Assembly: GCF_025452195.1 (NCBI RefSeq)
Contig: NZ_CP104969.1
Coordinates: 204,001-268,000, forward strand
Length of the DNA: 64,000 bases
Source: Phyllobacterium zundukense
GTDB taxonomy: Bacteria > Pseudomonadota > Alphaproteobacteria > Rhizobiales > Rhizobiaceae
Reading direction: 5' to 3'
A model generated the notes under the pieces. The model was not told where the DNA came from. It was given only the letters and a program-made list of their open reading frames with translations, and made no database searches. Position 1 is the stretch's first letter. Each line of letters opens with the position of its first letter. This document shows positions 1 through 64,000 of this stretch, piece by piece. Both the position numbers and the translations under genes were made by a program.

Positions 1-1230
1 TTCGAACCCGGCGGCATCGCGCTGGGTGAACGCCACATCCGCACCGATATCGGCCAATCATTTCCCCTGACCTTCTATGGCCCGAGGGGTACGATAAAAA
101 CGGTCAGCGCCGCTGCGGTGCTGGATGGCAAGCTTGAGGCCAAGGACGTTACCGGCAAGATCGTCGTTCTGGGAACGACGGTAACCGGCGGCGGCGACGT
201 TTTCCCGACACCATTTGATCAAGTACTTCCCGGCGTGGAGGTCATTTCAACGGCGATAGCTCAACTTGTAGCTGGCGATGCCACGATCCGCGATCGTCAT
301 ATCCGGCTTATCGATGCAGGCTTTGCTGTCGGTCTGCCGCTCGTTCTCGTGGGACTGCTCGCGTGGCGGCGCAGTATCATTGGCCTTGCCGCAATAGTCG
401 CCGTCGTCTGCGCATGGCTCGTCATCAACATGGTCGCGTTTGCAAATGGCATCTGGCTCAGCGCCGCAATTCCTATCACGGCTGCAGTTCCCCCACTGCT
501 CCTATTCGGAGCGAGCCAGCTCTTGCTAGATCGGCGCCGTGCGCAGCATTTTGCTCGGCAAAGCGCGATGCTGCAAAGCGTGCAGGCGCCGGGACTTGGA
601 AAATGGCTGGCAAGAAACCCCGATTTTCTGGCCGAGCCCGTTCGCCAGGACGCCGCCGTGGTTTTCATCGACCTTTCCGGATTTACCGGCCTCAGCGAGG
701 TCCTTGGACCAAACGCCACGCGCGAATTATTGAACGGCTTTTACGAGCTGGTAGACGAGGAAGTCGCGGCCTGCAACGGAACCATTACGAGTTTCATGGG
801 TGACGGCGCGATGATCCTTTTCGGCCTGCCGGAACCTGATCCGCAAGACGCGGCCAATGCCACGCTCTGCTGCATCAAGTTGTGCAACAGAACGAAACTA
901 TGGCTCGCCTCGCTTCCCGCGTCGACCGCTTCGCGCATCGGGTTCAAACTCGGTGCACATTTCGGCACAGTGGTTGCTTCGCGGCTCGGCGGCGGTGATC
1001 GCCAGCAGATCACCGCGACCGGAGATACGGTCAACGTCGCCAGCCGGCTCATGGAAGTGGCCAAGAAGAACCACGCGGAACTCGCGCTTACGACCGATAT
1101 CCTGCACATTGCAGGCCCGGACAGCGCGCCGTACAAGACTGGCGTTCTGAGCGGACCGCTCGAAACGGAAATACGCGGACGCTCCGGCTCGGTCACGATC
1201 TGGCTGTGGCGCAGCGACGACAAAATTTGA
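1..1230 (+). CDS. CHASE2-domain class III adenylate cyclase, 5' truncated
   Basis: The reading frame is open from base 1, so the start lies outside the window. The visible part begins in the C-terminal half of a CHASE2 sensor domain (GKIVVLGTT, then LPGVEVISTAIAQL). About three hydrophobic helices follow, then a class III nucleotide cyclase domain. In the cyclase domain the metal-binding segment VVFIDLSGFTGL, the FMGDGAMILFG hairpin and the late TGDTVNVASRL motif are all present, so both metal aspartates are kept and the domain should be active. The family makes cAMP from ATP at the inner membrane in response to a periplasmic or membrane signal. A cyclic-nucleotide-domain antiporter lies at 12.3-14.1 kb, but no link is shown. 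Confidence in the family is high; the ligand is unknown. Confidence 0.9.
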   Translation, partial: FEPGGIALGERHIRTDIGQSFPLTFYGPRGTIKTVSAAAVLDGKLEAKDVTGKIVVLGTTVTGGGDVFPTPFDQVLPGVEVISTAIAQLVAGDATIRDRHIRLIDAGFAVGLPLVLVGLLAWRRSIIGLAAIVAVVCAWLVINMVAFANGIWLSAAIPITAAVPPLLLFGASQLLLDRRRAQHFARQSAMLQSVQAPGLGKWLARNPDFLAEPVRQDAAVVFIDLSGFTGLSEVLGPNATRELLNGFYELVDEEVAACNGTITSFMGDGAMILFGLPEPDPQDAANATLCCIKLCNRTKLWLASLPASTASRIGFKLGAHFGTVVASRLGGGDRQQITATGDTVNVASRLMEVAKKNHAELALTTDILHIAGPDSAPYKTGVLSGPLETEIRGRSGSVTIWLWRSDDKI

Positions 1231-1296
1231 AAGATGGTGTAGGATTTCCGCTTGCGCCAACGTCCTTTGGTCGTGTCAATCAAATGGAGGTTTTCT

Positions 1297-1650
1297 ATGT
1301 CCTACGTCGATGGTTTCTTACTTGCCGTTCCTAAAGCGAAACTGGAAGCCTACAAGGAACTCGCCAGTTTGGCGGGAGAGGTCTGGAAAGAGCACGGCGC
1401 GCTCGCCTTTGTCGAGTGCGTCGCCGATGACGTACCCTATGGTGAACTTACTTCCTTCCCGCGGGCTGTACACGCAAAAGACGACGAGACCGTCGTCTTT
1501 TCCTGGATCGTTTACGAATCCCGCGAAAAGCGTGATGCCATCAATGCGAAGGTGATGGCGGACCCTCGCCTGAAAGGCGACATGGCCAGCATGCCGTTCG
1601 ACGGCAAGCGCATGATCTTTGGCGGATTTTCACCTATCGTGGAGCTATAA
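1297..1650 (+). CDS. DUF1428 family protein
   Basis: Encodes 117 residues starting at an ATG with a clear GGAGG about six bases upstream; a TTG further upstream was not used. The opening MSYVDGFLLAVPKAKLEAY, the internal YGELTSFPRAV and the end KRMIFGGFSP match the small DUF1428 family of dimeric alpha/beta-barrel (EthD/antibiotic-monooxygenase-like fold) proteins. No catalytic residue or substrate can be assigned. It stands alone between the cyclase and the oxidase operon and has its own ribosome site, so it is probably monocistronic. The family call is good; the function is unknown. Confidence 0.85.
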   Translation: MSYVDGFLLAVPKAKLEAYKELASLAGEVWKEHGALAFVECVADDVPYGELTSFPRAVHAKDDETVVFSWIVYESREKRDAINAKVMADPRLKGDMASMPFDGKRMIFGGFSPIVEL

Positions 1651-1672
1651 CCGGGCCAATATTCCGCTCAGG

Positions 1673-1699
1673 CGCCGCGCCGGCAATGACGGCGCGGCG
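1673..1699. terminator. Strong GC hairpin after DUF1428 gene
   Basis: A perfect 10-bp inverted repeat (CGCCGCGCCG and its complement) with a 7-base loop sits 22 bases past the DUF1428 stop. There is no T-run after it, so it may stabilise the transcript end instead of acting as a classical intrinsic terminator. The rest of the gap to the oxidase operon (to 1860) shows nothing else I can name. Confidence 0.5.
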
Positions 1700-1860
1700 A
1701 TGAAACGACAGTAAATTCCAGCGACGTTTCCGATATTCTGTGCACCGATACTTTCGATGAGACGACTACCTGTATTTCTCGTTTATGAAATGCTAGGGTG
1801 AGGTTCTACGGATTGCGAGTTCATGTCCACAGCCGATTCCGGCAGGGAGGGGACAATAGA

Positions 1861-2679
1861 ATGGCTGTAGTCTTAATTCTTGCTTTTGTTGCAGTTGCGT
1901 CAGTCTTGTTTCATCTTTTGAGTCCCTGGTGGTGGACGCCGATCGCGTCCAATTGGCAATACATCGATAATACAATCATCATTACTTTCTGGATCACCGG
2001 TTTCGTGTTCGTCGCGGTGGTCTTGTTCGTCGCATATTGCGTCTGGCGTTTCCGCCACAAGCCGGGAAACCGTGCGCATTATGAGCCGGAAAACAGGAAG
2101 CTTGAATTCTGGCTCGCCACGGTGACCACCATCGGCGTTGTCGCCATGCTTGCGCCCGGTTTGTTCGTATGGGACCGTTTCATCAATGTGCCGAGCGATG
2201 CGACCGAAGTTGAAGTCGTGGGCCAACAGTGGCTCTGGAGCTTCCGGTTGCCCGGAGCCAATGGCAAGCTCGGAACGTCGGAAACACGCGATATCACCGC
2301 GGAAAATCCGCTCGGCGTGAACAAGAACGACAGCGCGGGCCTCGACGACATCATCATTCAGGGCGGCGAACTGCATCTTCCGATCGGAAAGCCCGTAAAG
2401 ATGGTGCTGCGCTCGGTCGATGTCCTGCATAATTTCTACGTTCCGGAATTCCGGGCGAAGATGGACATGGTGCCCGGCATGGTCACCTATTTCTGGATTA
2501 CCCCGACACGAACGGGCACGTTCGAAGTGCTTTGTGCCGAGCTTTGTGGGGTCGGGCACCCGCAAATGCGTGGAACGGTGGTGGTCGATAACGAGGCCGA
2601 CTATCAAACCTGGCTGCAGCAGCAGCAGACATTCACGCAGATGATGGCAGCATCCGGAGAACCACAGACGGCACAGTGA
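1861..2679 (+). CDS. coxM: Cytochrome c oxidase subunit II (CoxM type)
   Basis: Encodes 272 residues. The ATG at 1861 follows GGGAGGGG; an upstream GTG in frame at 1798 lacks a comparable site. Two N-terminal membrane helices lead into a periplasmic cupredoxin domain. The CuA ligands are visible: a His in DVLHNFYVPEF, then CAELCGVGHPQM, which gives the C-x3-C-x3-H-x2-M arrangement. WLWSFRLPG is the usual aromatic segment for electron entry from cytochrome c. The CuA site makes this a cytochrome c oxidase and not a quinol oxidase. It is the first gene of a five-gene operon. The order (II, I, III, III-like) matches the alternative oxidase operon coxMNOP described in Bradyrhizobium, hence the symbol. 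Confidence 0.9.
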   Translation: MAVVLILAFVAVASVLFHLLSPWWWTPIASNWQYIDNTIIITFWITGFVFVAVVLFVAYCVWRFRHKPGNRAHYEPENRKLEFWLATVTTIGVVAMLAPGLFVWDRFINVPSDATEVEVVGQQWLWSFRLPGANGKLGTSETRDITAENPLGVNKNDSAGLDDIIIQGGELHLPIGKPVKMVLRSVDVLHNFYVPEFRAKMDMVPGMVTYFWITPTRTGTFEVLCAELCGVGHPQMRGTVVVDNEADYQTWLQQQQTFTQMMAASGEPQTAQ

Positions 2680-2728
2680 AAACGGCACCGCTCTTCGGGA
2701 GAAAGAGCGAACACAGGGAGGGCAATAG

Positions 2729-4507
2729 ATGGTCAATATTCCATCCAGCATCAACGACCCCATTCCGGCAGCGGAAGTCGAAGATGTGGAGCTTTATCAC
2801 CCGCATAGCTGGTGGACGACCTACGTCTTCAGCCAGGACGCCAAAGTCATCGCCATCCAGTATTCGCTGACAGCCATTTCGATTGGCCTCGTTGCGCTTG
2901 TGCTTTCCTGGCTGATGCGGCTGCAGCTTGCCTACCCCGGCGTTTTCGCCTTCATCGATGCCGACCGCTACTACCAGTTCATCACCATGCACGGCATGAT
3001 CATGGTGATTTATCTCCTGACTGCGCTCTTCCTGGGTGGTTTTGGCAATTACCTGATCCCGCTGATGCTCGGAGCACGGGACATGGTGTTTCCCTACGCA
3101 AATATGTTGAGCTACTGGATTTACCTTCTTGCCGTGCTTGTTCTCGTCGCGGGATTCTTCGTACCAGGTGGACCAACGGGGGCAGGCTGGACCCTTTATC
3201 CACCGCAAGCGGTGCTTTCCGGCACGCCGGGCGGGCAGGACTGGGGCATCATCCTGATGCTGAGTTCGCTGATCCTGTTCATCATCGGTTTCACCATGGG
3301 CGGATTGAATTATGTCGTGACCGTTCTGCAAGGTCGGGCGCGTGGCATGACATTGATGCGCATGCCCTTGACGATCTGGGGCATTTTCACCGCGACGGTC
3401 ATGGCGCTGCTTGCCTTCCCTGCCCTGTTCGTCGCCTCGGTCATGATGCTGTTCGACCGCGTCCTCGGCACGAGCTTCTTCATGCCTGCAATCGTCGAGA
3501 TGGGTACACAACTGCAACATGGTGGCGGCAGTCCGATCCTCTTCCAGCACCTGTTCTGGTTCTTCGGCCATCCGGAAGTCTATATCGTCGCCTTGCCCGC
3601 CTTTGGTATCGTGTCGGACCTTATCAGCGTACATGCTCGCAAGAATATCTTCGGGTACCGGATGATGGTCTGGGCGATCGTGGTCATCGGTGCGCTGAGC
3701 TTCGTTGTCTGGGCACACCACATGTATGTGAGCGGCATGAATCCCAACTTCGGGTTCTTCTTCGCAACGACAACCTTGATCATCGCGGTTCCCACCGCCA
3801 TCAAGGTCTATAACTGGGTGCTCACACTATGGCGCGGCGATATTCACCTGACGATACCCATGCTATTCGCGCTCGGCTTCATCGTTACATTCGTCAATGG
3901 GGGATTGACGGGACTGTTTCTCGGCAATGTCGTCGTGGATGTTCCGCTTTCCGATACGATGTTCGTCGTTGCGCATTTTCACATGGTGATGGGCGTTGCG
4001 CCAATCATGGTGATCTTCGGCGCGATCTACCATTGGTATCCAAAGATCACTGGGCGAATGCTGGATGAAACCATGGGGCGGATTCACTTCTGGGTGACGT
4101 TCCTCGGCGCCTATCTGATCTTCTTCCCGATGCACTATCTTGGTCTGCTGGGGGCTCCGCGCCGCTACTACGAACTCGGCGAATCCGTGGTCAACCCGCC
4201 ATCGGCCCATGACTTGAATATCTTCATCACGCTGATGGCGCTGACTGTCGGTGCCGCACAGGTCCTGTTCCTGTTCAATGCCGCCTGGAGCCTTCGCAGA
4301 GGCAAGGACGCCGGGGGAAATCCCTGGCGCGCAACCACGCTCGAATGGCAGACGCCGACGACACCGCCGCCGCATGGCAATTTTGGCAAGGAACTGCCGG
4401 TCGTCTACCGCTGGGCCTATGATTACAGTGTTCCTGGCGCTCCGGAGGATTTCATTCCGCAGAATGAGCCGGATCCTGAAAACCGGTCGCGAGAACACGC
4501 ATCATGA
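2729..4507 (+). CDS. coxN: Cytochrome c oxidase subunit I (CoxN type)
   Basis: Encodes 592 residues with the twelve-helix heme-copper oxidase core. Visible landmarks are His88 (heme a), the D-pathway asparagines and Asp118 in GGFGNYLIPLMLGARDMVFP, the CuB/Tyr motif HPEVY at 281-285 with Glu283, the His pair 330-331, and the heme pair in VAHFHMVMG. YPP near 157-159 is also standard. One position differs: where A1-type oxidases read xxEFKTPML, this protein has HLTIPML, so the K-pathway lysine appears to be Thr375. The ATG lies 8-9 bases past AGGGAGG. The end overlaps the coxO start by four bases, indicating translational coupling. No heme a synthase or assembly factor gene is present in the window. 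Confidence 0.9.
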   Translation: MVNIPSSINDPIPAAEVEDVELYHPHSWWTTYVFSQDAKVIAIQYSLTAISIGLVALVLSWLMRLQLAYPGVFAFIDADRYYQFITMHGMIMVIYLLTALFLGGFGNYLIPLMLGARDMVFPYANMLSYWIYLLAVLVLVAGFFVPGGPTGAGWTLYPPQAVLSGTPGGQDWGIILMLSSLILFIIGFTMGGLNYVVTVLQGRARGMTLMRMPLTIWGIFTATVMALLAFPALFVASVMMLFDRVLGTSFFMPAIVEMGTQLQHGGGSPILFQHLFWFFGHPEVYIVALPAFGIVSDLISVHARKNIFGYRMMVWAIVVIGALSFVVWAHHMYVSGMNPNFGFFFATTTLIIAVPTAIKVYNWVLTLWRGDIHLTIPMLFALGFIVTFVNGGLTGLFLGNVVVDVPLSDTMFVVAHFHMVMGVAPIMVIFGAIYHWYPKITGRMLDETMGRIHFWVTFLGAYLIFFPMHYLGLLGAPRRYYELGESVVNPPSAHDLNIFITLMALTVGAAQVLFLFNAAWSLRRGKDAGGNPWRATTLEWQTPTTPPPHGNFGKELPVVYRWAYDYSVPGAPEDFIPQNEPDPENRSREHAS

Positions 4508-5208
4508 GCGCAATCCTGATCTTTCTGGCGGGGCTGGCGTCGATCATCATCTGGTGGATGGCGCAGCAGCGGCTGATGTCAAAACCGTGGCTGGAGTCCG
4601 CGCGCGCCAGCGACATTTTCCCGGTTACCCGGTCACCGATACCGACCGTAAAAATCGGCCTCGGCGTATTTCTCGCCGTGGTCGGCGCGTTGTTCACGCT
4701 TTTCATCAGCGCCTACTTCATGCGCATGGGATTGCAGGATTGGTGGGCCATTCCCCTGCCCGGCGTCCTCTGGGTCAATACGGCTGCGCTTGTCGTGAGC
4801 AGCATTGCCCTGGAGATGGCAAAATCCTCGGCACAGCAAAACGACGCCAACGCCATGAAAATCGCGCTTCTTGCAAGTTTCGTAACCGCCATCGGCTTCC
4901 TGGCCGGACAGCTGTTTGCGTGGCGCGAGCTGGTGTCTGAGGGCTATGTCCTCGCCGACAATCCCGCCAACAGCTTTTTCTATCTGATTACGGGAATGCA
5001 CGGACTGCACATTCTCGGCGGTCTCCTGGTGCTCAGCCGGACCACGTTCAACGTATGGCAGGGCGAACCGCCGAAAGAAGCACGGCTCAGCATCGAACTG
5101 TGCGCCATGTACTGGCATTTCATGCTCATCGTCTGGCTGGTCATCTTTGCGCTGTTCGCGGGCTGGGCCAATGACTTCGTCGATATCTGCCGGCAACTGC
5201 TGACCTGA
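4504..5208 (+). CDS. coxO: Cytochrome c oxidase subunit III (CoxO type)
   Basis: Encodes 234 residues and starts in an ATGA overlap with coxN. Several hydrophobic helices are present with subunit III landmarks: an F-AWRELVSEG segment, TGMHGLHILGG and a final LCAMYWHFMLIVWL. Subunit III supports proton uptake and stability of the oxidase core and carries no redox centre. It is a complete protein and not half of a split gene, because the next gene repeats the same set of motifs. Paired subunit III genes are known for coxMNOP-type operons. Confidence 0.88.
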   Translation: MSAILIFLAGLASIIIWWMAQQRLMSKPWLESARASDIFPVTRSPIPTVKIGLGVFLAVVGALFTLFISAYFMRMGLQDWWAIPLPGVLWVNTAALVVSSIALEMAKSSAQQNDANAMKIALLASFVTAIGFLAGQLFAWRELVSEGYVLADNPANSFFYLITGMHGLHILGGLLVLSRTTFNVWQGEPPKEARLSIELCAMYWHFMLIVWLVIFALFAGWANDFVDICRQLLT

Positions 5209-5216
5209 GGTTGAAG

Positions 5217-5939
5217 ATGACTCAAATCGTGGAAACCGAAACCAGAATATCCCCGTCCCGGCCCGACGGCCTGAGCGGCTTCGCTTCAGACTGGGCTTCC
5301 GATCAGCGAACATTCAAGAATGTCTCCTGGGGGAAGGCCATGATGTGGATATTCCTTCTCAGCGATACGTTCGTCTTCGGTTGTTTCCTGCTGGCCTATA
5401 TGAGCGCCCGCATGTCGACGACTGTTCCCTGGCCTAATCCGAGCGAGGTTTTCGCGCTCAATATCGGCGGAACTGAAGTTCCCCTGATTTTGATCGCAAT
5501 CATGACGTTCGTTCTCATCAGCAGCAGCGGTACGATGGCTATGGCCGTTAATTTCGGCTACCGGCGCGACCGCCGCAAGACGGCGCTGTTGATGTTGCTG
5601 ACCGCATTTTTTGGCGCAACTTTTGTCGGGATGCAGGCTTTCGAATGGACCAAGCTGATCTCCGAAGGGGTTCGTCCATGGGGAAATCCATGGGGCGCTC
5701 CGCAGTTTGGTTCAACTTTTTTCATGATCACCGGCTTTCACGGCACACACGTTACAATCGGCGTCATCTTCCTGCTCATCATAGCCCGGAAGGTTTGGCG
5801 CGGCGATTTTGACACGGAGAAACGCGGCTTTTTCACCAGCCGGAAGGGCCACTATGAGATCGTCGAAATCACCGGCCTCTATTGGCACTTCGTCGATCTG
5901 GTCTGGGTTTTCATTTTCGCATTCTTCTATCTGTGGTGA
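5217..5939 (+). CDS. coxP: Second cytochrome c oxidase subunit III paralogue (CoxP type)
   Basis: Encodes 240 residues. The ATG at 5217 comes eight bases after the coxO stop; a TTG two codons earlier is less likely. It has its own subunit III landmarks: AFEWTKLISEG, TGFHGTHVTIG and GLYWHFVDLVWVFIF. The VDLVWVF ending is closer to canonical CtaE than the coxO ending is. The protein has an extra hydrophilic N-terminus of about 40 residues. The two paralogues differ enough in sequence to suggest separate roles in one complex and not a recent duplication. Confidence 0.88.
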   Translation: MTQIVETETRISPSRPDGLSGFASDWASDQRTFKNVSWGKAMMWIFLLSDTFVFGCFLLAYMSARMSTTVPWPNPSEVFALNIGGTEVPLILIAIMTFVLISSSGTMAMAVNFGYRRDRRKTALLMLLTAFFGATFVGMQAFEWTKLISEGVRPWGNPWGAPQFGSTFFMITGFHGTHVTIGVIFLLIIARKVWRGDFDTEKRGFFTSRKGHYEIVEITGLYWHFVDLVWVFIFAFFYLW

Positions 5940-5950
5940 GGGCTCCAATC

Positions 5951-6286
5951 ATGGCACAACCGGCAGCACATACGGAACATCAAGAGCATCCGATCAAGCT
6001 CTATCTCGTCGTTTGGGGTCTGCTCTTCGTCCTGAGCCTATTCTCTTATATGGTCGACTACATTGGTCTTCACGGCTATCTGCGGTGGTCGCTTATCCTG
6101 CTTTTCATGATTCTCAAGGCGGGGCTGATCATCGCGATTTTCATGCATATGGCATGGGAAAGGCTGGCTCTCATCTATGCCATCCTGCTACCGCCGGTCC
6201 TTGTGCTGGTATTCGTGGCGCTGATGGTTTCGGAATCGCACTACGTACTGCTCAGCCGGATGACCTTCTTCGGCACCGGGCCGTAA
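5951..6286 (+). CDS. Bacterial cytochrome c oxidase subunit IV-like small membrane protein
   Basis: Encodes 111 residues: a His/Glu-rich hydrophilic N-terminus of about 17 residues and three hydrophobic helices (YLVVWGLLFVLSLFSYMV, the LRWSLILLFMILKAGLIIAIFMH region, and the last 30 residues). The KAGLIIAIFMHM segment is typical of the prokaryotic COX4/CyoD-like accessory subunit. It starts 11 bases after coxP and closes the operon. It probably helps assembly or CuB site stability; no cofactor ligand is visible. Confidence 0.82.
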   Translation: MAQPAAHTEHQEHPIKLYLVVWGLLFVLSLFSYMVDYIGLHGYLRWSLILLFMILKAGLIIAIFMHMAWERLALIYAILLPPVLVLVFVALMVSESHYVLLSRMTFFGTGP

Positions 6287-6296
6287 GTAAAAACAA

Positions 6297-6330
6297 AAAG
6301 GCGGCACCCTTTCGGCACCGCCCCTTTAGC
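6297..6330. terminator. Weak bidirectional terminator between convergent genes
   Basis: GGCGG and CCGCC pair around an imperfect inner stem. An A-rich run lies on the left, which is a T-run for the minus strand, and CCCCTTT lies on the right. It sits between the end of the oxidase operon and the convergent DUF2189 gene. The stem is short, so confidence is limited. Confidence 0.4.
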
Positions 6331-6342
6331 ACACTTGCTTAA

Positions 6343-7185
6343 CTATCGCCGGACGCGAGGTTTCGCCAGATTCTGGACTTCCGCGCTAGGAAGCGGTGCG
6401 ACAACCTTGCGGTAAAGATGCCATGTCGCATGGCCGAGTACCGGGATGAAGATTGCCAGGCCGACGAAAAGTGTCAAGAAGCCGACGAAAAGCAACGCGG
6501 CCACTATCAAGCCCCACAATATCATCGGTATCGGATTGGCGAGCACAGACTTGATCGATGTCACAATTGCAGCCAACGCACCCACGTCCCGATCGAGAAG
6601 GAGCGGGAAGGTGACGACGGTGGTGCATAGAACAACGACGGAAAAGACAAATCCAATCGCGTTGCCGAGGATGATCATCCGCCAGCCTTCAGATGTGTTG
6701 AACACCTGGTTCAGGAAGGCACTGATCGATTCCGGCGCTGCAGGACCGAAAAGGCTCACGTAAAGCGCTTGGGCGGTAAGCAGCCATACGATGAAGATCG
6801 CAAAGAGCAATACACCGACGGCAAAGATGGATGGCATGGCGGGCGATCGCCTGACCTCAAGTGCGTGCTGCCATGATGTATCGAGGCCAAGTTCCCGCCT
6901 GCGGCTGATCTCATAGAGACCGAGCGCTGCAAACGGACCGATCAACGCAAAACCTGACATCAGCGGAAACAGGATCGGCAGCGCGTTGGCTCCCGACGAC
7001 CAGCGCGCCAATACCAGGCCAGCGACAGGATAGATCAGGCAGAGGAAAACATAATGGGAGGGCTTCTCCCAAAAATCGTCGAACCCTTGACGAAGCGCAG
7101 CAAAAACATCCGCCACGCTGATTTTACGCACCTCAGGATAGGCGCTGGTATCATTTGCGCCAGCGATCACATGAAATTGTGCCAT
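6343..7185 (-). CDS. DUF2189 family integral membrane protein
   Basis: Encodes 280 residues. I chose the ATG at 7185 (MAQFHVIAG) because GGGAGA lies just upstream; the longer open frame has no ribosome site. A cytoplasmic N-terminus with VRKISVADVFAALRQGFDDF is followed by about six hydrophobic helices. The N-terminal segment and the FPLLLDRDVG loop match DUF2189, a family of inner-membrane proteins found next to respiratory oxidases in alphaproteobacteria. No catalytic motif is seen. It converges on the oxidase operon, so it is not part of that transcript. The 151-base gap upstream to otsB contains its promoter but no motif I can name. Confidence 0.82.
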   Translation of the reverse strand: MAQFHVIAGANDTSAYPEVRKISVADVFAALRQGFDDFWEKPSHYVFLCLIYPVAGLVLARWSSGANALPILFPLMSGFALIGPFAALGLYEISRRRELGLDTSWQHALEVRRSPAMPSIFAVGVLLFAIFIVWLLTAQALYVSLFGPAAPESISAFLNQVFNTSEGWRMIILGNAIGFVFSVVVLCTTVVTFPLLLDRDVGALAAIVTSIKSVLANPIPMILWGLIVAALLFVGFLTLFVGLAIFIPVLGHATWHLYRKVVAPLPSAEVQNLAKPRVRR

Positions 7186-7336
7186 GAGCAATTCTCCCAA
7201 TCTCGTTTCGAGCGGGAAAGGCACCAGTGGTACCATGCTAGAGGCGGTACCAACGGACCTAAACCTGCACAAGACAAAACATACGCGAATCGGAAAAATT
7301 AAGCCAGAGACAAGGTGGTCACTCAGCGGGGCAAAA

Positions 7337-8107
7337 TCATTGCCGAGCCACCATCGTGGCGATCCATGATCGCACGGTATCTGCGGAGTCCAGCTTGAAT
7401 TCGGCAATGCTCTCGAAAGGCGGATCGCCCACTCTCACCGAGCGTCCCCCCGTTTCGTTGGCAAAGCGGAACATGGTTTCGTCAGTCAGATCGTCGCCCA
7501 TGACGAGAAGCTTGCGCCCTGCATAGGGTGCGGTCTCCATGAAATGCGCGACCGCGATGCCTTTATTGGTTCCGGCAGGCCCAATTTCGATGACCATCTT
7601 CCCGTCCTGGCGCTTCCACCCATAACCGAGATCCTTGACCAGGCCGTCGACCGCATGCGCGGCGGGAATGGCTGCTTCCGGGACCTGCCGGTAGTGCACG
7701 GCGAGCCCCAGACCCTTGTCTTCGATCACCATACCCGGCCATCGGCTCGCAAATTTCTGCAGCATCATGCGCGGGCGGTCGAGCGCCGCTGCTTCAATCC
7801 CCTTTCGGAGAATTTCCGCATTTTCCCTGCGGATTTCCGCGCCATGCAGACCCGCAACGGTGAAGTGGTAGGGTTCAAACATCGCATCGACTGCAGCGAT
7901 GGAACGGCCGGTCACAAGTGCCATGGCACCATCTGCCTTTTGTGACAGCTTCATGAGTTGAGATGGTAACTCCGGAGGAACGACGATGCTTTCAGGCGTT
8001 GCCGCAAGATCAATAAGCGTGCCATCAATGTCTATGAAGAGCGCCCAACCATTCAGATCGTCAGGCAGTGGGTGATTTGCAGTATCAACCGCCGTGCTCG
8101 GCTGCAT
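7337..8107 (-). CDS. otsB: Trehalose-6-phosphate phosphatase
   Basis: Encodes 256 residues from the ATG at 8107, which has AGGAAAGAGA upstream; an in-frame ATG at 8149 is possible. It belongs to the HAD superfamily: the nucleophile motif FIDIDGTLIDLA is near residue 25, ALVTGRS supplies motif II, and MGDDLTDETMF is the late metal-binding motif. The cap-domain segment HGAEIRR is typical of OtsB. The enzyme removes phosphate from trehalose-6-phosphate to give trehalose in the cytoplasm. It is transcribed divergently from otsA across a gap of about 150 bases, so the two steps of one pathway probably share a control region. Confidence 0.93.
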   Translation of the reverse strand: MQPSTAVDTANHPLPDDLNGWALFIDIDGTLIDLAATPESIVVPPELPSQLMKLSQKADGAMALVTGRSIAAVDAMFEPYHFTVAGLHGAEIRRENAEILRKGIEAAALDRPRMMLQKFASRWPGMVIEDKGLGLAVHYRQVPEAAIPAAHAVDGLVKDLGYGWKRQDGKMVIEIGPAGTNKGIAVAHFMETAPYAGRKLLVMGDDLTDETMFRFANETGGRSVRVGDPPFESIAEFKLDSADTVRSWIATMVARQ

Positions 8108-8256
8108 ATCTCTTTCCTTTGCTCGAACTCCCATCATTGAAGAACTCAACCGGCCCTGAATCGTTCAATGAAAGTTGGCTTGATGCCGACTTTTTCCGGA
8201 ACCATCAAGCCTTTGAGGAGTTGGTTAGAGTCCTGACTGCATGCAAGGGACATCTT

Positions 8257-9657
8257 ATGGGACGGCTAGTCGTAATCTCAAATCGCACTGCGAATTTGGG
8301 AAAGAACACTCAAATTGGCGGACTTGCTGTCGGTATCGTGGATGCACTTAAAGCTCAAGGCGGCCTTTGGGCCGGCTGGGACGGAAGTGTCGTAGACGCC
8401 GAAGAAGCCGCAACAATCAAGATCCAGACGCATGGCAATGTCACGAGCCTGACCACCCCACTGACGAGCCAGGAACACGAAAAATACTACCTCGGCTTCG
8501 CCAACAAAGTGCTTTGGCCTGCCTTTCATTATCGCCTTGACCTGATGGACTATCGCATGGAGTTCGTGGATTGCTACTCTGCAACGAATGCGAAGTTCGC
8601 CGAGATGGTCAGTCCGCATCTGCGGGACGACGATGTTATCTGGGTGCATGACTACCATCTGATACCTATGGCTGCGGAGCTCCGCAAACGGGGCCACAAG
8701 AACAGGATCGGATTTTTCCTGCACATCCCGTTCCCCTCTGCCGACATCTTCTCCGCCGTCCCTCGCCACGAATGGCTGCGATACTGCATGCTGCAGTTTG
8801 ATCTCATCGGCTTCCAGACGATCAATGACGTCCATAATTTTCATCGCTATCTCAAAGAGCATTCCGATGCGGCAATCATTTCGCCCGAACTGGTTCGCGT
8901 TAACGATCGCACGATCCATATCGGGCATTTCCCCATCGGCATCGATGTGAAGCAGTTTGCGAAAGTGTCGGCCAGAACCGACGATACGATCGAACTCGAA
9001 CGCATGCGCCGCACCGTTCTGAAGCGCTTCCAGGTCATTTCCGCGGATCGCCTCGATTATTCGAAAGGCCTGCCGCACCGCATGAAAGCCTTTAGAAAAT
9101 TTCTGGAGATTTGTCCTGAATATCAAGGACATGCCGATTACTTGCAGATTGCCTCGCCCTCCAGGGAAGATGTCACCGCCTATTCCGATATCAAGGCCGA
9201 ACTCGAGCAGCTTGCCGGCGCGGTCAATGGCAGGTTCGCGGATTTCAACTGGGCGCCTGTCCAATACATCAATCGTAACATTCCAAGAGAAAAGCTGGCC
9301 CCGCTGTTTCGGGCAAGTCTGATCGGGCTGGTGACGCCATTGCGGGACGGAATGAACCTTGTGGCCAAAGAATATATCGCCGCTCAGGACAACAAGGATC
9401 CAGGCATCCTTATCCTCTCCAAGTTCGCGGGTGCAGCCGAAGAACTGAGCGAGGCGCTCATTGTCAATCCCTACGACATCAGCGAGGTTGCGCACGCTTT
9501 GAAAACCGCTGTCACAATGCCGCTGGAAGAGCGGCAACTGCGCCATCGCAAGCTTCTGAAACGCGTCATCGATCGCGATGCGCAATGGTGGCAGCGGGAA
9601 TATCTTCATGCCCTGCAACATGGCGATCATCACTCCGCCAATGAACGGGTTGCTTGA
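8257..9657 (+). CDS. otsA: Trehalose-6-phosphate synthase
   Basis: Encodes 466 residues, the usual family length, from the ATG at 8257 (MGRLVVISNR); the longer open frame upstream overlaps the otsB promoter. It is a GT20 glycosyltransferase: GGLAVGIVDAL forms the glycine loop, VHDYHLIPMA and FFLHIPFPSADIF are the N-terminal domain motifs, SADRLDYSKGLPHRM holds the UDP-sugar-binding Arg and Lys, and DGMNLVAKEYIA binds the donor. It joins UDP-glucose and glucose-6-phosphate to make trehalose-6-phosphate. The stop lies five bases before the next ATG, so it is co-transcribed with the TreY-like gene. Confidence 0.95.
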   Translation: MGRLVVISNRTANLGKNTQIGGLAVGIVDALKAQGGLWAGWDGSVVDAEEAATIKIQTHGNVTSLTTPLTSQEHEKYYLGFANKVLWPAFHYRLDLMDYRMEFVDCYSATNAKFAEMVSPHLRDDDVIWVHDYHLIPMAAELRKRGHKNRIGFFLHIPFPSADIFSAVPRHEWLRYCMLQFDLIGFQTINDVHNFHRYLKEHSDAAIISPELVRVNDRTIHIGHFPIGIDVKQFAKVSARTDDTIELERMRRTVLKRFQVISADRLDYSKGLPHRMKAFRKFLEICPEYQGHADYLQIASPSREDVTAYSDIKAELEQLAGAVNGRFADFNWAPVQYINRNIPREKLAPLFRASLIGLVTPLRDGMNLVAKEYIAAQDNKDPGILILSKFAGAAEELSEALIVNPYDISEVAHALKTAVTMPLEERQLRHRKLLKRVIDRDAQWWQREYLHALQHGDHHSANERVA

Positions 9658-9662
9658 AGAAT

Positions 9663-12317
9663 ATGACCCTACCCAATTCCGCCTATCGCATTCAGTTGAG
9701 GAACGGACTGTCCTTCAATGATGTAGCGGCAATCGTCCCGTACCTGAACAATCTCGGCATCGATACGCTCACCATTTCTCCAATTTTCAGCTCGATCGAT
9801 GTCGGGCGCGGCAAGAAATCCTATAACCCGACGAAGCTGGACAGGGACGCGGGGGGCGAAGATGGCTTCGTCGCCCTTGATTCTGCACTTCGCAAGTTCG
9901 GTATGGGGCTCATCGTCGATATCAATCCAAACCAGCTGCCAGCTACGCACCACAATCCCTGGTGGTTTGATGTTCTCGAATGGGGATCAAAGAGCCGCTA
10001 CGCCGAGCATTTCGACGTGGACTGGAAAAAACGTCTGGCGCTTCCCGTTCTACAACGTCCGTTGGTCGAAGAAGTCCAGGCCGGGACTCTGCAGCTCAAA
10101 TTCGATCCGAACAAATTTGCCCTCGGCATCTCTTACGGCGAGGTGTTTTATCCACTGCATCCAAAATCCTATGAAACTATCCTTCGCGGCGTCGACAACG
10201 CCCTTTCGAATGATTTTCTGGATGCAGTAAACGAGGCCGACCCGCAACGATCCGACGAATTTCATGTCCGGTTGCGAGAACTCTACGACACCAGTGAACT
10301 CGCGCATCGTCTCGTGCTTGCGTCGCGCCTGAAAGATATCTCTCAGGACATCTCGATGCTCGAAGACGTGCTTTCGACGCAAAAGTGGCGTCTGGTGACA
10401 CGTCAGAAGGCTCGCCGCCGGATGAATTATCGCCACTCTTTCGAATCCATGCATTCTGTCGGTGTTCAGGTCGAAAAGACACAGCCATTCAAGGACTTTC
10501 ACGAGGTTCCGCTCGATCTGCTCGAGATCAGCCAAGTCATCGGTTTTCGTGTCAACCAGATCGACGGTCTGGCCGATCCTGAGACATATTCGCAGGAATT
10601 GCGCCGGCACGCCGGCGAAAAAGCCTATCTGGTCGCCGACAAGATTCTTCTGGACGGCGAACCTTATCCCGCTTCATGGCATGTCGATGGAACTGCAGGC
10701 TACGAGTTCATCTCTGTGACCGCGAACCTTATGGTCGATCATGCAAAGCTGGCTGAACTCGAACAGCTCTACAGCCACAATATTGGCGCGCAAAGTACGC
10801 TCCACTATCGCGTTGCAAAGTCAGCTGTGCTGCACAGCAGATTCGCTGCGGAACTGCAGGCACTGGTCGACCTGCTCATTCTGATAGAGCCGAATACGGC
10901 CGACGAACTTGAGCTGAGGCGCGCGGTAAGCGATCTCGTAGTCGAACTCCCGGTTTTCCGGACCTATTCGAATGAGGCGGGAATCCTCGAATCCTATCGA
11001 TCCATTCTCCAGTCCACCATTTCCGATATTTTGGCACGTCCTGACGCTGCCGATCCCGCTCCGCTGAAGTTCGTGCAGCGCATATTGGAAGCGGCGAATG
11101 ATCCTGACGGGAAAATTGGTGAATTCATCGTGAGATTCCAGCAATTGACCGCCGCTGTCATGGCCCAGGCAATCGAACAATCTTACCAATACGGTCGTGG
11201 GCCGATCGCGCTTGACGAAGTCATATTGCGCTCGAGTGATGCCGGGGATTCGGTGCAGCTCTTCCACGAAAAGATGCTGCGCAAAGCCACGGTGGCACCC
11301 AAGGGAATGTTGGCGACAACGTTCTCCTACACCACAAAATTCGGCGAGGATGCGAGGATGCGGCTTCTCGCTCTGTCCGAAGCGCCGGAAATCTGGTGCG
11401 AGGCGGTGGCGCGCTGGCGCAAGCTCCATGCGCGCAGTGTTGCAACCATCGAGGAAACGCTGGCGCCTGACCCCCAGACCGAATGGCTGATCTATCAAAC
11501 CCTTGGCGCGATCTGGCCTTTGACGCTGCAGATCGACGATGAAAATAGTTTGCAGGCCGTTCATAACGATCTCTGCGCATTCATTCAGAAGGCGATCAGC
11601 GAAATTCAAAGGGATTCCTTCTGGACCGAAATAAACAAGCCCTATGAGCTGGCCGTGATGGACTATATCGGTCAGCTCTTCGCCGACCGCTCGTTCCTGC
11701 TGGACTTCACAAAGACGTTGCGGCCTTTCTGGATAGCCGGGGCGATCAATAGTTTTTCGCAAACTGTCCTGAAGGCAACTGCTCCGGGCGTTCCTGTCAT
11801 CTACAATGGAGCGGAATCCTGGGATTTCGCCGTATCGAACATTCCGGCATCGAATGACATAGATTTCGATGCGCTGACTGCCCGGCTTTCCTATGCAGAT
11901 CAGTGCCCCTTGAACATTCTCCTGGAGGATTGGCATACGGGTGCCGTCAAACAGCGGCTTGTCGCCGCCCATCTTCGGGCTCGAAAACGCAAGCCTGAAT
12001 TGTTCATCGACGGAGAATACATTCCTCTGAAGGTCACCGGCAAGAAGCGAAGAAACGTTATCGCTTTTCTGCGCAAGCATGAATCGGACTATTGTCTGGT
12101 TGCCGTGCCCCGCCAACCCTTCGAAGCAGTGAAACGGTTTCACGAACCCTTCATGCCGATACCTGCCTGGGGCGACACGACAGTTCATATTCCGGCGGAA
12201 ATCAAAGGCAAGGATTTTCAGGACATCATGACGGGCAATCGATTGACCTTGACGGACAAGTGTCTCGTGGCCGATGCGATGCGGGGATTTTCCACGCTGT
12301 CGCTGATGTCGGATTAG
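9663..12317 (+). CDS. TreY-family (maltooligosyltrehalose synthase-like) protein with altered catalytic motifs
   Basis: Encodes 884 residues from the ATG at 9663; an in-frame TTG at 9654 overlaps the otsA stop. Scaffold signatures of TreY remain: NPWWFDVLEWG (98-108), DGLADPETY (301-309), VDGTAGYEF (341-349), RFQQLT (491-496) and TAPGVP in the C-terminal part. The GH13 active-site motifs are changed. Region I reads DINPNQ where TreY has D-VPNH. Region II reads GFRVNQ where RIDH is expected (nucleophile Asp to Asn298, His to Gln299). The general-acid VEKIL is ADKIL (Asp326). Region IV VEDT is IEQS (Gln506). The early HGYDV segment reads KSYNP, and the DPDNRR loop is lost. This compares it with the remembered family consensus, not a computed alignment. 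No treZ is nearby. A non-catalytic or repurposed TreY partner of OtsA is the likeliest reading. Confidence 0.8.
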   Translation: MTLPNSAYRIQLRNGLSFNDVAAIVPYLNNLGIDTLTISPIFSSIDVGRGKKSYNPTKLDRDAGGEDGFVALDSALRKFGMGLIVDINPNQLPATHHNPWWFDVLEWGSKSRYAEHFDVDWKKRLALPVLQRPLVEEVQAGTLQLKFDPNKFALGISYGEVFYPLHPKSYETILRGVDNALSNDFLDAVNEADPQRSDEFHVRLRELYDTSELAHRLVLASRLKDISQDISMLEDVLSTQKWRLVTRQKARRRMNYRHSFESMHSVGVQVEKTQPFKDFHEVPLDLLEISQVIGFRVNQIDGLADPETYSQELRRHAGEKAYLVADKILLDGEPYPASWHVDGTAGYEFISVTANLMVDHAKLAELEQLYSHNIGAQSTLHYRVAKSAVLHSRFAAELQALVDLLILIEPNTADELELRRAVSDLVVELPVFRTYSNEAGILESYRSILQSTISDILARPDAADPAPLKFVQRILEAANDPDGKIGEFIVRFQQLTAAVMAQAIEQSYQYGRGPIALDEVILRSSDAGDSVQLFHEKMLRKATVAPKGMLATTFSYTTKFGEDARMRLLALSEAPEIWCEAVARWRKLHARSVATIEETLAPDPQTEWLIYQTLGAIWPLTLQIDDENSLQAVHNDLCAFIQKAISEIQRDSFWTEINKPYELAVMDYIGQLFADRSFLLDFTKTLRPFWIAGAINSFSQTVLKATAPGVPVIYNGAESWDFAVSNIPASNDIDFDALTARLSYADQCPLNILLEDWHTGAVKQRLVAAHLRARKRKPELFIDGEYIPLKVTGKKRRNVIAFLRKHESDYCLVAVPRQPFEAVKRFHEPFMPIPAWGDTTVHIPAEIKGKDFQDIMTGNRLTLTDKCLVADAMRGFSTLSLMSD

Positions 12318-12320
12318 GAA

Positions 12321-14078
12321 TTACGTCGCATCGAGAGACTGATTGCGTTTCCTGCGTGAAACGTTCATCGCTTTTCTCTCTTTGGCCATATCGCTGACTG
12401 CGGCTCGAAGTGCGGGATGCTTCGACATGAAAACATTGAAATCCCGGCGCTCGAGAACCAGGAACTGACAAAAATCGACTGCAATGACGTCCGCGGTCCT
12501 GCGCCCACCGCTCAGAAGCGCCATTTCACCAAAGAAGGATCCAGCCTTCAGGCGAACCGGGTCGTCCTCCAGTTGAACCTCCACTGCTCCCGATGAAATG
12601 AAATACATGCCATCGCCACGATCGCCGACGCGAATGACGCGTTCGCCCGGCGACGCCACCTTTGGCCGAAACAACAGGAGAAGCTCTTCCTGAGAATTTT
12701 CGTCGACCTGGGCAAACATCGGGAAAGTCTCGATCAGCTGCTGCATTTCCAGCTGATGCTGCCTGTTTCTTTCATCGCTGATCTTCCGGATACGCTCCAG
12801 CTCGCGGCAAAGTGCGTCATGCTTGCGCTTTCCGTATTGTTCAAACTGAGATGGCCACTTTCGATGGACGGCCTTTTGCAGCCAATCGCCGCCGAGCAGG
12901 ACGAGTGGGTTGACTGTGATCGACAGTATGGCACCGGCGAGTATGAGGTCCTGTCCCTCACGTGGCAAAAGGCCGAGCGAAACACCGAGACTAGCCAAAA
13001 TGAAAGAAAACTCGCCGATCTGCGCCAGACCGGCAGCGACCGACAGCCCCATCGCAATCGGATAGCGCAAGAGGACGACGATCAGAAACCCAATCAACGA
13101 TTTACCAAAGATGATCAGCGCCAGCACGGCAGCAACCGCAAGCGGGTCGCGGATGATGACATAGGGGTCGAAAAGCATCCCGACAGAAACGAAAAACAGT
13201 ACGGCGAATGCATTCTGCAAAGGTAGGGAGTCGGCCGCCGCACGATGGCTGAGATGCGACTCGCTCATGACGACGCCTGCGACAAACGCCCCGAGCGCAA
13301 AGGATACCCCGAAAATCTGCGCCGAGCCGAAGGCGATACCGAGGGCAACGGCGAGAACGGAAAGCGTGAACAGTTCGGGTGAGCCGGTGCGGGCAACCAA
13401 TGTGAGAATCCACGGAACGACCTTGGGCCCGAAATATATCGCCATCACCGTAAAAGCGCCGACCTTGAGCAGGGTTATGCCGATGGTCAATGTGATGGCA
13501 AGGCCACCGCCTGTGGTGGCGGCATCTCCGGCTGCTGCGTCCGCATTACCGCCCAGAACCCCTGAAAAGGCTGGCAACAGCACCAAGGCGAGAACCATCG
13601 CCAGATCCTCGACGATGAGCCAGCCGACGGTCACGCGGCCATTTACAGAGTCGACCTGGTTGTGCTCTTCCAGTGCCTTGAGCAGGACCACCGTGCTGGC
13701 GACGGAAAGACTTAGGCCAAAGACGATACCCGCACCAAGACCCCAGCCCCACAACGAACAAAGGCCGATACCGAGCAAGGTAGCAAGCAGGATACGCCCC
13801 AGCGCTCCGGGGACAGCGACACCTCGAACCGCCAAAAGATCGGAGGCGGAAAAATGCAGGCCCACGCCGAACATCAGCAGGATAACGCCCATTTCCGCGA
13901 GCTGCGAGGCAAGCCCGCTATCGGCGACGATGCCTGGTGTATACGGCCCCATCATGATGCCGGCGACGAGATAGCCGACCAGCGGCGGCAAGCGCAGACG
14001 ATCGGCCAGATAGCCGAAGACCGCGGCAAACACAAAGCCGATAGCAACCGTCGCTAAGAGCGAGACCTCTTGATGCAC
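12321..14078 (-). CDS. CPA2 monovalent cation/proton antiporter with C-terminal cyclic-nucleotide-binding domain
   Basis: Encodes 585 residues from a GTG at 14078 preceded by AAAGAGGGA. The first 400 residues are an Na+/H+ exchanger-type membrane domain like E. coli YbaL/KefB (RLPPLVGYLVAGIMMGPYTPG; LLMFGVGLHFS; SLSVASTVVLLKALEE). YbaL-type proteins usually end in an RCK/TrkA-N domain. Here the last ~140 residues instead form a cNMP-binding fold (VIRVGDRGDGMYFISSG, GSFFGEMALLSGGRRTADV), which includes the GEMALL phosphate cassette. It probably exports K+ or Na+ against protons under nucleotide control. It is convergent with the TreY-like gene, with only three bases between the stops. Confidence 0.88.
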   Translation of the reverse strand: MHQEVSLLATVAIGFVFAAVFGYLADRLRLPPLVGYLVAGIMMGPYTPGIVADSGLASQLAEMGVILLMFGVGLHFSASDLLAVRGVAVPGALGRILLATLLGIGLCSLWGWGLGAGIVFGLSLSVASTVVLLKALEEHNQVDSVNGRVTVGWLIVEDLAMVLALVLLPAFSGVLGGNADAAAGDAATTGGGLAITLTIGITLLKVGAFTVMAIYFGPKVVPWILTLVARTGSPELFTLSVLAVALGIAFGSAQIFGVSFALGAFVAGVVMSESHLSHRAAADSLPLQNAFAVLFFVSVGMLFDPYVIIRDPLAVAAVLALIIFGKSLIGFLIVVLLRYPIAMGLSVAAGLAQIGEFSFILASLGVSLGLLPREGQDLILAGAILSITVNPLVLLGGDWLQKAVHRKWPSQFEQYGKRKHDALCRELERIRKISDERNRQHQLEMQQLIETFPMFAQVDENSQEELLLLFRPKVASPGERVIRVGDRGDGMYFISSGAVEVQLEDDPVRLKAGSFFGEMALLSGGRRTADVIAVDFCQFLVLERRDFNVFMSKHPALRAAVSDMAKERKAMNVSRRKRNQSLDAT

Positions 14079-14232
14079 GTCCCTCTTTCCATGATTTTTC
14101 TGCAGGTTTTCACAAAAGGTCGATCTACAGGAAATTGCAATAGATCGTTCGATTATGTTTGAAACCCGGCAGTTACAACTGATCGCACGTAAATTTCAAT
14201 CCTGCGTAGCGAAATTGGTCCCGGATTCGATG

Positions 14233-14263
14233 GTTCGCGTGCCGGAATCGGATGTTCGCGTGC
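14233..14263. repeat. 10-bp direct repeat with 21-bp spacing in a 373-base gap
   Basis: GTTCGCGTGC occurs at 14233-14242 and again at 14254-14263, two helical turns apart. The second copy lies inside TTCGCGTGCGAA, a short palindrome. It lies between the antiporter start (14078) and the GntR gene (14452) and could be a regulator site for either. The rest of this gap holds the nan promoter and operator listed separately. Confidence 0.45.
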
Positions 14264-14370
14264 GAAAATGACACCATTTCATGCAAAAGCTTTACAGAAA
14301 CAAGAACATGCTACGCAAAAATCGATTTGCCCCCAGCTCTCTTGCTATCCCCAGTTGAAAACCGCCTATA

Positions 14371-14387
14371 TATAATACCAGTTGGAT
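14371..14387 (+). promoter_or_regulatory. Putative -10 box and operator of the nan-type operon
   Basis: TATAAT at 14371-14376 overlaps ATACCAGTT at 14375-14383. The same nine bases recur at 15201-15209 in front of nanEK. A repressor bound here would cover the promoter of its own gene. No good -35 at standard spacing was found, so the promoter call is weaker than the operator call. Confidence 0.5.
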
Positions 14388-14451
14388 TTCCAAAAAAATA
14401 ATGCGAGGGTGAAAATCCAGCCTTTGGGAAGACCGCGGGCAAGGAGAAATC

Positions 14452-15201
14452 ATGGACCGCCAGCAGCTGTTTGCGGAGATCCGGTCGCGGATCGACGCGT
14501 TCGAAACGGGAATTCCCCTGCACAAGAAATTGAAGATGGCGCTGCAGGATCTCATCATCAGCAACCGCATAAAACGCGGATCTACTCTTCCAGGCGAGCG
14601 AGCGGTGGCGGAGGCTCTTGTCCTTTCGCGTGTCACCGTAAGAAAGGCCCTCGAACTTCTTATCCAGGATGGCCATTTGCGGCGGCGACATGGCGCGAAG
14701 ACTGAAGTAAGCGTTCCTGTCGAGAAATCGCTTTCGACCCTCGCGAGCTTTTCCGAGGATATGATTGCGCGCGGACTTCAACCCGGATGTATCTGGATTT
14801 CCAAGGAAATCAGCCGCCCATCCCCGGCGGAAGCGATGGCGCTCGCCTTGCCGCCAAATGCCGATATCATTCGCTTGAAACGAATACGGACTGCTGACGG
14901 AGAGCCCGCCGCCTACGAGACTGCAGTCGTTCCGGCAAAGTTTCTGCCATCACCCGAACTCGTTGGCGATTCCCTATACGAGGCACTGGCAAAGCGCAAT
15001 GCGCTGCCACAGCGGGCCATACAACGGCTGCGTTCTCGGCCTGCTTCGGTCCTTGACAGCGAGCTCTTGAAGTGTGCGGTTGGCGCACCGCTGCTCATCA
15101 TTGAACGGCGTTGTTTCCTTGCCGACGATCAGCCCGTGGAATTTACCGAGACAAGATATCGCGGCGATCTCTATGATTTCGTTACGGAGCTAAGCCGCTA
15201 A
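14452..15201 (+). CDS. GntR/HutC-family regulator with UTRA domain
   Basis: Encodes 249 residues from an ATG with AAGGAG nine bases upstream. A winged-helix GntR domain fills roughly residues 22-90 (GSTLPGERAVAEALVLSRVTVRKALE and QDGHLRRRHG). A UTRA ligand domain follows to the end (ETAVVPAKFLPSPEL; EFTETRYRGDLYDF). This subfamily senses sugar phosphates or amino-acid derivatives and usually represses the adjacent uptake and catabolic genes. The position upstream of nanEK and a sugar transporter suggests an amino-sugar phosphate effector such as ManNAc-6-P or GlcNAc-6-P, which is inference. The ATACCAGTT sites on both sides of the gene are likely targets. Confidence 0.9.
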   Translation: MDRQQLFAEIRSRIDAFETGIPLHKKLKMALQDLIISNRIKRGSTLPGERAVAEALVLSRVTVRKALELLIQDGHLRRRHGAKTEVSVPVEKSLSTLASFSEDMIARGLQPGCIWISKEISRPSPAEAMALALPPNADIIRLKRIRTADGEPAAYETAVVPAKFLPSPELVGDSLYEALAKRNALPQRAIQRLRSRPASVLDSELLKCAVGAPLLIIERRCFLADDQPVEFTETRYRGDLYDFVTELSR

Positions 15202-15243
15202 TACCAGTTTTTGACTGGTTGCAATCTGGTATGAACTGGATAT
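15201..15243 (+). promoter_or_regulatory. Operator cluster upstream of nanEK
   Basis: Directly at the end of the GntR gene lie ATACCAG (15201-15207) and its exact complement CTGGTAT (15226-15232), with a tighter inner pair CCAGT/ACTGG (15204-15208 and 15214-15218) and AACTGGATAT at 15234-15243. ATACCAGTT is shared with the site at 14375. The arrangement fits two overlapping binding sites for the GntR regulator. Confidence 0.6.
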
Positions 15244-15271
15244 CGTTCTCGTCATAAGCGAGGATTTTGAA

Positions 15272-16810
15272 GTGAAAATCGGGGATCTCGAACGCAGCCT
15301 TATCGTCTCCTGCCAGCCGGTTCCGGAAGGCCCGATGGATCGTGCCGGCATGGTCACGGCGTTTGCCTTGGCGGCGATTGCCGGAGGTGCAAGCGCACTC
15401 AGGATCGAATCGGTGGAATATGTGCGAGCGGTCCGCCAGGTGACGGACGCGCCTATCATCGGCATCGTCAAAAAAGATCTTGAAACGTCACCCGTCCGCA
15501 TCACGCCCGGTGTGGCTGACGCAGTGGCGCTGATCGACGCCGGCGCACAGATTGTGGCGTTCGACGCAACATCGCGCCCGCGGCTGGATAATGTCGCGGA
15601 TATCATCGCGGCCATTCACGCGAAAGGCGCTTTGGCGATGGCGGACTGTGCATCGGTCGAGGATGGCCGCGCCGCGCTGGCCGCGGGTGCCGATTGTGTC
15701 GGGTCGACGCTGTCCGGATATACCGGCGGTCCGGTTCCCGATGCGCCGGATTTCGAGCTGATCGCCGGACTGCGGAAACTGACCCCTTATGTGATCGCGG
15801 AGGGCCGCATCCGGACGCCCGAGCAGGCAGCGGAAGCACTTCGCCAGGGCGCCTTCAGCATTGTGGTCGGCTCCGCCATCACCCGCACCGAGCATGTCAC
15901 CTCATGGTTCAGGCAGGCAATGGATGCCGGGTTTGCACGCAGAGCCAACCAAGCCGTGCTTGCGATCGATGTCGGCGGTACGAAAACGATGGCGTGCCTG
16001 GTGAAGGAAGGCAAAGTCATCGAGGAGGTGCAATTTGCTACCGACCACAATCTTGGTCCCGACGGCTGGATCGACGCTATCGCCGCGAAGGTCTCGAACT
16101 GGCGCGGCTCCTATGGGCGGGTTGCTGCTGCCGTCACGGGGATTGTCGTCGACGGAAACTGGCAGGCGCTCAATCCGGCAACGCTCAATCTGCCGCAAGG
16201 CTATCCGCTCATCGACAGGTTGCGCGGTACGTTCGGCGTCAATGCTATTGCCGTCAACGATGCGCAATGTGCCGCCTGGGGCGAGCACCGGCTTGGCGCC
16301 GGCGCACAGAAGGACATGGTGTTCCTCACGGTCTCGACCGGCATTGGTGGAGGCATCGTCATCAACGGCAGGCTCTTGCAAGGAACCGCCGGTCATTTCG
16401 GCTTGTTTCAGGGCTACTTTGAATGTTCGCACCGACCGCTTGAAGACAGCATCTCCGGTCACTGGATGAATGCGGAAGCCTGCAAGGCGGGCTATGAGCT
16501 GGACGCCCCGGCCATCTTCGCCGCGGCGAGGTCCGGCGCGCCATGGGCATCGCATATTATCGCAATTTCCGCCCGCCGCCTCGCTATACTCTGCCAGAAC
16601 ATACAGCTGGCGCTCGACCCGAAGTGCATCGTCATTGGCGGCGGGATCGGGCTTGCAGAAGGATATATCGATCAGGTTCGGGGCGCATTTACATTTCCCA
16701 AAATATCGCTGCGTCCAACCCTTGTGAGTGCCGGTCTCGGCCGTCACGCGGGGGTAATCGGCGCGGCGGATCTTGCCATTGCACAATCCAACTCAATTAT
16801 TGGAGGCTAG
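15272..16810 (+). CDS. nanEK: Bifunctional ManNAc-6-phosphate 2-epimerase / ROK-family ManNAc kinase
   Basis: Encodes 512 residues from a GTG with a GAGG upstream; no ATG is available in frame at the conserved N-terminus. Residues 1-225 are a NanE TIM barrel (IIGIVKKDL with the catalytic Lys region at 66-68, AEGRI with Glu177). Residues 229-512 are a ROK sugar kinase beginning with DVGGTK (233-238) and containing VNDAQCAAWGEH, whose Asp is the likely base. Together they would turn ManNAc into ManNAc-6-P and then GlcNAc-6-P in the cytoplasm. The usual ROK zinc motif (C-x-C-G-x-x-G-C) is reduced: the segment reads ECSHRPLED, so the structural zinc is probably missing. No sialate lyase or nagA/nagB gene is adjacent. 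Confidence 0.88.
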   Translation: MKIGDLERSLIVSCQPVPEGPMDRAGMVTAFALAAIAGGASALRIESVEYVRAVRQVTDAPIIGIVKKDLETSPVRITPGVADAVALIDAGAQIVAFDATSRPRLDNVADIIAAIHAKGALAMADCASVEDGRAALAAGADCVGSTLSGYTGGPVPDAPDFELIAGLRKLTPYVIAEGRIRTPEQAAEALRQGAFSIVVGSAITRTEHVTSWFRQAMDAGFARRANQAVLAIDVGGTKTMACLVKEGKVIEEVQFATDHNLGPDGWIDAIAAKVSNWRGSYGRVAAAVTGIVVDGNWQALNPATLNLPQGYPLIDRLRGTFGVNAIAVNDAQCAAWGEHRLGAGAQKDMVFLTVSTGIGGGIVINGRLLQGTAGHFGLFQGYFECSHRPLEDSISGHWMNAEACKAGYELDAPAIFAAARSGAPWASHIIAISARRLAILCQNIQLALDPKCIVIGGGIGLAEGYIDQVRGAFTFPKISLRPTLVSAGLGRHAGVIGAADLAIAQSNSIIGG

Positions 16811-16813
16811 AAC

Positions 16814-18139
16814 ATGCTTAAATTTACAAAAATCACTTTATCGGCTCTCGCACTGGTTATCACATCTCTTGGCGCCGCCAACGCCGCAGTTACCGTTCTG
16901 GGCTGGCCGGGCGGTTCGGAGGAAACCGCGTTGCGCGCTGTCGCTGAGGCCTACAACGCACAAAGTGGCGTTGCCGACGCGGATAAGGTAGAGCTTCTTT
17001 TCTATAGCCGCGATGGCTTCTACGACAAATTGCAGGCCGACATGGCAGCGGGGTCGAGCGCCTTTGATATCAATCTTCTCGCGACGTATTCGATCGGCCG
17101 CTACGCGTCCTACATGGAGCCGGTCGACCTCGGTCCGGATGCCGCCAAGGTATTTGGCGAGTCAGTACTGAAGACCATGCAGTTCGACGGCAAGCAATAT
17201 GGCGTCCCGACCGATCTCTCCTTGCATTTCATGTATTACCGCAAGGACCTCGTCGACGCCCTCATCGCCGACCCGGCGGCCAAGGCCAAATATGCCGAGA
17301 TCAGTGAAAAATATCTCGGCAAGGCTCTGGAGCCGAAAGCGCCCGACAGCTGGACCTGGGATGACTGGGCGGCGACCGCGCTCTATTTCGCAAAGTCCGT
17401 AAATCCCGAAAGCCCGGTTCGCTACGGCACGGTGCTGCAGATGAAGAACCTCCTCTTCAACATCATGGTGTGGCAATCCGTGGCCCGTGCCCATGGCGGC
17501 GACTGGATGGATGCTTCGGGCAATATCACCATCGACTCTCCGGCCTACCGGACGGCGCTGGAACTTTACAAGAAGCTCTATGATGCGGGTGCTTCGCCGA
17601 AAGATTCGCTGTCGTACGAATATGCCGAAACGAATGCTGCGTTCGGCTCCGGTCAGGTGGCGACGGCATTGCAGTGGAATGCTGCAGCCAGCGAACTGAC
17701 TGATCCCGCCAAATCTCCGGCGGTTGCGGAGAATGTCGGCATTGTTGCGCCGCCAGCCGGTGCGGCGGGTCGGGCTGACCATATCCATGGGCTCGGGCTT
17801 GGCATCAACAAGAACGCCAGGAACAAGCCAGGTGCGGCGAAGTTCCTCCAATGGCTCGCAACCGAAGACGCTGCCTTGCTTTATGCCCGCAGCGGCGGTT
17901 CGCCTGCACTCCTGCCCGATGTCGCGGCAAAGATCGCGAAGGAGCGGCCGGATCTCGTTACGCTCGGTCAATATGCCGGCGCCTATGGCTATGTCATGAC
18001 CGGCGCTACATCGGCCAATGCCTTTCCGGTTTACGAACTGCAGGCAAAGGAATTCACCGGCTACTGGTCGGGGCAGGAAACCCTTGACGAAGCGCTCGCC
18101 AATACCAAGGCCGGCATGCAGAAACTGCTGAAGCCTTAG
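16814..18139 (+). CDS. Sugar ABC transporter periplasmic binding protein (family 1)
   Basis: Encodes 441 residues with a Sec signal peptide ending near ANAA (about residue 25); the ATG follows GGAGGC. The start of the mature protein (VTVLGWPGGSEETALRAVAEAYN) and the later LQWNAAASEL and FLQWLATEDAALLYARSGG segments are typical of carbohydrate-binding family 1 proteins that serve MalFG-type permeases. It starts three bases after nanEK, so the ligand is probably an amino sugar or an oligosaccharide containing one. A structured repeat element separates it from the permease genes. Confidence 0.88.
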   Translation: MLKFTKITLSALALVITSLGAANAAVTVLGWPGGSEETALRAVAEAYNAQSGVADADKVELLFYSRDGFYDKLQADMAAGSSAFDINLLATYSIGRYASYMEPVDLGPDAAKVFGESVLKTMQFDGKQYGVPTDLSLHFMYYRKDLVDALIADPAAKAKYAEISEKYLGKALEPKAPDSWTWDDWAATALYFAKSVNPESPVRYGTVLQMKNLLFNIMVWQSVARAHGGDWMDASGNITIDSPAYRTALELYKKLYDAGASPKDSLSYEYAETNAAFGSGQVATALQWNAAASELTDPAKSPAVAENVGIVAPPAGAAGRADHIHGLGLGINKNARNKPGAAKFLQWLATEDAALLYARSGGSPALLPDVAAKIAKERPDLVTLGQYAGAYGYVMTGATSANAFPVYELQAKEFTGYWSGQETLDEALANTKAGMQKLLKP

Positions 18140-18152
18140 GCCCCCGGCGCGG

Positions 18153-18360
18153 TATCTCTCCCCTTGCGGGAGAGAAAGGATTTTCCTGGGTTTAGCCTCT
18201 TGGCTAAATCCTTGGAAAAGCCAAGTGGGGGGATTTGGAGTACATCAGCATCCCCTCTCTTGCGACTTCTAGCACTTGGCAAAGAGGCTAAGCTTCTGAA
18301 ATTGCTACCGGGGCGAGCCACGGGTCTCGCCCGCCTTCGGCCCCCAGGAGGGGGGAGATA
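18153..18360. repeat. Structured intergenic repeat element inside the sugar-transport operon
   Basis: The 261-base gap between the binding-protein and permease genes is filled by nested inverted repeats: TCTCTCCC/GGGAGAGA (18155-18175), TTTTCC..GGAAAA around TTTAGCC/GGCTAAA (18181-18219), a distant complement AAGAGGCTAA near 18282, and GGGCGAG/CTCGCCC (18311-18332). The two ends form an imperfect terminal inverted repeat (ATCTCTCCCC and GGGGGGAGAT). It has the look of the mosaic palindromic elements common in rhizobial intergenic DNA. It could attenuate or protect the transcript, giving more binding protein than permease. The mobility class is not established. Confidence 0.65.
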
Positions 18361-18400
18361 AAGAACGCATCTTGTTCCAAGCCAATTGCAAAGGAAAAAC

Positions 18401-19276
18401 ATGGTCGATTTGGACCACAAAGGCTGGAGAATTTTTGCGATCCCACTGGTCGGCTTTCTGCTGTTGTTTCTCGGATTTCCGATCCTGATCGATCTCGTCT
18501 ACAGCCTTTCCCGCGTCAGTTTCACAAATTTGCGCAGCCCGGAAATCGTCGGTTTCGGAAACTACGGCGAGGTGCTCGGCGATGCACAATTCTGGCGTGC
18601 CAGCTGGTTTTCGCTGCGTTTCGGCGTGATCACTGCAGTTCTGGAATGTGTTCTCGGCCTCGGACTTGCCGTGTTCCTGTCGCCCCTGATCGAGAAGCGC
18701 TCATGGCTCATGGCGCCGCTGATGTTGCCGCTGATGGTTGCGCCAGCGATGATCGGGCTGATGTACCGGCTCGTGCTGCACGAGTTCGTCGGTCCTGTTC
18801 CGTATTATTTGTATTTATGGTTTGGCGATAGCCCGTCATTCCTCAATGCGGAAAATGCCTTCTGGACCCTTGTCGTCGTCGAGACATTGCAGTGGACACC
18901 CTTCGCGCTGCTGCTCTTCTACACCGCCTATCGGGCCATTCCGAACGATGTGCGCGAAGCCTCGGCCATCGATGGTGCTTCCGCTCGCCAAATCCTTACG
19001 GCTATTGAATTGCCGCTGATGCGGCCAACGCTCGTCTTCACTTTTTTCATCCGGTTCATCGATGGATTTCGCGTATTCGACAATGTCTATACGCTGACCG
19101 GCAGCGGTCCCGGCGGCTCGACCACATCGCTGCCGATCTACATCTACGAGGCCTTCTTCAAACAGGGCGCCATCGGCAAGGCAATCGCCGCTTCCGTCAT
19201 TCTGTTCCTGGCGTCCTTCATTGGTTTATACGCGCTGACATGGCTATCCCGCCGCGGGAAAGGCGCAGCGTCATGA
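18401..19276 (+). CDS. Sugar ABC transporter permease (MalF type)
   Basis: Encodes 291 residues. The ATG at 18401 has AAAGGA six bases upstream; a TTG five codons earlier is possible. There are six membrane helices with the BPD inner-membrane transport signature EASAIDGASARQILTAIELPLMRP in the C-terminal half, which contacts the ATPase. The end overlaps the next permease start. With the binding protein at 16814 and the second permease it forms an importer core. No ATP-binding gene follows, so energy must come from an ATPase encoded elsewhere. Confidence 0.9.
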   Translation: MVDLDHKGWRIFAIPLVGFLLLFLGFPILIDLVYSLSRVSFTNLRSPEIVGFGNYGEVLGDAQFWRASWFSLRFGVITAVLECVLGLGLAVFLSPLIEKRSWLMAPLMLPLMVAPAMIGLMYRLVLHEFVGPVPYYLYLWFGDSPSFLNAENAFWTLVVVETLQWTPFALLLFYTAYRAIPNDVREASAIDGASARQILTAIELPLMRPTLVFTFFIRFIDGFRVFDNVYTLTGSGPGGSTTSLPIYIYEAFFKQGAIGKAIAASVILFLASFIGLYALTWLSRRGKGAAS

Positions 19277-20094
19277 TCAAACTCGTGCGCTGGATCGTCT
19301 ATGCCGTGGCTGCTCTTGCCCTGAATTTTCCGGTTATCGTCACGCTGCTCACATCCTTTAAGAGCGGTAAGGAAATCTCGGTCAATCCTGGATTCTGGAT
19401 TTCGAGCCCTACCCTTGAAAACTATGCGCAGGTTCTGCAGGTGAGCGACCGGTTGAACATTTTCGCCTATCTCTTCAACAGTCTGGCGGCCTCCCTGATC
19501 GGCACGGTGCTTGCCATGATCGTTACTTTTCCGGCAGCCTATGCCATTGCGCGCGGCGGATATGGCCGCAAGGTCCTGATGCCGCTGATCGTCAATCTGC
19601 GCGCGGTGCCGCTGATCATCTTTGCGATCCCGCTCTACATGATGTTCCAGTTTGCCGGCCTGCTCGATACGCAACTTGGTCTCGGACTGATCCTGACGAT
19701 CGTCAATCTGCCGCTTTCGCTGATCGTATTCGTCAACGCGATTGCGGAAGTGCCGATCGAGATCGATGAGGCGGCCAAGCTGGACGGTATGGGCAAATGG
19801 GCAATCATGAAGGGGATGATGTTGCCGGTCTGCCGTCCGGCACTGGCAACGGTCTTCATATTCGGGTTCATCACAGCATGGAATGAATTCCTGTTCGGAC
19901 TGATGCTGACGTCAAACAGGGCCGTTCCGATGACAGTCGGTGCTTCTTTCTTCTTCGCGGCGAGCGGCGGCGGCATTCAATGGGGCGCGGCGTCGGCCGT
20001 CATGATCGTCGGCGCATTGCCGCCGATGCTCATCGGCATCGTCATGTACCGCCAAATCAGCGGTTCCATGACGGCAGGTGCGGTGAAGGGATAG
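19273..20094 (+). CDS. Sugar ABC transporter permease (MalG type)
   Basis: Encodes 273 residues. I chose the ATG at 19273, which overlaps the previous stop as ATGA, over an in-frame ATG at 19240 that would give a charged leader. There are six helices, with the EAA loop IDEAAKLDGMGKWAIMKGMMLP. It pairs with the upstream MalF-type protein. The operon ends here; the next 25 bases lead into a large inverted-repeat element. Confidence 0.9.
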   Translation: MIKLVRWIVYAVAALALNFPVIVTLLTSFKSGKEISVNPGFWISSPTLENYAQVLQVSDRLNIFAYLFNSLAASLIGTVLAMIVTFPAAYAIARGGYGRKVLMPLIVNLRAVPLIIFAIPLYMMFQFAGLLDTQLGLGLILTIVNLPLSLIVFVNAIAEVPIEIDEAAKLDGMGKWAIMKGMMLPVCRPALATVFIFGFITAWNEFLFGLMLTSNRAVPMTVGASFFFAASGGGIQWGAASAVMIVGALPPMLIGIVMYRQISGSMTAGAVKG

Positions 20095-20118
20095 AGAGTC
20101 TACACTGTAGCTCCTCCT

Positions 20119-20301
20119 TCTCCGTCATCCTCGGGCTTGACCCGAGGACCCATAGCAAAGGAGCATCGTGCGTCCACTGGATTCAGCAGCACAAAACAGT
20201 CTCTCATCGAATGATGCGCAGTAGTCGATTGCGTCGCGCGTGGCGCTGTCATGGTGCTTCTCAGCCGTGGGTCCTCGGGTCAAGCCCGAGGATGACGGAG
20301 A
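20119..20301. repeat. 183-base palindromic element with perfect 34-base arms
   Basis: The arm at 20119-20152 is exactly complementary to 20268-20301. Each arm contains its own hairpin (TCCTCGGG, a 5-base loop, CCCGAGGA). The 115-base centre holds no open frame of note. CATCCTCGGGCTTGACCCGAGGA-type cores are familiar as dispersed REP/RIME-like repeats in Hyphomicrobiales. It separates the sugar-transport operon from pobA and probably ends transcripts from both sides. A whole-genome copy count would settle its class. Confidence 0.8.
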
Positions 20302-20313
20302 GGTGGTGAGTAG

Positions 20314-21555
<1,242 letters not shown>

Positions 21556-21642
21556 ACGCGATTTTAATTCGACCGGTCTATGGCTGCGCCGGACACCGCG
21601 CGCTAGTGTGATTTGCCAGTTCGCTCATTTGGAATAGAGCCT

Positions 21643-22752
21643 ATGATCTCGCGCCACCTGCCGGCTTCGTCATATGTGGTACCGCTGGGGGCGCTCGCAC
21701 TTGCCATTGCTGTACAGCTGTTCGGTATTCCGGGAGGCCATGGACATGCCTGGGTTACGGTCCTGGTTTCATTCTTCACCCTGTGTGTGCTGCTCGTCAC
21801 TGTGTTCGTCGTCCTCGAGCATGCGGAAGCCCTGGCGTTCCGTCTCGGCCAGCCCTACGGAACGCTGCTGCTTACCTTCGCCGTTACGACGGTGGAGGTT
21901 TCGATTATCGTCTCGATGATGTTGCATGGCGCAAACAATCCGACACTGGCGCGCGAGTCGGTCTTCTCGACGGTGATGATCGTCTGCGCCGGTGTCGTCG
22001 GCCTGTGTCTCACGCTTGGAGCATGGCAACATCGCCAGCAGGATCTGAAACGGCAGGGAACAAGCGCCATCCTTTCGGTTCTGACCGCCTTGACGGTATT
22101 GACGCTCGTTCTGCCCAACTACACGCTTTCGACCGATCCGGGCACCTTTTCGCCAGTGCAGCTCGTCTTCGTCAGCCTCTGTTCGGTACTGCTCTATGCG
22201 AGTTTCGTGTTCGCGCAGACGGTGCGGCATCGTGATGATTTCCTCGATGAAAGCGCCGCCTATGCCGGTGTTCATGCGGGAAATACATCCAGGCGGGCAC
22301 TTTACGCGAATGCATTTTTCCTGGTGATCGGACTGGTTGGCATCGTCTTGCTCGCGGAACAGGTGGCCGTCGGTATCGAGGACGGCCTTGCCGCGCTGGA
22401 CGTCGCGCAGAGCGATGCGATCGTCGGCGCCTTTATCGCGACACTGGTACTTCTGCCTGAAGGTCTGGCTGCCATACGTGCCGCGCTTAACAATGAATTG
22501 CAGCGCAGCCTCAACATTGCGCTCGGTTCGGCCCTGGCGACAATCGGGCTGACTATCCCCGCTGTCGGCATGGCAAGTCTTGTCACCGGCCGGGAACTCA
22601 CGCTCGGCCTTTCGTCGGGCGATACGGTGCTTCTGGCACTGGTCCTTTTGATCAGCATTCACAGTTTCGGAACGGGACGAACCAACGTGCTCACCGGAAT
22701 GGTGCATCTCGTCGTCTTCATCGCCTTCCTGCTTCTGCTTGCAGTTCCTTAA
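21643..22752 (+). CDS. chaA: Ca2+/H+ antiporter, ChaA-like
   Basis: Encodes 369 residues. The ATG at 21643 is used because the longer frame begins at a TTG with no ribosome site. Eleven or so helices are arranged as two homologous halves. The first carries GTLLLTFAVTTVEVSIIVSMM and the second FIATLVLLPEGLAAIRAALN, giving the paired acidic alpha-repeat motifs of the CaCA/CAX family. It exports Ca2+ (or Na+/K+) in exchange for protons. It lies 87 bases behind pobA with no obvious functional tie. Confidence 0.88.
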   Translation: MISRHLPASSYVVPLGALALAIAVQLFGIPGGHGHAWVTVLVSFFTLCVLLVTVFVVLEHAEALAFRLGQPYGTLLLTFAVTTVEVSIIVSMMLHGANNPTLARESVFSTVMIVCAGVVGLCLTLGAWQHRQQDLKRQGTSAILSVLTALTVLTLVLPNYTLSTDPGTFSPVQLVFVSLCSVLLYASFVFAQTVRHRDDFLDESAAYAGVHAGNTSRRALYANAFFLVIGLVGIVLLAEQVAVGIEDGLAALDVAQSDAIVGAFIATLVLLPEGLAAIRAALNNELQRSLNIALGSALATIGLTIPAVGMASLVTGRELTLGLSSGDTVLLALVLLISIHSFGTGRTNVLTGMVHLVVFIAFLLLLAVP

Positions 22753-22863
22753 GACAGGAGACGCATTTACCGTATCGTAGCCGTATATTTGCCGCCGCTG
22801 CATTTCCAGTGTCGGGCCCAACATCTATTGTTGCCGGGGTGAAATGGATCACGGAGCAATTCG

Positions 22864-23277
22864 ATGAAAAGCAAATTCGGCAAAGTCATATTGGCGGGTG
22901 TCCTCGGTCTCTGTCTGGCAACGAACGCCACGGCGGCAACGATCAAGGATCTGCAGGGCGCGTGGACCATGAACGGAACCAAGTGTGAAGACACATTCAA
23001 GAAGGTCGGCAAGACAATCGAGTTCAAGGACCGGACGGCTTCGACTTCAACGGGATTGCTGATCAGCGGCAGCAAGGTCACAGGGCCGAATGCCGTGTGC
23101 ACGACAAAAAGCGTGAAAAAACAGAAAGACCGGCTGTCGGCGACATTGTCCTGCACCGACTCAATGATCGAGAGCGACATGACCCAGACGTTCAAGATCG
23201 TCGACGCCAATACGTTTCAGAGGTTCGACCCCTTCGGCGATAACATGTATGTCACCTACCAGAAGTGCGACATGTGA
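22864..23277 (+). CDS. Small secreted protein of unknown function
   Basis: Encodes 137 residues with a signal peptide cut near TATAA (residue 25). The mature part is about 110 residues with four cysteines (KCEDTF, AVCTTK, LSCTDS and QKCDM), enough for two disulfides. LQGAWTMNGTKCEDTF near the start resembles small lipocalin-like or META-type beta-barrel domains, but I do not recognise a named family. It has a GGAG ribosome site and stands alone, convergent with the outer membrane protein gene. Confidence 0.7.
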   Translation: MKSKFGKVILAGVLGLCLATNATAATIKDLQGAWTMNGTKCEDTFKKVGKTIEFKDRTASTSTGLLISGSKVTGPNAVCTTKSVKKQKDRLSATLSCTDSMIESDMTQTFKIVDANTFQRFDPFGDNMYVTYQKCDM

Positions 23278-23292
23278 TATTTGAGCCTTGCC

Positions 23293-23309
23293 GCCCGCTC
23301 GCGGCGGGC
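23293..23309. terminator. Hairpin between convergent genes
   Basis: GCCCGC and GCGGGC pair over a 5-base loop in the 43-base gap between two convergent genes. No T-run is present on either side. It is a likely shared transcript end. Confidence 0.4.
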
Positions 23310-23320
23310 TGGCCTGGCTG

Positions 23321-24109
23321 TCAGAAATGCATGACGACGCCGAAGATCGGTCCCTGCTGGACGACATTCATGACAAAACCGTCATTGCTGTAATCAACGC
23401 CAAGCGCCCGATAACCGGCGACCGCTGAAACCTTTTCGTTGAAACTGTAGCCGATGCCACCGGCAACATCCCAGTCGACATCGGCACCACCGCCGCCAAC
23501 CAAACCCCACCCCGTAAAATACACCTTGTCGGTGATCGAATATTTGGCGCGTATGCCACCGAGGCCATCGACCCAGGTCGCGCTGTCTTCACGTTTCACA
23601 CCATCGAGAATGCCGCCACTGAACGCAATCTCGGTGCTCGCATTCCAGACCCTCAACCCGGCAACCAGATCAAGGTTGCCCCTGTCGCTCTGCAGCACGG
23701 AATATCCGGCTCCAACGAGCCCGGCAAAGGTTTCGGAGGTCACGCTGACATTGTCGGCGATAATCCCGCGTGGCGTGCCCCGGCCACTGGAGATCTTCGT
23801 ATACATGATATCGGTGAAAATGCTGTAGCGATCGTAGCGCGCCTCGCCAATGGCCATGGCGGCAAAATCGAGCTCGTTGAGGATGTCGCCAAAGTCCATG
23901 TCCATGTGCACTGTCGGCAGGCCGAAGAGACCCGTGTCGCCGGACATGCCCGCCGCCCAGAAATACGGGCTGACTGCAAAGGTCCAACCATCCTTTTCGA
24001 TCTGCTTGAGTTCTGGCGCCATCGGCGAAGTAATGTCGGCCGCCGAGACGGGGTTTGCAAACAGCAAACCAGCCGCAAGCGCCGATGCCAAAGTATTAGA
24101 AAGTTTCAT
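23321..24109 (-). CDS. Outer membrane beta-barrel protein
   Basis: Encodes 262 residues with a signal peptide ending near VSAA (about residue 24). Alternating aromatic/hydrophobic strands and a terminal phenylalanine (FGVVMHF) mark a beta-barrel inserted by the BAM complex. Segments such as WTFAVSPYFWAAGMSG and VAGYRALGVDY are typical of small eight- to ten-strand barrels in rhizobia. It is the last gene of a six-gene minus-strand run of envelope proteins, 26 bases behind the DUF2950 gene. The role is unknown; it could be a porin-like or structural protein. Confidence 0.8.
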   Translation of the reverse strand: MKLSNTLASALAAGLLFANPVSAADITSPMAPELKQIEKDGWTFAVSPYFWAAGMSGDTGLFGLPTVHMDMDFGDILNELDFAAMAIGEARYDRYSIFTDIMYTKISSGRGTPRGIIADNVSVTSETFAGLVGAGYSVLQSDRGNLDLVAGLRVWNASTEIAFSGGILDGVKREDSATWVDGLGGIRAKYSITDKVYFTGWGLVGGGGADVDWDVAGGIGYSFNEKVSAVAGYRALGVDYSNDGFVMNVVQQGPIFGVVMHF

Positions 24110-24135
24110 CGCTGTCCCCCTTTTGAACGCCGCGA

Positions 24136-25065
24136 TCAGTCGTCAACCGAATCCCATGTTTGATCCGGATTGAATGACCTTATCTCTTTAACCATCTTGT
24201 CGGTAGCCGGTCCGAGGTCCTTTTCGTAAATAGTCCCATGGTGACTGACAACGAAAGTCTTGATTCCGGTTTCGCCATATATTGCCGGCCAGGCGATCAA
24301 GGCGTGTCCGGCGATCATGTTGCCATTGATGACAAAATCATACTTGCCGCCGGCAATGTTGCTGCCCTGAGCTCTAAGTATCCGGTAGCGATAACCGAAA
24401 TAGCCGCGGTCTGACTTCGCGCTGGCTTCGATCTTGGCGTCATCTCCGAAACTGCCTGCAGGGCTTTCCTCGCCGCCGTCCGATTTCCAGTAGAGCCCGT
24501 CGTGCTTTCCTTCTTCACTGATGAGCTTCTGAGCAAATTCGAGCACGCCATCATCATCGTGATCCTCCTGCGCGTATGCAGTTTGGGCTAGGATATAATT
24601 ACGCAACGTCTCGATGGCCGCGGTTTCGTTCTCGCCGATTCGCCGCGCCAGAATCTCCTCCAGCCCCTTCTTCGTATCGAACTGCCAGCCGGCGTCCTGC
24701 TTGACCAAGGGGAACGGAAATGGCCAGGCAAGATTGCCAAGAATGACTTCCTTGCTGCCATCTGTCCGGTCTTTCAGTTCGGCGCGCTCCCCGGAGGCCT
24801 TCTGAAGATCAGTCAAACGATCATCGAAGTCATCTGATTTCTTGGCCGCCTCGGCGTTCAGGCCAAGGACCTTGGCCAGAGCATCGACATCCTTGGCACC
24901 GAGATCCTTTTTCAGAGCATCAAGTGCCTCCCCTGGTTCCTTGAATGTTTCGGATGCTGCGCCAACGAAACGTTCAAACGAAGGCTCCGCCGCAATCAAA
25001 GGAGACATTGCCGCCATCGAAAGGAATGCGGAAGCGAGAAGTATTTTCAGAGTTGCGCGATACAT
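24136..25065 (-). CDS. DUF2950 family exported protein
   Basis: Encodes 309 residues with a signal peptide of about 26 residues. The C-terminal half carries the family's hallmarks: GLYWKSDGGEESPAGSFG, GYFGYRYRILRAQG, and AGGKYDFVINGNMIAGHAL. DUF2950 genes typically sit beside DUF3300 genes, as here (42 bases apart). No enzyme function is established for the family. The location is periplasm or outer surface. Confidence is high for the family and none for a function. Confidence 0.88.
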   Translation of the reverse strand: MYRATLKILLASAFLSMAAMSPLIAAEPSFERFVGAASETFKEPGEALDALKKDLGAKDVDALAKVLGLNAEAAKKSDDFDDRLTDLQKASGERAELKDRTDGSKEVILGNLAWPFPFPLVKQDAGWQFDTKKGLEEILARRIGENETAAIETLRNYILAQTAYAQEDHDDDGVLEFAQKLISEEGKHDGLYWKSDGGEESPAGSFGDDAKIEASAKSDRGYFGYRYRILRAQGSNIAGGKYDFVINGNMIAGHALIAWPAIYGETGIKTFVVSHHGTIYEKDLGPATDKMVKEIRSFNPDQTWDSVDD

Positions 25066-25107
25066 TTTCGTAATCCCTTCACAAGGAATGGTGATGGCTT
25101 TGACAGG

Positions 25108-26571
25108 TCAGCGACGGCCGCGACCTCCGCCGCCTCTGCCGCCGCCGCCGCGTTGCACCCTGGGGCCGCCACCGCCCCTGGCGCGCTGGCCGCCACCCTG
25201 GACTCTGGCACCACCGCCAGGCTGGGCTCTGGGACGTCCGCCGCCGCCCAAGCTGGCATTGCCGCGCTGCGACGAGGCGCGAGCATCCCGTCCAGAGCCA
25301 TAATTACCGATGGCGCTTGGCTGCCTTGGACGGTTATCGACTCGGCCACCTGCCGGCTGTTGCCGAGGGCGATCCGGGCGGCTGGCGTTAGGTCTGTCCC
25401 GATTCGGGCGGTTGGCCCCTGCGCCTTGTCCGATGTTGCGGTTACCCGCTCCTGCTCCTTGCCCGATATCGCGATTGGCCGGCCGATTTGCACCTTGACC
25501 AGGACGATTGCCGGCGAAATTGCCACCATCCCTTTGCTTCAGGCTGTTCTGCACATCGCGTCGCACATCACTGCTCTGGATCCTTGATCCGAGAGCGCCA
25601 CCCGCGGCGCCTGCGAGCCCGGCACCCGCGAGTCCGCCAAGGTTACCGAGGTTGCCGCCGTTTTCTCTTAGATCGAGCCGGTTCCCCCTGTCCTCGCGAA
25701 TATTGTTCGTGATGGAATCCCGGTCGAAATTGAATTTACTGCTGTCGAAATTGAGGTTGTTGATATTGTTCTTGTCAAAATTGAAATCGTTGCGATTGAT
25801 TTCACCGATGTCGATGTCGACGTCATTGCCTCCCCATGAGTGCCAATTGTCCCAGTCGACCGCCGCACCGAAGACCGCCCCGGTGATAAATCCGCTCCAA
25901 TAGGGAGCGTAGGGATAATAGTACGAAGGATAGGGATCACCATAAACGATCGGGGCCGTCGCCACATAGGTCGGGCTGGTCAAGATGACGGGATCATAAG
26001 TCGGAACGTACGTCACTTCCTTCTTGGCGGGACGGATGATGACGTTGTTGTCGTTGTTCGTCTCCACGACAACCTGGTCATTTGACTTGATTGTACCATT
26101 GTCCACTGCCTTGTCGCGGAGTTCCTGTATCGCCACAAGCACGTCTTTCTGCTGATTGACGACCGCCTCGCCCAGTTGCTGCGTCCATTCGAGATCGTCG
26201 TTCATCATCGTCAGAACTGTTGGATAGTTGAGGAGCGATATGACACTTCCGTCCCATGACGGATCGGGTTTCGCATCAGGCTTTGCTTTCGCCTGATCCT
26301 GAAACCGCGCCGCCTGGACGATCTGAAGAGGGTTAAGCGCGGCCGAAAGCACGAGGGCCACAAGGTCGTCGGGATAGAGCGCGATGCGCGCGGTCAGTGT
26401 TTGCAGCTCTGACGCCGTCAGCAGTGCCGGCGCGGGTGCTGCTGGTGCAGGCGCTGCCGGCTCCGTTGCAGCGGGCGCAGGCTGCGTTTGTGTCCAAGCT
26501 TGCATGCCGGGGCCACACATCAGCAGCGCTGCCGAAGCGACGACGGCAATCGTTTTTTGGTGCAATGACAT
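25108..26571 (-). CDS. DUF3300 family exported protein with Asn-rich and Gly/Arg-rich low-complexity tail
   Basis: Encodes 487 residues. The ATG at 26571 follows AGGAGAG and gives a proper signal peptide. A Pro/Ala-rich linker leads to the DUF3300 core (LTARIALYPDDLVALVLSAAL onward, near residues 55-215). After that come repeats of Asn, Asp and Phe (FNFDKNNINNLNFD), then a long Gly, Arg, Asn and Gln-rich tail with an RGG-like end. This composition suggests an extended or nucleic-acid/polyanion-binding surface tail. It is followed by a DUF2950 gene, the usual pairing. Function is unknown. Confidence 0.85.
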   Translation of the reverse strand: MSLHQKTIAVVASAALLMCGPGMQAWTQTQPAPAATEPAAPAPAAPAPALLTASELQTLTARIALYPDDLVALVLSAALNPLQIVQAARFQDQAKAKPDAKPDPSWDGSVISLLNYPTVLTMMNDDLEWTQQLGEAVVNQQKDVLVAIQELRDKAVDNGTIKSNDQVVVETNNDNNVIIRPAKKEVTYVPTYDPVILTSPTYVATAPIVYGDPYPSYYYPYAPYWSGFITGAVFGAAVDWDNWHSWGGNDVDIDIGEINRNDFNFDKNNINNLNFDSSKFNFDRDSITNNIREDRGNRLDLRENGGNLGNLGGLAGAGLAGAAGGALGSRIQSSDVRRDVQNSLKQRDGGNFAGNRPGQGANRPANRDIGQGAGAGNRNIGQGAGANRPNRDRPNASRPDRPRQQPAGGRVDNRPRQPSAIGNYGSGRDARASSQRGNASLGGGGRPRAQPGGGARVQGGGQRARGGGGPRVQRGGGGRGGGGRGRR

Positions 26572-26648
26572 AGCTGCTCTCCTCAAATTCCACGTTCTGG
26601 CGACGTGTGACACCCGGGTAATTTCTTGCAGTCGGTTCGTTCAGGGCA

Positions 26649-26981
26649 TCAAACCTTTTCCACAGACAGGACGGCTCCGGTGGAGTCGATCAGACAAGTC
26701 GAACGCTGACCCTTGGCGTCGAGGATGATCTGATATTTGCCACCATCCACCGCCGCCGAACTCACGGGAAGGACCGTCGCGCTGTCGCCGCCAAACTTTG
26801 TCGCCGAAGCGCTGGCACAGGCCAGTTGCAAATCGGCTGGTGCCGTTTGTGCCGTGTTTCTTGCCATGTTTTCGGGTGTGGGGCCGTTGTCCGACACACA
26901 TCCTGCCAGCGCCAAAATACCACTCGCAATAATAATGAAGTTGATATTTTTCAAATGTCCTCGACCTGATTTGCAAAGCAT
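26649..26981 (-). CDS. Small lipoprotein
   Basis: Encodes 110 residues from the ATG at 26981, which has GGGGGAA upstream; a frame-extended start lacks that. A hydrophobic leader ends in the lipobox LALAGC, so the protein should be lipidated and anchored in a membrane. The mature part has two more cysteines (LACASAS and STCLID) and ends with a short beta-rich segment, GGKYQIILDAKGQRSTCLID. I recognise no named family. It is part of the envelope gene run, 23 bases behind the L,D-transpeptidase gene. Confidence 0.75.
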   Translation of the reverse strand: MLCKSGRGHLKNINFIIIASGILALAGCVSDNGPTPENMARNTAQTAPADLQLACASASATKFGGDSATVLPVSSAAVDGGKYQIILDAKGQRSTCLIDSTGAVLSVEKV

Positions 26982-27004
26982 CGTTTTCCCCCTGACTTTG
27001 CTGC

Positions 27005-27694
27005 TCAAACACCTTTGTAAAGTGACGCGCCCTGCATGAGCACGATCACTTTCGCTCCGACCTGGATCTGCGAAGCGAGATCGACAATGTCTTCATTGTT
27101 CATTCTGATGCAGCCCGACGACACATTGAGGCCGATAGACCAGGGCTCGGGCGTGCCGTGGATACGATAGATCGTGTCCTGATCTCCCTCGTAGAGATAA
27201 AGCGCGCGTGCCCCGAGCGGATTGTCTGGACCGCCTGGCATTCCCCCTGCAAACTTTACAGCTTTGGGGTCACGTGCCACCATCTCGGCTGGCGGCGTCC
27301 AGGTTGGCCATTCGGCTACGCGGCCGACGCGCACTATACCCGCCCATCCGAAGCCATCACGGCCAACGCCAATGCCATAACGAACGGCCTGACCGCCACC
27401 TTTGACGAGATAAAGGAAATGCTGGTTGCCATCGATGATGATGGTCCCCGGTTTTTCGGCGGTCCGGAACGGAACCACCTGCTTGCGAAATGCCTCGGGC
27501 ACCTGACCATTCGCCGCGTAATATTTGCGGGCTTTCTTGCTGTCATAGGCGATCCAGGTCCGGGTCTTCGTATCGTAGATCTGGGTCTTTGGAACCTGAG
27601 CCGATCCCGCGGCGATACCGCCAATTAGTAATCCCGCTACAGCCAGAAAAGTCGCTGAATGCATACCGAGAAACGATGCGGAACTTCTTTTCAT
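27005..27694 (-). CDS. L,D-transpeptidase (YkuD/ErfK family)
   Basis: Encodes 229 residues from the ATG at 27694, preceded by GGGGACGG and overlapping the upstream stop by four bases. A signal peptide covers about 30 residues. The YkuD domain runs from IIIDGNQHFLYLV to the end. The active site is plain: IHGTPEPWSIGLNVSSGCIRM contains the catalytic His and the SxGCIR cysteine. These enzymes cross-link peptidoglycan through 3-3 bonds or attach proteins to it in the periplasm. Co-transcription with OMP, DUF3300 and lipoprotein genes suggests work on the wall-outer membrane interface. Confidence 0.92.
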   Translation of the reverse strand: MKRSSASFLGMHSATFLAVAGLLIGGIAAGSAQVPKTQIYDTKTRTWIAYDSKKARKYYAANGQVPEAFRKQVVPFRTAEKPGTIIIDGNQHFLYLVKGGGQAVRYGIGVGRDGFGWAGIVRVGRVAEWPTWTPPAEMVARDPKAVKFAGGMPGGPDNPLGARALYLYEGDQDTIYRIHGTPEPWSIGLNVSSGCIRMNNEDIVDLASQIQVGAKVIVLMQGASLYKGV

Positions 27695-28662
27695 TTCGCC
27701 GTCCCCTTCAACCATTTTTCTACCCGGTCGGCGTTCTTTGCGACCCATGCCTTGGCGTAGTCTGCTGGCGGTTGCCGGTCGACTTCGACCGCATAACTCA
27801 TCTCTGTGATTTCATCGGGCGTGAAATCGATGCTCTCCAGAAACCTGGTAACTTCCGGTTTGCTCGTGGCCAATGCCTTCGAGTAGGCGATATGAAAGCG
27901 TGCGGTATCCCAGGCGACGGGCGCATTCGATTTGGCCAGCCAATCGGGGTCGTCCGCTGGCAGAATTACATGCCACTTGGATGCATCGTGGGCGGGCTCC
28001 TCAAGTTTGACGATATCGTGCAGCTTGAAGACGACATGGGGGCTGTAGCAGGCAAAAATAATCGGTTTATCTGTCGCTTCGGCCGCATCGACCGCCGCCA
28101 TGCCCATTTCCTCCGGCATTTCGAGAAGCCGCATTGTCTTGGCATAACCATAACTGTTGGCCCGGATGCGTTCGATGACTGTGGATGACCATGTCTCGGC
28201 GCCAATCCATATCTCTCCCTGCCCATCGCCGTCCGTGTCGAAGGCTGCAGTCTTTTTTGGATCGAGGAGATCGGCGACCGCATGGATGCCCGTTTTATCG
28301 ACTGTCTGCCTGGTCGTGCAAATGCCCTGCCAGGCGGCAACGCCGAAATCCGCGAGCTGGACTTTGTCGCCGTACTTCTCCACCAGTGAATTGAGGTTCG
28401 GCAGCCAGACCTCCGGATGGACATCGACCTCCCCGGAAGCAAGCCCGGCGAAAGCGGTCATCGTCCCCATCTCCTCGACGTCGACGCTCACATGCATGTT
28501 CGCTTCGAGAGTTGTCTTGATGATGTTTGCGGTGACCTGGCCCGACGGCCAATTAGGCATGGCGACAACCAGGTCGGCTGCAATTGAAATCGCGGGAACC
28601 GTCATCCAGACCGACAGGACCAATCCCGCAAATTGACCGAGCCTCTTTAATCGTTGCGTCAT
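27691..28662 (-). CDS. OpuAC/ProX-type glycine betaine/choline-like ABC substrate-binding protein
   Basis: Encodes 323 residues. I prefer the ATG at 28662 because GGGAG precedes it; an ATG at 28677 lies five codons upstream. A signal peptide ends near SIAA. The mature start (LVVAMPNWPSGQVTANIIKTTLE), then FAGLASGEVDVHPEVWLPN and WIGAETWSSTVIERIRA, follow the OpuAC family, which binds quaternary ammonium compatible solutes through an aromatic cage. No permease or ATPase gene is adjacent, so it is an orphan binding protein. It heads the envelope gene run. Confidence 0.85.
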   Translation of the reverse strand: MTQRLKRLGQFAGLVLSVWMTVPAISIAADLVVAMPNWPSGQVTANIIKTTLEANMHVSVDVEEMGTMTAFAGLASGEVDVHPEVWLPNLNSLVEKYGDKVQLADFGVAAWQGICTTRQTVDKTGIHAVADLLDPKKTAAFDTDGDGQGEIWIGAETWSSTVIERIRANSYGYAKTMRLLEMPEEMGMAAVDAAEATDKPIIFACYSPHVVFKLHDIVKLEEPAHDASKWHVILPADDPDWLAKSNAPVAWDTARFHIAYSKALATSKPEVTRFLESIDFTPDEITEMSYAVEVDRQPPADYAKAWVAKNADRVEKWLKGTAK

Positions 28663-28716
28663 CTGCCACGCTCCCACATGATATGGTCGGCATTAGCAGG
28701 CATCGATTGCATTATC

Positions 28717-28729
28717 GTAAGTACGTAAC
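28717..28729. promoter_or_regulatory. GTAAGTACGTAAC site between OpuAC and response-regulator genes
   Basis: This 13-mer in the 136-base divergent gap recurs in reverse complement at 33823-33835 upstream of the DUF202/sulfatase operon. It contains TACGTA and resembles the paired TAC-type half-sites used by NarL-family regulators. It is a candidate autoregulatory site for the adjacent response regulator. Confidence 0.4.
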
Positions 28730-28798
28730 TGTTAATTTTTGCCGGGAAAGCGTTTCCGGTGTAGAACTTGAAGGGTCCATTCGGACGCGTGGGGCGAT

Positions 28799-29431
28799 AT
28801 GACACGGATTCTGATCGCGGACGATCACGAGATCGTCCGGCAAGGCGTGAAAGCGATTCTGTCGAAGCGAGAACGCTGGCAAATCGTCGGGGAAGCAGCC
28901 GACGGGCGCGACGCTGTCGGGCAGGCGCGGCTGACCGAACCGGAAATCGCCATTCTCGACTACGCCCTGCCCTTCATCAATGGTGTGGAAGCAGCACGGC
29001 AAATCCGCCTGCACAGTCCAAAGACCGAGGTCCTGATATTTACCCAGCACGATAATGAAGCTCTGCTGCGCAATATTCTTGAAGCGGGCGTGCGCGGCTA
29101 TCTGCTGAAATCCGATGCCACGCAATATCTCATCCAGGCGGTGGAAGCATTGGAGCACCGCCAGCCGTTCTTTACGAAGACGGTGTCCGACATGCTCGTG
29201 TCATCCTATCTCGCTAAATCCGATGCTGCGTCGAGCATTCTCACCTCGCGCGAAACGGCAGTGGTCAAACTGATCGCCGAGGGTCACAGCAACAAGGAGA
29301 CGGCAGCAGTGCTTGGCCTCAGCGAGAAGACCATCGAAAGCCACCGGGCAGCTGCAATGCGGAAACTGGATGCCAAGTCCACCGCCGCGCTTGTTCGATA
29401 TGCCATACGAAACCGGTTGATCGAGGCTTGA
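28799..29431 (+). CDS. NarL/LuxR-family response regulator, orphan
   Basis: Encodes 210 residues. The receiver domain has the acidic pair Asp8-Asp9, phospho-acceptor Asp54 (AILDYALP) and the late Lys in YLLKSDA. The C-terminal LuxR helix-turn-helix (LTSRETAVVKLIAEGHSNKE, then GLSEKTIESHRAAAMRKL) binds DNA. No sensor kinase gene is adjacent. An unpaired HisKA_3-type kinase, the class that phosphorylates NarL-type regulators, lies at 38254-39960 and is a possible partner. The following hydrolase gene starts close behind and may be co-transcribed. Confidence 0.92.
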   Translation: MTRILIADDHEIVRQGVKAILSKRERWQIVGEAADGRDAVGQARLTEPEIAILDYALPFINGVEAARQIRLHSPKTEVLIFTQHDNEALLRNILEAGVRGYLLKSDATQYLIQAVEALEHRQPFFTKTVSDMLVSSYLAKSDAASSILTSRETAVVKLIAEGHSNKETAAVLGLSEKTIESHRAAAMRKLDAKSTAALVRYAIRNRLIEA

Positions 29432-29505
29432 CGATGGTTTCGCGCGCAATACTCAAGCACTACGATTGGTCACCCGCCGCAATTTCCTCGAGCGAAAGCA
29501 TCAAT

Positions 29506-30792
29506 ATGCATGACACCTCCGGAGCGATTGAGCTTCTGCCGCCACCCAGGCGCAATCGCGTGGCTGCATTGCCAGTGCTCGGGCTTTTGCTCACGCTCGT
29601 ATTGGCCGGTTGCGCCGGGCATGCCAAAGGCGTAATGACGCCAGTGGCTGTGACGGGTGCAACCGGTGGTTCAACAGTCGACATGCTCGTCGTGACCAGC
29701 CGCGTACCCTCGCACGATCCGGCAACGTTGTTTACAGGGGAGCGCAGCCCGACGCCCTATTTGACGGATATCACTGTATCCATCCCTTCCGATGCCAAGC
29801 GCAAACCGGGAACAGTCCAGTGGCCGAAAAAGGTACCGCCGAATCCGGAAACGGACTTTGCCGTGACAAAAGTGCAGCAACTGAATTCCCCCGAAGAGGG
29901 ACGCGCCTGGTTCCGCAAGCATGTCGTTGATGGGCATGCGATGGTCTTTGTCCATGGTTTCAACAACCGCTACGAAGATTCGGTATTCCGCTTCGCCCAA
30001 ATTGTCCACGATTCCAAGGCGAAGGTAACGCCGATCCTGTTCACCTGGCCCTCGAGAGCACGCGTCTTCGATTATAATTACGACAAGGAGAGCACCAACT
30101 TTTCGCGCACTGCGTTGGAACAGGGACTGCAAACGCTTGCCAAGGACAAGGACGTCAAGGAAATCACGGTCATGGCCCATTCGATGGGAACATGGCTCGC
30201 CATGGAATCACTGCGGCAGATGGCGATACGCGACGGCCGGGTGCAGCCCAAGATAAAGAACGTGATCCTTGCCTCGCCCGATATCGATGTCGACGTCTTC
30301 GCAAGACAATGGAACGAACTCGGCAAGGACAAGCCGAAAATCACCATCTTCGTGTCGCAGGACGACAGGGCCTTGAAGGTGTCGCGATTGATCTCGGGCG
30401 ATGTCGATCGTCTTGGTGCAATCAATCCGGCGGCAGAGCCTTACAAGACCAAGCTGGAAGCAGCCGGAATAACCGTCGTTGACCTGACCCAGGTCAAAAC
30501 CGATGATGGGTTGCGGCACGGCAAATTCGCCGAAAGCCCGGAAATCGTTCAGCTTATTGGACAGCGGCTCGTGACGGGACAGACGCTTACTGATTCAGAC
30601 GTCTCGTTTGCTGACGGCGTGACGGCGGTCGTGGCGGGAAGCGTCGGTACAGTGGGCAAGGTCGCAGCGACCACCGTGACCGCGCCGCTCACCGTGCTCG
30701 AAGGCAACAGGATCGAATATAGACGCCCTAAATCCGACAGGGTGCACGAGACCCTGAACAGCAAGTCACCCACGCCCGAGCTGAGCTATTGA
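29506..30792 (+). CDS. Lipoprotein alpha/beta hydrolase (DUF900 type)
   Basis: Encodes 428 residues from the ATG at 29506, which places a lipobox (LVLAGC) near residue 36. A start at 29434, just behind the response regulator, is possible and would add 24 residues. The domain has AMVFVHGFNNRYEDSVFRFAQ as oxyanion region and VMAHSMGTWLAMESLRQ as the nucleophile elbow (Ser in the GxSxG-like HSMG). DUF900 proteins are serine hydrolases of unclear substrate, here anchored to a membrane. The C-terminal 70 residues are Thr/Val-rich and lack family features. Confidence 0.82.
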   Translation: MHDTSGAIELLPPPRRNRVAALPVLGLLLTLVLAGCAGHAKGVMTPVAVTGATGGSTVDMLVVTSRVPSHDPATLFTGERSPTPYLTDITVSIPSDAKRKPGTVQWPKKVPPNPETDFAVTKVQQLNSPEEGRAWFRKHVVDGHAMVFVHGFNNRYEDSVFRFAQIVHDSKAKVTPILFTWPSRARVFDYNYDKESTNFSRTALEQGLQTLAKDKDVKEITVMAHSMGTWLAMESLRQMAIRDGRVQPKIKNVILASPDIDVDVFARQWNELGKDKPKITIFVSQDDRALKVSRLISGDVDRLGAINPAAEPYKTKLEAAGITVVDLTQVKTDDGLRHGKFAESPEIVQLIGQRLVTGQTLTDSDVSFADGVTAVVAGSVGTVGKVAATTVTAPLTVLEGNRIEYRRPKSDRVHETLNSKSPTPELSY

Positions 30793-30990
30793 ATTGGGCG
30801 ACGCAGTTTTGCTCAAGGAAACGACTCCCTCGCCAACGCGGTGGAGGGGCCCGAGCGTGTCCGTAACTGTCCGACTTCGCGGTGGGTGCAAGGGAGAGCG
30901 AATTCGCCAATCGCCGGCCCCGCTCGGGCGGGCCAACGGGAAGGGAGGCACCCTGTTTGCCCTTGGCGATGCTGGTCCAAAATAGCGCAG
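30793..30990. repeat. GC-rich intergenic repeat-like sequence
   Basis: The 313-base gap between the hydrolase and the next small gene has no credible gene. Its first two thirds contain inverted segments (CCCGAGCG at 30850-30857 against CGCTCGGG at 30921-30928; CTCCCTCGCC against later GGGAGG runs). The composition resembles the palindromic mosaic sequences spread through rhizobial genomes. Copy number elsewhere cannot be checked here. Confidence 0.45.
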
Positions 30991-30993
30991 GCA

Positions 30994-31020
30994 GCAACGA
31001 TGTTACTGTAACATCGTTGC
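30994..31020. promoter_or_regulatory. Perfect 27-base palindrome (13-bp arms, one-base centre)
   Basis: The arms are GCAACGATGTTAC and its exact complement, separated by a single T. There is no T-run after it and the arm is only moderately GC-rich, so a dimeric regulator site is likelier than a terminator. It lies 85 bases upstream of the start of the small secreted protein gene at 31106. The inner GTTAC-T-GTAAC resembles the sites near 28717 and 33818. Confidence 0.6.
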
Positions 31021-31105
31021 AAGAAATCCGGCCTCAACGCATCTTTGTTGCCTGAAGGCGTTTCTCGCGCCGATTCCGGCAAAAATACTGAAACAGGCTT
31101 ACCGC

Positions 31106-31390
31106 ATGAAACGCATACTGCCAGCTCTTCTAATCCTGCTCTGCGTCTCCGAGATTGCCGCAGCCGAGCCGCTGCAATCGCGCATGCTCCAGCGGCAAAC
31201 GGCTCGCGCCATCCGCAATGCGGGGTTCTGGTGTGACAGGATCACCGACGCTCGGATCGACAAGGCACGATCCGCCGACGGTCCCACGATCGTGCAGGTG
31301 ACCTGCGATGACAAAACGACATTCGCGCAATACAGCCTGACCATGAACGCCGACAACAGCAAGGTAACGAAAATCGAACCTTGGAAATAA
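31106..31390 (+). CDS. Small secreted protein of unknown function
   Basis: Encodes 94 residues with a signal peptide cut near IAAAE (residue 20). The mature part has two cysteines (GFWCDRI and VTCDDK) likely forming one disulfide, and ends SKVTKIEPWK. Such short exported proteins with two Cys are common in rhizobia and have no assigned role. The ribosome site is weak. A strong palindrome upstream suggests regulated expression. Confidence 0.7.
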   Translation: MKRILPALLILLCVSEIAAAEPLQSRMLQRQTARAIRNAGFWCDRITDARIDKARSADGPTIVQVTCDDKTTFAQYSLTMNADNSKVTKIEPWK

Positions 31391-31415
31391 AGGTTTCATC
31401 GCCCGCTTCGTAATT

Positions 31416-33161
31416 TTAATTGGTTGCGTCTGCCACCGGAGCAGGCAGGACAAAACCCGCCTTCGTCAGTCCCGCACCAAGCTGATCGACGATCTCCGGC
31501 GAATAGTGGCGGGCCGCCATGTCTGAGCGGAACGATGCGGGGAAGTGCTTGCGCTTGGCGTTCAGGCGTTTCGCCGCTTCGTCTATGTCTGCGGCATTGT
31601 TCATCTGGCCAGCTGCCGCAAGTTCAAGAACGTTGGCGATATAGTTTTCCGATCTGCCCATCTGTTGAACGCGAAGCAGAGCTTCCGCAAATTCTCCCCG
31701 CCGGTAAGCGTCGAGCGCAAGCGTAAGTCCGGCATCGCTGGGCGGAGCACCATCGATCATCTCCGCTTTGATCGCCATTCCCGCACCCTCCGCCCATCGC
31801 CCTGCGGCGAACAGCATCGCTCCGAGCTCGGCCGGAATAAGGCTATTGCCGGGATTGAGTCCCATTGCACGATAACCGGACACGAAAGCCGCTTCCCTCA
31901 GGTCATTGCGGAATTGTGCCAGCATCTGGGCATATCCGGCACGGTCGGACATGGGGGCGAGCGAAACGGCTTTGTCTGCCAGCGTCAGTGCCTGCACAGT
32001 CAATTCGGTCGGGGCTTCAGGCGCGTCCAGCTCAAGATTGACGATTGCGAGTTCAGCGTTGATGTCTGGATCATTCGGCGCGTTCAGCAGCGATGCCGCG
32101 AGGCAGGTTTGCACCTCTTGTAGCAGGCTTGTATCGAGCTGCTCGAGAGCCACGACCGACCGCAGGATGCAACCATTACCAAACGTCGGCGACGTCAGTT
32201 CACGCGTCAACTCCAGGCTGTTGATCACGCCGCGTGTGCCGGCAAACCGGTTTGCCAGGTCCGCTATCAGTTCGCGACGAACATCTATACCCGGCCTACC
32301 GTCGATGTCGATGCGCTCGACTCCGGAGCGCAGGGCTTCTCCCGTCGCGGGATTGACCACCTGCCACCACACCGCACGTTCGCGGTCGCCAGGGTGATAT
32401 TTGAGGATTACCTGATACCGGCTATCCACTCGACTTTCGGAACCAAACAGGGACCCTGCTGCCGATCGGATTCCGCCCGTTTCCGACGGCTTGTCTCCGG
32501 CAGCAAGCTTGAGAGTCTGATACTGCGACAGGGCCGTCATCAGGTAGTCGCGGATAAGCTCGGCCTCTATATCTGTCTGGTCACCAGCCAATTTCATGTC
32601 GATGGCAACATTTGGCTTGTCCGAAAAAACAGGACCCGTTCCAGAAAGAAACCACAAGAAACCGCAAGCGGCTGCTGCAAGTCCTGCAAGAACGAGCCGC
32701 CGATTGAAGGTCATGCTCTTCCAGCCGGAATTTGCACTCCCTATTTCGGACGCATCAAGAAGTTCGGCCTCGTCCAGAATTTCGATCTGAGGTGGAGCTT
32801 TGGTAAAAACCGGAATATAGCGCCCGCGCGGCAGCTCGATGCGGACGCTACCTTCTTCGGCGTGGGCCTCATAATACTGGGCAAGTGAGGCGCGAAGCCG
32901 CGTCGCTTCTATTCGGACAATTGGATCCGTCGTGGGATCAAAGCTGCAGGGGCGACCAAATACATCGACCGCGATCGTATAGGCCTTCACCGCAGCAGCA
33001 CGGCCCGCGAACATTTCGCTGGCTACAAATCGCAGGAAATTCCTGTTGCGATCGGTCGAGTGAAACTGGGGATCGGACAAGAGCCTGTCCAGTTCCTGCT
33101 TCGCCTCCTGTTCGGTGACCTCTTCGGCTTCCGTTGCGTCGACCTTTACGTCAACTTCCAT
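31416..33161 (-). CDS. Winged-helix regulator-like membrane protein with C-terminal helical repeats
   Basis: Encodes 581 residues from the ATG at 33161 after GGGGG; a GTG two codons earlier is possible. The N-terminal 120 residues (FLRFVASEMFAGRAAAVKAYTIAVDVFG, then DPIVRIEATRLRASLAQYY and IELPRGRYIPVF) match the winged-helix-like module found at the head of many alphaproteobacterial 'adenylate cyclase-like' or TolB/TPR regulators. A single membrane helix follows near residue 155-175. A large C-terminal part has TPR-like helices (ELAIVNLELDAPEAPTE; AELGAMLFAAGRWAEGAGMA). It may couple a periplasmic repeat domain to DNA or a cytoplasmic partner. No cyclase domain is present. Confidence 0.78.
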   Translation of the reverse strand: MEVDVKVDATEAEEVTEQEAKQELDRLLSDPQFHSTDRNRNFLRFVASEMFAGRAAAVKAYTIAVDVFGRPCSFDPTTDPIVRIEATRLRASLAQYYEAHAEEGSVRIELPRGRYIPVFTKAPPQIEILDEAELLDASEIGSANSGWKSMTFNRRLVLAGLAAAACGFLWFLSGTGPVFSDKPNVAIDMKLAGDQTDIEAELIRDYLMTALSQYQTLKLAAGDKPSETGGIRSAAGSLFGSESRVDSRYQVILKYHPGDRERAVWWQVVNPATGEALRSGVERIDIDGRPGIDVRRELIADLANRFAGTRGVINSLELTRELTSPTFGNGCILRSVVALEQLDTSLLQEVQTCLAASLLNAPNDPDINAELAIVNLELDAPEAPTELTVQALTLADKAVSLAPMSDRAGYAQMLAQFRNDLREAAFVSGYRAMGLNPGNSLIPAELGAMLFAAGRWAEGAGMAIKAEMIDGAPPSDAGLTLALDAYRRGEFAEALLRVQQMGRSENYIANVLELAAAGQMNNAADIDEAAKRLNAKRKHFPASFRSDMAARHYSPEIVDQLGAGLTKAGFVLPAPVADATN

Positions 33162-33311
33162 GGCCACCCCCGTGCTTCAGCCTGGACAGAATTGAACGGA
33201 ACAGGCGAAGAAGCCATAGGGTGAATACCCCAGGTTGCACTGGAATTATACTGAGACACTTAGTTTAAGCAGGATTGATCAGGAAACGAAGAGCTACGCC
33301 AGATTGATTGG

Positions 33312-33614
33312 TCAAGGTATTTTGCTGCGCGCCGCAATGCAAATATCAATAACTTCGTTTTCGATATCGGAACACAAGGTCTCGTATTCCACCAATAGTC
33401 TGTCGTCCGAGGAACCGTTTCGCCGCAAGCGGTCGAGCGTTGAACTCGCTTCGTCGAAGGCGTCGCAGAGGCTTACCAAAGTAGAATTCCGGGTACTGAG
33501 CATCTGCAGCTGACCGCGCATCGCGGGCAGTTTGAGCATCAATTTCCAGAGCCCCCTTTGGGATGAAGCCGTTGACATTGCCGATGCTGAACCTCCGCTT
33601 CCGTCGTAATCCAT
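33312..33614 (-). CDS. Small helical protein of unknown function
   Basis: Encodes 100 residues if the ATG at 33614 is used. The frame stays open up to 33881, but the upstream part has unnatural composition and overlaps paired inverted motifs, so I take it as a promoter region. The product is mostly amphipathic helix (LVSLCDAFDEASSTLDRLRR; LVEYETLCSDIENEVIDICI). No family is recognised and the ribosome site is poor. It may be a real short gene or a chance frame. The gap 33162-33311 shows nothing further. Confidence 0.45.
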   Translation of the reverse strand: MDYDGSGGSASAMSTASSQRGLWKLMLKLPAMRGQLQMLSTRNSTLVSLCDAFDEASSTLDRLRRNGSSDDRLLVEYETLCSDIENEVIDICIAARSKIP

Positions 33615-33713
33615 TCGAGCTATATTCCAGGTCAAAAGGCAGACGAACCGGCAACTACGCAGAACACCCGGTTTCTGTCTGACGATAGTGCATAATCGAT
33701 GCTCGCCGCGGGA

Positions 33714-33831
33714 GTACGTTACGGTAAAAACCGCGGGGACAGCTCCTAAGGGGCGCAAAATATTCTGATCGTGTTCAACGTGGATGTATGGCCTTGTCTC
33801 TTCTGGCCCCGCCTTTGTTACCGTTACGTAC
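33714..33831. promoter_or_regulatory. Inverted pair of TTACCGtTACGTAC-type motifs upstream of the sulfatase operon
   Basis: GTACGTTACGGTAA at 33714-33727 and TTACCGTTACGTAC at 33818-33831 are complementary at 13 of 14 positions, 90 bases apart. The second extends into a 13-mer also found upstream of the response regulator. The spacing would allow looping. It lies in the gap before the DUF202 start at 33881. Confidence 0.45.
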
Positions 33832-33880
33832 TTACAAGCGGGCATTCCCATAGCGAACGTGTACGCGACGAACAGGGCCA

Positions 33881-34363
33881 ATGACCTTCATGGAACATGC
33901 GAATTCAAAATCCCCGTCCGATGCGATTTCGGTGGATTTGTCCGCACGGCGTACTGGAATGTCGTTCCAGCGGACTCGCATGAGCGCCGACCGCACCTTG
34001 ATGTCGGTGATCCGCACTTCCCTTTCACTGATTGGCTTTGGATTTACAATATTCCAGTTCTTCGAGAAGTTGCGCGATGCCGGCACACTCACCCATGCCG
34101 GGGCGCCGCGCAGTTTCGGACTGGCGCTTGTCCTTCTCGGCATATGCATGCTTGTGATCGGCATCGTCTATCACACGCAGTTCATGCTCGAACTTCGACG
34201 TACCCGGGAGGAAATGGTGGCGGATGGCATCATTCACGGGGAGAGCCGCTATCCGGTTTCGTACACACTTGTGACGGCGGTAATCCTGCTTCTTATCGGT
34301 CTCTTCGCCGTCGCAAGCATGGTCTTTGATATCGGCCCATTTCAGGACGGAACGGGCAGCTGA
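33881..34363 (+). CDS. DUF202 (YidH-type) membrane protein
   Basis: Encodes 160 residues. The ATG at 33881 follows ACAGGG; another ATG three codons on is possible. A hydrophilic N-terminus of about 40 residues leads into three helices. FQRTRMSADRTLMSVIRTSLSLIGFGFTI is the DUF202 signature of basic and polar residues before helix 1. Function is unknown. It stands 31 bases before the sulfatase gene and probably opens that operon. Confidence 0.82.
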   Translation: MTFMEHANSKSPSDAISVDLSARRTGMSFQRTRMSADRTLMSVIRTSLSLIGFGFTIFQFFEKLRDAGTLTHAGAPRSFGLALVLLGICMLVIGIVYHTQFMLELRRTREEMVADGIIHGESRYPVSYTLVTAVILLLIGLFAVASMVFDIGPFQDGTGS

Positions 34364-34394
34364 TTCCTGGAGTAATCGTTCAAAGAGAGGAGTT

Positions 34395-35979
34395 ATGAAG
34401 TTGGCTAAAGATAAAAAGAGCGGCAAACCAAAGAAGGGCGGCGGTCAACCCAATATTCTCGTTATTTGGGGTGACGATATCGGCATCTCCAATCTGAGCT
34501 GCTACAGCCGCGGCTTGATGGGCTATCAGACGCCCAACATCGATCGCCTCGCCAAAGAAGGCATGATGTTTACCGACAGCTATGGTGAGCAATCGTGCAC
34601 GGCCGGAAGGTCTTCCTTCATCACGGGCCAGAGCGCTTACCGAACCGGTCTTTCCAAAGTAGGCATTCCTGGCGCATCGGCCGGGCTACAACCCGAGATC
34701 GTGACAATCGCGGACCTGTTGAAGAACCAAGGGCTATGCTACCGGCCAGTTTGGCAAGAACCACCTTGGCGACCTCAACAAGTTCCTGCCGACGGTCCAC
34801 GGTTTCGATGAATTCTACGGCAATCTTTATCACCTCAATGCCGAGGAAGAACCGGAGATGTATGACTACTTCCCGGAGAAGGACTTCCCCGGCCTGCGTG
34901 CAAGCATTGGACCGCGCGGCGTGCTCCATTCCTGGGCGCAGGACAAGGACGATCCTACGGAAGAAAAGCGCTGGGGCAGAGTGGGCAAGCAGAAGATCAA
35001 GGACACCGGACCACTGACCACCAAGCGCATGGAAACCTGCGACGAAGACTTCGTCGATGCGGCCAAGGATTTCATCAAGCGCCAGAACAGCGCCGGCAAG
35101 CCCTTCTTTGTCTGGCTCAATACCACGCACATGCATCTGTTCACACATACGAAGAAATCGAGCCTCGGGCAGGCCGGGCGCTGGCAGTCTCCCTATCACG
35201 ATACGATGATCGATCATGACAAGAATGTCGGCGACATGCTCGACTATCTCGACGAGCTTGGCATCGCCGAAGATACGTTCGTCATGTATTCGACCGACAA
35301 CGGACCCCACATGAATTCGTGGCCGGATGGAGGCATGACACCGTTCCGGAGCGAGAAGAATACCAATTGGGAAGGTGCATTCCGCGTCCCGCTGCTGGTG
35401 CGTTGGCCAGGAAAGATCAAGGCGGGATCGGTTTCAAACGAGATCGTACAGCACCATGACTGGCTGCCGACCTTCGTTGCCATGGCCGGCGATCCCAACG
35501 TGGTGGACAAGCTCAAGAAGGGCTACACCGCCAACGGCAAGCCATTCAAGAACCATATCGACGGTTATAATCTGCTGCCCTACCTCACGGGTGAAGAGGC
35601 TAGCAGTCCCCGCAAGCTCTTCGTCTATTTCAGTGACGACGGCGATGTTCTTGGTATCCGCTACGACAATTGGAAAGTCGTCTTCATGGAACAGCGTTGC
35701 CCAGGCACACTGCAGGTATGGGCGGAGCCGTTCATACCGCTGCGACTTCCGAAGCTGTTCAACCTCAGGACCGACCCCTACGAACGTGCCGACATTACAT
35801 CGAACTCGTACTATGACTGGTTCCTGCATCACGATTATATCCTGTTCGGCGCCTACACGATTGCCGACAGGTTCGCAGCGACGTTCAAGGATTTTCCGCC
35901 TAGTCAGAAGGCAGCGAGCTTCACCATAGATGACGCACTCGCAAAAATGTCCGCAGCTACCAGCGGCAAGTTCAATTAG
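34395..35979 (+). pseudogene. Cytoplasmic-type arylsulfatase, frameshifted
   Basis: The gene begins at an ATG with GAGAGGAG upstream and reads NILVIWGDDIGISNLSCYS, with metal-binding Asp pair, and SCTAGRSSFITGQ, whose Cys is the residue oxidised to formylglycine. The frame breaks at 34731-34733: one extra G in AAGGGC shifts it, and the first product ends at 34811. Reading on without that base gives KNQGYATGQFGKNHLGD and continues to 35979 (STDNGPH metal site, LVRWPGKIKAG). Correcting it yields about 527 residues, a normal length. There is no signal peptide; the N-terminus is Lys-rich, so it would act in the cytoplasm on a sulfate ester brought in. It is either a real mutation or a sequencing error. 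Confidence 0.88.
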
Positions 35980-35989
35980 AGATTATAAC

Positions 35990-36015
35990 GGGCGGCTTTC
36001 GCAAGACAGCCGCCC
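35990..36015 (+). terminator. Hairpin between sulfatase and BASS transporter genes
   Basis: GGGCGGCT and AGCCGCCC pair over a 10-base loop 10 bases after the sulfatase stop, with no T-run. It lies inside an apparent operon and may give partial termination or protect the upstream message. Confidence 0.4.
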
Positions 36016-36045
36016 GCCACCCGTCAATCGGCGAGGGAAAGAGAC

Positions 36046-36912
36046 ATGACGCTGGCGCAGATCATCGGATTCGCGATCAATGCGAGTATGTTTCTCATTG
36101 TCTTCGCACTTGGATTGCGTGCGACCTTCGATGACGTGACGTATCTGTTCCGCAGACCAAGTCTTTTCGTCCGTTCAATTCTCTCCATGAATATCATCAT
36201 GCTGGCGATTATGGTGCTGTTGTCGCTGCTGTTCAATCTCCACCCGGCCATCAAGATCGCGCTAGTTACGCTCGCCGTTTCTCCGGTTCCGCCGGTGCTG
36301 CCGGGCAAGCAGGAGAAGGCCGGCGGCTCGGCCTCCTATACGATCGGTCTGCTGGTGGCGACGGCACTGGTTTCGATTGTGCTCGTTCCAGTGGCAATCG
36401 GTCTCCTCGGGAGTTCGTTCAACATCGATATGCACGAACCCGCAAGCGCTATCGCTTCCGTTGTGCTGATCTCCATAATCGTTCCGTTGGTAGCGGGCGT
36501 CATCATCCGCCACTTTGCGCCTGACCTTGCTAGCCGCATCGAACGCCCGATCTCCCGGTTTGCAACGCTGCTTTTGATCGTCGCAGTCGTACCGGTCCTG
36601 TTCATCGCCTCGCATGCCATCTGGGCGTTGGTCGGAAACGGAGTTGTCATCATGCTCGTGCTGTTCACGCTGATTGGCGTTGCACTCGGTCACTTCCTCG
36701 GTGGCCCCGATCCGGATGATCGTACAGTGCTCGCGCTCGCCACGGGGACGCGGCATCCTGGCGTTGCGCTAGCAATCTCTAGCCTGAATTTTCCCGCCGA
36801 GAAGGCCGTCATGGCGGTCGTGCTTTACCATCTTGTCATTGGTGCTATCGTCTCGATACCCTACGTGAGATGGCGCACTCGCATTCATGCGCTCCGTCCG
36901 GAGATGAAATGA
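36046..36912 (+). CDS. Bile acid:sodium symporter (BASS) family transporter
   Basis: Encodes 288 residues with eight or nine helices. The segment FALGLRATFDDVTYLFRRP at the start, and ALATGTRHPGVALAISSLNFP near the end (a CaCA-like unwound-helix motif of the family) identify BASS. Members import organic anions with Na+, including bile acids and, in animals, sulfated steroids. It sits between the sulfatase and its activating enzyme and overlaps the latter by four bases, so uptake of a sulfate ester is a reasonable inference. The gene itself is intact. Confidence 0.85.
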   Translation: MTLAQIIGFAINASMFLIVFALGLRATFDDVTYLFRRPSLFVRSILSMNIIMLAIMVLLSLLFNLHPAIKIALVTLAVSPVPPVLPGKQEKAGGSASYTIGLLVATALVSIVLVPVAIGLLGSSFNIDMHEPASAIASVVLISIIVPLVAGVIIRHFAPDLASRIERPISRFATLLLIVAVVPVLFIASHAIWALVGNGVVIMLVLFTLIGVALGHFLGGPDPDDRTVLALATGTRHPGVALAISSLNFPAEKAVMAVVLYHLVIGAIVSIPYVRWRTRIHALRPEMK

Positions 36913-37879
36913 TGCTCGACCAACCGGAACGAACGCAAACCAAGACCGCTCCTTTCGACAACATGGTGTGGATTCCAGGCGGCGAATTTCGCATGGGTTC
37001 TGACAATCACTACCCCGAGGAAGCCCCTGCGCACAGGGTCCGGGTCAATGGTTTCTGGATGGACAAGTTTACGGTGACCAACCGCGACTTTGTCCGTTTT
37101 GTCGAGGCGACAGGTTATGTGACGCTGGCTGAAAGGCCAGCCAATCCAGAAGACTATCCGGGCGCTTTGCCGGAAATGCTGGCGCCGTCCTCAACGATGT
37201 TCAAGAAACCCTCGTCTCCAATCGACATGAGCAATCATTTCAATTGGTGGGTCTATGTACGCGGCGCCAATTGGCGCAACCCGCGGGGTCCCGCCAGCAC
37301 AATCAAGAAGCTTGGCAATCATCCCGTCGTTCATGTCGCCTATGAGGATGTCGAAGCCTATTGCCGCTGGGTCGGCAAGGAATTGCCCACCGAAGCCGAA
37401 TGGGAATTCGCCGCCTGCGGTGGCCTGGACGGGGCCGAATATGTCTGGGGCGATCAGTTTACCCCGGGCGGAAAGCACATGGCCAATACCTGGCAGGGCA
37501 ATTTTCCTTATCGGAACACGCTCGACGATGGATACGAGTATACGTCTCCGGTGGGGTCATTTCCGGCCAATGGCTATGGTCTTTACGATATGGCAGGCAA
37601 TGTCTGGGAATGGACGACTGACTGGTACCGGGAACACGGCAAGGTGACGAGCGCCTGTTGCACGGCGGACAATCCGCGTGGCGGCACACTTGAGGAAAGC
37701 TTCGATCCGCGTCAACCCTCGTCAAGGTTGCGCGAAGGGTGACCAAGGGCGGCTCGCACCTTTGCGCACCAAACTACTGCCGGCGTTACAGACCGACGGC
37801 GCGCATGTCGCAGCCCGTCGATACCTCGATCTCACATCTCGGTTTCCGCTGTATCGTCCGGCCCGGTAGCGAAGGATAA
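36909..37879 (+). pseudogene. Formylglycine-generating enzyme (sulfatase-modifying), frameshifted
   Basis: The frame starts at ATGATG overlapping the BASS stop. It carries the FGE-sulfatase fold: VWIPGGEFRMGSDNHYPEE, KFTVTNRDFVRFVEATGY, LPTEAEWEFAACGG, and GNVWEWTTDWY. Near 37719-37722 one base is missing, and translation stops at 37742 after SSRLREG. In the next frame the family's end continues: [21 protein letters not shown] and [11 protein letters not shown], to a stop at 37877-37879. The two cysteines that bind copper and perform oxidation are in this shifted part, so the product as read would be inactive. Restored length is about 323 residues. The enzyme activates sulfatases by converting Cys to formylglycine, presumably the neighbour at 34395. 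Confidence 0.88.
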
Positions 37880-37887
37880 GACGCGCG

Positions 37888-38244
37888 ATGCTCAGGGACC
37901 TGTTGATCCAGCTCACGGAACCAATCGTCTCGATCATCGACATCTTCGCATTGATCATCATCGCGATCGGCACGGTGGATGCATTTATCAACGGCACCAG
38001 GGTGATGTTTTCGCACCCAGAAGGGCATCATGCGGTCCGGCACGTGTGGATGCGCTATTCGCGCTGGCTGGTGGCGGGACTGACGTTCCAGCTTGCAGCC
38101 GACATCCTCGAAACCTCGGTCACTCCGGCCTGGGACGACATCGGCCGCATTGCGGCGATCGCAGTGGTCCGTACTTTCCTCAACTTCTTTTTAGAGCGCG
38201 ACCAACGCGACATCGGCGAACTGCAACGCAGCCCTAAACCTTGA
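37888..38244 (+). CDS. DUF1622 membrane protein
   Basis: Encodes 118 residues, with a first helix (VSIIDIFALIIIAIGTVDAFI), a second (SRWLVAGLTFQLAADILETS) and a third short hydrophobic stretch before FLERDQRDI. These match DUF1622, a small inner-membrane family of unknown role. It starts eight bases after the restored end of the FGE gene, so it is the last gene of the sulfatase operon. It converges on the histidine kinase gene with nine bases between stops. Confidence 0.82.
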   Translation: MLRDLLIQLTEPIVSIIDIFALIIIAIGTVDAFINGTRVMFSHPEGHHAVRHVWMRYSRWLVAGLTFQLAADILETSVTPAWDDIGRIAAIAVVRTFLNFFLERDQRDIGELQRSPKP

Positions 38245-38253
38245 CGTATGATC

Positions 38254-39960
38254 TTAACCGCGCACTTTCACCGAAATCGTGGTGCCCTTCTTTCCAGTCG
38301 AAATATCGATCGTGCCGTCGAGCGGGCGAAGCCGTGCCTCCATGCCGGAAAGGCCAACGCCGACATTCCGGCGCTTTCGCCTTTCGATACCAACACCATC
38401 ATCCTTGACGGTGAGCGACAGGATCGTATCGGGCTCGCTCCCCTGCCGGATCAGCCTGATCGTTGCCTTGGCGGCGTGGGAATGACGGTAGATATTGGTC
38501 AGCGCTTCTTGGACAATACGGAAAATGGTGAGTTCGACACCCGGTGGTGGACGTTTTGCCGCCAATACGGGATCGACCCTCAGCTCGATTTCCAATCCGC
38601 TTCGTTCCTCAAAACCCACGACGAGTAGCTCAAGGGCATTCGGAAGGCCGGATTCGTCAAGCATCGGGGGATGCAGCAAATAAGATAAGGTCCGAAGCTC
38701 CTCATTGCTTTGCGAAATGAGTTTCGATGTACGCGCCAGCGCCCGCGAGGTTTCACCGTCATCATCGGGCAGGAGGGATTTCACGTTCGCCAATTCCATC
38801 GCCGCGCCGATCAGGTGTTGGCCCGTGGAGTCGTGGAGGTCCCTGGCAATGGAACGGCGCTCCTCATCCTGTGAAACCAGGAGGCGTTCGCTGACGTCAC
38901 GCAGCGACTCGTTCGAATACATCAGTGCGATCGAACGGCGTCGTGCCAGCCAGGCCGTGGCGAGAAACGCCGCAAGGGCAATGGCCAGAACGGTACCGTA
39001 GACGCGTATCGACTGCCGCCAGCCAGCAAGCAAAGCATTCTCGTCAATTCCGTAGGTCACGTAGAATGGGAAACCTTCGACTTTCCGGTAGGCCACCAAG
39101 CGGTCGACGCCTTCCGAAACGTGGTGCATTTCACCCGATACTGGATTCCCAGTCGTCGACTGTCTGAACCATTCAGGGACCACTGCGCCGCCCTCCCAGA
39201 ACGGGACGTTCACCACGACTTCGCCGTTCTCGCGCAAGAACTGGGCAGCATCCGAGGGAGAAGCCGCTCCATCGAACAGTCTGGTGAAATAATCGATCGG
39301 CATCGTGATCAGGATCAAACCGTCGAACTTCCCGTCTGGCTGGCGGAGAGCCTTGCTCATAGTCAAGGAAGGTTGCCCGTACACGCGGCCAATCAACGGG
39401 TCGCCTATAAATGTGACATCCGATGGATGATCCCGATGATAGCGGAAATAATCCCGGTCGTTCACATCAAGCGAACTGCTGCGATAGCCTTCGCTGGTAG
39501 AAACGAGTTTGCCGTCGCGGTCTACGAGGGCAATAACGCCCGAATGCTTCAGAAATTGCTTCTGGGTAGCCAGAAATCTGACCAAACGCTCCGAGGAAGC
39601 AATTTCCGGCCATGACATCGGTTCAACCTCGGACGAAATACCCTGAAGCACCATGTCGTTCGCCTCGAGTATCTTGCTGACATAGGCTTCGAGCAGGGCG
39701 GTCTTCTGGCGCAACTGGATTTTCGATTGCAAGACCATCCGGTCCCGGCTCTCGACAACACCGACGACGAACACCGTTATGATGACCCCAACACTCATGA
39801 GCAACAAGAGGCCATAAGGCAAAAGCGGGAGTGCAGGGGCGTTCATCGGCACGTCGGGCGACAACGCTTTTCCGTCCGGAAGCATAAGGCCAAGACGCCG
39901 CAGAAATGCCGGGATGGCGGCGATACCCCAGCGATCCGCGGATCGACGCAGGATTCTCAC
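38254..39960 (-). CDS. HisKA_3-type sensor histidine kinase with extracytoplasmic dCACHE domain, orphan
   Basis: I place the start at the GTG at 39960, which has GGGAG about seven bases upstream, giving 568 residues; the frame stays open to 40053. Helices at about 46-69 and 319-339 bracket a ~250-residue periplasmic domain of dCACHE type (SGVIALVDRDGKLVSTSEGY; DVNDRDYFRYHRDHP). The cytoplasmic part has the HisKA_3 box EERRSIARDLHDSTGQHL with His376, then an HATPase_c domain (FRIVQEALTNIYRHSHA; VKDDGVGIE; GLSGMEARL). Such kinases phosphorylate NarL-type regulators. None is adjacent; the unpaired one at 28799 is a candidate. Confidence 0.9.
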   Translation of the reverse strand: MRILRRSADRWGIAAIPAFLRRLGLMLPDGKALSPDVPMNAPALPLLPYGLLLLMSVGVIITVFVVGVVESRDRMVLQSKIQLRQKTALLEAYVSKILEANDMVLQGISSEVEPMSWPEIASSERLVRFLATQKQFLKHSGVIALVDRDGKLVSTSEGYRSSSLDVNDRDYFRYHRDHPSDVTFIGDPLIGRVYGQPSLTMSKALRQPDGKFDGLILITMPIDYFTRLFDGAASPSDAAQFLRENGEVVVNVPFWEGGAVVPEWFRQSTTGNPVSGEMHHVSEGVDRLVAYRKVEGFPFYVTYGIDENALLAGWRQSIRVYGTVLAIALAAFLATAWLARRRSIALMYSNESLRDVSERLLVSQDEERRSIARDLHDSTGQHLIGAAMELANVKSLLPDDDGETSRALARTSKLISQSNEELRTLSYLLHPPMLDESGLPNALELLVVGFEERSGLEIELRVDPVLAAKRPPPGVELTIFRIVQEALTNIYRHSHAAKATIRLIRQGSEPDTILSLTVKDDGVGIERRKRRNVGVGLSGMEARLRPLDGTIDISTGKKGTTISVKVRG

Positions 39961-40162
39961 CGCCTGCTCCCGATGCCGCGCTTCAATATGCGCGGTATGG
40001 TTTTGATTTCCTGCCCGATCATCGTCCCCGAATGAGAGTGGCTTTTCCCTCACATGCTACGCTGTTGTTTTCAAACATCCTATCACAAAACAGGTCTTAA
40101 CTCGCAGCTGTTGGGAAAAATTGATCGGCCATGTTGCTTTGCTTGCAGAGGGAGGCCGGCTT

Positions 40163-40926
40163 TCAACTTCTTCCAAGATGTGCAAGCGCGGTCCGCAACG
40201 GAGCATCGGACACCTGAATAATGCCGAGGTATGGGTGAGCCATATCGATGATCAGAAATACCGCCCCCGCCACTGAAAGAGCGCACACGAACAACATGCC
40301 AATGACCGTGGCGTTGGCCGGTGCCAAAAGCCCGAACGAGAAAAAGAGCAACGCAAGCCAGAAGACAAGGATTACAAGGAAAGCCTGGGGCAACCCTTCG
40401 CCCCCTTTCTCAAGGAGCAACCAATGGGCCTCCGCAATTTCTCCGCTTATCGCGATGGCACGCGATTGCAGCTGACGTTTGGCGTCGGTTTCGGGGGAAA
40501 GGGCCCGCAATGATCCTGAACAGGCTCGATACCGAGGTCGCTCCTGCGCGCGTCCGGCGTTGAATCATCGTGATCCTCGTCGACCCAGGCATCCTGCAGC
40601 CGCAGACTGACCAGCTCCGCAAGCAGACGCCGCGCCTCGTTGGTTTCGGGGCCGTAATGCGCCATGACCCGATCGAGAAGGACCACGCGCGCCACCGATG
40701 TTCTCAGCTCTGCCTCGGCGTCATCGAATGCCGTCTTTGCGGATGCGATCAAGAACCCGACCGCGAGCGCTGACAATGTTCCGACCACTGCCGTAGCAAG
40801 CTTGATGGCCTCTTTTGAATCCGTACTCAGGTGATGTTCTGGCAGGCGGTCACGAATAAATATTCCCGCCACCACAGCAAACGACAGGCACATGAATGCG
40901 ACGCCGCCGATTGCAAGTGCACTCAT
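40163..40926 (-). pseudogene. DUF4239 membrane protein, frameshifted
   Basis: Two overlapping minus-strand frames give one DUF4239 protein. The first reads from the ATG at 40926 (helix, then STDSKEAIKLATAVVGTLSALAVGFL, the family's helix 2) to GIEPVQD near 40512. The family continues in another frame as LRALSPETDAKRQLQSRA and two final helices to 40163. One missing base near 40511-40515 (for example CAGTTG read as CATTG) explains the break; restored length is about 254 residues. The family is of unknown function. It is the third frameshift in 6 kb. Confidence 0.8.
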
Positions 40927-40954
40927 TGTCGGAAACTCGCTGCTGCGTTTCGCA

Positions 40955-43900
40955 TCAGTTCACTGAGGTGTCCACGGCCTTTGCCTCGGCCGGACGCTTG
41001 CGCGTGGCACGCCACTCTTCAAAGCGTTGCATGACGACGAAGAAAGAAGGAACGAAGAGGACAGCAAGACAGGTCGAGGCGATCATGCCACTGAAAACAG
41101 TGATGCCTATAGACTTGCGGGCGCTCGCGCCTGCCCCTGTCGCAAATACCAGCGGGGCAACGCCGAGGATGAAGGCAAACGAAGTCATCAGGATCGGCCG
41201 GAAACGAGCCCGGGCCGCGCCCGTTGCGGAATCGATGATCGATTGCCCGGAGGCACGCAGCTCACGCGCCATTTCGACGATGAGAATGGCATTCTTGGCA
41301 GAAAGCGCAAGGAGCAGAATAAGGCCGATCTGCACGTAGAGATTGATCGCGACGTGCAGACCCAGAAAAATGGAAACGGGACCGATCAAGGACAACGGCG
41401 CAGCAAGCAGCACCGATACCGGAGCGATCCAGCTTTCATATTGTCCGGCCAGAACCAGATAGACCAGCAACAGCGCAAGGGCAAAGACCAGGATCATCTG
41501 GTTGCCGACCAGCTTCTCCTGATACGACAGCGCCGTCCATTCGTAGCTCGTGCCATTCGGCAGAGTGGCCGCCGCGATCTCTTCCATAAGGTTCATCGCC
41601 TCGCCCGACGAAAATGTCGCCGCTGGTACGCCGACGATCGAGGCCGAAGGATAGAGATTATAGAGACTGATCAAAGAGGGTCCGACGCTCGGTATGATGG
41701 TCAACACCGTTCCGAGCGAGATCATGTCGCCATTATTGTTACGCACGGTCAGGCTGTTGATGCTGTCCGGCGTCAGGCGGAATTGTGCATCCCCCTGGAC
41801 ATAGATCTGGAACACCCGGCCGAATTTGTTGAATTGAGCGACATAGCTAGAGCCAAGATAGCTTGCGAGGGCGTCGAAAACCAGATCGGTCGTCAGCTGG
41901 AGGGACTCAACCTTCTCGCGATTGATCTCCACCGTGTATTGCGGCGCATTCGCCTGAAAAGGTGCATTGATGCTTTGAATGCCGGATTGGGATTCAGCCG
42001 CTTTCACTATCGTATTAGTCAGGCTCTGCAGCTTGGCGAGATCGAAACTGCCGTCGCGCAGTTCCGTCTGCATGGTGAACCCGCCGGCATTGCCGATACC
42101 CTGGATCGGCGGTGGCGGCAGAACGAGAACCCTGCCCTCGCCGACGCCTTTGAGTTTCGCGTTGAGTGTTTTGTAGAGGGAAGCCAGGTCCTCGCCAGGT
42201 CCGCGCTTGCTCCAGTCATCGAGCATGATGTAGGCAAGACCCGCATTGGCGAGCGCTGAATTATTGTCGAGCGCGGAGATGCCGGCAATCGTGATGACCT
42301 GGGAGACGCCCGGCGTTTCCTTCGCGACGCGCCCCAGTTCCTCCAATGACTTTTCCGTACGGCCTAGGGCAGCGCCATCCGGCAGTTGCACCGCTGCCAG
42401 CAGATAACCCTGATCCTCGATAGGCAGGAAGCCAGTTGGCGCACGCGACATGCCATAACCGGCGGCGGCGATGATGGCGAGAGCTATTACCGCCATGAGG
42501 TTACTGCGCGCAACCATCGAACCGATCACACGTACATAACCGTTTTCCAGGCGCTGGTAGACCGCATTGAAGCCACGATAAAAGAAATTGCGCCTTTCCG
42601 GCGGCACCGGTGGCCGCAACCACATCGCGCACTGGGTCGGCTTCAATGTGGCGGCGTTGATGGCGCTGATGAACGCAGTGGCTGCAATTACGAGAGCAAA
42701 CTGCGAAAATATCTGGCCGGTGATGCCTGGCAGAAATGCAGCGGGCAGAAACACAGCCATGAGAACCAGCGTGATGCCGACGATCGGTCCGAATAGCATA
42801 TCCATGGCGCTAATGGCCGCGTCATGGCCGGACATGCCGCGCTCCATATTGTGCGAGGCGCTTTCGACCACGACGATTGCGTCGTCGACGACGATGCCGA
42901 TTGCCAGCACGATGGCGAACAAGGTCGAGAGGTTGACGGAAAATCCCATGGCAGCCATCGCTGCGAAAGCGCCGATGATGGTCACCGGCACAGTCGTCGC
43001 GGGTACCAGCATGGCGCGCCAGTCCTGCAGGAAGACGAGAATGACAATCAGCACCAGAAGCGCCGCTTCAAACAAGGTCTTGTAGACCTCGCCGATTGCC
43101 TGACTGACGAAGGTCGTCGTGTCGAATGGAATGGAATAGGCCACGCCCTGCGGAAATCCGGCAGCAAGCGTCTTCATCTTGGCGCTCACGCTCTTGGCCA
43201 CATCAAGCGCATTGGCACCCGGAGACAGGAAAATCGCGAGGCCCGCGGAATCCGACCCATCGAGCCGGAACACCTGACTATAGGTCTGCGCACCGAGCTC
43301 AACGCGGCCGATATCCCGCACTCTTGTCATGCCGCCATTGGCGTCGGTCTTGACGATGACCGCACCAAACGCTTCGGGATCATTGAGGCGACTCTCGACG
43401 TTGATCGTATACTGGAAGGATTGGTTTTCCGGCGCAGGCGGCATGCCCACCTGACCGGCGGTCACCTGTTCGCTCTGCTGCTGCAGCGACTGGATGACGT
43501 CCTGCGCCGTCAGGCCGCGTGCCTGCATCTTGTCCGGATCGAGCCAGATACGCATCGAATATTGGCCCGCCCCGAATACCGTAACATTGCCAACGCCGGG
43601 TATCCGGGCGATTTCATCTTTCAAAGCGATCGTTGCATAATTGCTGAGGTAGAGACTGTCGTGGCTGTTGTCCGGCGAAGTCAACGTGACGATCTCGAGG
43701 ATTGATGTCGACTTCTTCTGGACATTGACGCCCTGCACCTGCACCGATTGCGGCAGCGAGGCCAGGGCGGCAGAGACACGGTTTTGTACCAGCACCTGTG
43801 CCGCGTCGAGATCGGTGCCGATAGCGAATGTGACCGTGAGCGCATAGCTGCCATCGGAAGCCGCGTAAGACTGCATGTAGAGCATGTCTTCGACGCCGTT

Positions 43901-44110
43901 CACCTGCTGCTCGATCGGCAATGCGACCGTATCGATCAGCGTGCGGGCGCTGGCTCCGGGATAGCGGGTCGTGACTTGTACGGTTGGCGGCACGACATTC
44001 GGATATTGCGCGACCGGCAGCGAATACAGGGAAACAAAGCCGATGACGACCATGAGGATGGCGATCACATTGGCCAGTACGGGCCGCTCTATGAAGAACT
44101 TCGAGATCAT
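40955..44110 (-). CDS. RND (HAE1) efflux pump, inner membrane transporter
   Basis: Encodes 1051 residues, full AcrB/MexF length. It begins MISKFFIERPVLANVIAI, as usual for the class, has two periplasmic loops of about 300 residues, and twelve helices. The proton-relay pair is in AIGIVVDDAIVVVE (two Asp in helix 4). RIPGVGNVTVFGAGQYSMRIW and the C-terminal FRPILMTSFAFILGVAPL are typical. It exports lipophilic drugs from periplasm and inner membrane outward with a TolC-type channel not encoded here. The start overlaps the stop of the adaptor gene, so the two are co-transcribed. It resembles the Bep/AcrB pumps of Brucellaceae, but I leave the symbol open. Confidence 0.93.
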   Translation of the reverse strand: MISKFFIERPVLANVIAILMVVIGFVSLYSLPVAQYPNVVPPTVQVTTRYPGASARTLIDTVALPIEQQVNGVEDMLYMQSYAASDGSYALTVTFAIGTDLDAAQVLVQNRVSAALASLPQSVQVQGVNVQKKSTSILEIVTLTSPDNSHDSLYLSNYATIALKDEIARIPGVGNVTVFGAGQYSMRIWLDPDKMQARGLTAQDVIQSLQQQSEQVTAGQVGMPPAPENQSFQYTINVESRLNDPEAFGAVIVKTDANGGMTRVRDIGRVELGAQTYSQVFRLDGSDSAGLAIFLSPGANALDVAKSVSAKMKTLAAGFPQGVAYSIPFDTTTFVSQAIGEVYKTLFEAALLVLIVILVFLQDWRAMLVPATTVPVTIIGAFAAMAAMGFSVNLSTLFAIVLAIGIVVDDAIVVVESASHNMERGMSGHDAAISAMDMLFGPIVGITLVLMAVFLPAAFLPGITGQIFSQFALVIAATAFISAINAATLKPTQCAMWLRPPVPPERRNFFYRGFNAVYQRLENGYVRVIGSMVARSNLMAVIALAIIAAAGYGMSRAPTGFLPIEDQGYLLAAVQLPDGAALGRTEKSLEELGRVAKETPGVSQVITIAGISALDNNSALANAGLAYIMLDDWSKRGPGEDLASLYKTLNAKLKGVGEGRVLVLPPPPIQGIGNAGGFTMQTELRDGSFDLAKLQSLTNTIVKAAESQSGIQSINAPFQANAPQYTVEINREKVESLQLTTDLVFDALASYLGSSYVAQFNKFGRVFQIYVQGDAQFRLTPDSINSLTVRNNNGDMISLGTVLTIIPSVGPSLISLYNLYPSASIVGVPAATFSSGEAMNLMEEIAAATLPNGTSYEWTALSYQEKLVGNQMILVFALALLLVYLVLAGQYESWIAPVSVLLAAPLSLIGPVSIFLGLHVAINLYVQIGLILLLALSAKNAILIVEMARELRASGQSIIDSATGAARARFRPILMTSFAFILGVAPLVFATGAGASARKSIGITVFSGMIASTCLAVLFVPSFFVVMQRFEEWRATRKRPAEAKAVDTSVN

Positions 44111-45309
44111 TGCGCTGCGCCATTCGCCGCAACGGCGCCAAGATCCTTCAACTGTGGCTCAATCTTTTGACCGGGTATGGCCGAGAGCAGGCCCGAGACG
44201 ACAATGCGATCGTCTGGCTTGACGCCGGTGGTCACCACCCGCAATTCGCCCACCAATTGACCGATCTCGACCTTGCGCTGCTCGACGATATCATCCTTGC
44301 CGGCAACGAGGACATAGCGCCCGCTCTGATCGCTGCCAATGGCACGATCCGGCACCAGCAGCATCCCAGGCTCTTCGAACAAGGGAACGCGGACGCGGAC
44401 GAAGTAACCGGGCAGCAATTGCCGATCGGCATTGGGCAGGACAGCACGGACGGCCAGCATGCCGGTCGACGCGGTTATAGTGGGTGCGACGTAGTCAAGC
44501 GTTCCCACATGCGGGAAACCGGTTTCGCTTTGCGTACCGACTTCGGCACGCACCTTTTTCAAATCCTGCGCGGTCATCCCGCGTTTCACCATATCAGCAC
44601 GGATGCGCAGCACGTCCTTCTCACTGACGTTGAAATTGACGTAGATGGGATTGAGCTGGACAATCGTCGCGAGCGCCGTGGTGGACGCGATGACGAGTTC
44701 GCCTATCGACACCAGCCGCGCAGTAGCGACACCCTCGAACGGCGCTTTCACCTGCGTATAACTGAGATTGAGCTGGGCCTGCTGGACATTGGATGCCGCC
44801 TGTTGCTGAATGGCCAGGTCGGCTTCACGTTGCGCCTCCGCCTTTTGCAGATCCTGCTGTGTAGCGAAGGTTTTGGCCACGAGCGCTGCCTGACGTTCGT
44901 ATTCCGCCTGCGACAGCTTTACAGACGCGTCGGCTGATGCCTTTGCAGCATTCGCCTGGTTTAATGCTAGCTGGTAGGATTCGGGCTCGATGACGAAAAG
45001 TACCGTACCGGCTTTTACCGCATCCCCGTCATTGTACTCGATTTCCTCGATAAAGCCCTGTACCCGTGCAACCAGCGCAGTCTGGTTAACTGCTGCAGTA
45101 CTACCGGTCGCCTCGAGATAGGGCGTGACGTTCTGTTTTGCCGGAAGCGCCACATCGACCTTGGGCGGTGGTGGCGGAAGGTAAGTGTTCTCTTGACTAC
45201 AGCCAGCCAATGCCAGACCAAATAATGTGATGCAGGCAAAGCCTGCCCTCCGGCGAGCGCCGAAAGAGCGTTCAAATTGCCGTGTGTGCAATCCACTTAT
45301 TCCGGCCAT
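44107..45309 (-). CDS. RND efflux periplasmic adaptor (membrane fusion) lipoprotein
   Basis: Encodes 400 residues from an ATG with GGGGGAT upstream. A lipobox (LALAGC) near residue 36 anchors it to the inner membrane. The HlyD/AcrA order is visible: first barrel half (VALPAKQNVTPYLEATGS), lipoyl half (VQGFIEEIEYNDGDAVKAGTVLFVI), coiled-coil hairpin rich in Ala and Gln (QDLQKAEAQREADLAIQQQA), second lipoyl half (LSYTQVKAPFEGVATA), and beta-barrel. It links the pump at 40955 to an outer channel. No regulator lies upstream, where the next gene is divergent. Confidence 0.92.
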   Translation of the reverse strand: MAGISGLHTRQFERSFGARRRAGFACITLFGLALAGCSQENTYLPPPPPKVDVALPAKQNVTPYLEATGSTAAVNQTALVARVQGFIEEIEYNDGDAVKAGTVLFVIEPESYQLALNQANAAKASADASVKLSQAEYERQAALVAKTFATQQDLQKAEAQREADLAIQQQAASNVQQAQLNLSYTQVKAPFEGVATARLVSIGELVIASTTALATIVQLNPIYVNFNVSEKDVLRIRADMVKRGMTAQDLKKVRAEVGTQSETGFPHVGTLDYVAPTITASTGMLAVRAVLPNADRQLLPGYFVRVRVPLFEEPGMLLVPDRAIGSDQSGRYVLVAGKDDIVEQRKVEIGQLVGELRVVTTGVKPDDRIVVSGLLSAIPGQKIEPQLKDLGAVAANGAAQ

Positions 45310-45407
45310 TATATCCCCCGATTGGCCTTTGCAGAAAACGCATGATCGATGCTACGTTATTCCGTATCTGAGAGATAGCTCTCCATAAAAAATTGTAGGG
45401 GGTTGTG

Positions 45408-45623
45408 ATGCGGATGATTTTGACTGTCATTGGAATTGGGATGTTTTGCAGCCCGGCCATGGCGCAGACTGCCGCCGAACGTGCCGCATGCATGGCGGAC
45501 TTTCAGAAATACTGCTCCGGCGTTATCCCAGGTGGCGGGCGGGTTATCGAGTGCCTGGCCAAGCAATTGGACAAGCTCACACCCGAGTGCAAAAAAGTCG
45601 TCCAGTCGCACGCTCCGAAATAG
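45408..45623 (+). CDS. Small exported Cys-rich-repeat protein
   Basis: Encodes 71 residues from the ATG at 45408 behind AGGGGG. A signal peptide ends at AMAQ (about residue 20). The mature 50 residues contain four cysteines spaced C-x8-C and C-x11-C around GGGRVIECLAKQLDKLTPEC, like the GLG1-type cysteine-rich repeat found in small rhizobial secreted proteins. It is too short for most searches. Function is unknown. It lies between the RND adaptor and the convergent aldolase gene. Confidence 0.7.
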   Translation: MRMILTVIGIGMFCSPAMAQTAAERAACMADFQKYCSGVIPGGGRVIECLAKQLDKLTPECKKVVQSHAPK

Positions 45624-45639
45624 GCGGACCGTCCGCTCC

Positions 45640-46569
45640 TCAAATCATGATGTCGCCTAGTTCCTGTTTCGCGACAGCGCGCAGGCGTTCGGCCTCGTCT
45701 TCGCTGATCCAGCGATAGGGGAAACGCAAGCGCGTGCCCACAGGCCCCCAATTGTCGATGGCGCAAAGCAATTTATCCAGCGCAGCATTTGAATAGCCGG
45801 ACTTCTGCCGGAATGGCACGATGTGCTCATCCATGAATTTGCAGATCCGCTGTTCGGTTTCAATGGCAGCGTCGATGTCGGTTTGCATAAGGTCGGTCCA
45901 ACGCTGCGCGCCGCGTGGACTAAGACAAGCGACGTTGGAAAATGCACCTGCTGCCACCCCTTCCCTGATGCCGGTCGCGAGGTGATGCCCCGGCACAAAA
46001 AGCGAGACGCCGCTCAGATGGTCGCGTGCCTCGACGTACCAGTTTGAATCGCCATCGGCCAGCTTCACGCCAATCACGCCCGGGGTTTCAGCCAATATCG
46101 TACCGAGTTCCTTTGGCGCAAGAACTCGTTTTGCGTGTGGAGGGTTGTAGAGGATAATCGGAATGCCATTGGCAATCCCGGATGCCCTGTTGAGATAGTC
46201 GATTGCCTCTTCGTCCGCCAGCGGCCACCAATCCGGCAAGATGACCTGAATGGCAACGGGATCCAGTGAAGCTGCGCGTCGTACACGATTCAGCATGATC
46301 GTTGGGTCAGGCTGGCAGGCACCGATGATGAAGGGCATGCCGGCTTTCTGGCAGCGCTCGGCCAGCATCAGCTGAATGCGATCGAACTCTTCTTCCGTCT
46401 GGTTGTGGAATTCGCCTGCGGTGCCATTGGAGTAGATGCCATCGACATTCGCATCGATCAGGATATCGATTTCAGCGCCGAGTTTGTTGAACTCGATGCT
46501 GTCGTCTGCCTCGATGGGCAGGAGCAAACTGGCCCAATTGCCCCTGATCGCGTGTTCTCCTGATTTCAC
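45640..46569 (-). CDS. DHDPS/NAL-family aldolase or lyase, copy 1
   Basis: Encodes 309 residues from a GTG with AGGAG upstream. A TIM barrel with the family motif NGTAGEF (GTTGE equivalent), catalytic Tyr in ILYNPPH and Schiff-base Lys in GVIGVKLADGDSNW. Members split or dehydrate 2-keto acids (dihydrodipicolinate, N-acetylneuraminate, 2-keto-3-deoxy sugar acids). It is the last gene of the FadR/peptide-transporter operon and differs strongly from the copy at 48557, so the two probably act on different substrates or steps. A biosynthetic DapA role is unlikely in this catabolic setting. Confidence 0.85.
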   Translation of the reverse strand: MKSGEHAIRGNWASLLLPIEADDSIEFNKLGAEIDILIDANVDGIYSNGTAGEFHNQTEEEFDRIQLMLAERCQKAGMPFIIGACQPDPTIMLNRVRRAASLDPVAIQVILPDWWPLADEEAIDYLNRASGIANGIPIILYNPPHAKRVLAPKELGTILAETPGVIGVKLADGDSNWYVEARDHLSGVSLFVPGHHLATGIREGVAAGAFSNVACLSPRGAQRWTDLMQTDIDAAIETEQRICKFMDEHIVPFRQKSGYSNAALDKLLCAIDNWGPVGTRLRFPYRWISEDEAERLRAVAKQELGDIMI

Positions 46570-46578
46570 ATTGCGCTC

Positions 46579-47529
46579 CTAGTTCAAATCATCACGGATG
46601 CAGGCCTTGAATTGGCCGGGCGAAACTTCGCGCAATTCCGGTACCGTATGCGCGCAGGCCTCCAGCGCCACCGGGCAACGGGTCCGGAATACACAGCCGC
46701 TCGGCGGATTGGCGGGGCTTGGAATATCACCCTTCAGGATTTGCCGGTTGCGGGGCGCATCGGGATCCGGAGAAGGGATCGCGGAAAGCAAAGCGCGCGT
46801 ATAGGGGTGTTGCGGTCGCGCATAAAGATCAGCGCTTGATGCAATCTCCATGATCCGGCCAAGATAGAGCACGATGACCCGGTCGCAGATATATTCGACG
46901 ACCGCGAGATCATGCGAGATGAACAGCATGGTCAAGCCGAGCCGTTGCTGCAGATCGCGCAGGAGATTGATCACCTGCGCCTGGATCGACACATCCAGCG
47001 CAGAAACAGGCTCGTCGGCGACAATGAATTCCGGTGCAAGCGTCAACGCGCGCGCGATACCGATGCGCTGACGCTGCCCACCAGAAAACTCATGCGCATA
47101 GCGGTTGACGGCTTCGGCAGGAAGATCGACCTGCAGGAGGGCGTTTCGTGCCCGGTCCATGCGTTCCTTGCGGGTGCCTATGCCCTGGATCTTCAGGCCT
47201 TCGGTCAAAATCTCGCCAATAGTCATGCGCGGCGACAAGCTGGCAAACGGATCCTGGAATATATACTGCATACGGGGTCGCGTCCGCCGCATCTGCGCGG
47301 CCGAAAGTGTGGTCAGTTCGGTGCCATCGAATTCTACGCTGCCCGAAGAAGGCTCGACCAAGCGCAGGACCGAACGGCCGATCGTCGTCTTGCCGCTGCC
47401 GGATTCACCGACCAGTCCAACCACTTCCCCCTTGGCAATGTCGAAGGAGATGCCCTCCAGAATATTGAGTTTCGTGCCCCGGGAAACATAGTGTTTGCTC
47501 AGATCGCGGACGGTCAGGAACGCGCTCAT
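46579..47529 (-). CDS. Peptide-type ABC transporter ATP-binding protein (DppF/OppF)
   Basis: Encodes 316 residues from the ATG at 47529, after GGAGGTGGG. It contains Walker [13 protein letters not shown], signature [14 protein letters not shown], Walker [15 protein letters not shown], and the C-terminal oligopeptide extension with cysteines ([15 protein letters not shown]). It overlaps the dppD stop by four bases. With dppD it powers the DppBC pore for import of peptides or other polar solutes. Confidence 0.93.
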
Positions 47530-48548
47530 CGGCCCACCTCCTGCCATCGTATACAGCGGCTACGATGCATCGCATTCACCTCGGCGAGCAGAGGCACCGC
47601 CGCCCTGCAGGCACCGATTGCATAGCTGCAGCGCGGCGAAAATGCGCATCCATCCGGCATGTCGGCAAGACTGGGGACAACACCCGGAATAGCCGCCAGC
47701 TTGTCGCCGGCCTGCTTCATGCGTGTTGCTTCACCAAGCCGGGGCATCGACGCCAGAAGTCCAAGCGTATAGGGATGGCGCGGGTTGCGAAACACTTCGC
47801 CGACGGGCCCCTCCTCCACGATGCGCCCGGCATACATGACCGCGACGCGATGGGCGATCTCGGCCACCACACCGAGGTTGTGGGTGACGAAAAGCATGCC
47901 CATGCCGCGCTCACGCTGCAGCTTGATCAGAAGATCGAGTATTTGCGCCTGGATGGTCACGTCGAGCGCCGTCGTCGGTTCGTCGGCAATCAGCAATGTC
48001 GGATCGCAGGCAAGCGCCATGGCGATCGTCGCGCGCTGCCGCATGCCGCCCGAAAGCTCGTGCGGATACTGTCCTGCCCGGCGTCTCCCATCGGGGATGC
48101 CTACCTGATCGAGAAGCCCGACCGCCGAATTCATCGCTGATTTCCGGTCAGCATTGCGATGAATGCGGATCGGCTCGGCTATCTGGTCACCCACCGTGAA
48201 CACCGGATTGAGACTGGACATCGGCTCCTGGAACACCATGCCGATGTCGTCACCGCGGATTCTCCGCATCTGTTCGTCATCAAGCGTGACGAGGTCACGG
48301 ACAGCGCCATCCTTGCTCCTGAAGTGGATACTCCCGGCGGCAATCGCCCCGACATTGCGGGTCAACAGGCCCATGACCGACAGGCTGGTCACGGATTTGC
48401 CGGAACCGGATTCGCCGACAAGCGCAACGGTTTCGCCGGGAGCGACCGACAGGTCGATACCATCGACTGCGGTAATCTCGCCCCCGCGGGTGCGGAAGAT
48501 CGTCCGCAGCCCGCGAATGTCGAGAATGGGATCGATGCGCTCGTCCAT
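47526..48548 (-). CDS. Peptide-type ABC transporter ATP-binding protein (DppD/OppD)
   Basis: Encodes 340 residues. Walker [14 protein letters not shown], signature [15 protein letters not shown], Walker [15 protein letters not shown], and the C-terminal oligopeptide-transport motif [15 protein letters not shown] are present. It lies nine bases behind the second aldolase gene and overlaps dppF. Domain order and length are standard. Confidence 0.93.
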
Positions 48549-48556
48549 ATCCGCTC

Positions 48557-49474
48557 TCAGCCGAGTAGCCCGGTCGAGCGCAGGATCGCGTCAATCCTGG
48601 CGGATTCTGCAGCATCGAGTGCCTGTCGCGGCCTCGGCATGACGTTCGTATCAATGATGCCAAGACTGCGCATGGCGGTCTTGAAACCACCCACGCCGGA
48701 CGCGCCGCCGCTGACGCGGCTTTGGGCCACCCAGACGATCTCGAACAGGCGGCAGAGCCGTTCCTGCTCCTTGCGCGCTGCAGCCCAATCGCCGCGCTGG
48801 GCCGCATCCCACAGACGGACGTAACCGTGAGGATCCACATTGGCGAGCCCAGGGACCACACCATGCGCGCCCATCGACAGCGCATTGTCGACGACAATCT
48901 CGGAACCGGTCATCAGGAAGATATCCTTGTGCTCGGCGAGATCCAGCAAGGCGTAACGGAAATTGCCGTCATCGCCACTTGAATCCTTGAGGCCGATAAT
49001 GGTGCCTTCCTTGGCCAGGGTAGTCACTGTCGATCGGGCCAGCTTGGCGTGGACGCAGACGGGAATATCGTAGGCGACGAGCGGAACGTCGACGGCATCC
49101 TTGATATAGCGGAAATGGTCGATGATCTCGGGCTGGCTGGTGACTGTGTAGTAGGGTGCTGTCACGACGACGGCGGCTGCACCCGCTGCCTTTGCGACCT
49201 TGGCGTGGCCGATGACGCTGTCGGTTGTCGCGTCGAGAACGCCGGCAATGACCGGCACGCGGCCATTGACGACCTTGACCGAGTGTTCGAGAATTTCCTG
49301 CCTGGTTTTTTCGTTGTGGAACACCACTTCGCTGGTCGATCCGAGCACGAATACGCCGTGGCAGCCCGCGCCTAGCAAATGTTCGAGCACGCGCGTGTAG
49401 GACGGGTAGTCTACCGTGAAATCCGGATTGAGAGGTGTTACGACGGGAGGAACAACCCCATGAAATTTGGTCAT
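48557..49474 (-). CDS. DHDPS/NAL-family aldolase or lyase, copy 2
   Basis: Encodes 305 residues. The opening [26 protein letters not shown] in place of the GTTGE loop, Tyr in [12 protein letters not shown] and the Schiff-base Lys in [14 protein letters not shown] place it in the class I aldolase DHDPS superfamily. The YDIP and KDSSGD forms are common in 2-keto-3-deoxy-acid aldolases and related catabolic members. It sits between the permease and ATPase genes of one transporter, which ties its substrate to what that transporter imports. The exact reaction is not deducible. Confidence 0.85.
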
Positions 49475-49492
49475 TTTCGCTTTCTTTCTTTG

Positions 49493-50368
49493 TCAGTTCA
49501 GTTCGGCGCGAGGATCGAAGGCATCCCTTAGACCGTCGCCAATAAAGTTGATTGCAAGGACGGCAAGGACCAGCGCTCCACCGGGGAACAGCCATTGCCA
49601 GGGGAATTGTTCGAGAACCGCCGTCGAGCGCGCTGCGTTGAGCATGTTGCCCCAGCTGGCGGCGGGCGGCGCAATACCGAGGCCGAGGAATGACAGTCCG
49701 GCCTCAAGAAGGATCGCATTGGCAATCTGCAGCGTGGCATAGACGACAAGGATATCGATGGAGTTCGGCAAGCCATGCCGGAACAGCAGATGTCCGAGCC
49801 CTGCTCCCATGCCGCGCGACGCCAGGACGAAGTCCCGCTCCCTCAGTTCAAGCAGCCTCGAGCGGATCATGCGGGACAGGAGTGGCCATGACAGCAGCGA
49901 GATGACGAGCACCGTCGGCCAGATGCCCGTGCCAGCGATCGATGCCAGCACCAGCAGGAAGATGACGGGCGGCAGGGTCATGACCAGATCGACGAAGCGC
50001 ATGGTGACAGCATCGGCCCAGCGACCGGCAAGCGCCGATATCGCACCCACCAGAAACCCGATGATCGCCGAGATGATTGTCGAGGCTACAGCGACCAGCA
50101 GGGAAATGCGCCCGCCCTCCAGAACACGCACAAAAACATCGCGGCCAACGCCATCGGTTCCGAACCAATGGTTAGCCGTCGGCCCGCTGTTCATGGCAAG
50201 CAGATCGATGTCATTCGGCTTGAATGTCCACCACAAAGGATAGGACAGGATCATCGCGAGCATCGGCACGACGATGCAAACGCCGAACAGCGCGGCCTTG
50301 TTGTGGCCGAAGCGGTGTAGTGCACGCGCCATCGGACCTGGACTGTGAGAGGGGGTACGTGCAAGCAT
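49493..50368 (-). CDS. Peptide-type ABC transporter permease (DppC/OppC)
   Basis: Encodes 291 residues from the ATG at 50368, immediately behind the dppB stop, with GGTTGAG upstream. The N-terminal OppC segment and [23 protein letters not shown] are standard, and the ATPase-contact loop is [30 protein letters not shown] (here [16 protein letters not shown]). There are six helices. It forms the pore with dppB. Confidence 0.92.
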
Positions 50369-50369
50369 C

Positions 50370-51335
50370 TCAACCGACCTTGATGCGCGGATCGATGACC
50401 GCATAGGTGATGTCCGTCAAAAGGTTCACCACAATTACGCAGGCGCCGATGATCAATGTCGCGCCCATGATGACCGGATAATCACGCGTCTCGACGGCAT
50501 TCACCAGCAAGAGACCCATGCCCGGCCAATTGAACACACTCTCGATGAAAATCGCGCCGCCGATCGCGAGACCGATTGTCGAGCCGATGACCGTCACCAC
50601 AGGCAGCAAGGCATTGCGCAAGGCATGCTTGGCGATGACCCAGAATTCCTTGACGCCCTTCGCCCGCGCTGTACGCACATAGTCCTGATTGAGAACTTCA
50701 AGCAGTGACGAGCGCATGTAGCGCATGATCAGGGCAGCTTGGGCGATTGAAAGAAGCGCCGCGGGCAAGATCAGATGGTGGAGCAGGTCTCCGATGGAAA
50801 ATTCCGACCCCGGTGTCAGCATGCCGCCTGATGGAGCCCATCCCAGACGAACGGCGAATACATAGAGGCCTATCAAAGCGCTCAGAAATGCCGGGCTCGA
50901 AATGCCGACAAGTGCAAGTACCGAGAATGATAGGTCCACCGGCGAGTTCCGCCGCACCGCGCTGATAACACCGGTGACGATCCCCGCGATAATCGCGATA
51001 ACCAATGCCGATCCCATCAGTAGAACCGTAGGACCGATACGCGACAACACCAGATCCAGCACCGGCTGATCCTGCCGCTTGATCGAAAAGCCGAGGTTCC
51101 CCGAGACGGCCTGTTGCAGCCATGCCAGATATTGAACCGGCAAGGGTCTGTCGAGCCCAAGCTGGCTGCGCAGGTCGGCAAGCTGCTCTGGCGACATCGG
51201 GATATGCGGATCGATATACGCATCGATCGGATCACCGGGGGTGAGACGCAACAGCAAAAAGATCAGCACGCTCAAGGCGAGGAGCATGCCTACTCCTATC
51301 AGCAGACGTCGAAGGCTGTATTGAAGCATTTTCAT
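50370..51335 (-). CDS. Peptide-type ABC transporter permease (DppB/OppB)
   Basis: Encodes 321 residues; an ATG two codons later is possible. The N-terminal helix with [34 protein letters not shown] and the loop [20 protein letters not shown] are diagnostic for DppB. There are six helices. It starts 57 bases behind the binding-protein gene. Confidence 0.92.
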
Positions 51336-51391
51336 TCCGTTTTGCCGGGGTGGCCAGCGCCACCCCTCGAACCACGATCAGGCGCGGGCGA

Positions 51392-52972
51392 TTATTCGCC
51401 GAGTGACCATTTTTCCGGATGAGCCTGATAGGGACCGCCACCCGGCGCCGGTGTCCAGATGAAATCCTTGACCTTTGACGACACAACCCCGTAGCGGTTC
51501 GCCACCCAGAGGGTTGCCCATGGCAGGTCGGAATTCATGACCTTGCAGACATCCTGATAACGGCTGGTGCGCTTGGAGGCATCGGGCTCTGCCAGAGCGG
51601 TATCCAGCGCCTTGTTGAGTTCCGGCATACGTGCACGCACCACATTGGGGCCTGCTGGCGGGATCTGCTTTTCATTGAGACCAACATTGATACTACCCGC
51701 GTCAGGTCCGTTCTGAAGACCGGCATAGACCAGCTGGAACTGCGCGACATCCGGCTTCGGGTTTAGGACGATGCTGTTATACGTCGGTGTATCGACGGCG
51801 CGCGGCACGACATTGATTCCCACCTGCGAAAGCATGGCTTGCACGGCAGCGAGCACGTTTGTCGCGAGAGGCGTGGTGTAGTAGGTCAGAAGGGTTATCG
51901 GCTTATCGCCATTGATCTGCGACCATCCGGCTTCATCCAGAAGTTGCTTCGCCTTTTCCGGATCGTAGGCGTAAGGGTCAATACCCTGGGGGACCAGCTG
52001 GTCCGCGACATAGGCACAATTTGCCGGCTTGGCAGCACCCGCATAAAGGCTCTTGATGATGGCATCGCGATTGATGGCATACATCACCGCCTTGCGAACG
52101 CGCGGATCTTTCCAGATCGGTGACTCATGATTGAACCCAAGGTAGTTGACGACGAAGCTGTCACCTTCGATGACCTTGAAAGCTTCATCGCCCTTGAATG
52201 TCGACACATCATTGGAGTCGACATAGGTAAACTGGATTTCACCGGCGCGAAGGGCAGCGATCGCGGCTGCCGGATTGGCGAAGTATCGATTGATCACCCG
52301 CTCAAGTGCGGGTTTGCCGCCGCGATAGTCGGTGTTGGCGGCAAGTTCCACATATTGATCGGTGACGTATTTGGTGAACTTGAAAGGGCCTGTCCCGATG
52401 GGCGAGGTAGACCACCAGGCATTCTTGGCGAGTTGATCTGCCGGTATCGATGACAATGCATGTTCTGGCAGCATCATTACCTTGGTCATCGTGTCGAGAG
52501 TGCTCGCGCTTGGGGCACTCAGCTTGACGACCAAGGTATGATCGTCCGGAGCTTCGACCGACGAGACTGCTTTCAATCTGGCAGCAAGCACCGATCCCGA
52601 TTTCGCATCCATGGCCAGACCCATGGTGAACTTCGCGTCCTTGGAGGTGAGGGGCTTGCCGTCGTGCCATTTCGCGTCCGCAAGCTTGAACGTATATGTC
52701 AGTTGGTCTGCGCTGACTTCGTAGCTGTCCGCCAGCACTCCAATGACCTTTTGCAGTTTCTCGTCATAGGTGACGAGCGGCTCGAAATAGACACTGAGCC
52801 AGGTAAATCCCGCTGTGGCCGCAAGCGGGTTGAAGTTGCCCTGGAACCCTCCCGGCCCCACATCGAACCCACCTGACAACGTTGCAGCGTGTGCAGCGAC
52901 AGGTGCTGACGTTACGCCTCCGATCAGCGCGGCAGACAGTGCCAGCGCCGAAGCCATCATTCGTAGTTTCAT
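51392..52972 (-). CDS. Peptide-type ABC transporter substrate-binding protein (SBP family 5)
   Basis: Encodes 526 residues with a signal peptide ending near AHAA (about residue 29). FNPLAATAGFTWLSVYFEPLVTYD and YTFKLADAKWHDGKPLTSKDAKF are typical of DppA/OppA-like proteins, as is DPRVRKAVMYAINRDAI. The start overlaps the regulator's stop by four bases. The family binds peptides, but also nickel, opines, sugars and other solutes; the two aldolase genes of this operon suggest a non-peptide ligand. Confidence 0.9.
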   Translation of the reverse strand: MKLRMMASALALSAALIGGVTSAPVAAHAATLSGGFDVGPGGFQGNFNPLAATAGFTWLSVYFEPLVTYDEKLQKVIGVLADSYEVSADQLTYTFKLADAKWHDGKPLTSKDAKFTMGLAMDAKSGSVLAARLKAVSSVEAPDDHTLVVKLSAPSASTLDTMTKVMMLPEHALSSIPADQLAKNAWWSTSPIGTGPFKFTKYVTDQYVELAANTDYRGGKPALERVINRYFANPAAAIAALRAGEIQFTYVDSNDVSTFKGDEAFKVIEGDSFVVNYLGFNHESPIWKDPRVRKAVMYAINRDAIIKSLYAGAAKPANCAYVADQLVPQGIDPYAYDPEKAKQLLDEAGWSQINGDKPITLLTYYTTPLATNVLAAVQAMLSQVGINVVPRAVDTPTYNSIVLNPKPDVAQFQLVYAGLQNGPDAGSINVGLNEKQIPPAGPNVVRARMPELNKALDTALAEPDASKRTSRYQDVCKVMNSDLPWATLWVANRYGVVSSKVKDFIWTPAPGGGPYQAHPEKWSLGE

Positions 52973-53700
52973 GGTATCCTCCCATTGAATGTGTTGGTCT
53001 TGTTATGTGCAATCACCCGAGCGATCCCCTCGTAGTGACTGTCGAGGCGGTTGCGGGCGTCTTCGAGATTTCTTGCCTCCACGGCATCGACGATCGCCTC
53101 ATGATCACGCCATGTCGCCATAGGATCTGTATTCTCCAGATTAACGAAATCAGACGCTTTGTAGAACGCGAGCCAGAACACCTCGATGAGCCGCACGAGC
53201 GTCTCGTTTTCCTGGCAGCGGAAAAGCAGCCGATGGAAAAGCCTGTCTTCGTCGACAAATGCTTCATTGCGCTCGGCATGGACGCGCATGCGGGCCACGA
53301 CCTGCCGCAACTCCTGAATATCTTCGTCAGTGATTTTCTGCAGCGTTTTGGCGATCAGGCCGACTTCAAGAGTCCTGCGAATCTCCAGCACTTCCTCGAT
53401 CTGTCGCAGCGCCCCGCCTAGGCCATAGGCAAGATTATCGAGCAGCGGTTCGAACGAAAATGCCTTGACGAAAACGCCGACACCACGTCGCGACTCCAGA
53501 ACACCAACCGACTCCAATGCCTTGATGCCTTCGCGCAACGAATTCCGGCTGACGCCGAGCTGACTGGCCAGTTCGCCTTCGGGCGGCATCGGCGCCCCCG
53601 CCTCCAGGCCATTTTCGTTGATGTAAGCCCGCAAGCTTTCTTGCACGGACACATGCAGCAAAGGCGCGCGGTGCAGAGGCTTGAGGGATTTGAACGCCAT
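52969..53700 (-). CDS. GntR-family regulator, FadR/FCD subfamily
   Basis: Encodes 243 residues from the ATG at 53700; the longer open frame would run into the operator region. A winged helix covers about residues 10-80 (PMPPEGELASQLGVSRNSLREGI, then GVLESRRGVGVFV), and an FCD helical ligand domain follows (EVLEIRRTLEVGLIAKTLQK; FHRLLFRCQENETLVRLI; DHEAIVDAVEARNLEDARNRLDSHYEG), with metal/acid-binding His residues. It is the first gene of its operon, so it is likely autoregulated. It probably senses a carboxylic acid made in the pathway. Confidence 0.92.
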   Translation of the reverse strand: MAFKSLKPLHRAPLLHVSVQESLRAYINENGLEAGAPMPPEGELASQLGVSRNSLREGIKALESVGVLESRRGVGVFVKAFSFEPLLDNLAYGLGGALRQIEEVLEIRRTLEVGLIAKTLQKITDEDIQELRQVVARMRVHAERNEAFVDEDRLFHRLLFRCQENETLVRLIEVFWLAFYKASDFVNLENTDPMATWRDHEAIVDAVEARNLEDARNRLDSHYEGIARVIAHNKTNTFNGRIP

Positions 53701-53761
53701 TATGTGGATTCCAATCTCGGGAAGTGGTGCAGGTTCATCTAGATAACCACTTGTAGGATAT

Positions 53762-53842
53762 CTGTCAACAGGACATGACCACGGTTCTTTCGGTGCCATA
53801 ACAACTCAATGTGAGAAGATGAAAATAGTAATCTGTTGACAG
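53762..53842. promoter_or_regulatory. Two inverted FCD-type operator sites in a divergent promoter region
   Basis: CTGTCAACAG at 53762-53771 and its exact complement CTGTTGACAG at 53833-53842 lie between the regulator gene and the divergent ABC transporter. The TGTCAACA core recurs near 58705 and 63467. The position suits control of both operons. The remaining 226 bases of this gap show no gene. Confidence 0.6.
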
Positions 53843-53926
53843 TCTTCAATTTGCTCCGTACGTTTCGATGAAGCCAATATCAGCGGAAAACCGACCTGTC
53901 GGTTCCGTGAACACTCGGGAGGTGGA

Positions 53927-54994
53927 ATGGCATTCCTGGAATTAGACGGCCTGACCAAGAGCTATGGTTCGCTTACGGTTGTCAAAGGCGTCAATCTATC
54001 CGTCGACAAAGGCAAACTCGTCTGTCTTCTCGGTCCCTCTGGCTGCGGCAAGACAACAACGCTCAGGCTTATTGCAGGCTTCGTTCCAGCCAATGCGGGC
54101 GAGATACGAGTCGGTGGGAAGACCATATCTTCAGCTCATTCGACCGTTCCGCCCGAGGGGCGCAACATGTCGATGATCTTCCAGAGCTATGCGCTATGGC
54201 CGCATATGACGGTCTTCGAGAATGTGGCTTATGGCCTGAAGCTGCGGCGTCTTCCACAATCGGAAGTGACCAAAAGCGTGCGGACTATCCTGTCAGCCAC
54301 GCAGCTGCTTCCATTGGAAAATCGCTATCCGGGTGAACTCTCCGGCGGCCAGCAGCAGCGCGTATCGCTGGCGCGAGCACTGGTCATCAAGCCTGAAATC
54401 CTTTTGCTTGATGAGCCACTTTCCAACCTCGACGCCAATCTGCGCGAGGAAATGCGCTTTGAGATCCGCCGGCTTCACGACGAATTTCGCTACACGACAG
54501 TTTATGTGACGCATGATCAGGCGGAAGCGATGACTACGGCCGACATGATCGTCGTCATGAATGACGGCCGTATCGAGCAAGCGGGTTCGCCGGAAGACAT
54601 CTACGAACGTCCGGAAACTGAATTTGTCGCCCGCTTCATTGGCGGTACCAATATTCTCAGCGGCACCCGCGGCGATAAAGATAGCGTCGTTGGCGAAGGC
54701 GGGCTTGTGCTCCGATGCGGCAGCGGCAGCACCGCGGCTTCCGGAAAAACAGCAGTTTCAGTTCGGCACCATGACATCGAGCTGTCATCGGCCAAGCCCA
54801 AGAGCGCGGACACGAATGTCACTGTCGGTACGGTCACCCGGCAAATCTATCTCGGTTCGCACCGGGACTATCTCGTTTCAATCGCTGGTGGAGAAACGGT
54901 GCGCACAGTCGCGCCAGTCAATGTTGCGATCCCGGTTGGCCAAGAAGTATGGCTGCATTTCCCACCAGAGAAATGCCGGGCGCTCGCACAATAA
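53927..54994 (+). CDS. ABC transporter ATP-binding protein (FbpC/PotA type)
   Basis: Encodes 355 residues from an ATG after GGGAGGTGG. Walker A GPSGCGKTTTLRLIAG, signature LSGGQQQRVSLARAL, Walker B ILLLDEPLSNLDA and the switch His in VYVTHDQAEAM are present. The last 100 residues are a TOBE domain (VSVRHHDIELSSA onward). It energises the two-domain permease at 56062 with the binding protein at 55009. The family handles iron(III), thiamine, polyamines, phosphonates or sugar phosphates. Confidence 0.92.
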   Translation: MAFLELDGLTKSYGSLTVVKGVNLSVDKGKLVCLLGPSGCGKTTTLRLIAGFVPANAGEIRVGGKTISSAHSTVPPEGRNMSMIFQSYALWPHMTVFENVAYGLKLRRLPQSEVTKSVRTILSATQLLPLENRYPGELSGGQQQRVSLARALVIKPEILLLDEPLSNLDANLREEMRFEIRRLHDEFRYTTVYVTHDQAEAMTTADMIVVMNDGRIEQAGSPEDIYERPETEFVARFIGGTNILSGTRGDKDSVVGEGGLVLRCGSGSTAASGKTAVSVRHHDIELSSAKPKSADTNVTVGTVTRQIYLGSHRDYLVSIAGGETVRTVAPVNVAIPVGQEVWLHFPPEKCRALAQ

Positions 54995-55008
54995 GGGAGG
55001 AACTATGC

Positions 55009-56055
55009 ATGTGGAAGAAAGCTCTATCTGCCGCACTCTTGGCTACGGGAATGGCGGCTTCGACCGCCGCCTGGGCTGAAGCACCGGCACCCTATCAGAT
55101 TACCCCGGAACTCGTGGCCGCCGCCAAGGCTGAAGGCAAGGTGGTATTCTATACTGCTACCGACGTCGCGGTCGCCGAAAAGCTCGCCGAACACTTCAAA
55201 TCCAAGTACCCGGGCATCGCGGTACAGGTAGAACGCGCCGGATCCGAACGGGTCTTCCAGCGCATCGGCCAGGAATACTCGACCGGCATCTATAATGCAG
55301 ACGTGATCGAGACTTCCGATGCAGTGCATTTCGAATATTTCAAGCGCCAGGGCTGGCTCGAACCCATGGTGCCGCAAGAAGTTGCGGACAAGTGGCCGGC
55401 CGATGAGCGCGATCCCGACGGTAACTTCGCCGCCTACCGCGCGCATCTATCGGTCATCGCGTACCGTACGGATCTGATGAAGGATGCCGACGCTCCGAAA
55501 ACGTGGGAAGATCTGCTTGATCCCCGTTTCAAGGACAAGATGGTCAAAGCGCACCCGGGCTATAGCGGTACGGTAATGACCTCGACATTCGTGCTGAGCC
55601 AGCTTCTTGGCTGGGATTATTTCGAAAAGCTCGGCAAGCAAAACATAATGCAGGTGCAATCTTCGACCGAGCCTCCGAAGAAGTTGGCTCAAGGCGAACG
55701 GGCGCTCGAAGTCGATGGCAATGAATACAATGTCTTCCGCCTCATCGACGAGGGAAAACCCATCAAGATCGTTTACCCGGACGAAGGCACACCGCTTGCC
55801 GTCGGCAATGCTGCGGTCCTGAAACAGGCTCCCAACCCGAATGCTGCCAAACTGTTCTACGCATTTCTCTTTTCGCTTGATGCGCAGCAGCTCAACAGTG
55901 ATTTCGGCGGGCTGAGATCATTCCACCCGGACGTCAAGGAAAAGGCGGATCGCACGCCTTTGGCGAAGATCAAGATTCTGCATTCGGATCCTGAGAAACT
56001 CGAGCCCGAGATTCCCACCATCAAAGCCAACTATGAAAAGTATTTCGGGACATAA
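55009..56055 (+). CDS. ABC transporter substrate-binding protein (Fbp/Afu type)
   Basis: Encodes 348 residues from the ATG at 55009, eight bases behind GGGAGG; a nearby ATG at 55005 is out of frame. A signal peptide ends near AWAE. The mature protein begins with AEGKVVFYTATDVAVAEKLAEHF and contains VQVERAGSERVFQRI and YNADVIETSDAVHF. These belong to the extracellular binding protein class that includes ferric iron, AfuA hexose-phosphate and 2-aminoethylphosphonate receptors. The tyrosine pair of true iron binders is not evident, so an organic anion ligand is likelier. Confidence 0.88.
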   Translation: MWKKALSAALLATGMAASTAAWAEAPAPYQITPELVAAAKAEGKVVFYTATDVAVAEKLAEHFKSKYPGIAVQVERAGSERVFQRIGQEYSTGIYNADVIETSDAVHFEYFKRQGWLEPMVPQEVADKWPADERDPDGNFAAYRAHLSVIAYRTDLMKDADAPKTWEDLLDPRFKDKMVKAHPGYSGTVMTSTFVLSQLLGWDYFEKLGKQNIMQVQSSTEPPKKLAQGERALEVDGNEYNVFRLIDEGKPIKIVYPDEGTPLAVGNAAVLKQAPNPNAAKLFYAFLFSLDAQQLNSDFGGLRSFHPDVKEKADRTPLAKIKILHSDPEKLEPEIPTIKANYEKYFGT

Positions 56056-56061
56056 TTGATC

Positions 56062-57795
56062 ATGACCAGTGACATTCAGGTTCAAGCTTTGCCGGTTCAG
56101 GGTCGGCGCCGCAGTATCGATTTTTCATGGCCGACCTTCGCTCTGTTGACGCTTGTCCTGAGTGTCCTGGTTCTCCTGCCATTATTCTGGCTCGTCTATT
56201 ACAGCTTTCGCAGCGACACCGGCGCGGGCGCGACCTTTGACAACTACATTGCCCTCGTCGCCGACCCGACCCTTCTTCGCGCTTACGGCCTTGCGATTGG
56301 AATGGCGTTGGCCGTCGGCGTCCTTGCCTGCCTTATCGCAACGCCGATGGCATGGCTTGTTGCGCGGACGGACTTACCCGGCAGACGGACAATCCGCATG
56401 CTGGTGACAGCGTCGTTCGTCACGCCACCTTTCCTTGGTGCCATCGCCTACGAGATATTGGCGGCGCCAAACAGCGGTATTGTCAATATTATGTACAGGA
56501 GTGTCTTCGGGCTCGAAGCATCCGAATATCTGGTGAACATCTATACGTTCAGTGGCCTCGTCTTTGCCATCGCCTGCTTCACCTTCCCCTATGTCTTTAC
56601 GCTTGTGGCGAACGCGCTCGACAAGGTTCCATCCGATCTTGAGGATGCTTCTTCAATTCTCGGCGGCAAATCCATGACGACATTGCGGAAGGTGACGATT
56701 CCGCTGGTACTTCCGGCCATGCTGGCAGGAACTTTGATTGCCATTCTGCAAGCCCTGACGATGTTTGGCTCCCCGGCGATCCTTGCGCTCCCTGCCGGGT
56801 TTCACGTGATCACGACGAAAATCTGGAGCCTGTTTCAATTTCCGCCGCGTCTCGGGCTGGCAGCGGCGGCTGCGCTTCCCTTGCTGATCATTACCGTAAT
56901 CCTTCTGCGCGCGCAGAAGTCGATCCTCGGACGAAAAGGTTACACCGTTCTCGGCGGCAAGAGCGGTACACCAAGGATTACCGAGCTCGGCCCGTGGAAA
57001 TGGGTAGCCATCGCCTTCGTTTTCTGTGTCCTCAGTCTGACGATCATCCTGCCCTATCTCGCGATCCTGAAGACGGCTTTCACCGGTACTGTTGGCGATC
57101 CGATCAATCTGAGCACGTTGACACTGAGTCATTGGCGGTTCGTGCTATTTGAATTCTCAGCGACGCAGCTCGCACTTCGCAACACGTTCCTCCTCGGCTT
57201 TCTCACCGCGACCGCAGTTACGGCGATTGCATTAATCGTGTCCTACCTGGTGACCCGAAGGTCGGTTCCGGGCTCCGGTTTCCTCGGCGTGCTTGCTACG
57301 GCTCCGGTTGCAATTCCAGGTATCGTCCTCGGCGTTGGCCTGTTTCTCAGCTATGCCAATCCGACATTCCAACTTTATGGAACGATCTGGATCCTCCTCA
57401 TCGCTTTCATGACAATCGAGCTCCCGGCGGGTTATCAACAGATGTCCTCGGCCTTTTCCGGTGTCCATCCGGAACTGGAGGAAGCCGGCCGTATCGTGGG
57501 CGCTTCACGCTTGAGAACGCTCTGGGACATCACAGCTCCGTTGTTGCGGACAAGTGTCGTCGCGGCCTGGTGCTTCGTTTTCGTCGGCACGATCCGCGAA
57601 CTCTCCGCAACAATTCTGCTGACAACCGCTAATACCAAGCTCGTCTCGGTCATCATCTACGATCTCAACGAGAGTGGCGATCTCGGAGCGATCTGTGTTC
57701 TCGGTATAATTCTCCTTGCCGCTTCTTTCGCCGTCGTGTTCGTCGCCAACCGGGTTCCGGTACTTGGCGGTTCGCAAATGAATACGCGAGGCTAG
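56062..57795 (+). CDS. ABC transporter permease, fused two-domain (FbpB/AfuB type)
   Basis: Encodes 577 residues from the ATG at 56062; a TTG two codons earlier lies right at the previous stop. It consists of two tandem BPD permease units of about six helices each. Contact loops are DLEDASSILGGKSMTTLRKVTIPL in the first half and ELEEAGRIVGASRLRTLWDITAPL in the second. One chain thus makes the whole pore, as in FbpB. It closes the three-gene transporter operon. Confidence 0.92.
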   Translation: MTSDIQVQALPVQGRRRSIDFSWPTFALLTLVLSVLVLLPLFWLVYYSFRSDTGAGATFDNYIALVADPTLLRAYGLAIGMALAVGVLACLIATPMAWLVARTDLPGRRTIRMLVTASFVTPPFLGAIAYEILAAPNSGIVNIMYRSVFGLEASEYLVNIYTFSGLVFAIACFTFPYVFTLVANALDKVPSDLEDASSILGGKSMTTLRKVTIPLVLPAMLAGTLIAILQALTMFGSPAILALPAGFHVITTKIWSLFQFPPRLGLAAAAALPLLIITVILLRAQKSILGRKGYTVLGGKSGTPRITELGPWKWVAIAFVFCVLSLTIILPYLAILKTAFTGTVGDPINLSTLTLSHWRFVLFEFSATQLALRNTFLLGFLTATAVTAIALIVSYLVTRRSVPGSGFLGVLATAPVAIPGIVLGVGLFLSYANPTFQLYGTIWILLIAFMTIELPAGYQQMSSAFSGVHPELEEAGRIVGASRLRTLWDITAPLLRTSVVAAWCFVFVGTIRELSATILLTTANTKLVSVIIYDLNESGDLGAICVLGIILLAASFAVVFVANRVPVLGGSQMNTRG

Positions 57796-57797
57796 AG

Positions 57798-57815
57798 CCC
57801 TGCCTTTCGGCAGGG
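57798..57815 (+). terminator. Hairpin after the transporter operon
   Basis: CCCTGCC, a TTTC loop and GGCAGGG form a compact stem starting three bases past the permease stop. No long T-run follows. It is a likely transcript end. Confidence 0.55.
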
Positions 57816-57910
57816 TCGCCAATCGCTGGAATTGCTGCTAAACGAGGCTGGAGGAGTAATCCGTAAGGTTCTTGCTCCGCTCATACTGGAACCTTCATGA
57901 TGGCTTGCGC

Positions 57911-58663
57911 ATGTCAGAGATAACGAACGCCCCGCATAATTTATCCGCGATCGATTTCCTTCGCACCCGTTCGCTCGCGAACGTTGTACAGGCCGAGATC
58001 GAGCGGATGATCATCGATGGCGAGCTCAAGCCTAACGAACGGGTGAACGAAAACGGTCTTTCCCAGCGCCTGGGCGTGAGTCGCGGACCAATCCGCGAGG
58101 CCTGCAGCGCGTTGGCGGCCATGGGACTTATCGAGATCATCCCCAACCGCGGCTTCTTTATACGGGCGCTTACCAATGACGAAGCCCAGGACCTTTCGGA
58201 AGCCCGGGCGGGCGTCTTCGGCTGCATGGCCATGATGCTGGCCGAGCGGGTGACTGACGCCCAGATCGCCATCCTTCGAGCGCTGTTGCAGCGCATGGAT
58301 GAAATTGTCGAGCTCGGTGACGTGCATATCTACTACCCGGTCAATCTCGAGTTTCATAAGCAGATCACGCATATGGCCGGAAACAATCGCCTCGAACTCA
58401 TCTATCAGAGCTTTGTGCGCGAATTGCATATACAGCGCTACCGCGCCCTCTCCAGCCACGATGTGCTCCACATCTCCAACGAAGAACATCGTGCCATTGT
58501 CGATGCGCTCGAAGCGCGCGACCCTGTCCGCAGTCTCATTGCCGCGCGCACCCATATCCTCAATGGCATCGTACGCACCCGTCAGGCTGGTCAGCCTGGA
58601 CCAGTTGATCAGCTCGAAAAACAATCGCGCAAATCCGCCGACGAGAAATCCAGCGAAGTCTGA
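57911..58663 (+). CDS. GntR-family regulator, FCD subfamily
   Basis: Encodes 250 residues from the ATG at 57911; the frame opens earlier but the upstream part has no ribosome site. A winged helix is near residues 20-85 (VQAEIERMIIDGELKPNERVNE, then LGVSRGPIREACSALAAMGLIE), and the FCD domain carries NLEFHKQITHMAGNNRLELIY and EEHRAIVDALEARDPVRS with its His ligands. It precedes the mmgE/prpD gene and is likely its regulator; the TGTTGACA site at 58705 lies just downstream. Confidence 0.9.
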   Translation: MSEITNAPHNLSAIDFLRTRSLANVVQAEIERMIIDGELKPNERVNENGLSQRLGVSRGPIREACSALAAMGLIEIIPNRGFFIRALTNDEAQDLSEARAGVFGCMAMMLAERVTDAQIAILRALLQRMDEIVELGDVHIYYPVNLEFHKQITHMAGNNRLELIYQSFVRELHIQRYRALSSHDVLHISNEEHRAIVDALEARDPVRSLIAARTHILNGIVRTRQAGQPGPVDQLEKQSRKSADEKSSEV

Positions 58664-58704
58664 AGCCTGAGCACGACCCTTCGACGTTTTTGCAAACACA
58701 AAAC

Positions 58705-58720
58705 TGTTGACAATTAACAA
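58705..58720. promoter_or_regulatory. FCD-type operator overlapping a -35 element upstream of mmgE/prpD
   Basis: TGTTGACAATTAACAA includes TGTTGACA, the same core as at 53834, and TTGACA, a perfect -35 hexamer at 58708-58713. No clear -10 was found at 17 bases. The overlap suggests repression of the operon starting at 58783. Confidence 0.5.
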
Positions 58721-58782
58721 TCCTCCCAGCACAGTCGATTTGAGAATTTACTCAAGACAGACGTGACATAAGAGGATTTGGG

Positions 58783-60198
58783 ATGAATCAGAACAAGGCA
58801 GTCGATATCGAGCTGACGAAATATGTGGCCGAATTCGTGGTCGAAACAACGTTTGCTGATCTTTCAGCGGAAGTTATCGAACTAGGCAAGAAATCGATAC
58901 TCGATGGCTTCGGCCTTGCCCTTTCGGGTTCTGTTGCCAAGAGCGGCGAACTGGTTCGCCAGCATCTTGGAGATCTTGGTCTTGCCGATGGTGCCGCGAC
59001 CGTCATCGGCGGCGGTCGCAAGGTAGCGCCTCGGTTTGCCGCATTTGCCAACGGCGTCGGTATCCACGCGGATGACTATGACGACACACAATTGGCCGTC
59101 GCCAGAGACCGCGTCTATGGTCTGCTCACACATCCGACGGCGCCAGCTTTGCCCGCTGCCTTTGCGATTGGCGAACTTGTCAAGTCTTCCGGCCAGGACT
59201 TCATGCTGGCATATCACCTTGGCGTCGAGGTCGAGTGCAAGATCGCCGAAGCAATCGCGCCGCGTCACTACCAGACCGGCTTTCACGCAACAGCTACATG
59301 TGGAACATTTGCCGCCGCCGCAGCGAGCGCCAGACTGATGGGCTTCGATGTCGCGACCACGCAGCGTGCGCTGTCGATTGCGGGTAGCCAGTCCGCAGGT
59401 TTGCGCGAGAATTTCGGCACGATGACAAAACCATTCCATGCCGGGCGATCCTCGGAAAGCGGCGTAGCGGCGGCACAGTTCGCGTCCTATGGCTGGACCG
59501 CCACACCTCGGATACTCGAGGCACCGCGCGGGTTCTTTGCCGCAGCCGGCGGCGGCTATGATCAGAGCGCCATCTTCGACAAGTTGGGCGCCCCCTGGAC
59601 TTTCGCCAATCCTGGCATCTCCATCAAACCGCATCCGTCGGGCTCCCTCACCCATCCCGGAATGACCGAAATGCTGCGATTGATAAAAGAGTATGGCATC
59701 CGCGCCGAGGACGTGAAGCATGTACGCGTCGGCACCAACTCCAATATGCCGAATGCCTTGATCCATCATCGTCCCAAGGATGAACTCCAAGCGAAATTCT
59801 CCATGGAATTCTGCATGGCGATCCTGCTGCTCGAAGGCCGCGCCGGCCTCAATGAGTTCACAGATGCTGCGGTCGAACGCGAGGACGTCAAGGCGATGAT
59901 CGAGAAGGTGGATTTCGTTATAGACGACGAGGCCGAAGCGGCGGGTTATCATCTCATGACAACGCTGATCGATATCGAACTCAAGGATGGCCGCAAGATT
60001 TCCGGACGCGCCGATTTTGGCAAGGGCAGCCCGGCATTTCCCATGAGCTATGACGAGGTAGCAGGCAAGTTCCGTGAGAACGCCGAGTTCGCAGGGATGT
60101 CCCGCAGCAAGGCGGATGAGATAGTCGAACTGGTGCGCGGCCTGGAAAACCTTAGCACTCTGGACGATCTGTCAACGCGTCTTATCTCTGTCGCCTGA
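58783..60198 (+). CDS. MmgE/PrpD family protein
   Basis: Encodes 471 residues. The helical domain begins YVAEFVVETTFADLSAEVIELGKKSILDG, followed by ADDYDDTQLAV, which aligns with the family's active-site DYDDT/HPS region, and HATATCGTFAAAAASARLMG and GTMTKPFHAGRSSESGV. The family includes 2-methylcitrate dehydratase, cis-aconitate decarboxylase and iminodisuccinate epimerase. Its neighbours (isopropylmalate/tartrate-type dehydrogenases) suggest a substituted malate or citrate-like substrate. Which reaction it performs cannot be told from sequence by eye. Confidence 0.9.
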   Translation: MNQNKAVDIELTKYVAEFVVETTFADLSAEVIELGKKSILDGFGLALSGSVAKSGELVRQHLGDLGLADGAATVIGGGRKVAPRFAAFANGVGIHADDYDDTQLAVARDRVYGLLTHPTAPALPAAFAIGELVKSSGQDFMLAYHLGVEVECKIAEAIAPRHYQTGFHATATCGTFAAAAASARLMGFDVATTQRALSIAGSQSAGLRENFGTMTKPFHAGRSSESGVAAAQFASYGWTATPRILEAPRGFFAAAGGGYDQSAIFDKLGAPWTFANPGISIKPHPSGSLTHPGMTEMLRLIKEYGIRAEDVKHVRVGTNSNMPNALIHHRPKDELQAKFSMEFCMAILLLEGRAGLNEFTDAAVEREDVKAMIEKVDFVIDDEAEAAGYHLMTTLIDIELKDGRKISGRADFGKGSPAFPMSYDEVAGKFRENAEFAGMSRSKADEIVELVRGLENLSTLDDLSTRLISVA

Positions 60199-60209
60199 CG
60201 AAATTCATC

Positions 60210-61304
60210 ATGCCAGACTCGGGAACATTGGGTGGCGGTCCGCGTGTCTTCGACCGCACCCTCGCGAGGATGGGTCTGGCATTGCTGATCGGCATCGCAG
60301 GGGCTGTGGTTGCTAGAAGCATCTCGATGCCGCTACCGTATCTTCTGGGGCCACTTCTGGCGTGCGGCAGCGCCTCCATCATGGGTGCTCCGCTCGCTGC
60401 ATTGCCTTATGGCCGGGAGCTTGGCCAGGTGGCGGTCGGCTTGGCTATCGGCTTGCGCTTTGTTCCGGTGGTGGTGATTGCAATCGTAAAACTGTTGCCG
60501 CTCATGTTGCTTGCGACCGTCTTGACGATCGTTGCGACAATGATTGCCGCGTTGCTATTGCAGAGGCTTGCCGGAACGGATCGCAAGACCGCTTTCTTCG
60601 CTACGGCCGCTGCCGGCCTTGCGGAAATGGCCGTCGTCGCCCATCAGAAGAACGCGGATAGCGATACTGTCGCGGTGGTTCATCTGATCCGCGTTACGTC
60701 GATCGTAACGATCGTTCCGTTCCTGGTAACGATCTTCGGCGAGGATGGCGGCATCCATCTCACACCAATACCGTTTCGGGGCGAAGCAACACCGCTCATC
60801 GCCCTGTTCGTCGTGGGAGCTGCCGCTGCATTTCTGGTGCGGCGATTCAAACTGCCCAATACATGGCTGCTGGTTCCGGCGGCGATAGGTGCCCTCGTTT
60901 CCGGCTTCGGCTTTGGACCGTTTGCGGTTCCGTCCATTGTCCTGACGGTGGCGCAAGTCGTCATCGGGGTCTGGCTCGGTTGCCGCTTCAGGCGATCGCT
61001 CCTCGGCAGGCTGTGGCGTGTGACGTCTTCGGCACTCGTGACCACGGCGTTCCTGCTCGCCGTTGCCATGGGAATAGCCTTGGCGCTCTCGGCGGCGACC
61101 GGTCTTTCCTTCGTCACGAGCCTGCTCGCCGTAGCGCCAGCCGGGGTCACCGAAATGGCGCTCACCGCTACGGGGATGCATCTTGATGCAACAACCGTGA
61201 CCGCTTTCCAGATCACCCGGATTGCTGTGGTGATGACGACAATCCTCTTCACGTTTCGGATATTTGAAACCTTTTCGCGTCGCCTCGACGCATCCTCTGA
61301 TTGA
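60210..61304 (+). CDS. AbrB-family integral membrane protein
   Basis: Encodes 364 residues with about ten helices in two repeats (SMPLPYLLGPLLACGSA; LPYGRELGQVAVGLAIGLRF; then TSLLAVAPAGVTEMALTATGM). This is the AbrB membrane family (sometimes labelled ammonia monooxygenase), unrelated to the DNA-binding AbrB. Several members lie beside tricarboxylate or hydroxy-acid genes, so a transport role is plausible. It lies 11 bases after mmgE/prpD. Confidence 0.85.
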   Translation: MPDSGTLGGGPRVFDRTLARMGLALLIGIAGAVVARSISMPLPYLLGPLLACGSASIMGAPLAALPYGRELGQVAVGLAIGLRFVPVVVIAIVKLLPLMLLATVLTIVATMIAALLLQRLAGTDRKTAFFATAAAGLAEMAVVAHQKNADSDTVAVVHLIRVTSIVTIVPFLVTIFGEDGGIHLTPIPFRGEATPLIALFVVGAAAAFLVRRFKLPNTWLLVPAAIGALVSGFGFGPFAVPSIVLTVAQVVIGVWLGCRFRRSLLGRLWRVTSSALVTTAFLLAVAMGIALALSAATGLSFVTSLLAVAPAGVTEMALTATGMHLDATTVTAFQITRIAVVMTTILFTFRIFETFSRRLDASSD

Positions 61305-61316
61305 AAGGATTGTTCC

Positions 61317-62387
61317 ATGACCAGCCATCTCGTGATCGGCATTCTAAACGGCGATGATATCGGCCATGAAATCGTGCCGGCAGCCGTCGAAGTGACACGT
61401 GCAGCGGCCGCTAAGACAGGTCTGCAAATCGATTGGCGGCCGATGCCGATCGGCCGTGCTGCTCTCGACACACATGGCTCGACTTTTCCCGAAGGCACGA
61501 TGGAGACGCTCGCCAAGATGGATGGTTTCATCCTTGGCCCTATCGGACATCAGGCCTATCCAAAGGTTCCCGGTGCGATCAATCCGCATCCCATCATGCG
61601 CAAAGGCTTCAACCTGTTTGCCAATGTCCGTCCCACAAAGTCCTTTCCTGGACTTGGGGCGATTCACGAGGGTATCGATCTCGTCATCGTGCGAGAGAAC
61701 AATGAGGGGTTCCAGCCCGACCGCAATGTCGTTGCCGGCTCTGGTGAATTCCGGCCGACGGAAGATGTGACGATATCGGTGCGCGTCATTACGCGCGTGG
61801 GCTCATCCCGCGTGGCGCGCGCAGCTTTCGAGATCGCACAGCAACGCAAAAAACGACTGACGCTTGTACACAAGAACACCGTGTTCAAGCTAGGCTGCGG
61901 CATGTTCGTCGAAGAGTGCCACCGGGTCGCCAAGGAATTTCCCGAGGTGACTGTCGACGAGGTGATCGTCGACACCATGGCGATGCGGCTCATTCGGGAT
62001 CCGCAGAGTTTTGACGTCATCGTCACCACCAACATGTTCGGGGATATATTGACGGACGAAGCGGCGGGGCTCGTCGGTGGTCTTGGCATGGCACCCGGCC
62101 TGTGCATCGGCGAGGGCAACCTGGCGATGGCGCAGGCCACACACGGCTCCGCTCCGGATATCGCCGGCAAGGGCATAGCCAACCCATTCGCCATGATCGA
62201 ATCCGCCCGGATGATGATCGAGTGGCTGGGCCATAACCGCAAGATAGCGCAGGCTGTAGACGCAGCTACCATCATGGAGAAAGCAATCGCAACGGCGCTT
62301 GGCAGCCCGGCCACCCGCACCCGCGATATCAGGGGGACTGCTGACACTGCCGGAATGACAAAGGGAATTATTGCGGCAATTGGCTAG
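61317..62387 (+). CDS. Isocitrate/isopropylmalate dehydrogenase-family enzyme
   Basis: Encodes 356 residues from an ATG with GAAAGGA upstream. The beta-decarboxylating dehydrogenase pattern is clear: LNGDDIGHEIVPAAVEV, VRENNEGFQPDRN, TLVHKNTVFKLGCGMF (catalytic Lys), DEVIVDTMAMRLIRDPQSFDVIVTTNMFGDILTDEAAG (metal Asp residues) and HGSAPDIAGKGIANP. It oxidises and decarboxylates an (R)-malate-type hydroxy acid with NAD(P)+. It is in the MmgE/AbrB operon. A second family member (tartrate-dehydrogenase type) starts at 63559. Confidence 0.88.
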   Translation: MTSHLVIGILNGDDIGHEIVPAAVEVTRAAAAKTGLQIDWRPMPIGRAALDTHGSTFPEGTMETLAKMDGFILGPIGHQAYPKVPGAINPHPIMRKGFNLFANVRPTKSFPGLGAIHEGIDLVIVRENNEGFQPDRNVVAGSGEFRPTEDVTISVRVITRVGSSRVARAAFEIAQQRKKRLTLVHKNTVFKLGCGMFVEECHRVAKEFPEVTVDEVIVDTMAMRLIRDPQSFDVIVTTNMFGDILTDEAAGLVGGLGMAPGLCIGEGNLAMAQATHGSAPDIAGKGIANPFAMIESARMMIEWLGHNRKIAQAVDAATIMEKAIATALGSPATRTRDIRGTADTAGMTKGIIAAIG

Positions 62388-62400
62388 TCCGTGGATTTCG

Positions 62401-62426
62401 CCCTCGGCCATTTATATGTCCGAGGG
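62401..62426. terminator. Hairpin between convergent genes
   Basis: CCCTCGG and CCGAGGG pair over an AT-rich 12-base loop in the 53-base gap between two convergent stops. It is a likely shared terminator, with no T-run. Confidence 0.45.
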
Positions 62427-62440
62427 GCAATCATTTACGA

Positions 62441-63391
62441 TCAGGTCTGCGCCTTCGGCTCCTGGCCGTTGAAGAACTTCCAAAACGCGTCATAGACTAG
62501 ATCGGGACGTTGTTCGGCCGGATAATGACCGGTTGGCATCGCCCAGCCTCGCATGTCGGGAGCCCAGGGCCGCCATGCCTCGAGTGGAGCGAAATGACGC
62601 CCACAATGGCTATTGGAACCCCACAGAACCAGCACCGGACAGTTGATCGTGCGCTTGCCGAAGTCTGCCGTATCCATGGCGAGATCGACGCTGACGGTTG
62701 CCCGGTAGTCTTCACATACCGCATGGATCTGCTCAGGCGTGGTACAGCGCTTGTACTCAGCCATCGCTTCCGGGCTGAATATCTCAAGGCCGACGCCTTT
62801 CTTGTTGAGTTTGTAGTCGATGTAGTAGTCAAGGTCAGCTGTCAGCAGCTTTTCAGGAAATGGTGCCTTCTGTGCCATGAAAAACCAATGATAGGCCTCG
62901 AGACCCCAGCCAAGAGTAACGTTGGTAAGGGCATGATATGTCGGCACGATATCAAGCGAAGCCAGCCGCTCGACGCGATCGGGAAAATCAAGCGCCATGC
63001 GGAAAGCAGCGCGCGCACCGCGATCATGCCCGGCAACCTGAAACTTCTCGAAGCCAAAATGCGACATGACTTCGGCGTTGTCCTGCGCCATGGCACGGAA
63101 CGAATAGGCAGAATGATCGTCTCCTCCATCAGGCTTCGAACTGTCGCCATAGCCGCGCAGATCCGGGGCAACAACAGTAAAACTTTTGGCGAGCGCCGGC
63201 GAGATCCTATGCCAGCTTACATGGGTCAGCGGATTACCATGCAACAACAGAAGCGGCGGCCCCTCACCGCCGATCGCTACATTGATCTCGGCGCCCGAAG
63301 TTCGTATCCGCTCATAGCGGAAACCGTGCATCAGCTTTCCCTTTTCTTCAAAGAATGGGCGCATCTCGGACATCGACTCTGTCAGCGACAT
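62441..63391 (-). CDS. Alpha/beta hydrolase, haloacetate dehalogenase-like
   Basis: Encodes 316 residues. The fold motifs are LLLLHGNPLTHVSWHRI (oxyanion), VVAPDLRGYGDSSKPDG (characteristic Arg pair region), VAGHDRGARAAFRMALDFPDR (Asp nucleophile in GHDRG) and LDIVPTYHAL. An Asp nucleophile instead of Ser and the flanking sequence match fluoroacetate/haloacetate dehalogenases and epoxide hydrolases. The catalytic His is in AMPTGHYPAEQRPD. It is transcribed divergently from the tartrate dehydrogenase gene and shares its control region. Confidence 0.85.
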   Translation of the reverse strand: MSLTESMSEMRPFFEEKGKLMHGFRYERIRTSGAEINVAIGGEGPPLLLLHGNPLTHVSWHRISPALAKSFTVVAPDLRGYGDSSKPDGGDDHSAYSFRAMAQDNAEVMSHFGFEKFQVAGHDRGARAAFRMALDFPDRVERLASLDIVPTYHALTNVTLGWGLEAYHWFFMAQKAPFPEKLLTADLDYYIDYKLNKKGVGLEIFSPEAMAEYKRCTTPEQIHAVCEDYRATVSVDLAMDTADFGKRTINCPVLVLWGSNSHCGRHFAPLEAWRPWAPDMRGWAMPTGHYPAEQRPDLVYDAFWKFFNGQEPKAQT

Positions 63392-63464
63392 CGCATTTCT
63401 CCTTCTCGCTTGCTATCAATTCGGCAGGGATATCCTGGAGATCACGTCATGCCCATTTCTGTAA

Positions 63465-63490
63465 ATTGTCAACAATTTATAATTGACAAT
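63465..63490. promoter_or_regulatory. FCD-type operator in the divergent dehalogenase/tartrate dehydrogenase gap
   Basis: ATTGTCAACAAT (63465-63476) and AATTGACAAT (63481-63490) lie close together in this AT-rich stretch. Both contain TTGACA on one strand, so they overlap probable -35 elements in both directions. The core equals that at 53763. Confidence 0.55.
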
Positions 63491-63558
63491 CGCGAAAAAA
63501 ATCGGCATCCGAGTATATGGATGCGGATTTTCGTCACCCGCCCTCAAGGAGCCACTCA

Positions 63559-64000
63559 ATGAAGACGTACGCGATAGCAGCCATTCCCGGTGATGGTATC
63601 GGCAAGGAAGTCGTTGCCGCCGGTCTCCGTGTTCTTGAGGCGTGCGCAAAGCGGGATGGAAATTTCGGTTTCGACGTTAAGGGCTTCCCTTGGGGATCGG
63701 ATTTCTACAAGGCGAATGGCGTCCTGATGCCCGAGGGTGGCATTGATGAATTGAAAGCCTTCGACGCTATCTATTTCGGTGCGGTGGGTGCGCCAGACGT
63801 TCCTGATCACTTGACGCTATGGGGTCTGCGCCTCGCCATTTGCCAGCCTTTCGATCAATACGCCAATGTTCGTCCGACCCGCATTCTGCCGGGTATCGAA
63901 AGCCCGCTTCGGGGTGTTACCGCCGAAGATCTCGATTGGGTCATCGTCCGCGAGAATTCCGAGGGGGAATATGCCGGCCAAGGTGGCCGCTCGCACCGGG
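63559..64000 (+). CDS. Tartrate dehydrogenase/decarboxylase family protein, 3' truncated
   Basis: The first 147 codons of a beta-decarboxylating dehydrogenase; the gene runs off the window. The ATG has AAGGA ten bases upstream. IPGDGIGKEVVAAGLRVLE, FGAVGAPDVPDHLTLWGLRL, FDQYANVRPTRILPGI and WVIVRENSEGEYAGQGG match the tartrate dehydrogenase/D-malate dehydrogenase branch (TtuC/DmlA). These act on L-tartrate, D-malate and related hydroxy acids with NAD+. It is paired divergently with the dehalogenase-like hydrolase. Confidence 0.9.
   Translation, partial: MKTYAIAAIPGDGIGKEVVAAGLRVLEACAKRDGNFGFDVKGFPWGSDFYKANGVLMPEGGIDELKAFDAIYFGAVGAPDVPDHLTLWGLRLAICQPFDQYANVRPTRILPGIESPLRGVTAEDLDWVIVRENSEGEYAGQGGRSHR

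Follow-up and report, generated by a model that had tools for sequence, protein, structure and literature searches.

In Phyllobacterium zundukense, the gene directly behind otsA encodes what we read as a non-catalytic descendant of malto-oligosyltrehalose synthase (TreY), called pseudo-TreY here, which selection has retained as a partner of the trehalose-6-phosphate synthase OtsA, a reading to which we give about an even chance. The protein has lost the three GH13 carboxylates, carries fixed replacements (N298, D326, N88 and others), is under purifying selection and is co-inherited with otsA and otsB. Operon position, co-occurrence and a conserved module speak for regulation or scaffolding of OtsA, which is the role that we favour among those raised by the first-pass annotation. 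Within the window, by which we mean the whole stretch of 64,000 nucleotides that was analysed, the three genes are placed as follows.

7337..8149, minus strand: otsB, trehalose-phosphatase, divergent from otsA (PF02358, 115.1 bits)
8257..9657, plus strand: otsA, trehalose-6-phosphate synthase (GT20), 466 residues, ATG start at 8257 (PF00982, 422.6 bits; TIGR02400, 544.4 bits)
9663..12317, plus strand: pseudo-TreY, 884 residues, ATG start and intact frame, matched by TIGR02401 and alignable with solved TreYs

The pseudo-TreY frame begins five bases past the otsA stop codon, which ends at 9657, and its 884 codons run from ATG to stop without an internal stop, both as first described from the letters of the window. 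Over residues 4-878, the NCBIfam TreY equivalog profile TIGR02401 matches the protein at 622.8 bits, which is a full-length match above the curated cut-off of 498.65, and the same profile matches all 13 Phyllobacterium orthologues at E 1e-50 or better. The solved TreYs 5zcr, 6lcu, 1iv8 and 3hje align across most of its length, and the sole Pfam match is to Alpha-amylase, a short one over residues 25-118 at 29.3 bits. A structure model built with 7 sequences was poor (mean pLDDT 46.5, pTM 0.32), and the pocket is not readable from it. Because the protein passes the TIGR02401 cut-off, annotation by this profile would name it malto-oligosyltrehalose synthase, and a carrier would be credited with an enzyme activity that pseudo-TreY very probably lacks.

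For the active site, we used the solved TreY 1iv8 as the reference, whose D228, E255 and D443 we take to be the catalytic GH13 triad, and we counted residues in the 13 Phyllobacterium orthologues and in 41 other TreYs of the order. Left out of the 41 were L022 (late start, visible motifs canonical), L025 (a piece of the same gene) and L081 (the same gene as L014). The positions concerned, all on the plus strand, are these.

9804..9821, plus strand: residues 48-53, where canonical TreYs have the HGYD loop; its Tyr-Asp stands in all 41 of them and gives way to K, R, L, T or A here
9933..9935, plus strand: Gln91 in DINPNQ, at the place of the region I His; Q in 11, H in 1 and R in 1 of 13 orthologues, His in 41 of 41 canonical TreYs
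10554..10556, plus strand: Asn298, where 1iv8 has the nucleophile D228; all 13 orthologues read N and all 41 canonical TreYs read D
10638..10640, plus strand: Asp326, where 1iv8 has the general acid E255; all 13 orthologues read D and all 41 canonical TreYs read E
11331..11333, plus strand: Thr557, where 1iv8 has D443, its third Asp; seven orthologues read T and the other six A, and all 41 canonical TreYs read D
11838..11855, plus strand: residues 726-731, where DPDNRR has been lost; columns 726-729 read D, P, D, N in every one of the 41 canonical TreYs and vary here

The replacements of the nucleophile by Asn298 and of the general acid by Asp326, proposed from the sequence of the window, therefore hold against 1iv8 and are fixed in every orthologue. 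The third position does not: it had been placed at Gln506, which aligns with a different Asp, invariant in 41 of 41 canonical rows but not the catalytic third. D443 of 1iv8 sits in THDTK, which aligns to T557 in SYTTKF of pseudo-TreY, and the alignment with solved TreYs thus leaves all three GH13 carboxylates missing, with the third lost at T557. None of the 13 otsA-adjacent orthologues retains the Asp/Glu/Asp set, which all 41 other TreYs aligned keep. Since this loss is fixed in the one group and absent from the other, it is more than chance. Gln91 aligns with the His of the canonical rows, as was claimed for DINPNQ, and the HGYD and DPDNRR signatures are gone, again as claimed; only 1 of the 13 orthologues retains the region I His. 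Position 299 is variable among the orthologues. Basic residues stand at 51 and 52, the place of the lost HGYD Tyr-Asp, in 9 of 13 copies and not in the other 4, so a phosphate-binding role at these positions cannot be general.

Orthologues were found in 13 of 20 Phyllobacterium genomes; they are 44-97% identical to the window copy, and none of them has an internal stop. By NG86, 6 of the 10 possible pairs of the five closest pseudo-TreY copies were compared and gave a dN/dS of 0.057-0.073, the comparison with the P. endophyticum copy gave 0.089 and a second pseudo-TreY clade gave 0.118-0.143 (3 pairs); the overall range of 0.057-0.143 comprises the 10 pairs that gave a ratio, and 2 further pairs were saturated, with no usable dS. 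For the same comparisons, otsA gave 0.030-0.075 (NG86), which indicates a somewhat weaker constraint on pseudo-TreY than on OtsA. We also compared the 150 columns conserved in at least 95% of the 41 canonical TreYs with nine diverse pseudo-TreY rows: 76 columns are kept, 14 have switched and are fixed, 24 are lost in all nine rows and 36 vary. The switched columns consist of 13 replacements, including D298N, E326D, V88N, N518D and R560F, and one deletion. This pattern of kept, switched and lost columns suggests changed function and not decay. In addition, 11 polar residues are invariant in the pseudo-TreY clade and rare in canonical TreY. With catalytic residues changed clade-wide (13 of 13), purifying selection and strict otsA linkage, the earlier suggestion that the gene is maintained gains ground, and the sequence evidence gives good support to the view that pseudo-TreY is a maintained pseudoenzyme.

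The link to otsA is seen throughout the genus. All 13 pseudo-TreY copies begin 5-50 bases behind an otsA (with script-chosen starts). Genes like otsA occur in 14 of the 20 Phyllobacterium genomes, 13 with pseudo-TreY and one (G016) without, and the 6 genomes that lack otsA have no pseudo-TreY (0 of 6). No otsA match was found within the roughly 1.5 kb flanks of 35 other TreY loci. TIGR02400 scores the 15 otsA matches of Phyllobacterium (two of them in G019) at 535-553 bits, all below its cut-off of 564.85, and the OtsA identity therefore rests on PF00982 for the window copy, on the adjoining otsB and on known OtsA motifs. Of seven strings that we take to be OtsA motifs, including VHDYHL and HIPFP, each of the 15 proteins contains at least six, with VHDYHL inexact in five and HIPFP in one. 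The second otsA of G019, at locus L050 on contig 37, is divergent, being about 51% identical to the others, and no pseudo-TreY match lies in the 294 bases beyond it.

Neighbourhoods were compared for 6 of the 13 module loci and for G016 (L085). The six loci fall into four kinds of surroundings (the window with L029; L087; L088; and L089 with L031, which have two further genes in common), and otsB, otsA and pseudo-TreY are the sole block common to all four, which indicates that the three genes remain together in differing surroundings. G016 has only otsB and otsA in common with the module loci and no pseudo-TreY, and this OtsA therefore does not always need pseudo-TreY. Near the operon, promoter patterns (2, against a mean of 2.9 in shuffles) and terminator patterns (6, against 4.7, sd 2.4) were not beyond the shuffles.

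We also asked which other enzymes of the pathway the carriers hold. The first-pass annotation had remarked that no treZ is present, and this is true of the whole P. zundukense genome, in which TreZ gave no match at E 0.001. TreZ scores above its cut-off in 2 of the 20 Phyllobacterium genomes (G002 and G006), and G011 gives only a weak partial match (47.4 bits); at the family cut-off it is missing from 11 of the 13 pseudo-TreY carriers, and the TreY reaction there is thus without an evident next enzyme. G002 and G006 hold a canonical TreY near TreZ, together with a TreS above cut-off, alongside pseudo-TreY, which indicates that dead and canonical TreY can coexist. In G002, these genes form a separate cluster on contig 2 (L086, 398000-416000), with canonical TreY, TreZ and TreS above their cut-offs. 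GlgA scores above cut-off in none of the 20 Phyllobacterium genomes, each of which gives weak partial matches (best 68.4 bits), and in 7 of 14 known genomes used as a control. GlgP has no match in the 20 genomes at E 1e-20 and is above cut-off in 5 of the 14 control genomes. A classical glycogen synthase that could feed a TreY reaction was thus not found in the 20 genomes, though imported maltodextrin or the GlgE route might still supply glucan, and P. zundukense itself has no TreZ match, no GlgA above cut-off and no GlgP match (at the limits given) that would supply the partner and the alpha-glucan of a TreY. Glucan binding, which had been offered as another possible role of the protein, is weakened as its main role by the lack of any GlgA above cut-off and of any GlgP match at E 1e-20 in the 20 genomes and by the loss of the HGYD Tyr-Asp, the THD Asp and, in all copies but one, the region I His. 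In sum, pseudo-TreY resembles TreY (TIGR02401; 1iv8, 5zcr, 6lcu, 3hje) in full-length homology, in length and in the core motifs RFQQ, GT.GY and TK.GED, but differs from it in lacking the triad, HGYD, DPDNRR and mostly the region I His, in lying behind otsA and in having no TreZ at cut-off in most carriers.

Several other explanations bear on these results. An active TreY with misaligned catalytic residues would account for the full-length match above the equivalog cut-off, but we consider it very improbable: three independent alignments agree, the flanking motifs RV.QIDGL, DKI and TKFGED anchor each position, and TreZ is missing from most carriers. Relocated catalytic carboxylates were considered and rejected, in that the nearby invariant acids D301, E562 and D563 are shared with canonical TreY. 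We see even less of a case for a decaying gene without function. Pseudo-TreY does evolve faster than otsA and is absent from one otsA-bearing genome, but all 13 copies lack internal stops, dN/dS is low wherever it was measurable and 211 of 884 positions are invariant among the nine diverse copies.

It is harder to set aside a neofunctionalised enzyme, although we judge it distinctly unlikely. Here the remodelled site would do another trehalose or trehalose-6-phosphate (T6P) reaction, by chemistry unlike the GH13 double displacement. Such a site would comprise N88, N298, D326 and D518, with R296, D301, K327 and others kept. The replacements at the catalytic positions are fixed and not drifting (N298 and D326 in every copy), and the clade has its own invariant polar residues, which would suit a new enzyme; against it, the three GH13 carboxylates have gone, as have most residues of the -1 subsite, position 557 holds either T or A and position 299 varies, and no GH13 enzyme known to us dispenses with nucleophile and acid. 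The same operon and co-inheritance evidence that we cite for a partner would also fit a carbohydrate-binding sensor or scaffold that shares an operon and a stress response with OtsA and does not touch it, and the core TreY columns kept outside the catalytic triad (76 of 150) are consistent with such a protein. We hold this to be unlikely, if worth keeping in view, because a direct partnership accounts more readily for genes that stay strictly adjacent in changing surroundings and because the genus has no GlgA above cut-off and no GlgP match as makers or users of glucan, although maltodextrin might be imported.

We therefore return to pseudo-TreY as a non-catalytic partner of OtsA. Under this model, the gene would be co-transcribed with otsA, and its product would bind OtsA or follow the substrates or products of OtsA. 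The remodelled barrel pocket may sense a sugar or sugar phosphate, and this sensing could tune T6P or trehalose synthesis, for example under osmotic stress. We suggest tentatively, and with somewhat more doubt than assent, that a bacterial T6P synthase has here acquired a dedicated regulatory subunit from another trehalose pathway, in the form of a TreY that no longer catalyses and whose remodelled pocket reads a sugar or sugar phosphate and so sets OtsA output. Counting against the partner reading, the faster evolution of pseudo-TreY than of OtsA may reflect loose constraint, and the fixed pocket residues could serve a new reaction equally well. If the partner model is true, bacterial trehalose synthesis has a control layer that nobody has looked for, and the model is directly testable with two neighbouring genes.

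Known systems offer partial likenesses. In yeast, Tps3 and Tsl1 are reportedly putative regulators of the T6P synthase. They would share with pseudo-TreY the role of helper of a T6P synthase, but they are relatives of T6P synthase itself, whereas pseudo-TreY is a GH13 homologue without homology to that enzyme (by Pfam, it matches Alpha-amylase only, and GT20 is found in OtsA). In plants, the GH13 paralogue ISA2 is bound by ISA1, and its catalytic residues vary across the whole lineage (PMC12510319). Both ISA2 and pseudo-TreY are GH13 proteins with altered catalytic residues that selection has preserved alongside an active enzyme of their carbohydrate pathway; however, ISA2 partners its own active paralogue (PMC12510319), and the supposed partner of pseudo-TreY is a GT20 enzyme of another fold. 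Pseudo-TreY would stand to a GT20 enzyme as the non-catalytic ISA2 stands to ISA1. In the openly licensed literature, we found no report of a TreY-family pseudoenzyme and none of a partner protein for bacterial OtsA, in keeping with the earlier impression that such a protein would be undescribed. The otsA of Mesorhizobium is the subject of one paper (PMC10886315), and another mentions both malto-oligosyltrehalose synthase and otsA (PMC11046441).

The pseudo-TreY clade appears, by profile scores and residues, to be confined to Phyllobacterium within the genomes sampled. With profile A1, six Phyllobacterium matches among 394 genomes of the family scored 1390-1659 bits, and the best other protein listed scored 731; in 397 genomes sampled from the order, no other protein listed scored above 720 bits. 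With a limit of E 1e-200, the candidates scored in 385 genomes of the class comprised only the window's own protein, and those in 398 genomes of the phylum comprised it and two others (L052 and L056), both canonical. These samples overlap, and at most two candidates per genome were scored among the matches listed. Residues were read in 24 non-Phyllobacterium loci of the family (156 of 394 genomes matched) and in 7 new loci of the order (145 of 397), the rest of the loci read coming from a further search, and all other matches were judged by bit score alone. A search of 72,556 plasmid records gave 341 matches, all below 60% identity, and of the best 30 of these, 29 are annotated treY and one is without annotation. 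Viral contigs added no further TreY rows.

In a quick tree, the pseudo-TreY clade forms one fully supported group with a long stem (1.06), apart from the canonical Phyllobacterium TreYs, on a weak backbone. An origin from those canonical TreYs (G002 and G006) was considered and tentatively set aside, as this tree groups the two apart, as a pair with full support, although its backbone is weak and nine rows are composition-flagged. A recent foreign origin was likewise rejected: pseudo-TreY has a GC of 0.542 and a GC3 of 0.633, near the 0.542 and 0.634 of otsA, and by eye its three subclades match blocks in the OtsA identity table. Most simply, pseudo-TreY would have come to lie behind otsA once, early in Phyllobacterium.

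Other genes of the window lie downstream. Convergent with pseudo-TreY, the frame at 12321-14078 encodes a sodium/hydrogen-exchanger-type membrane protein with a C-terminal cyclic-nucleotide-binding domain. Farther on, at 15272-16810, one frame joins NanE (N-acetylmannosamine-6-phosphate epimerase, PF04131) and, by Pfam, a ROK kinase domain, and it is flanked by a GntR/UTRA regulator (14452-15201) and a sugar-binding protein (16814-18139), both assigned by Pfam.
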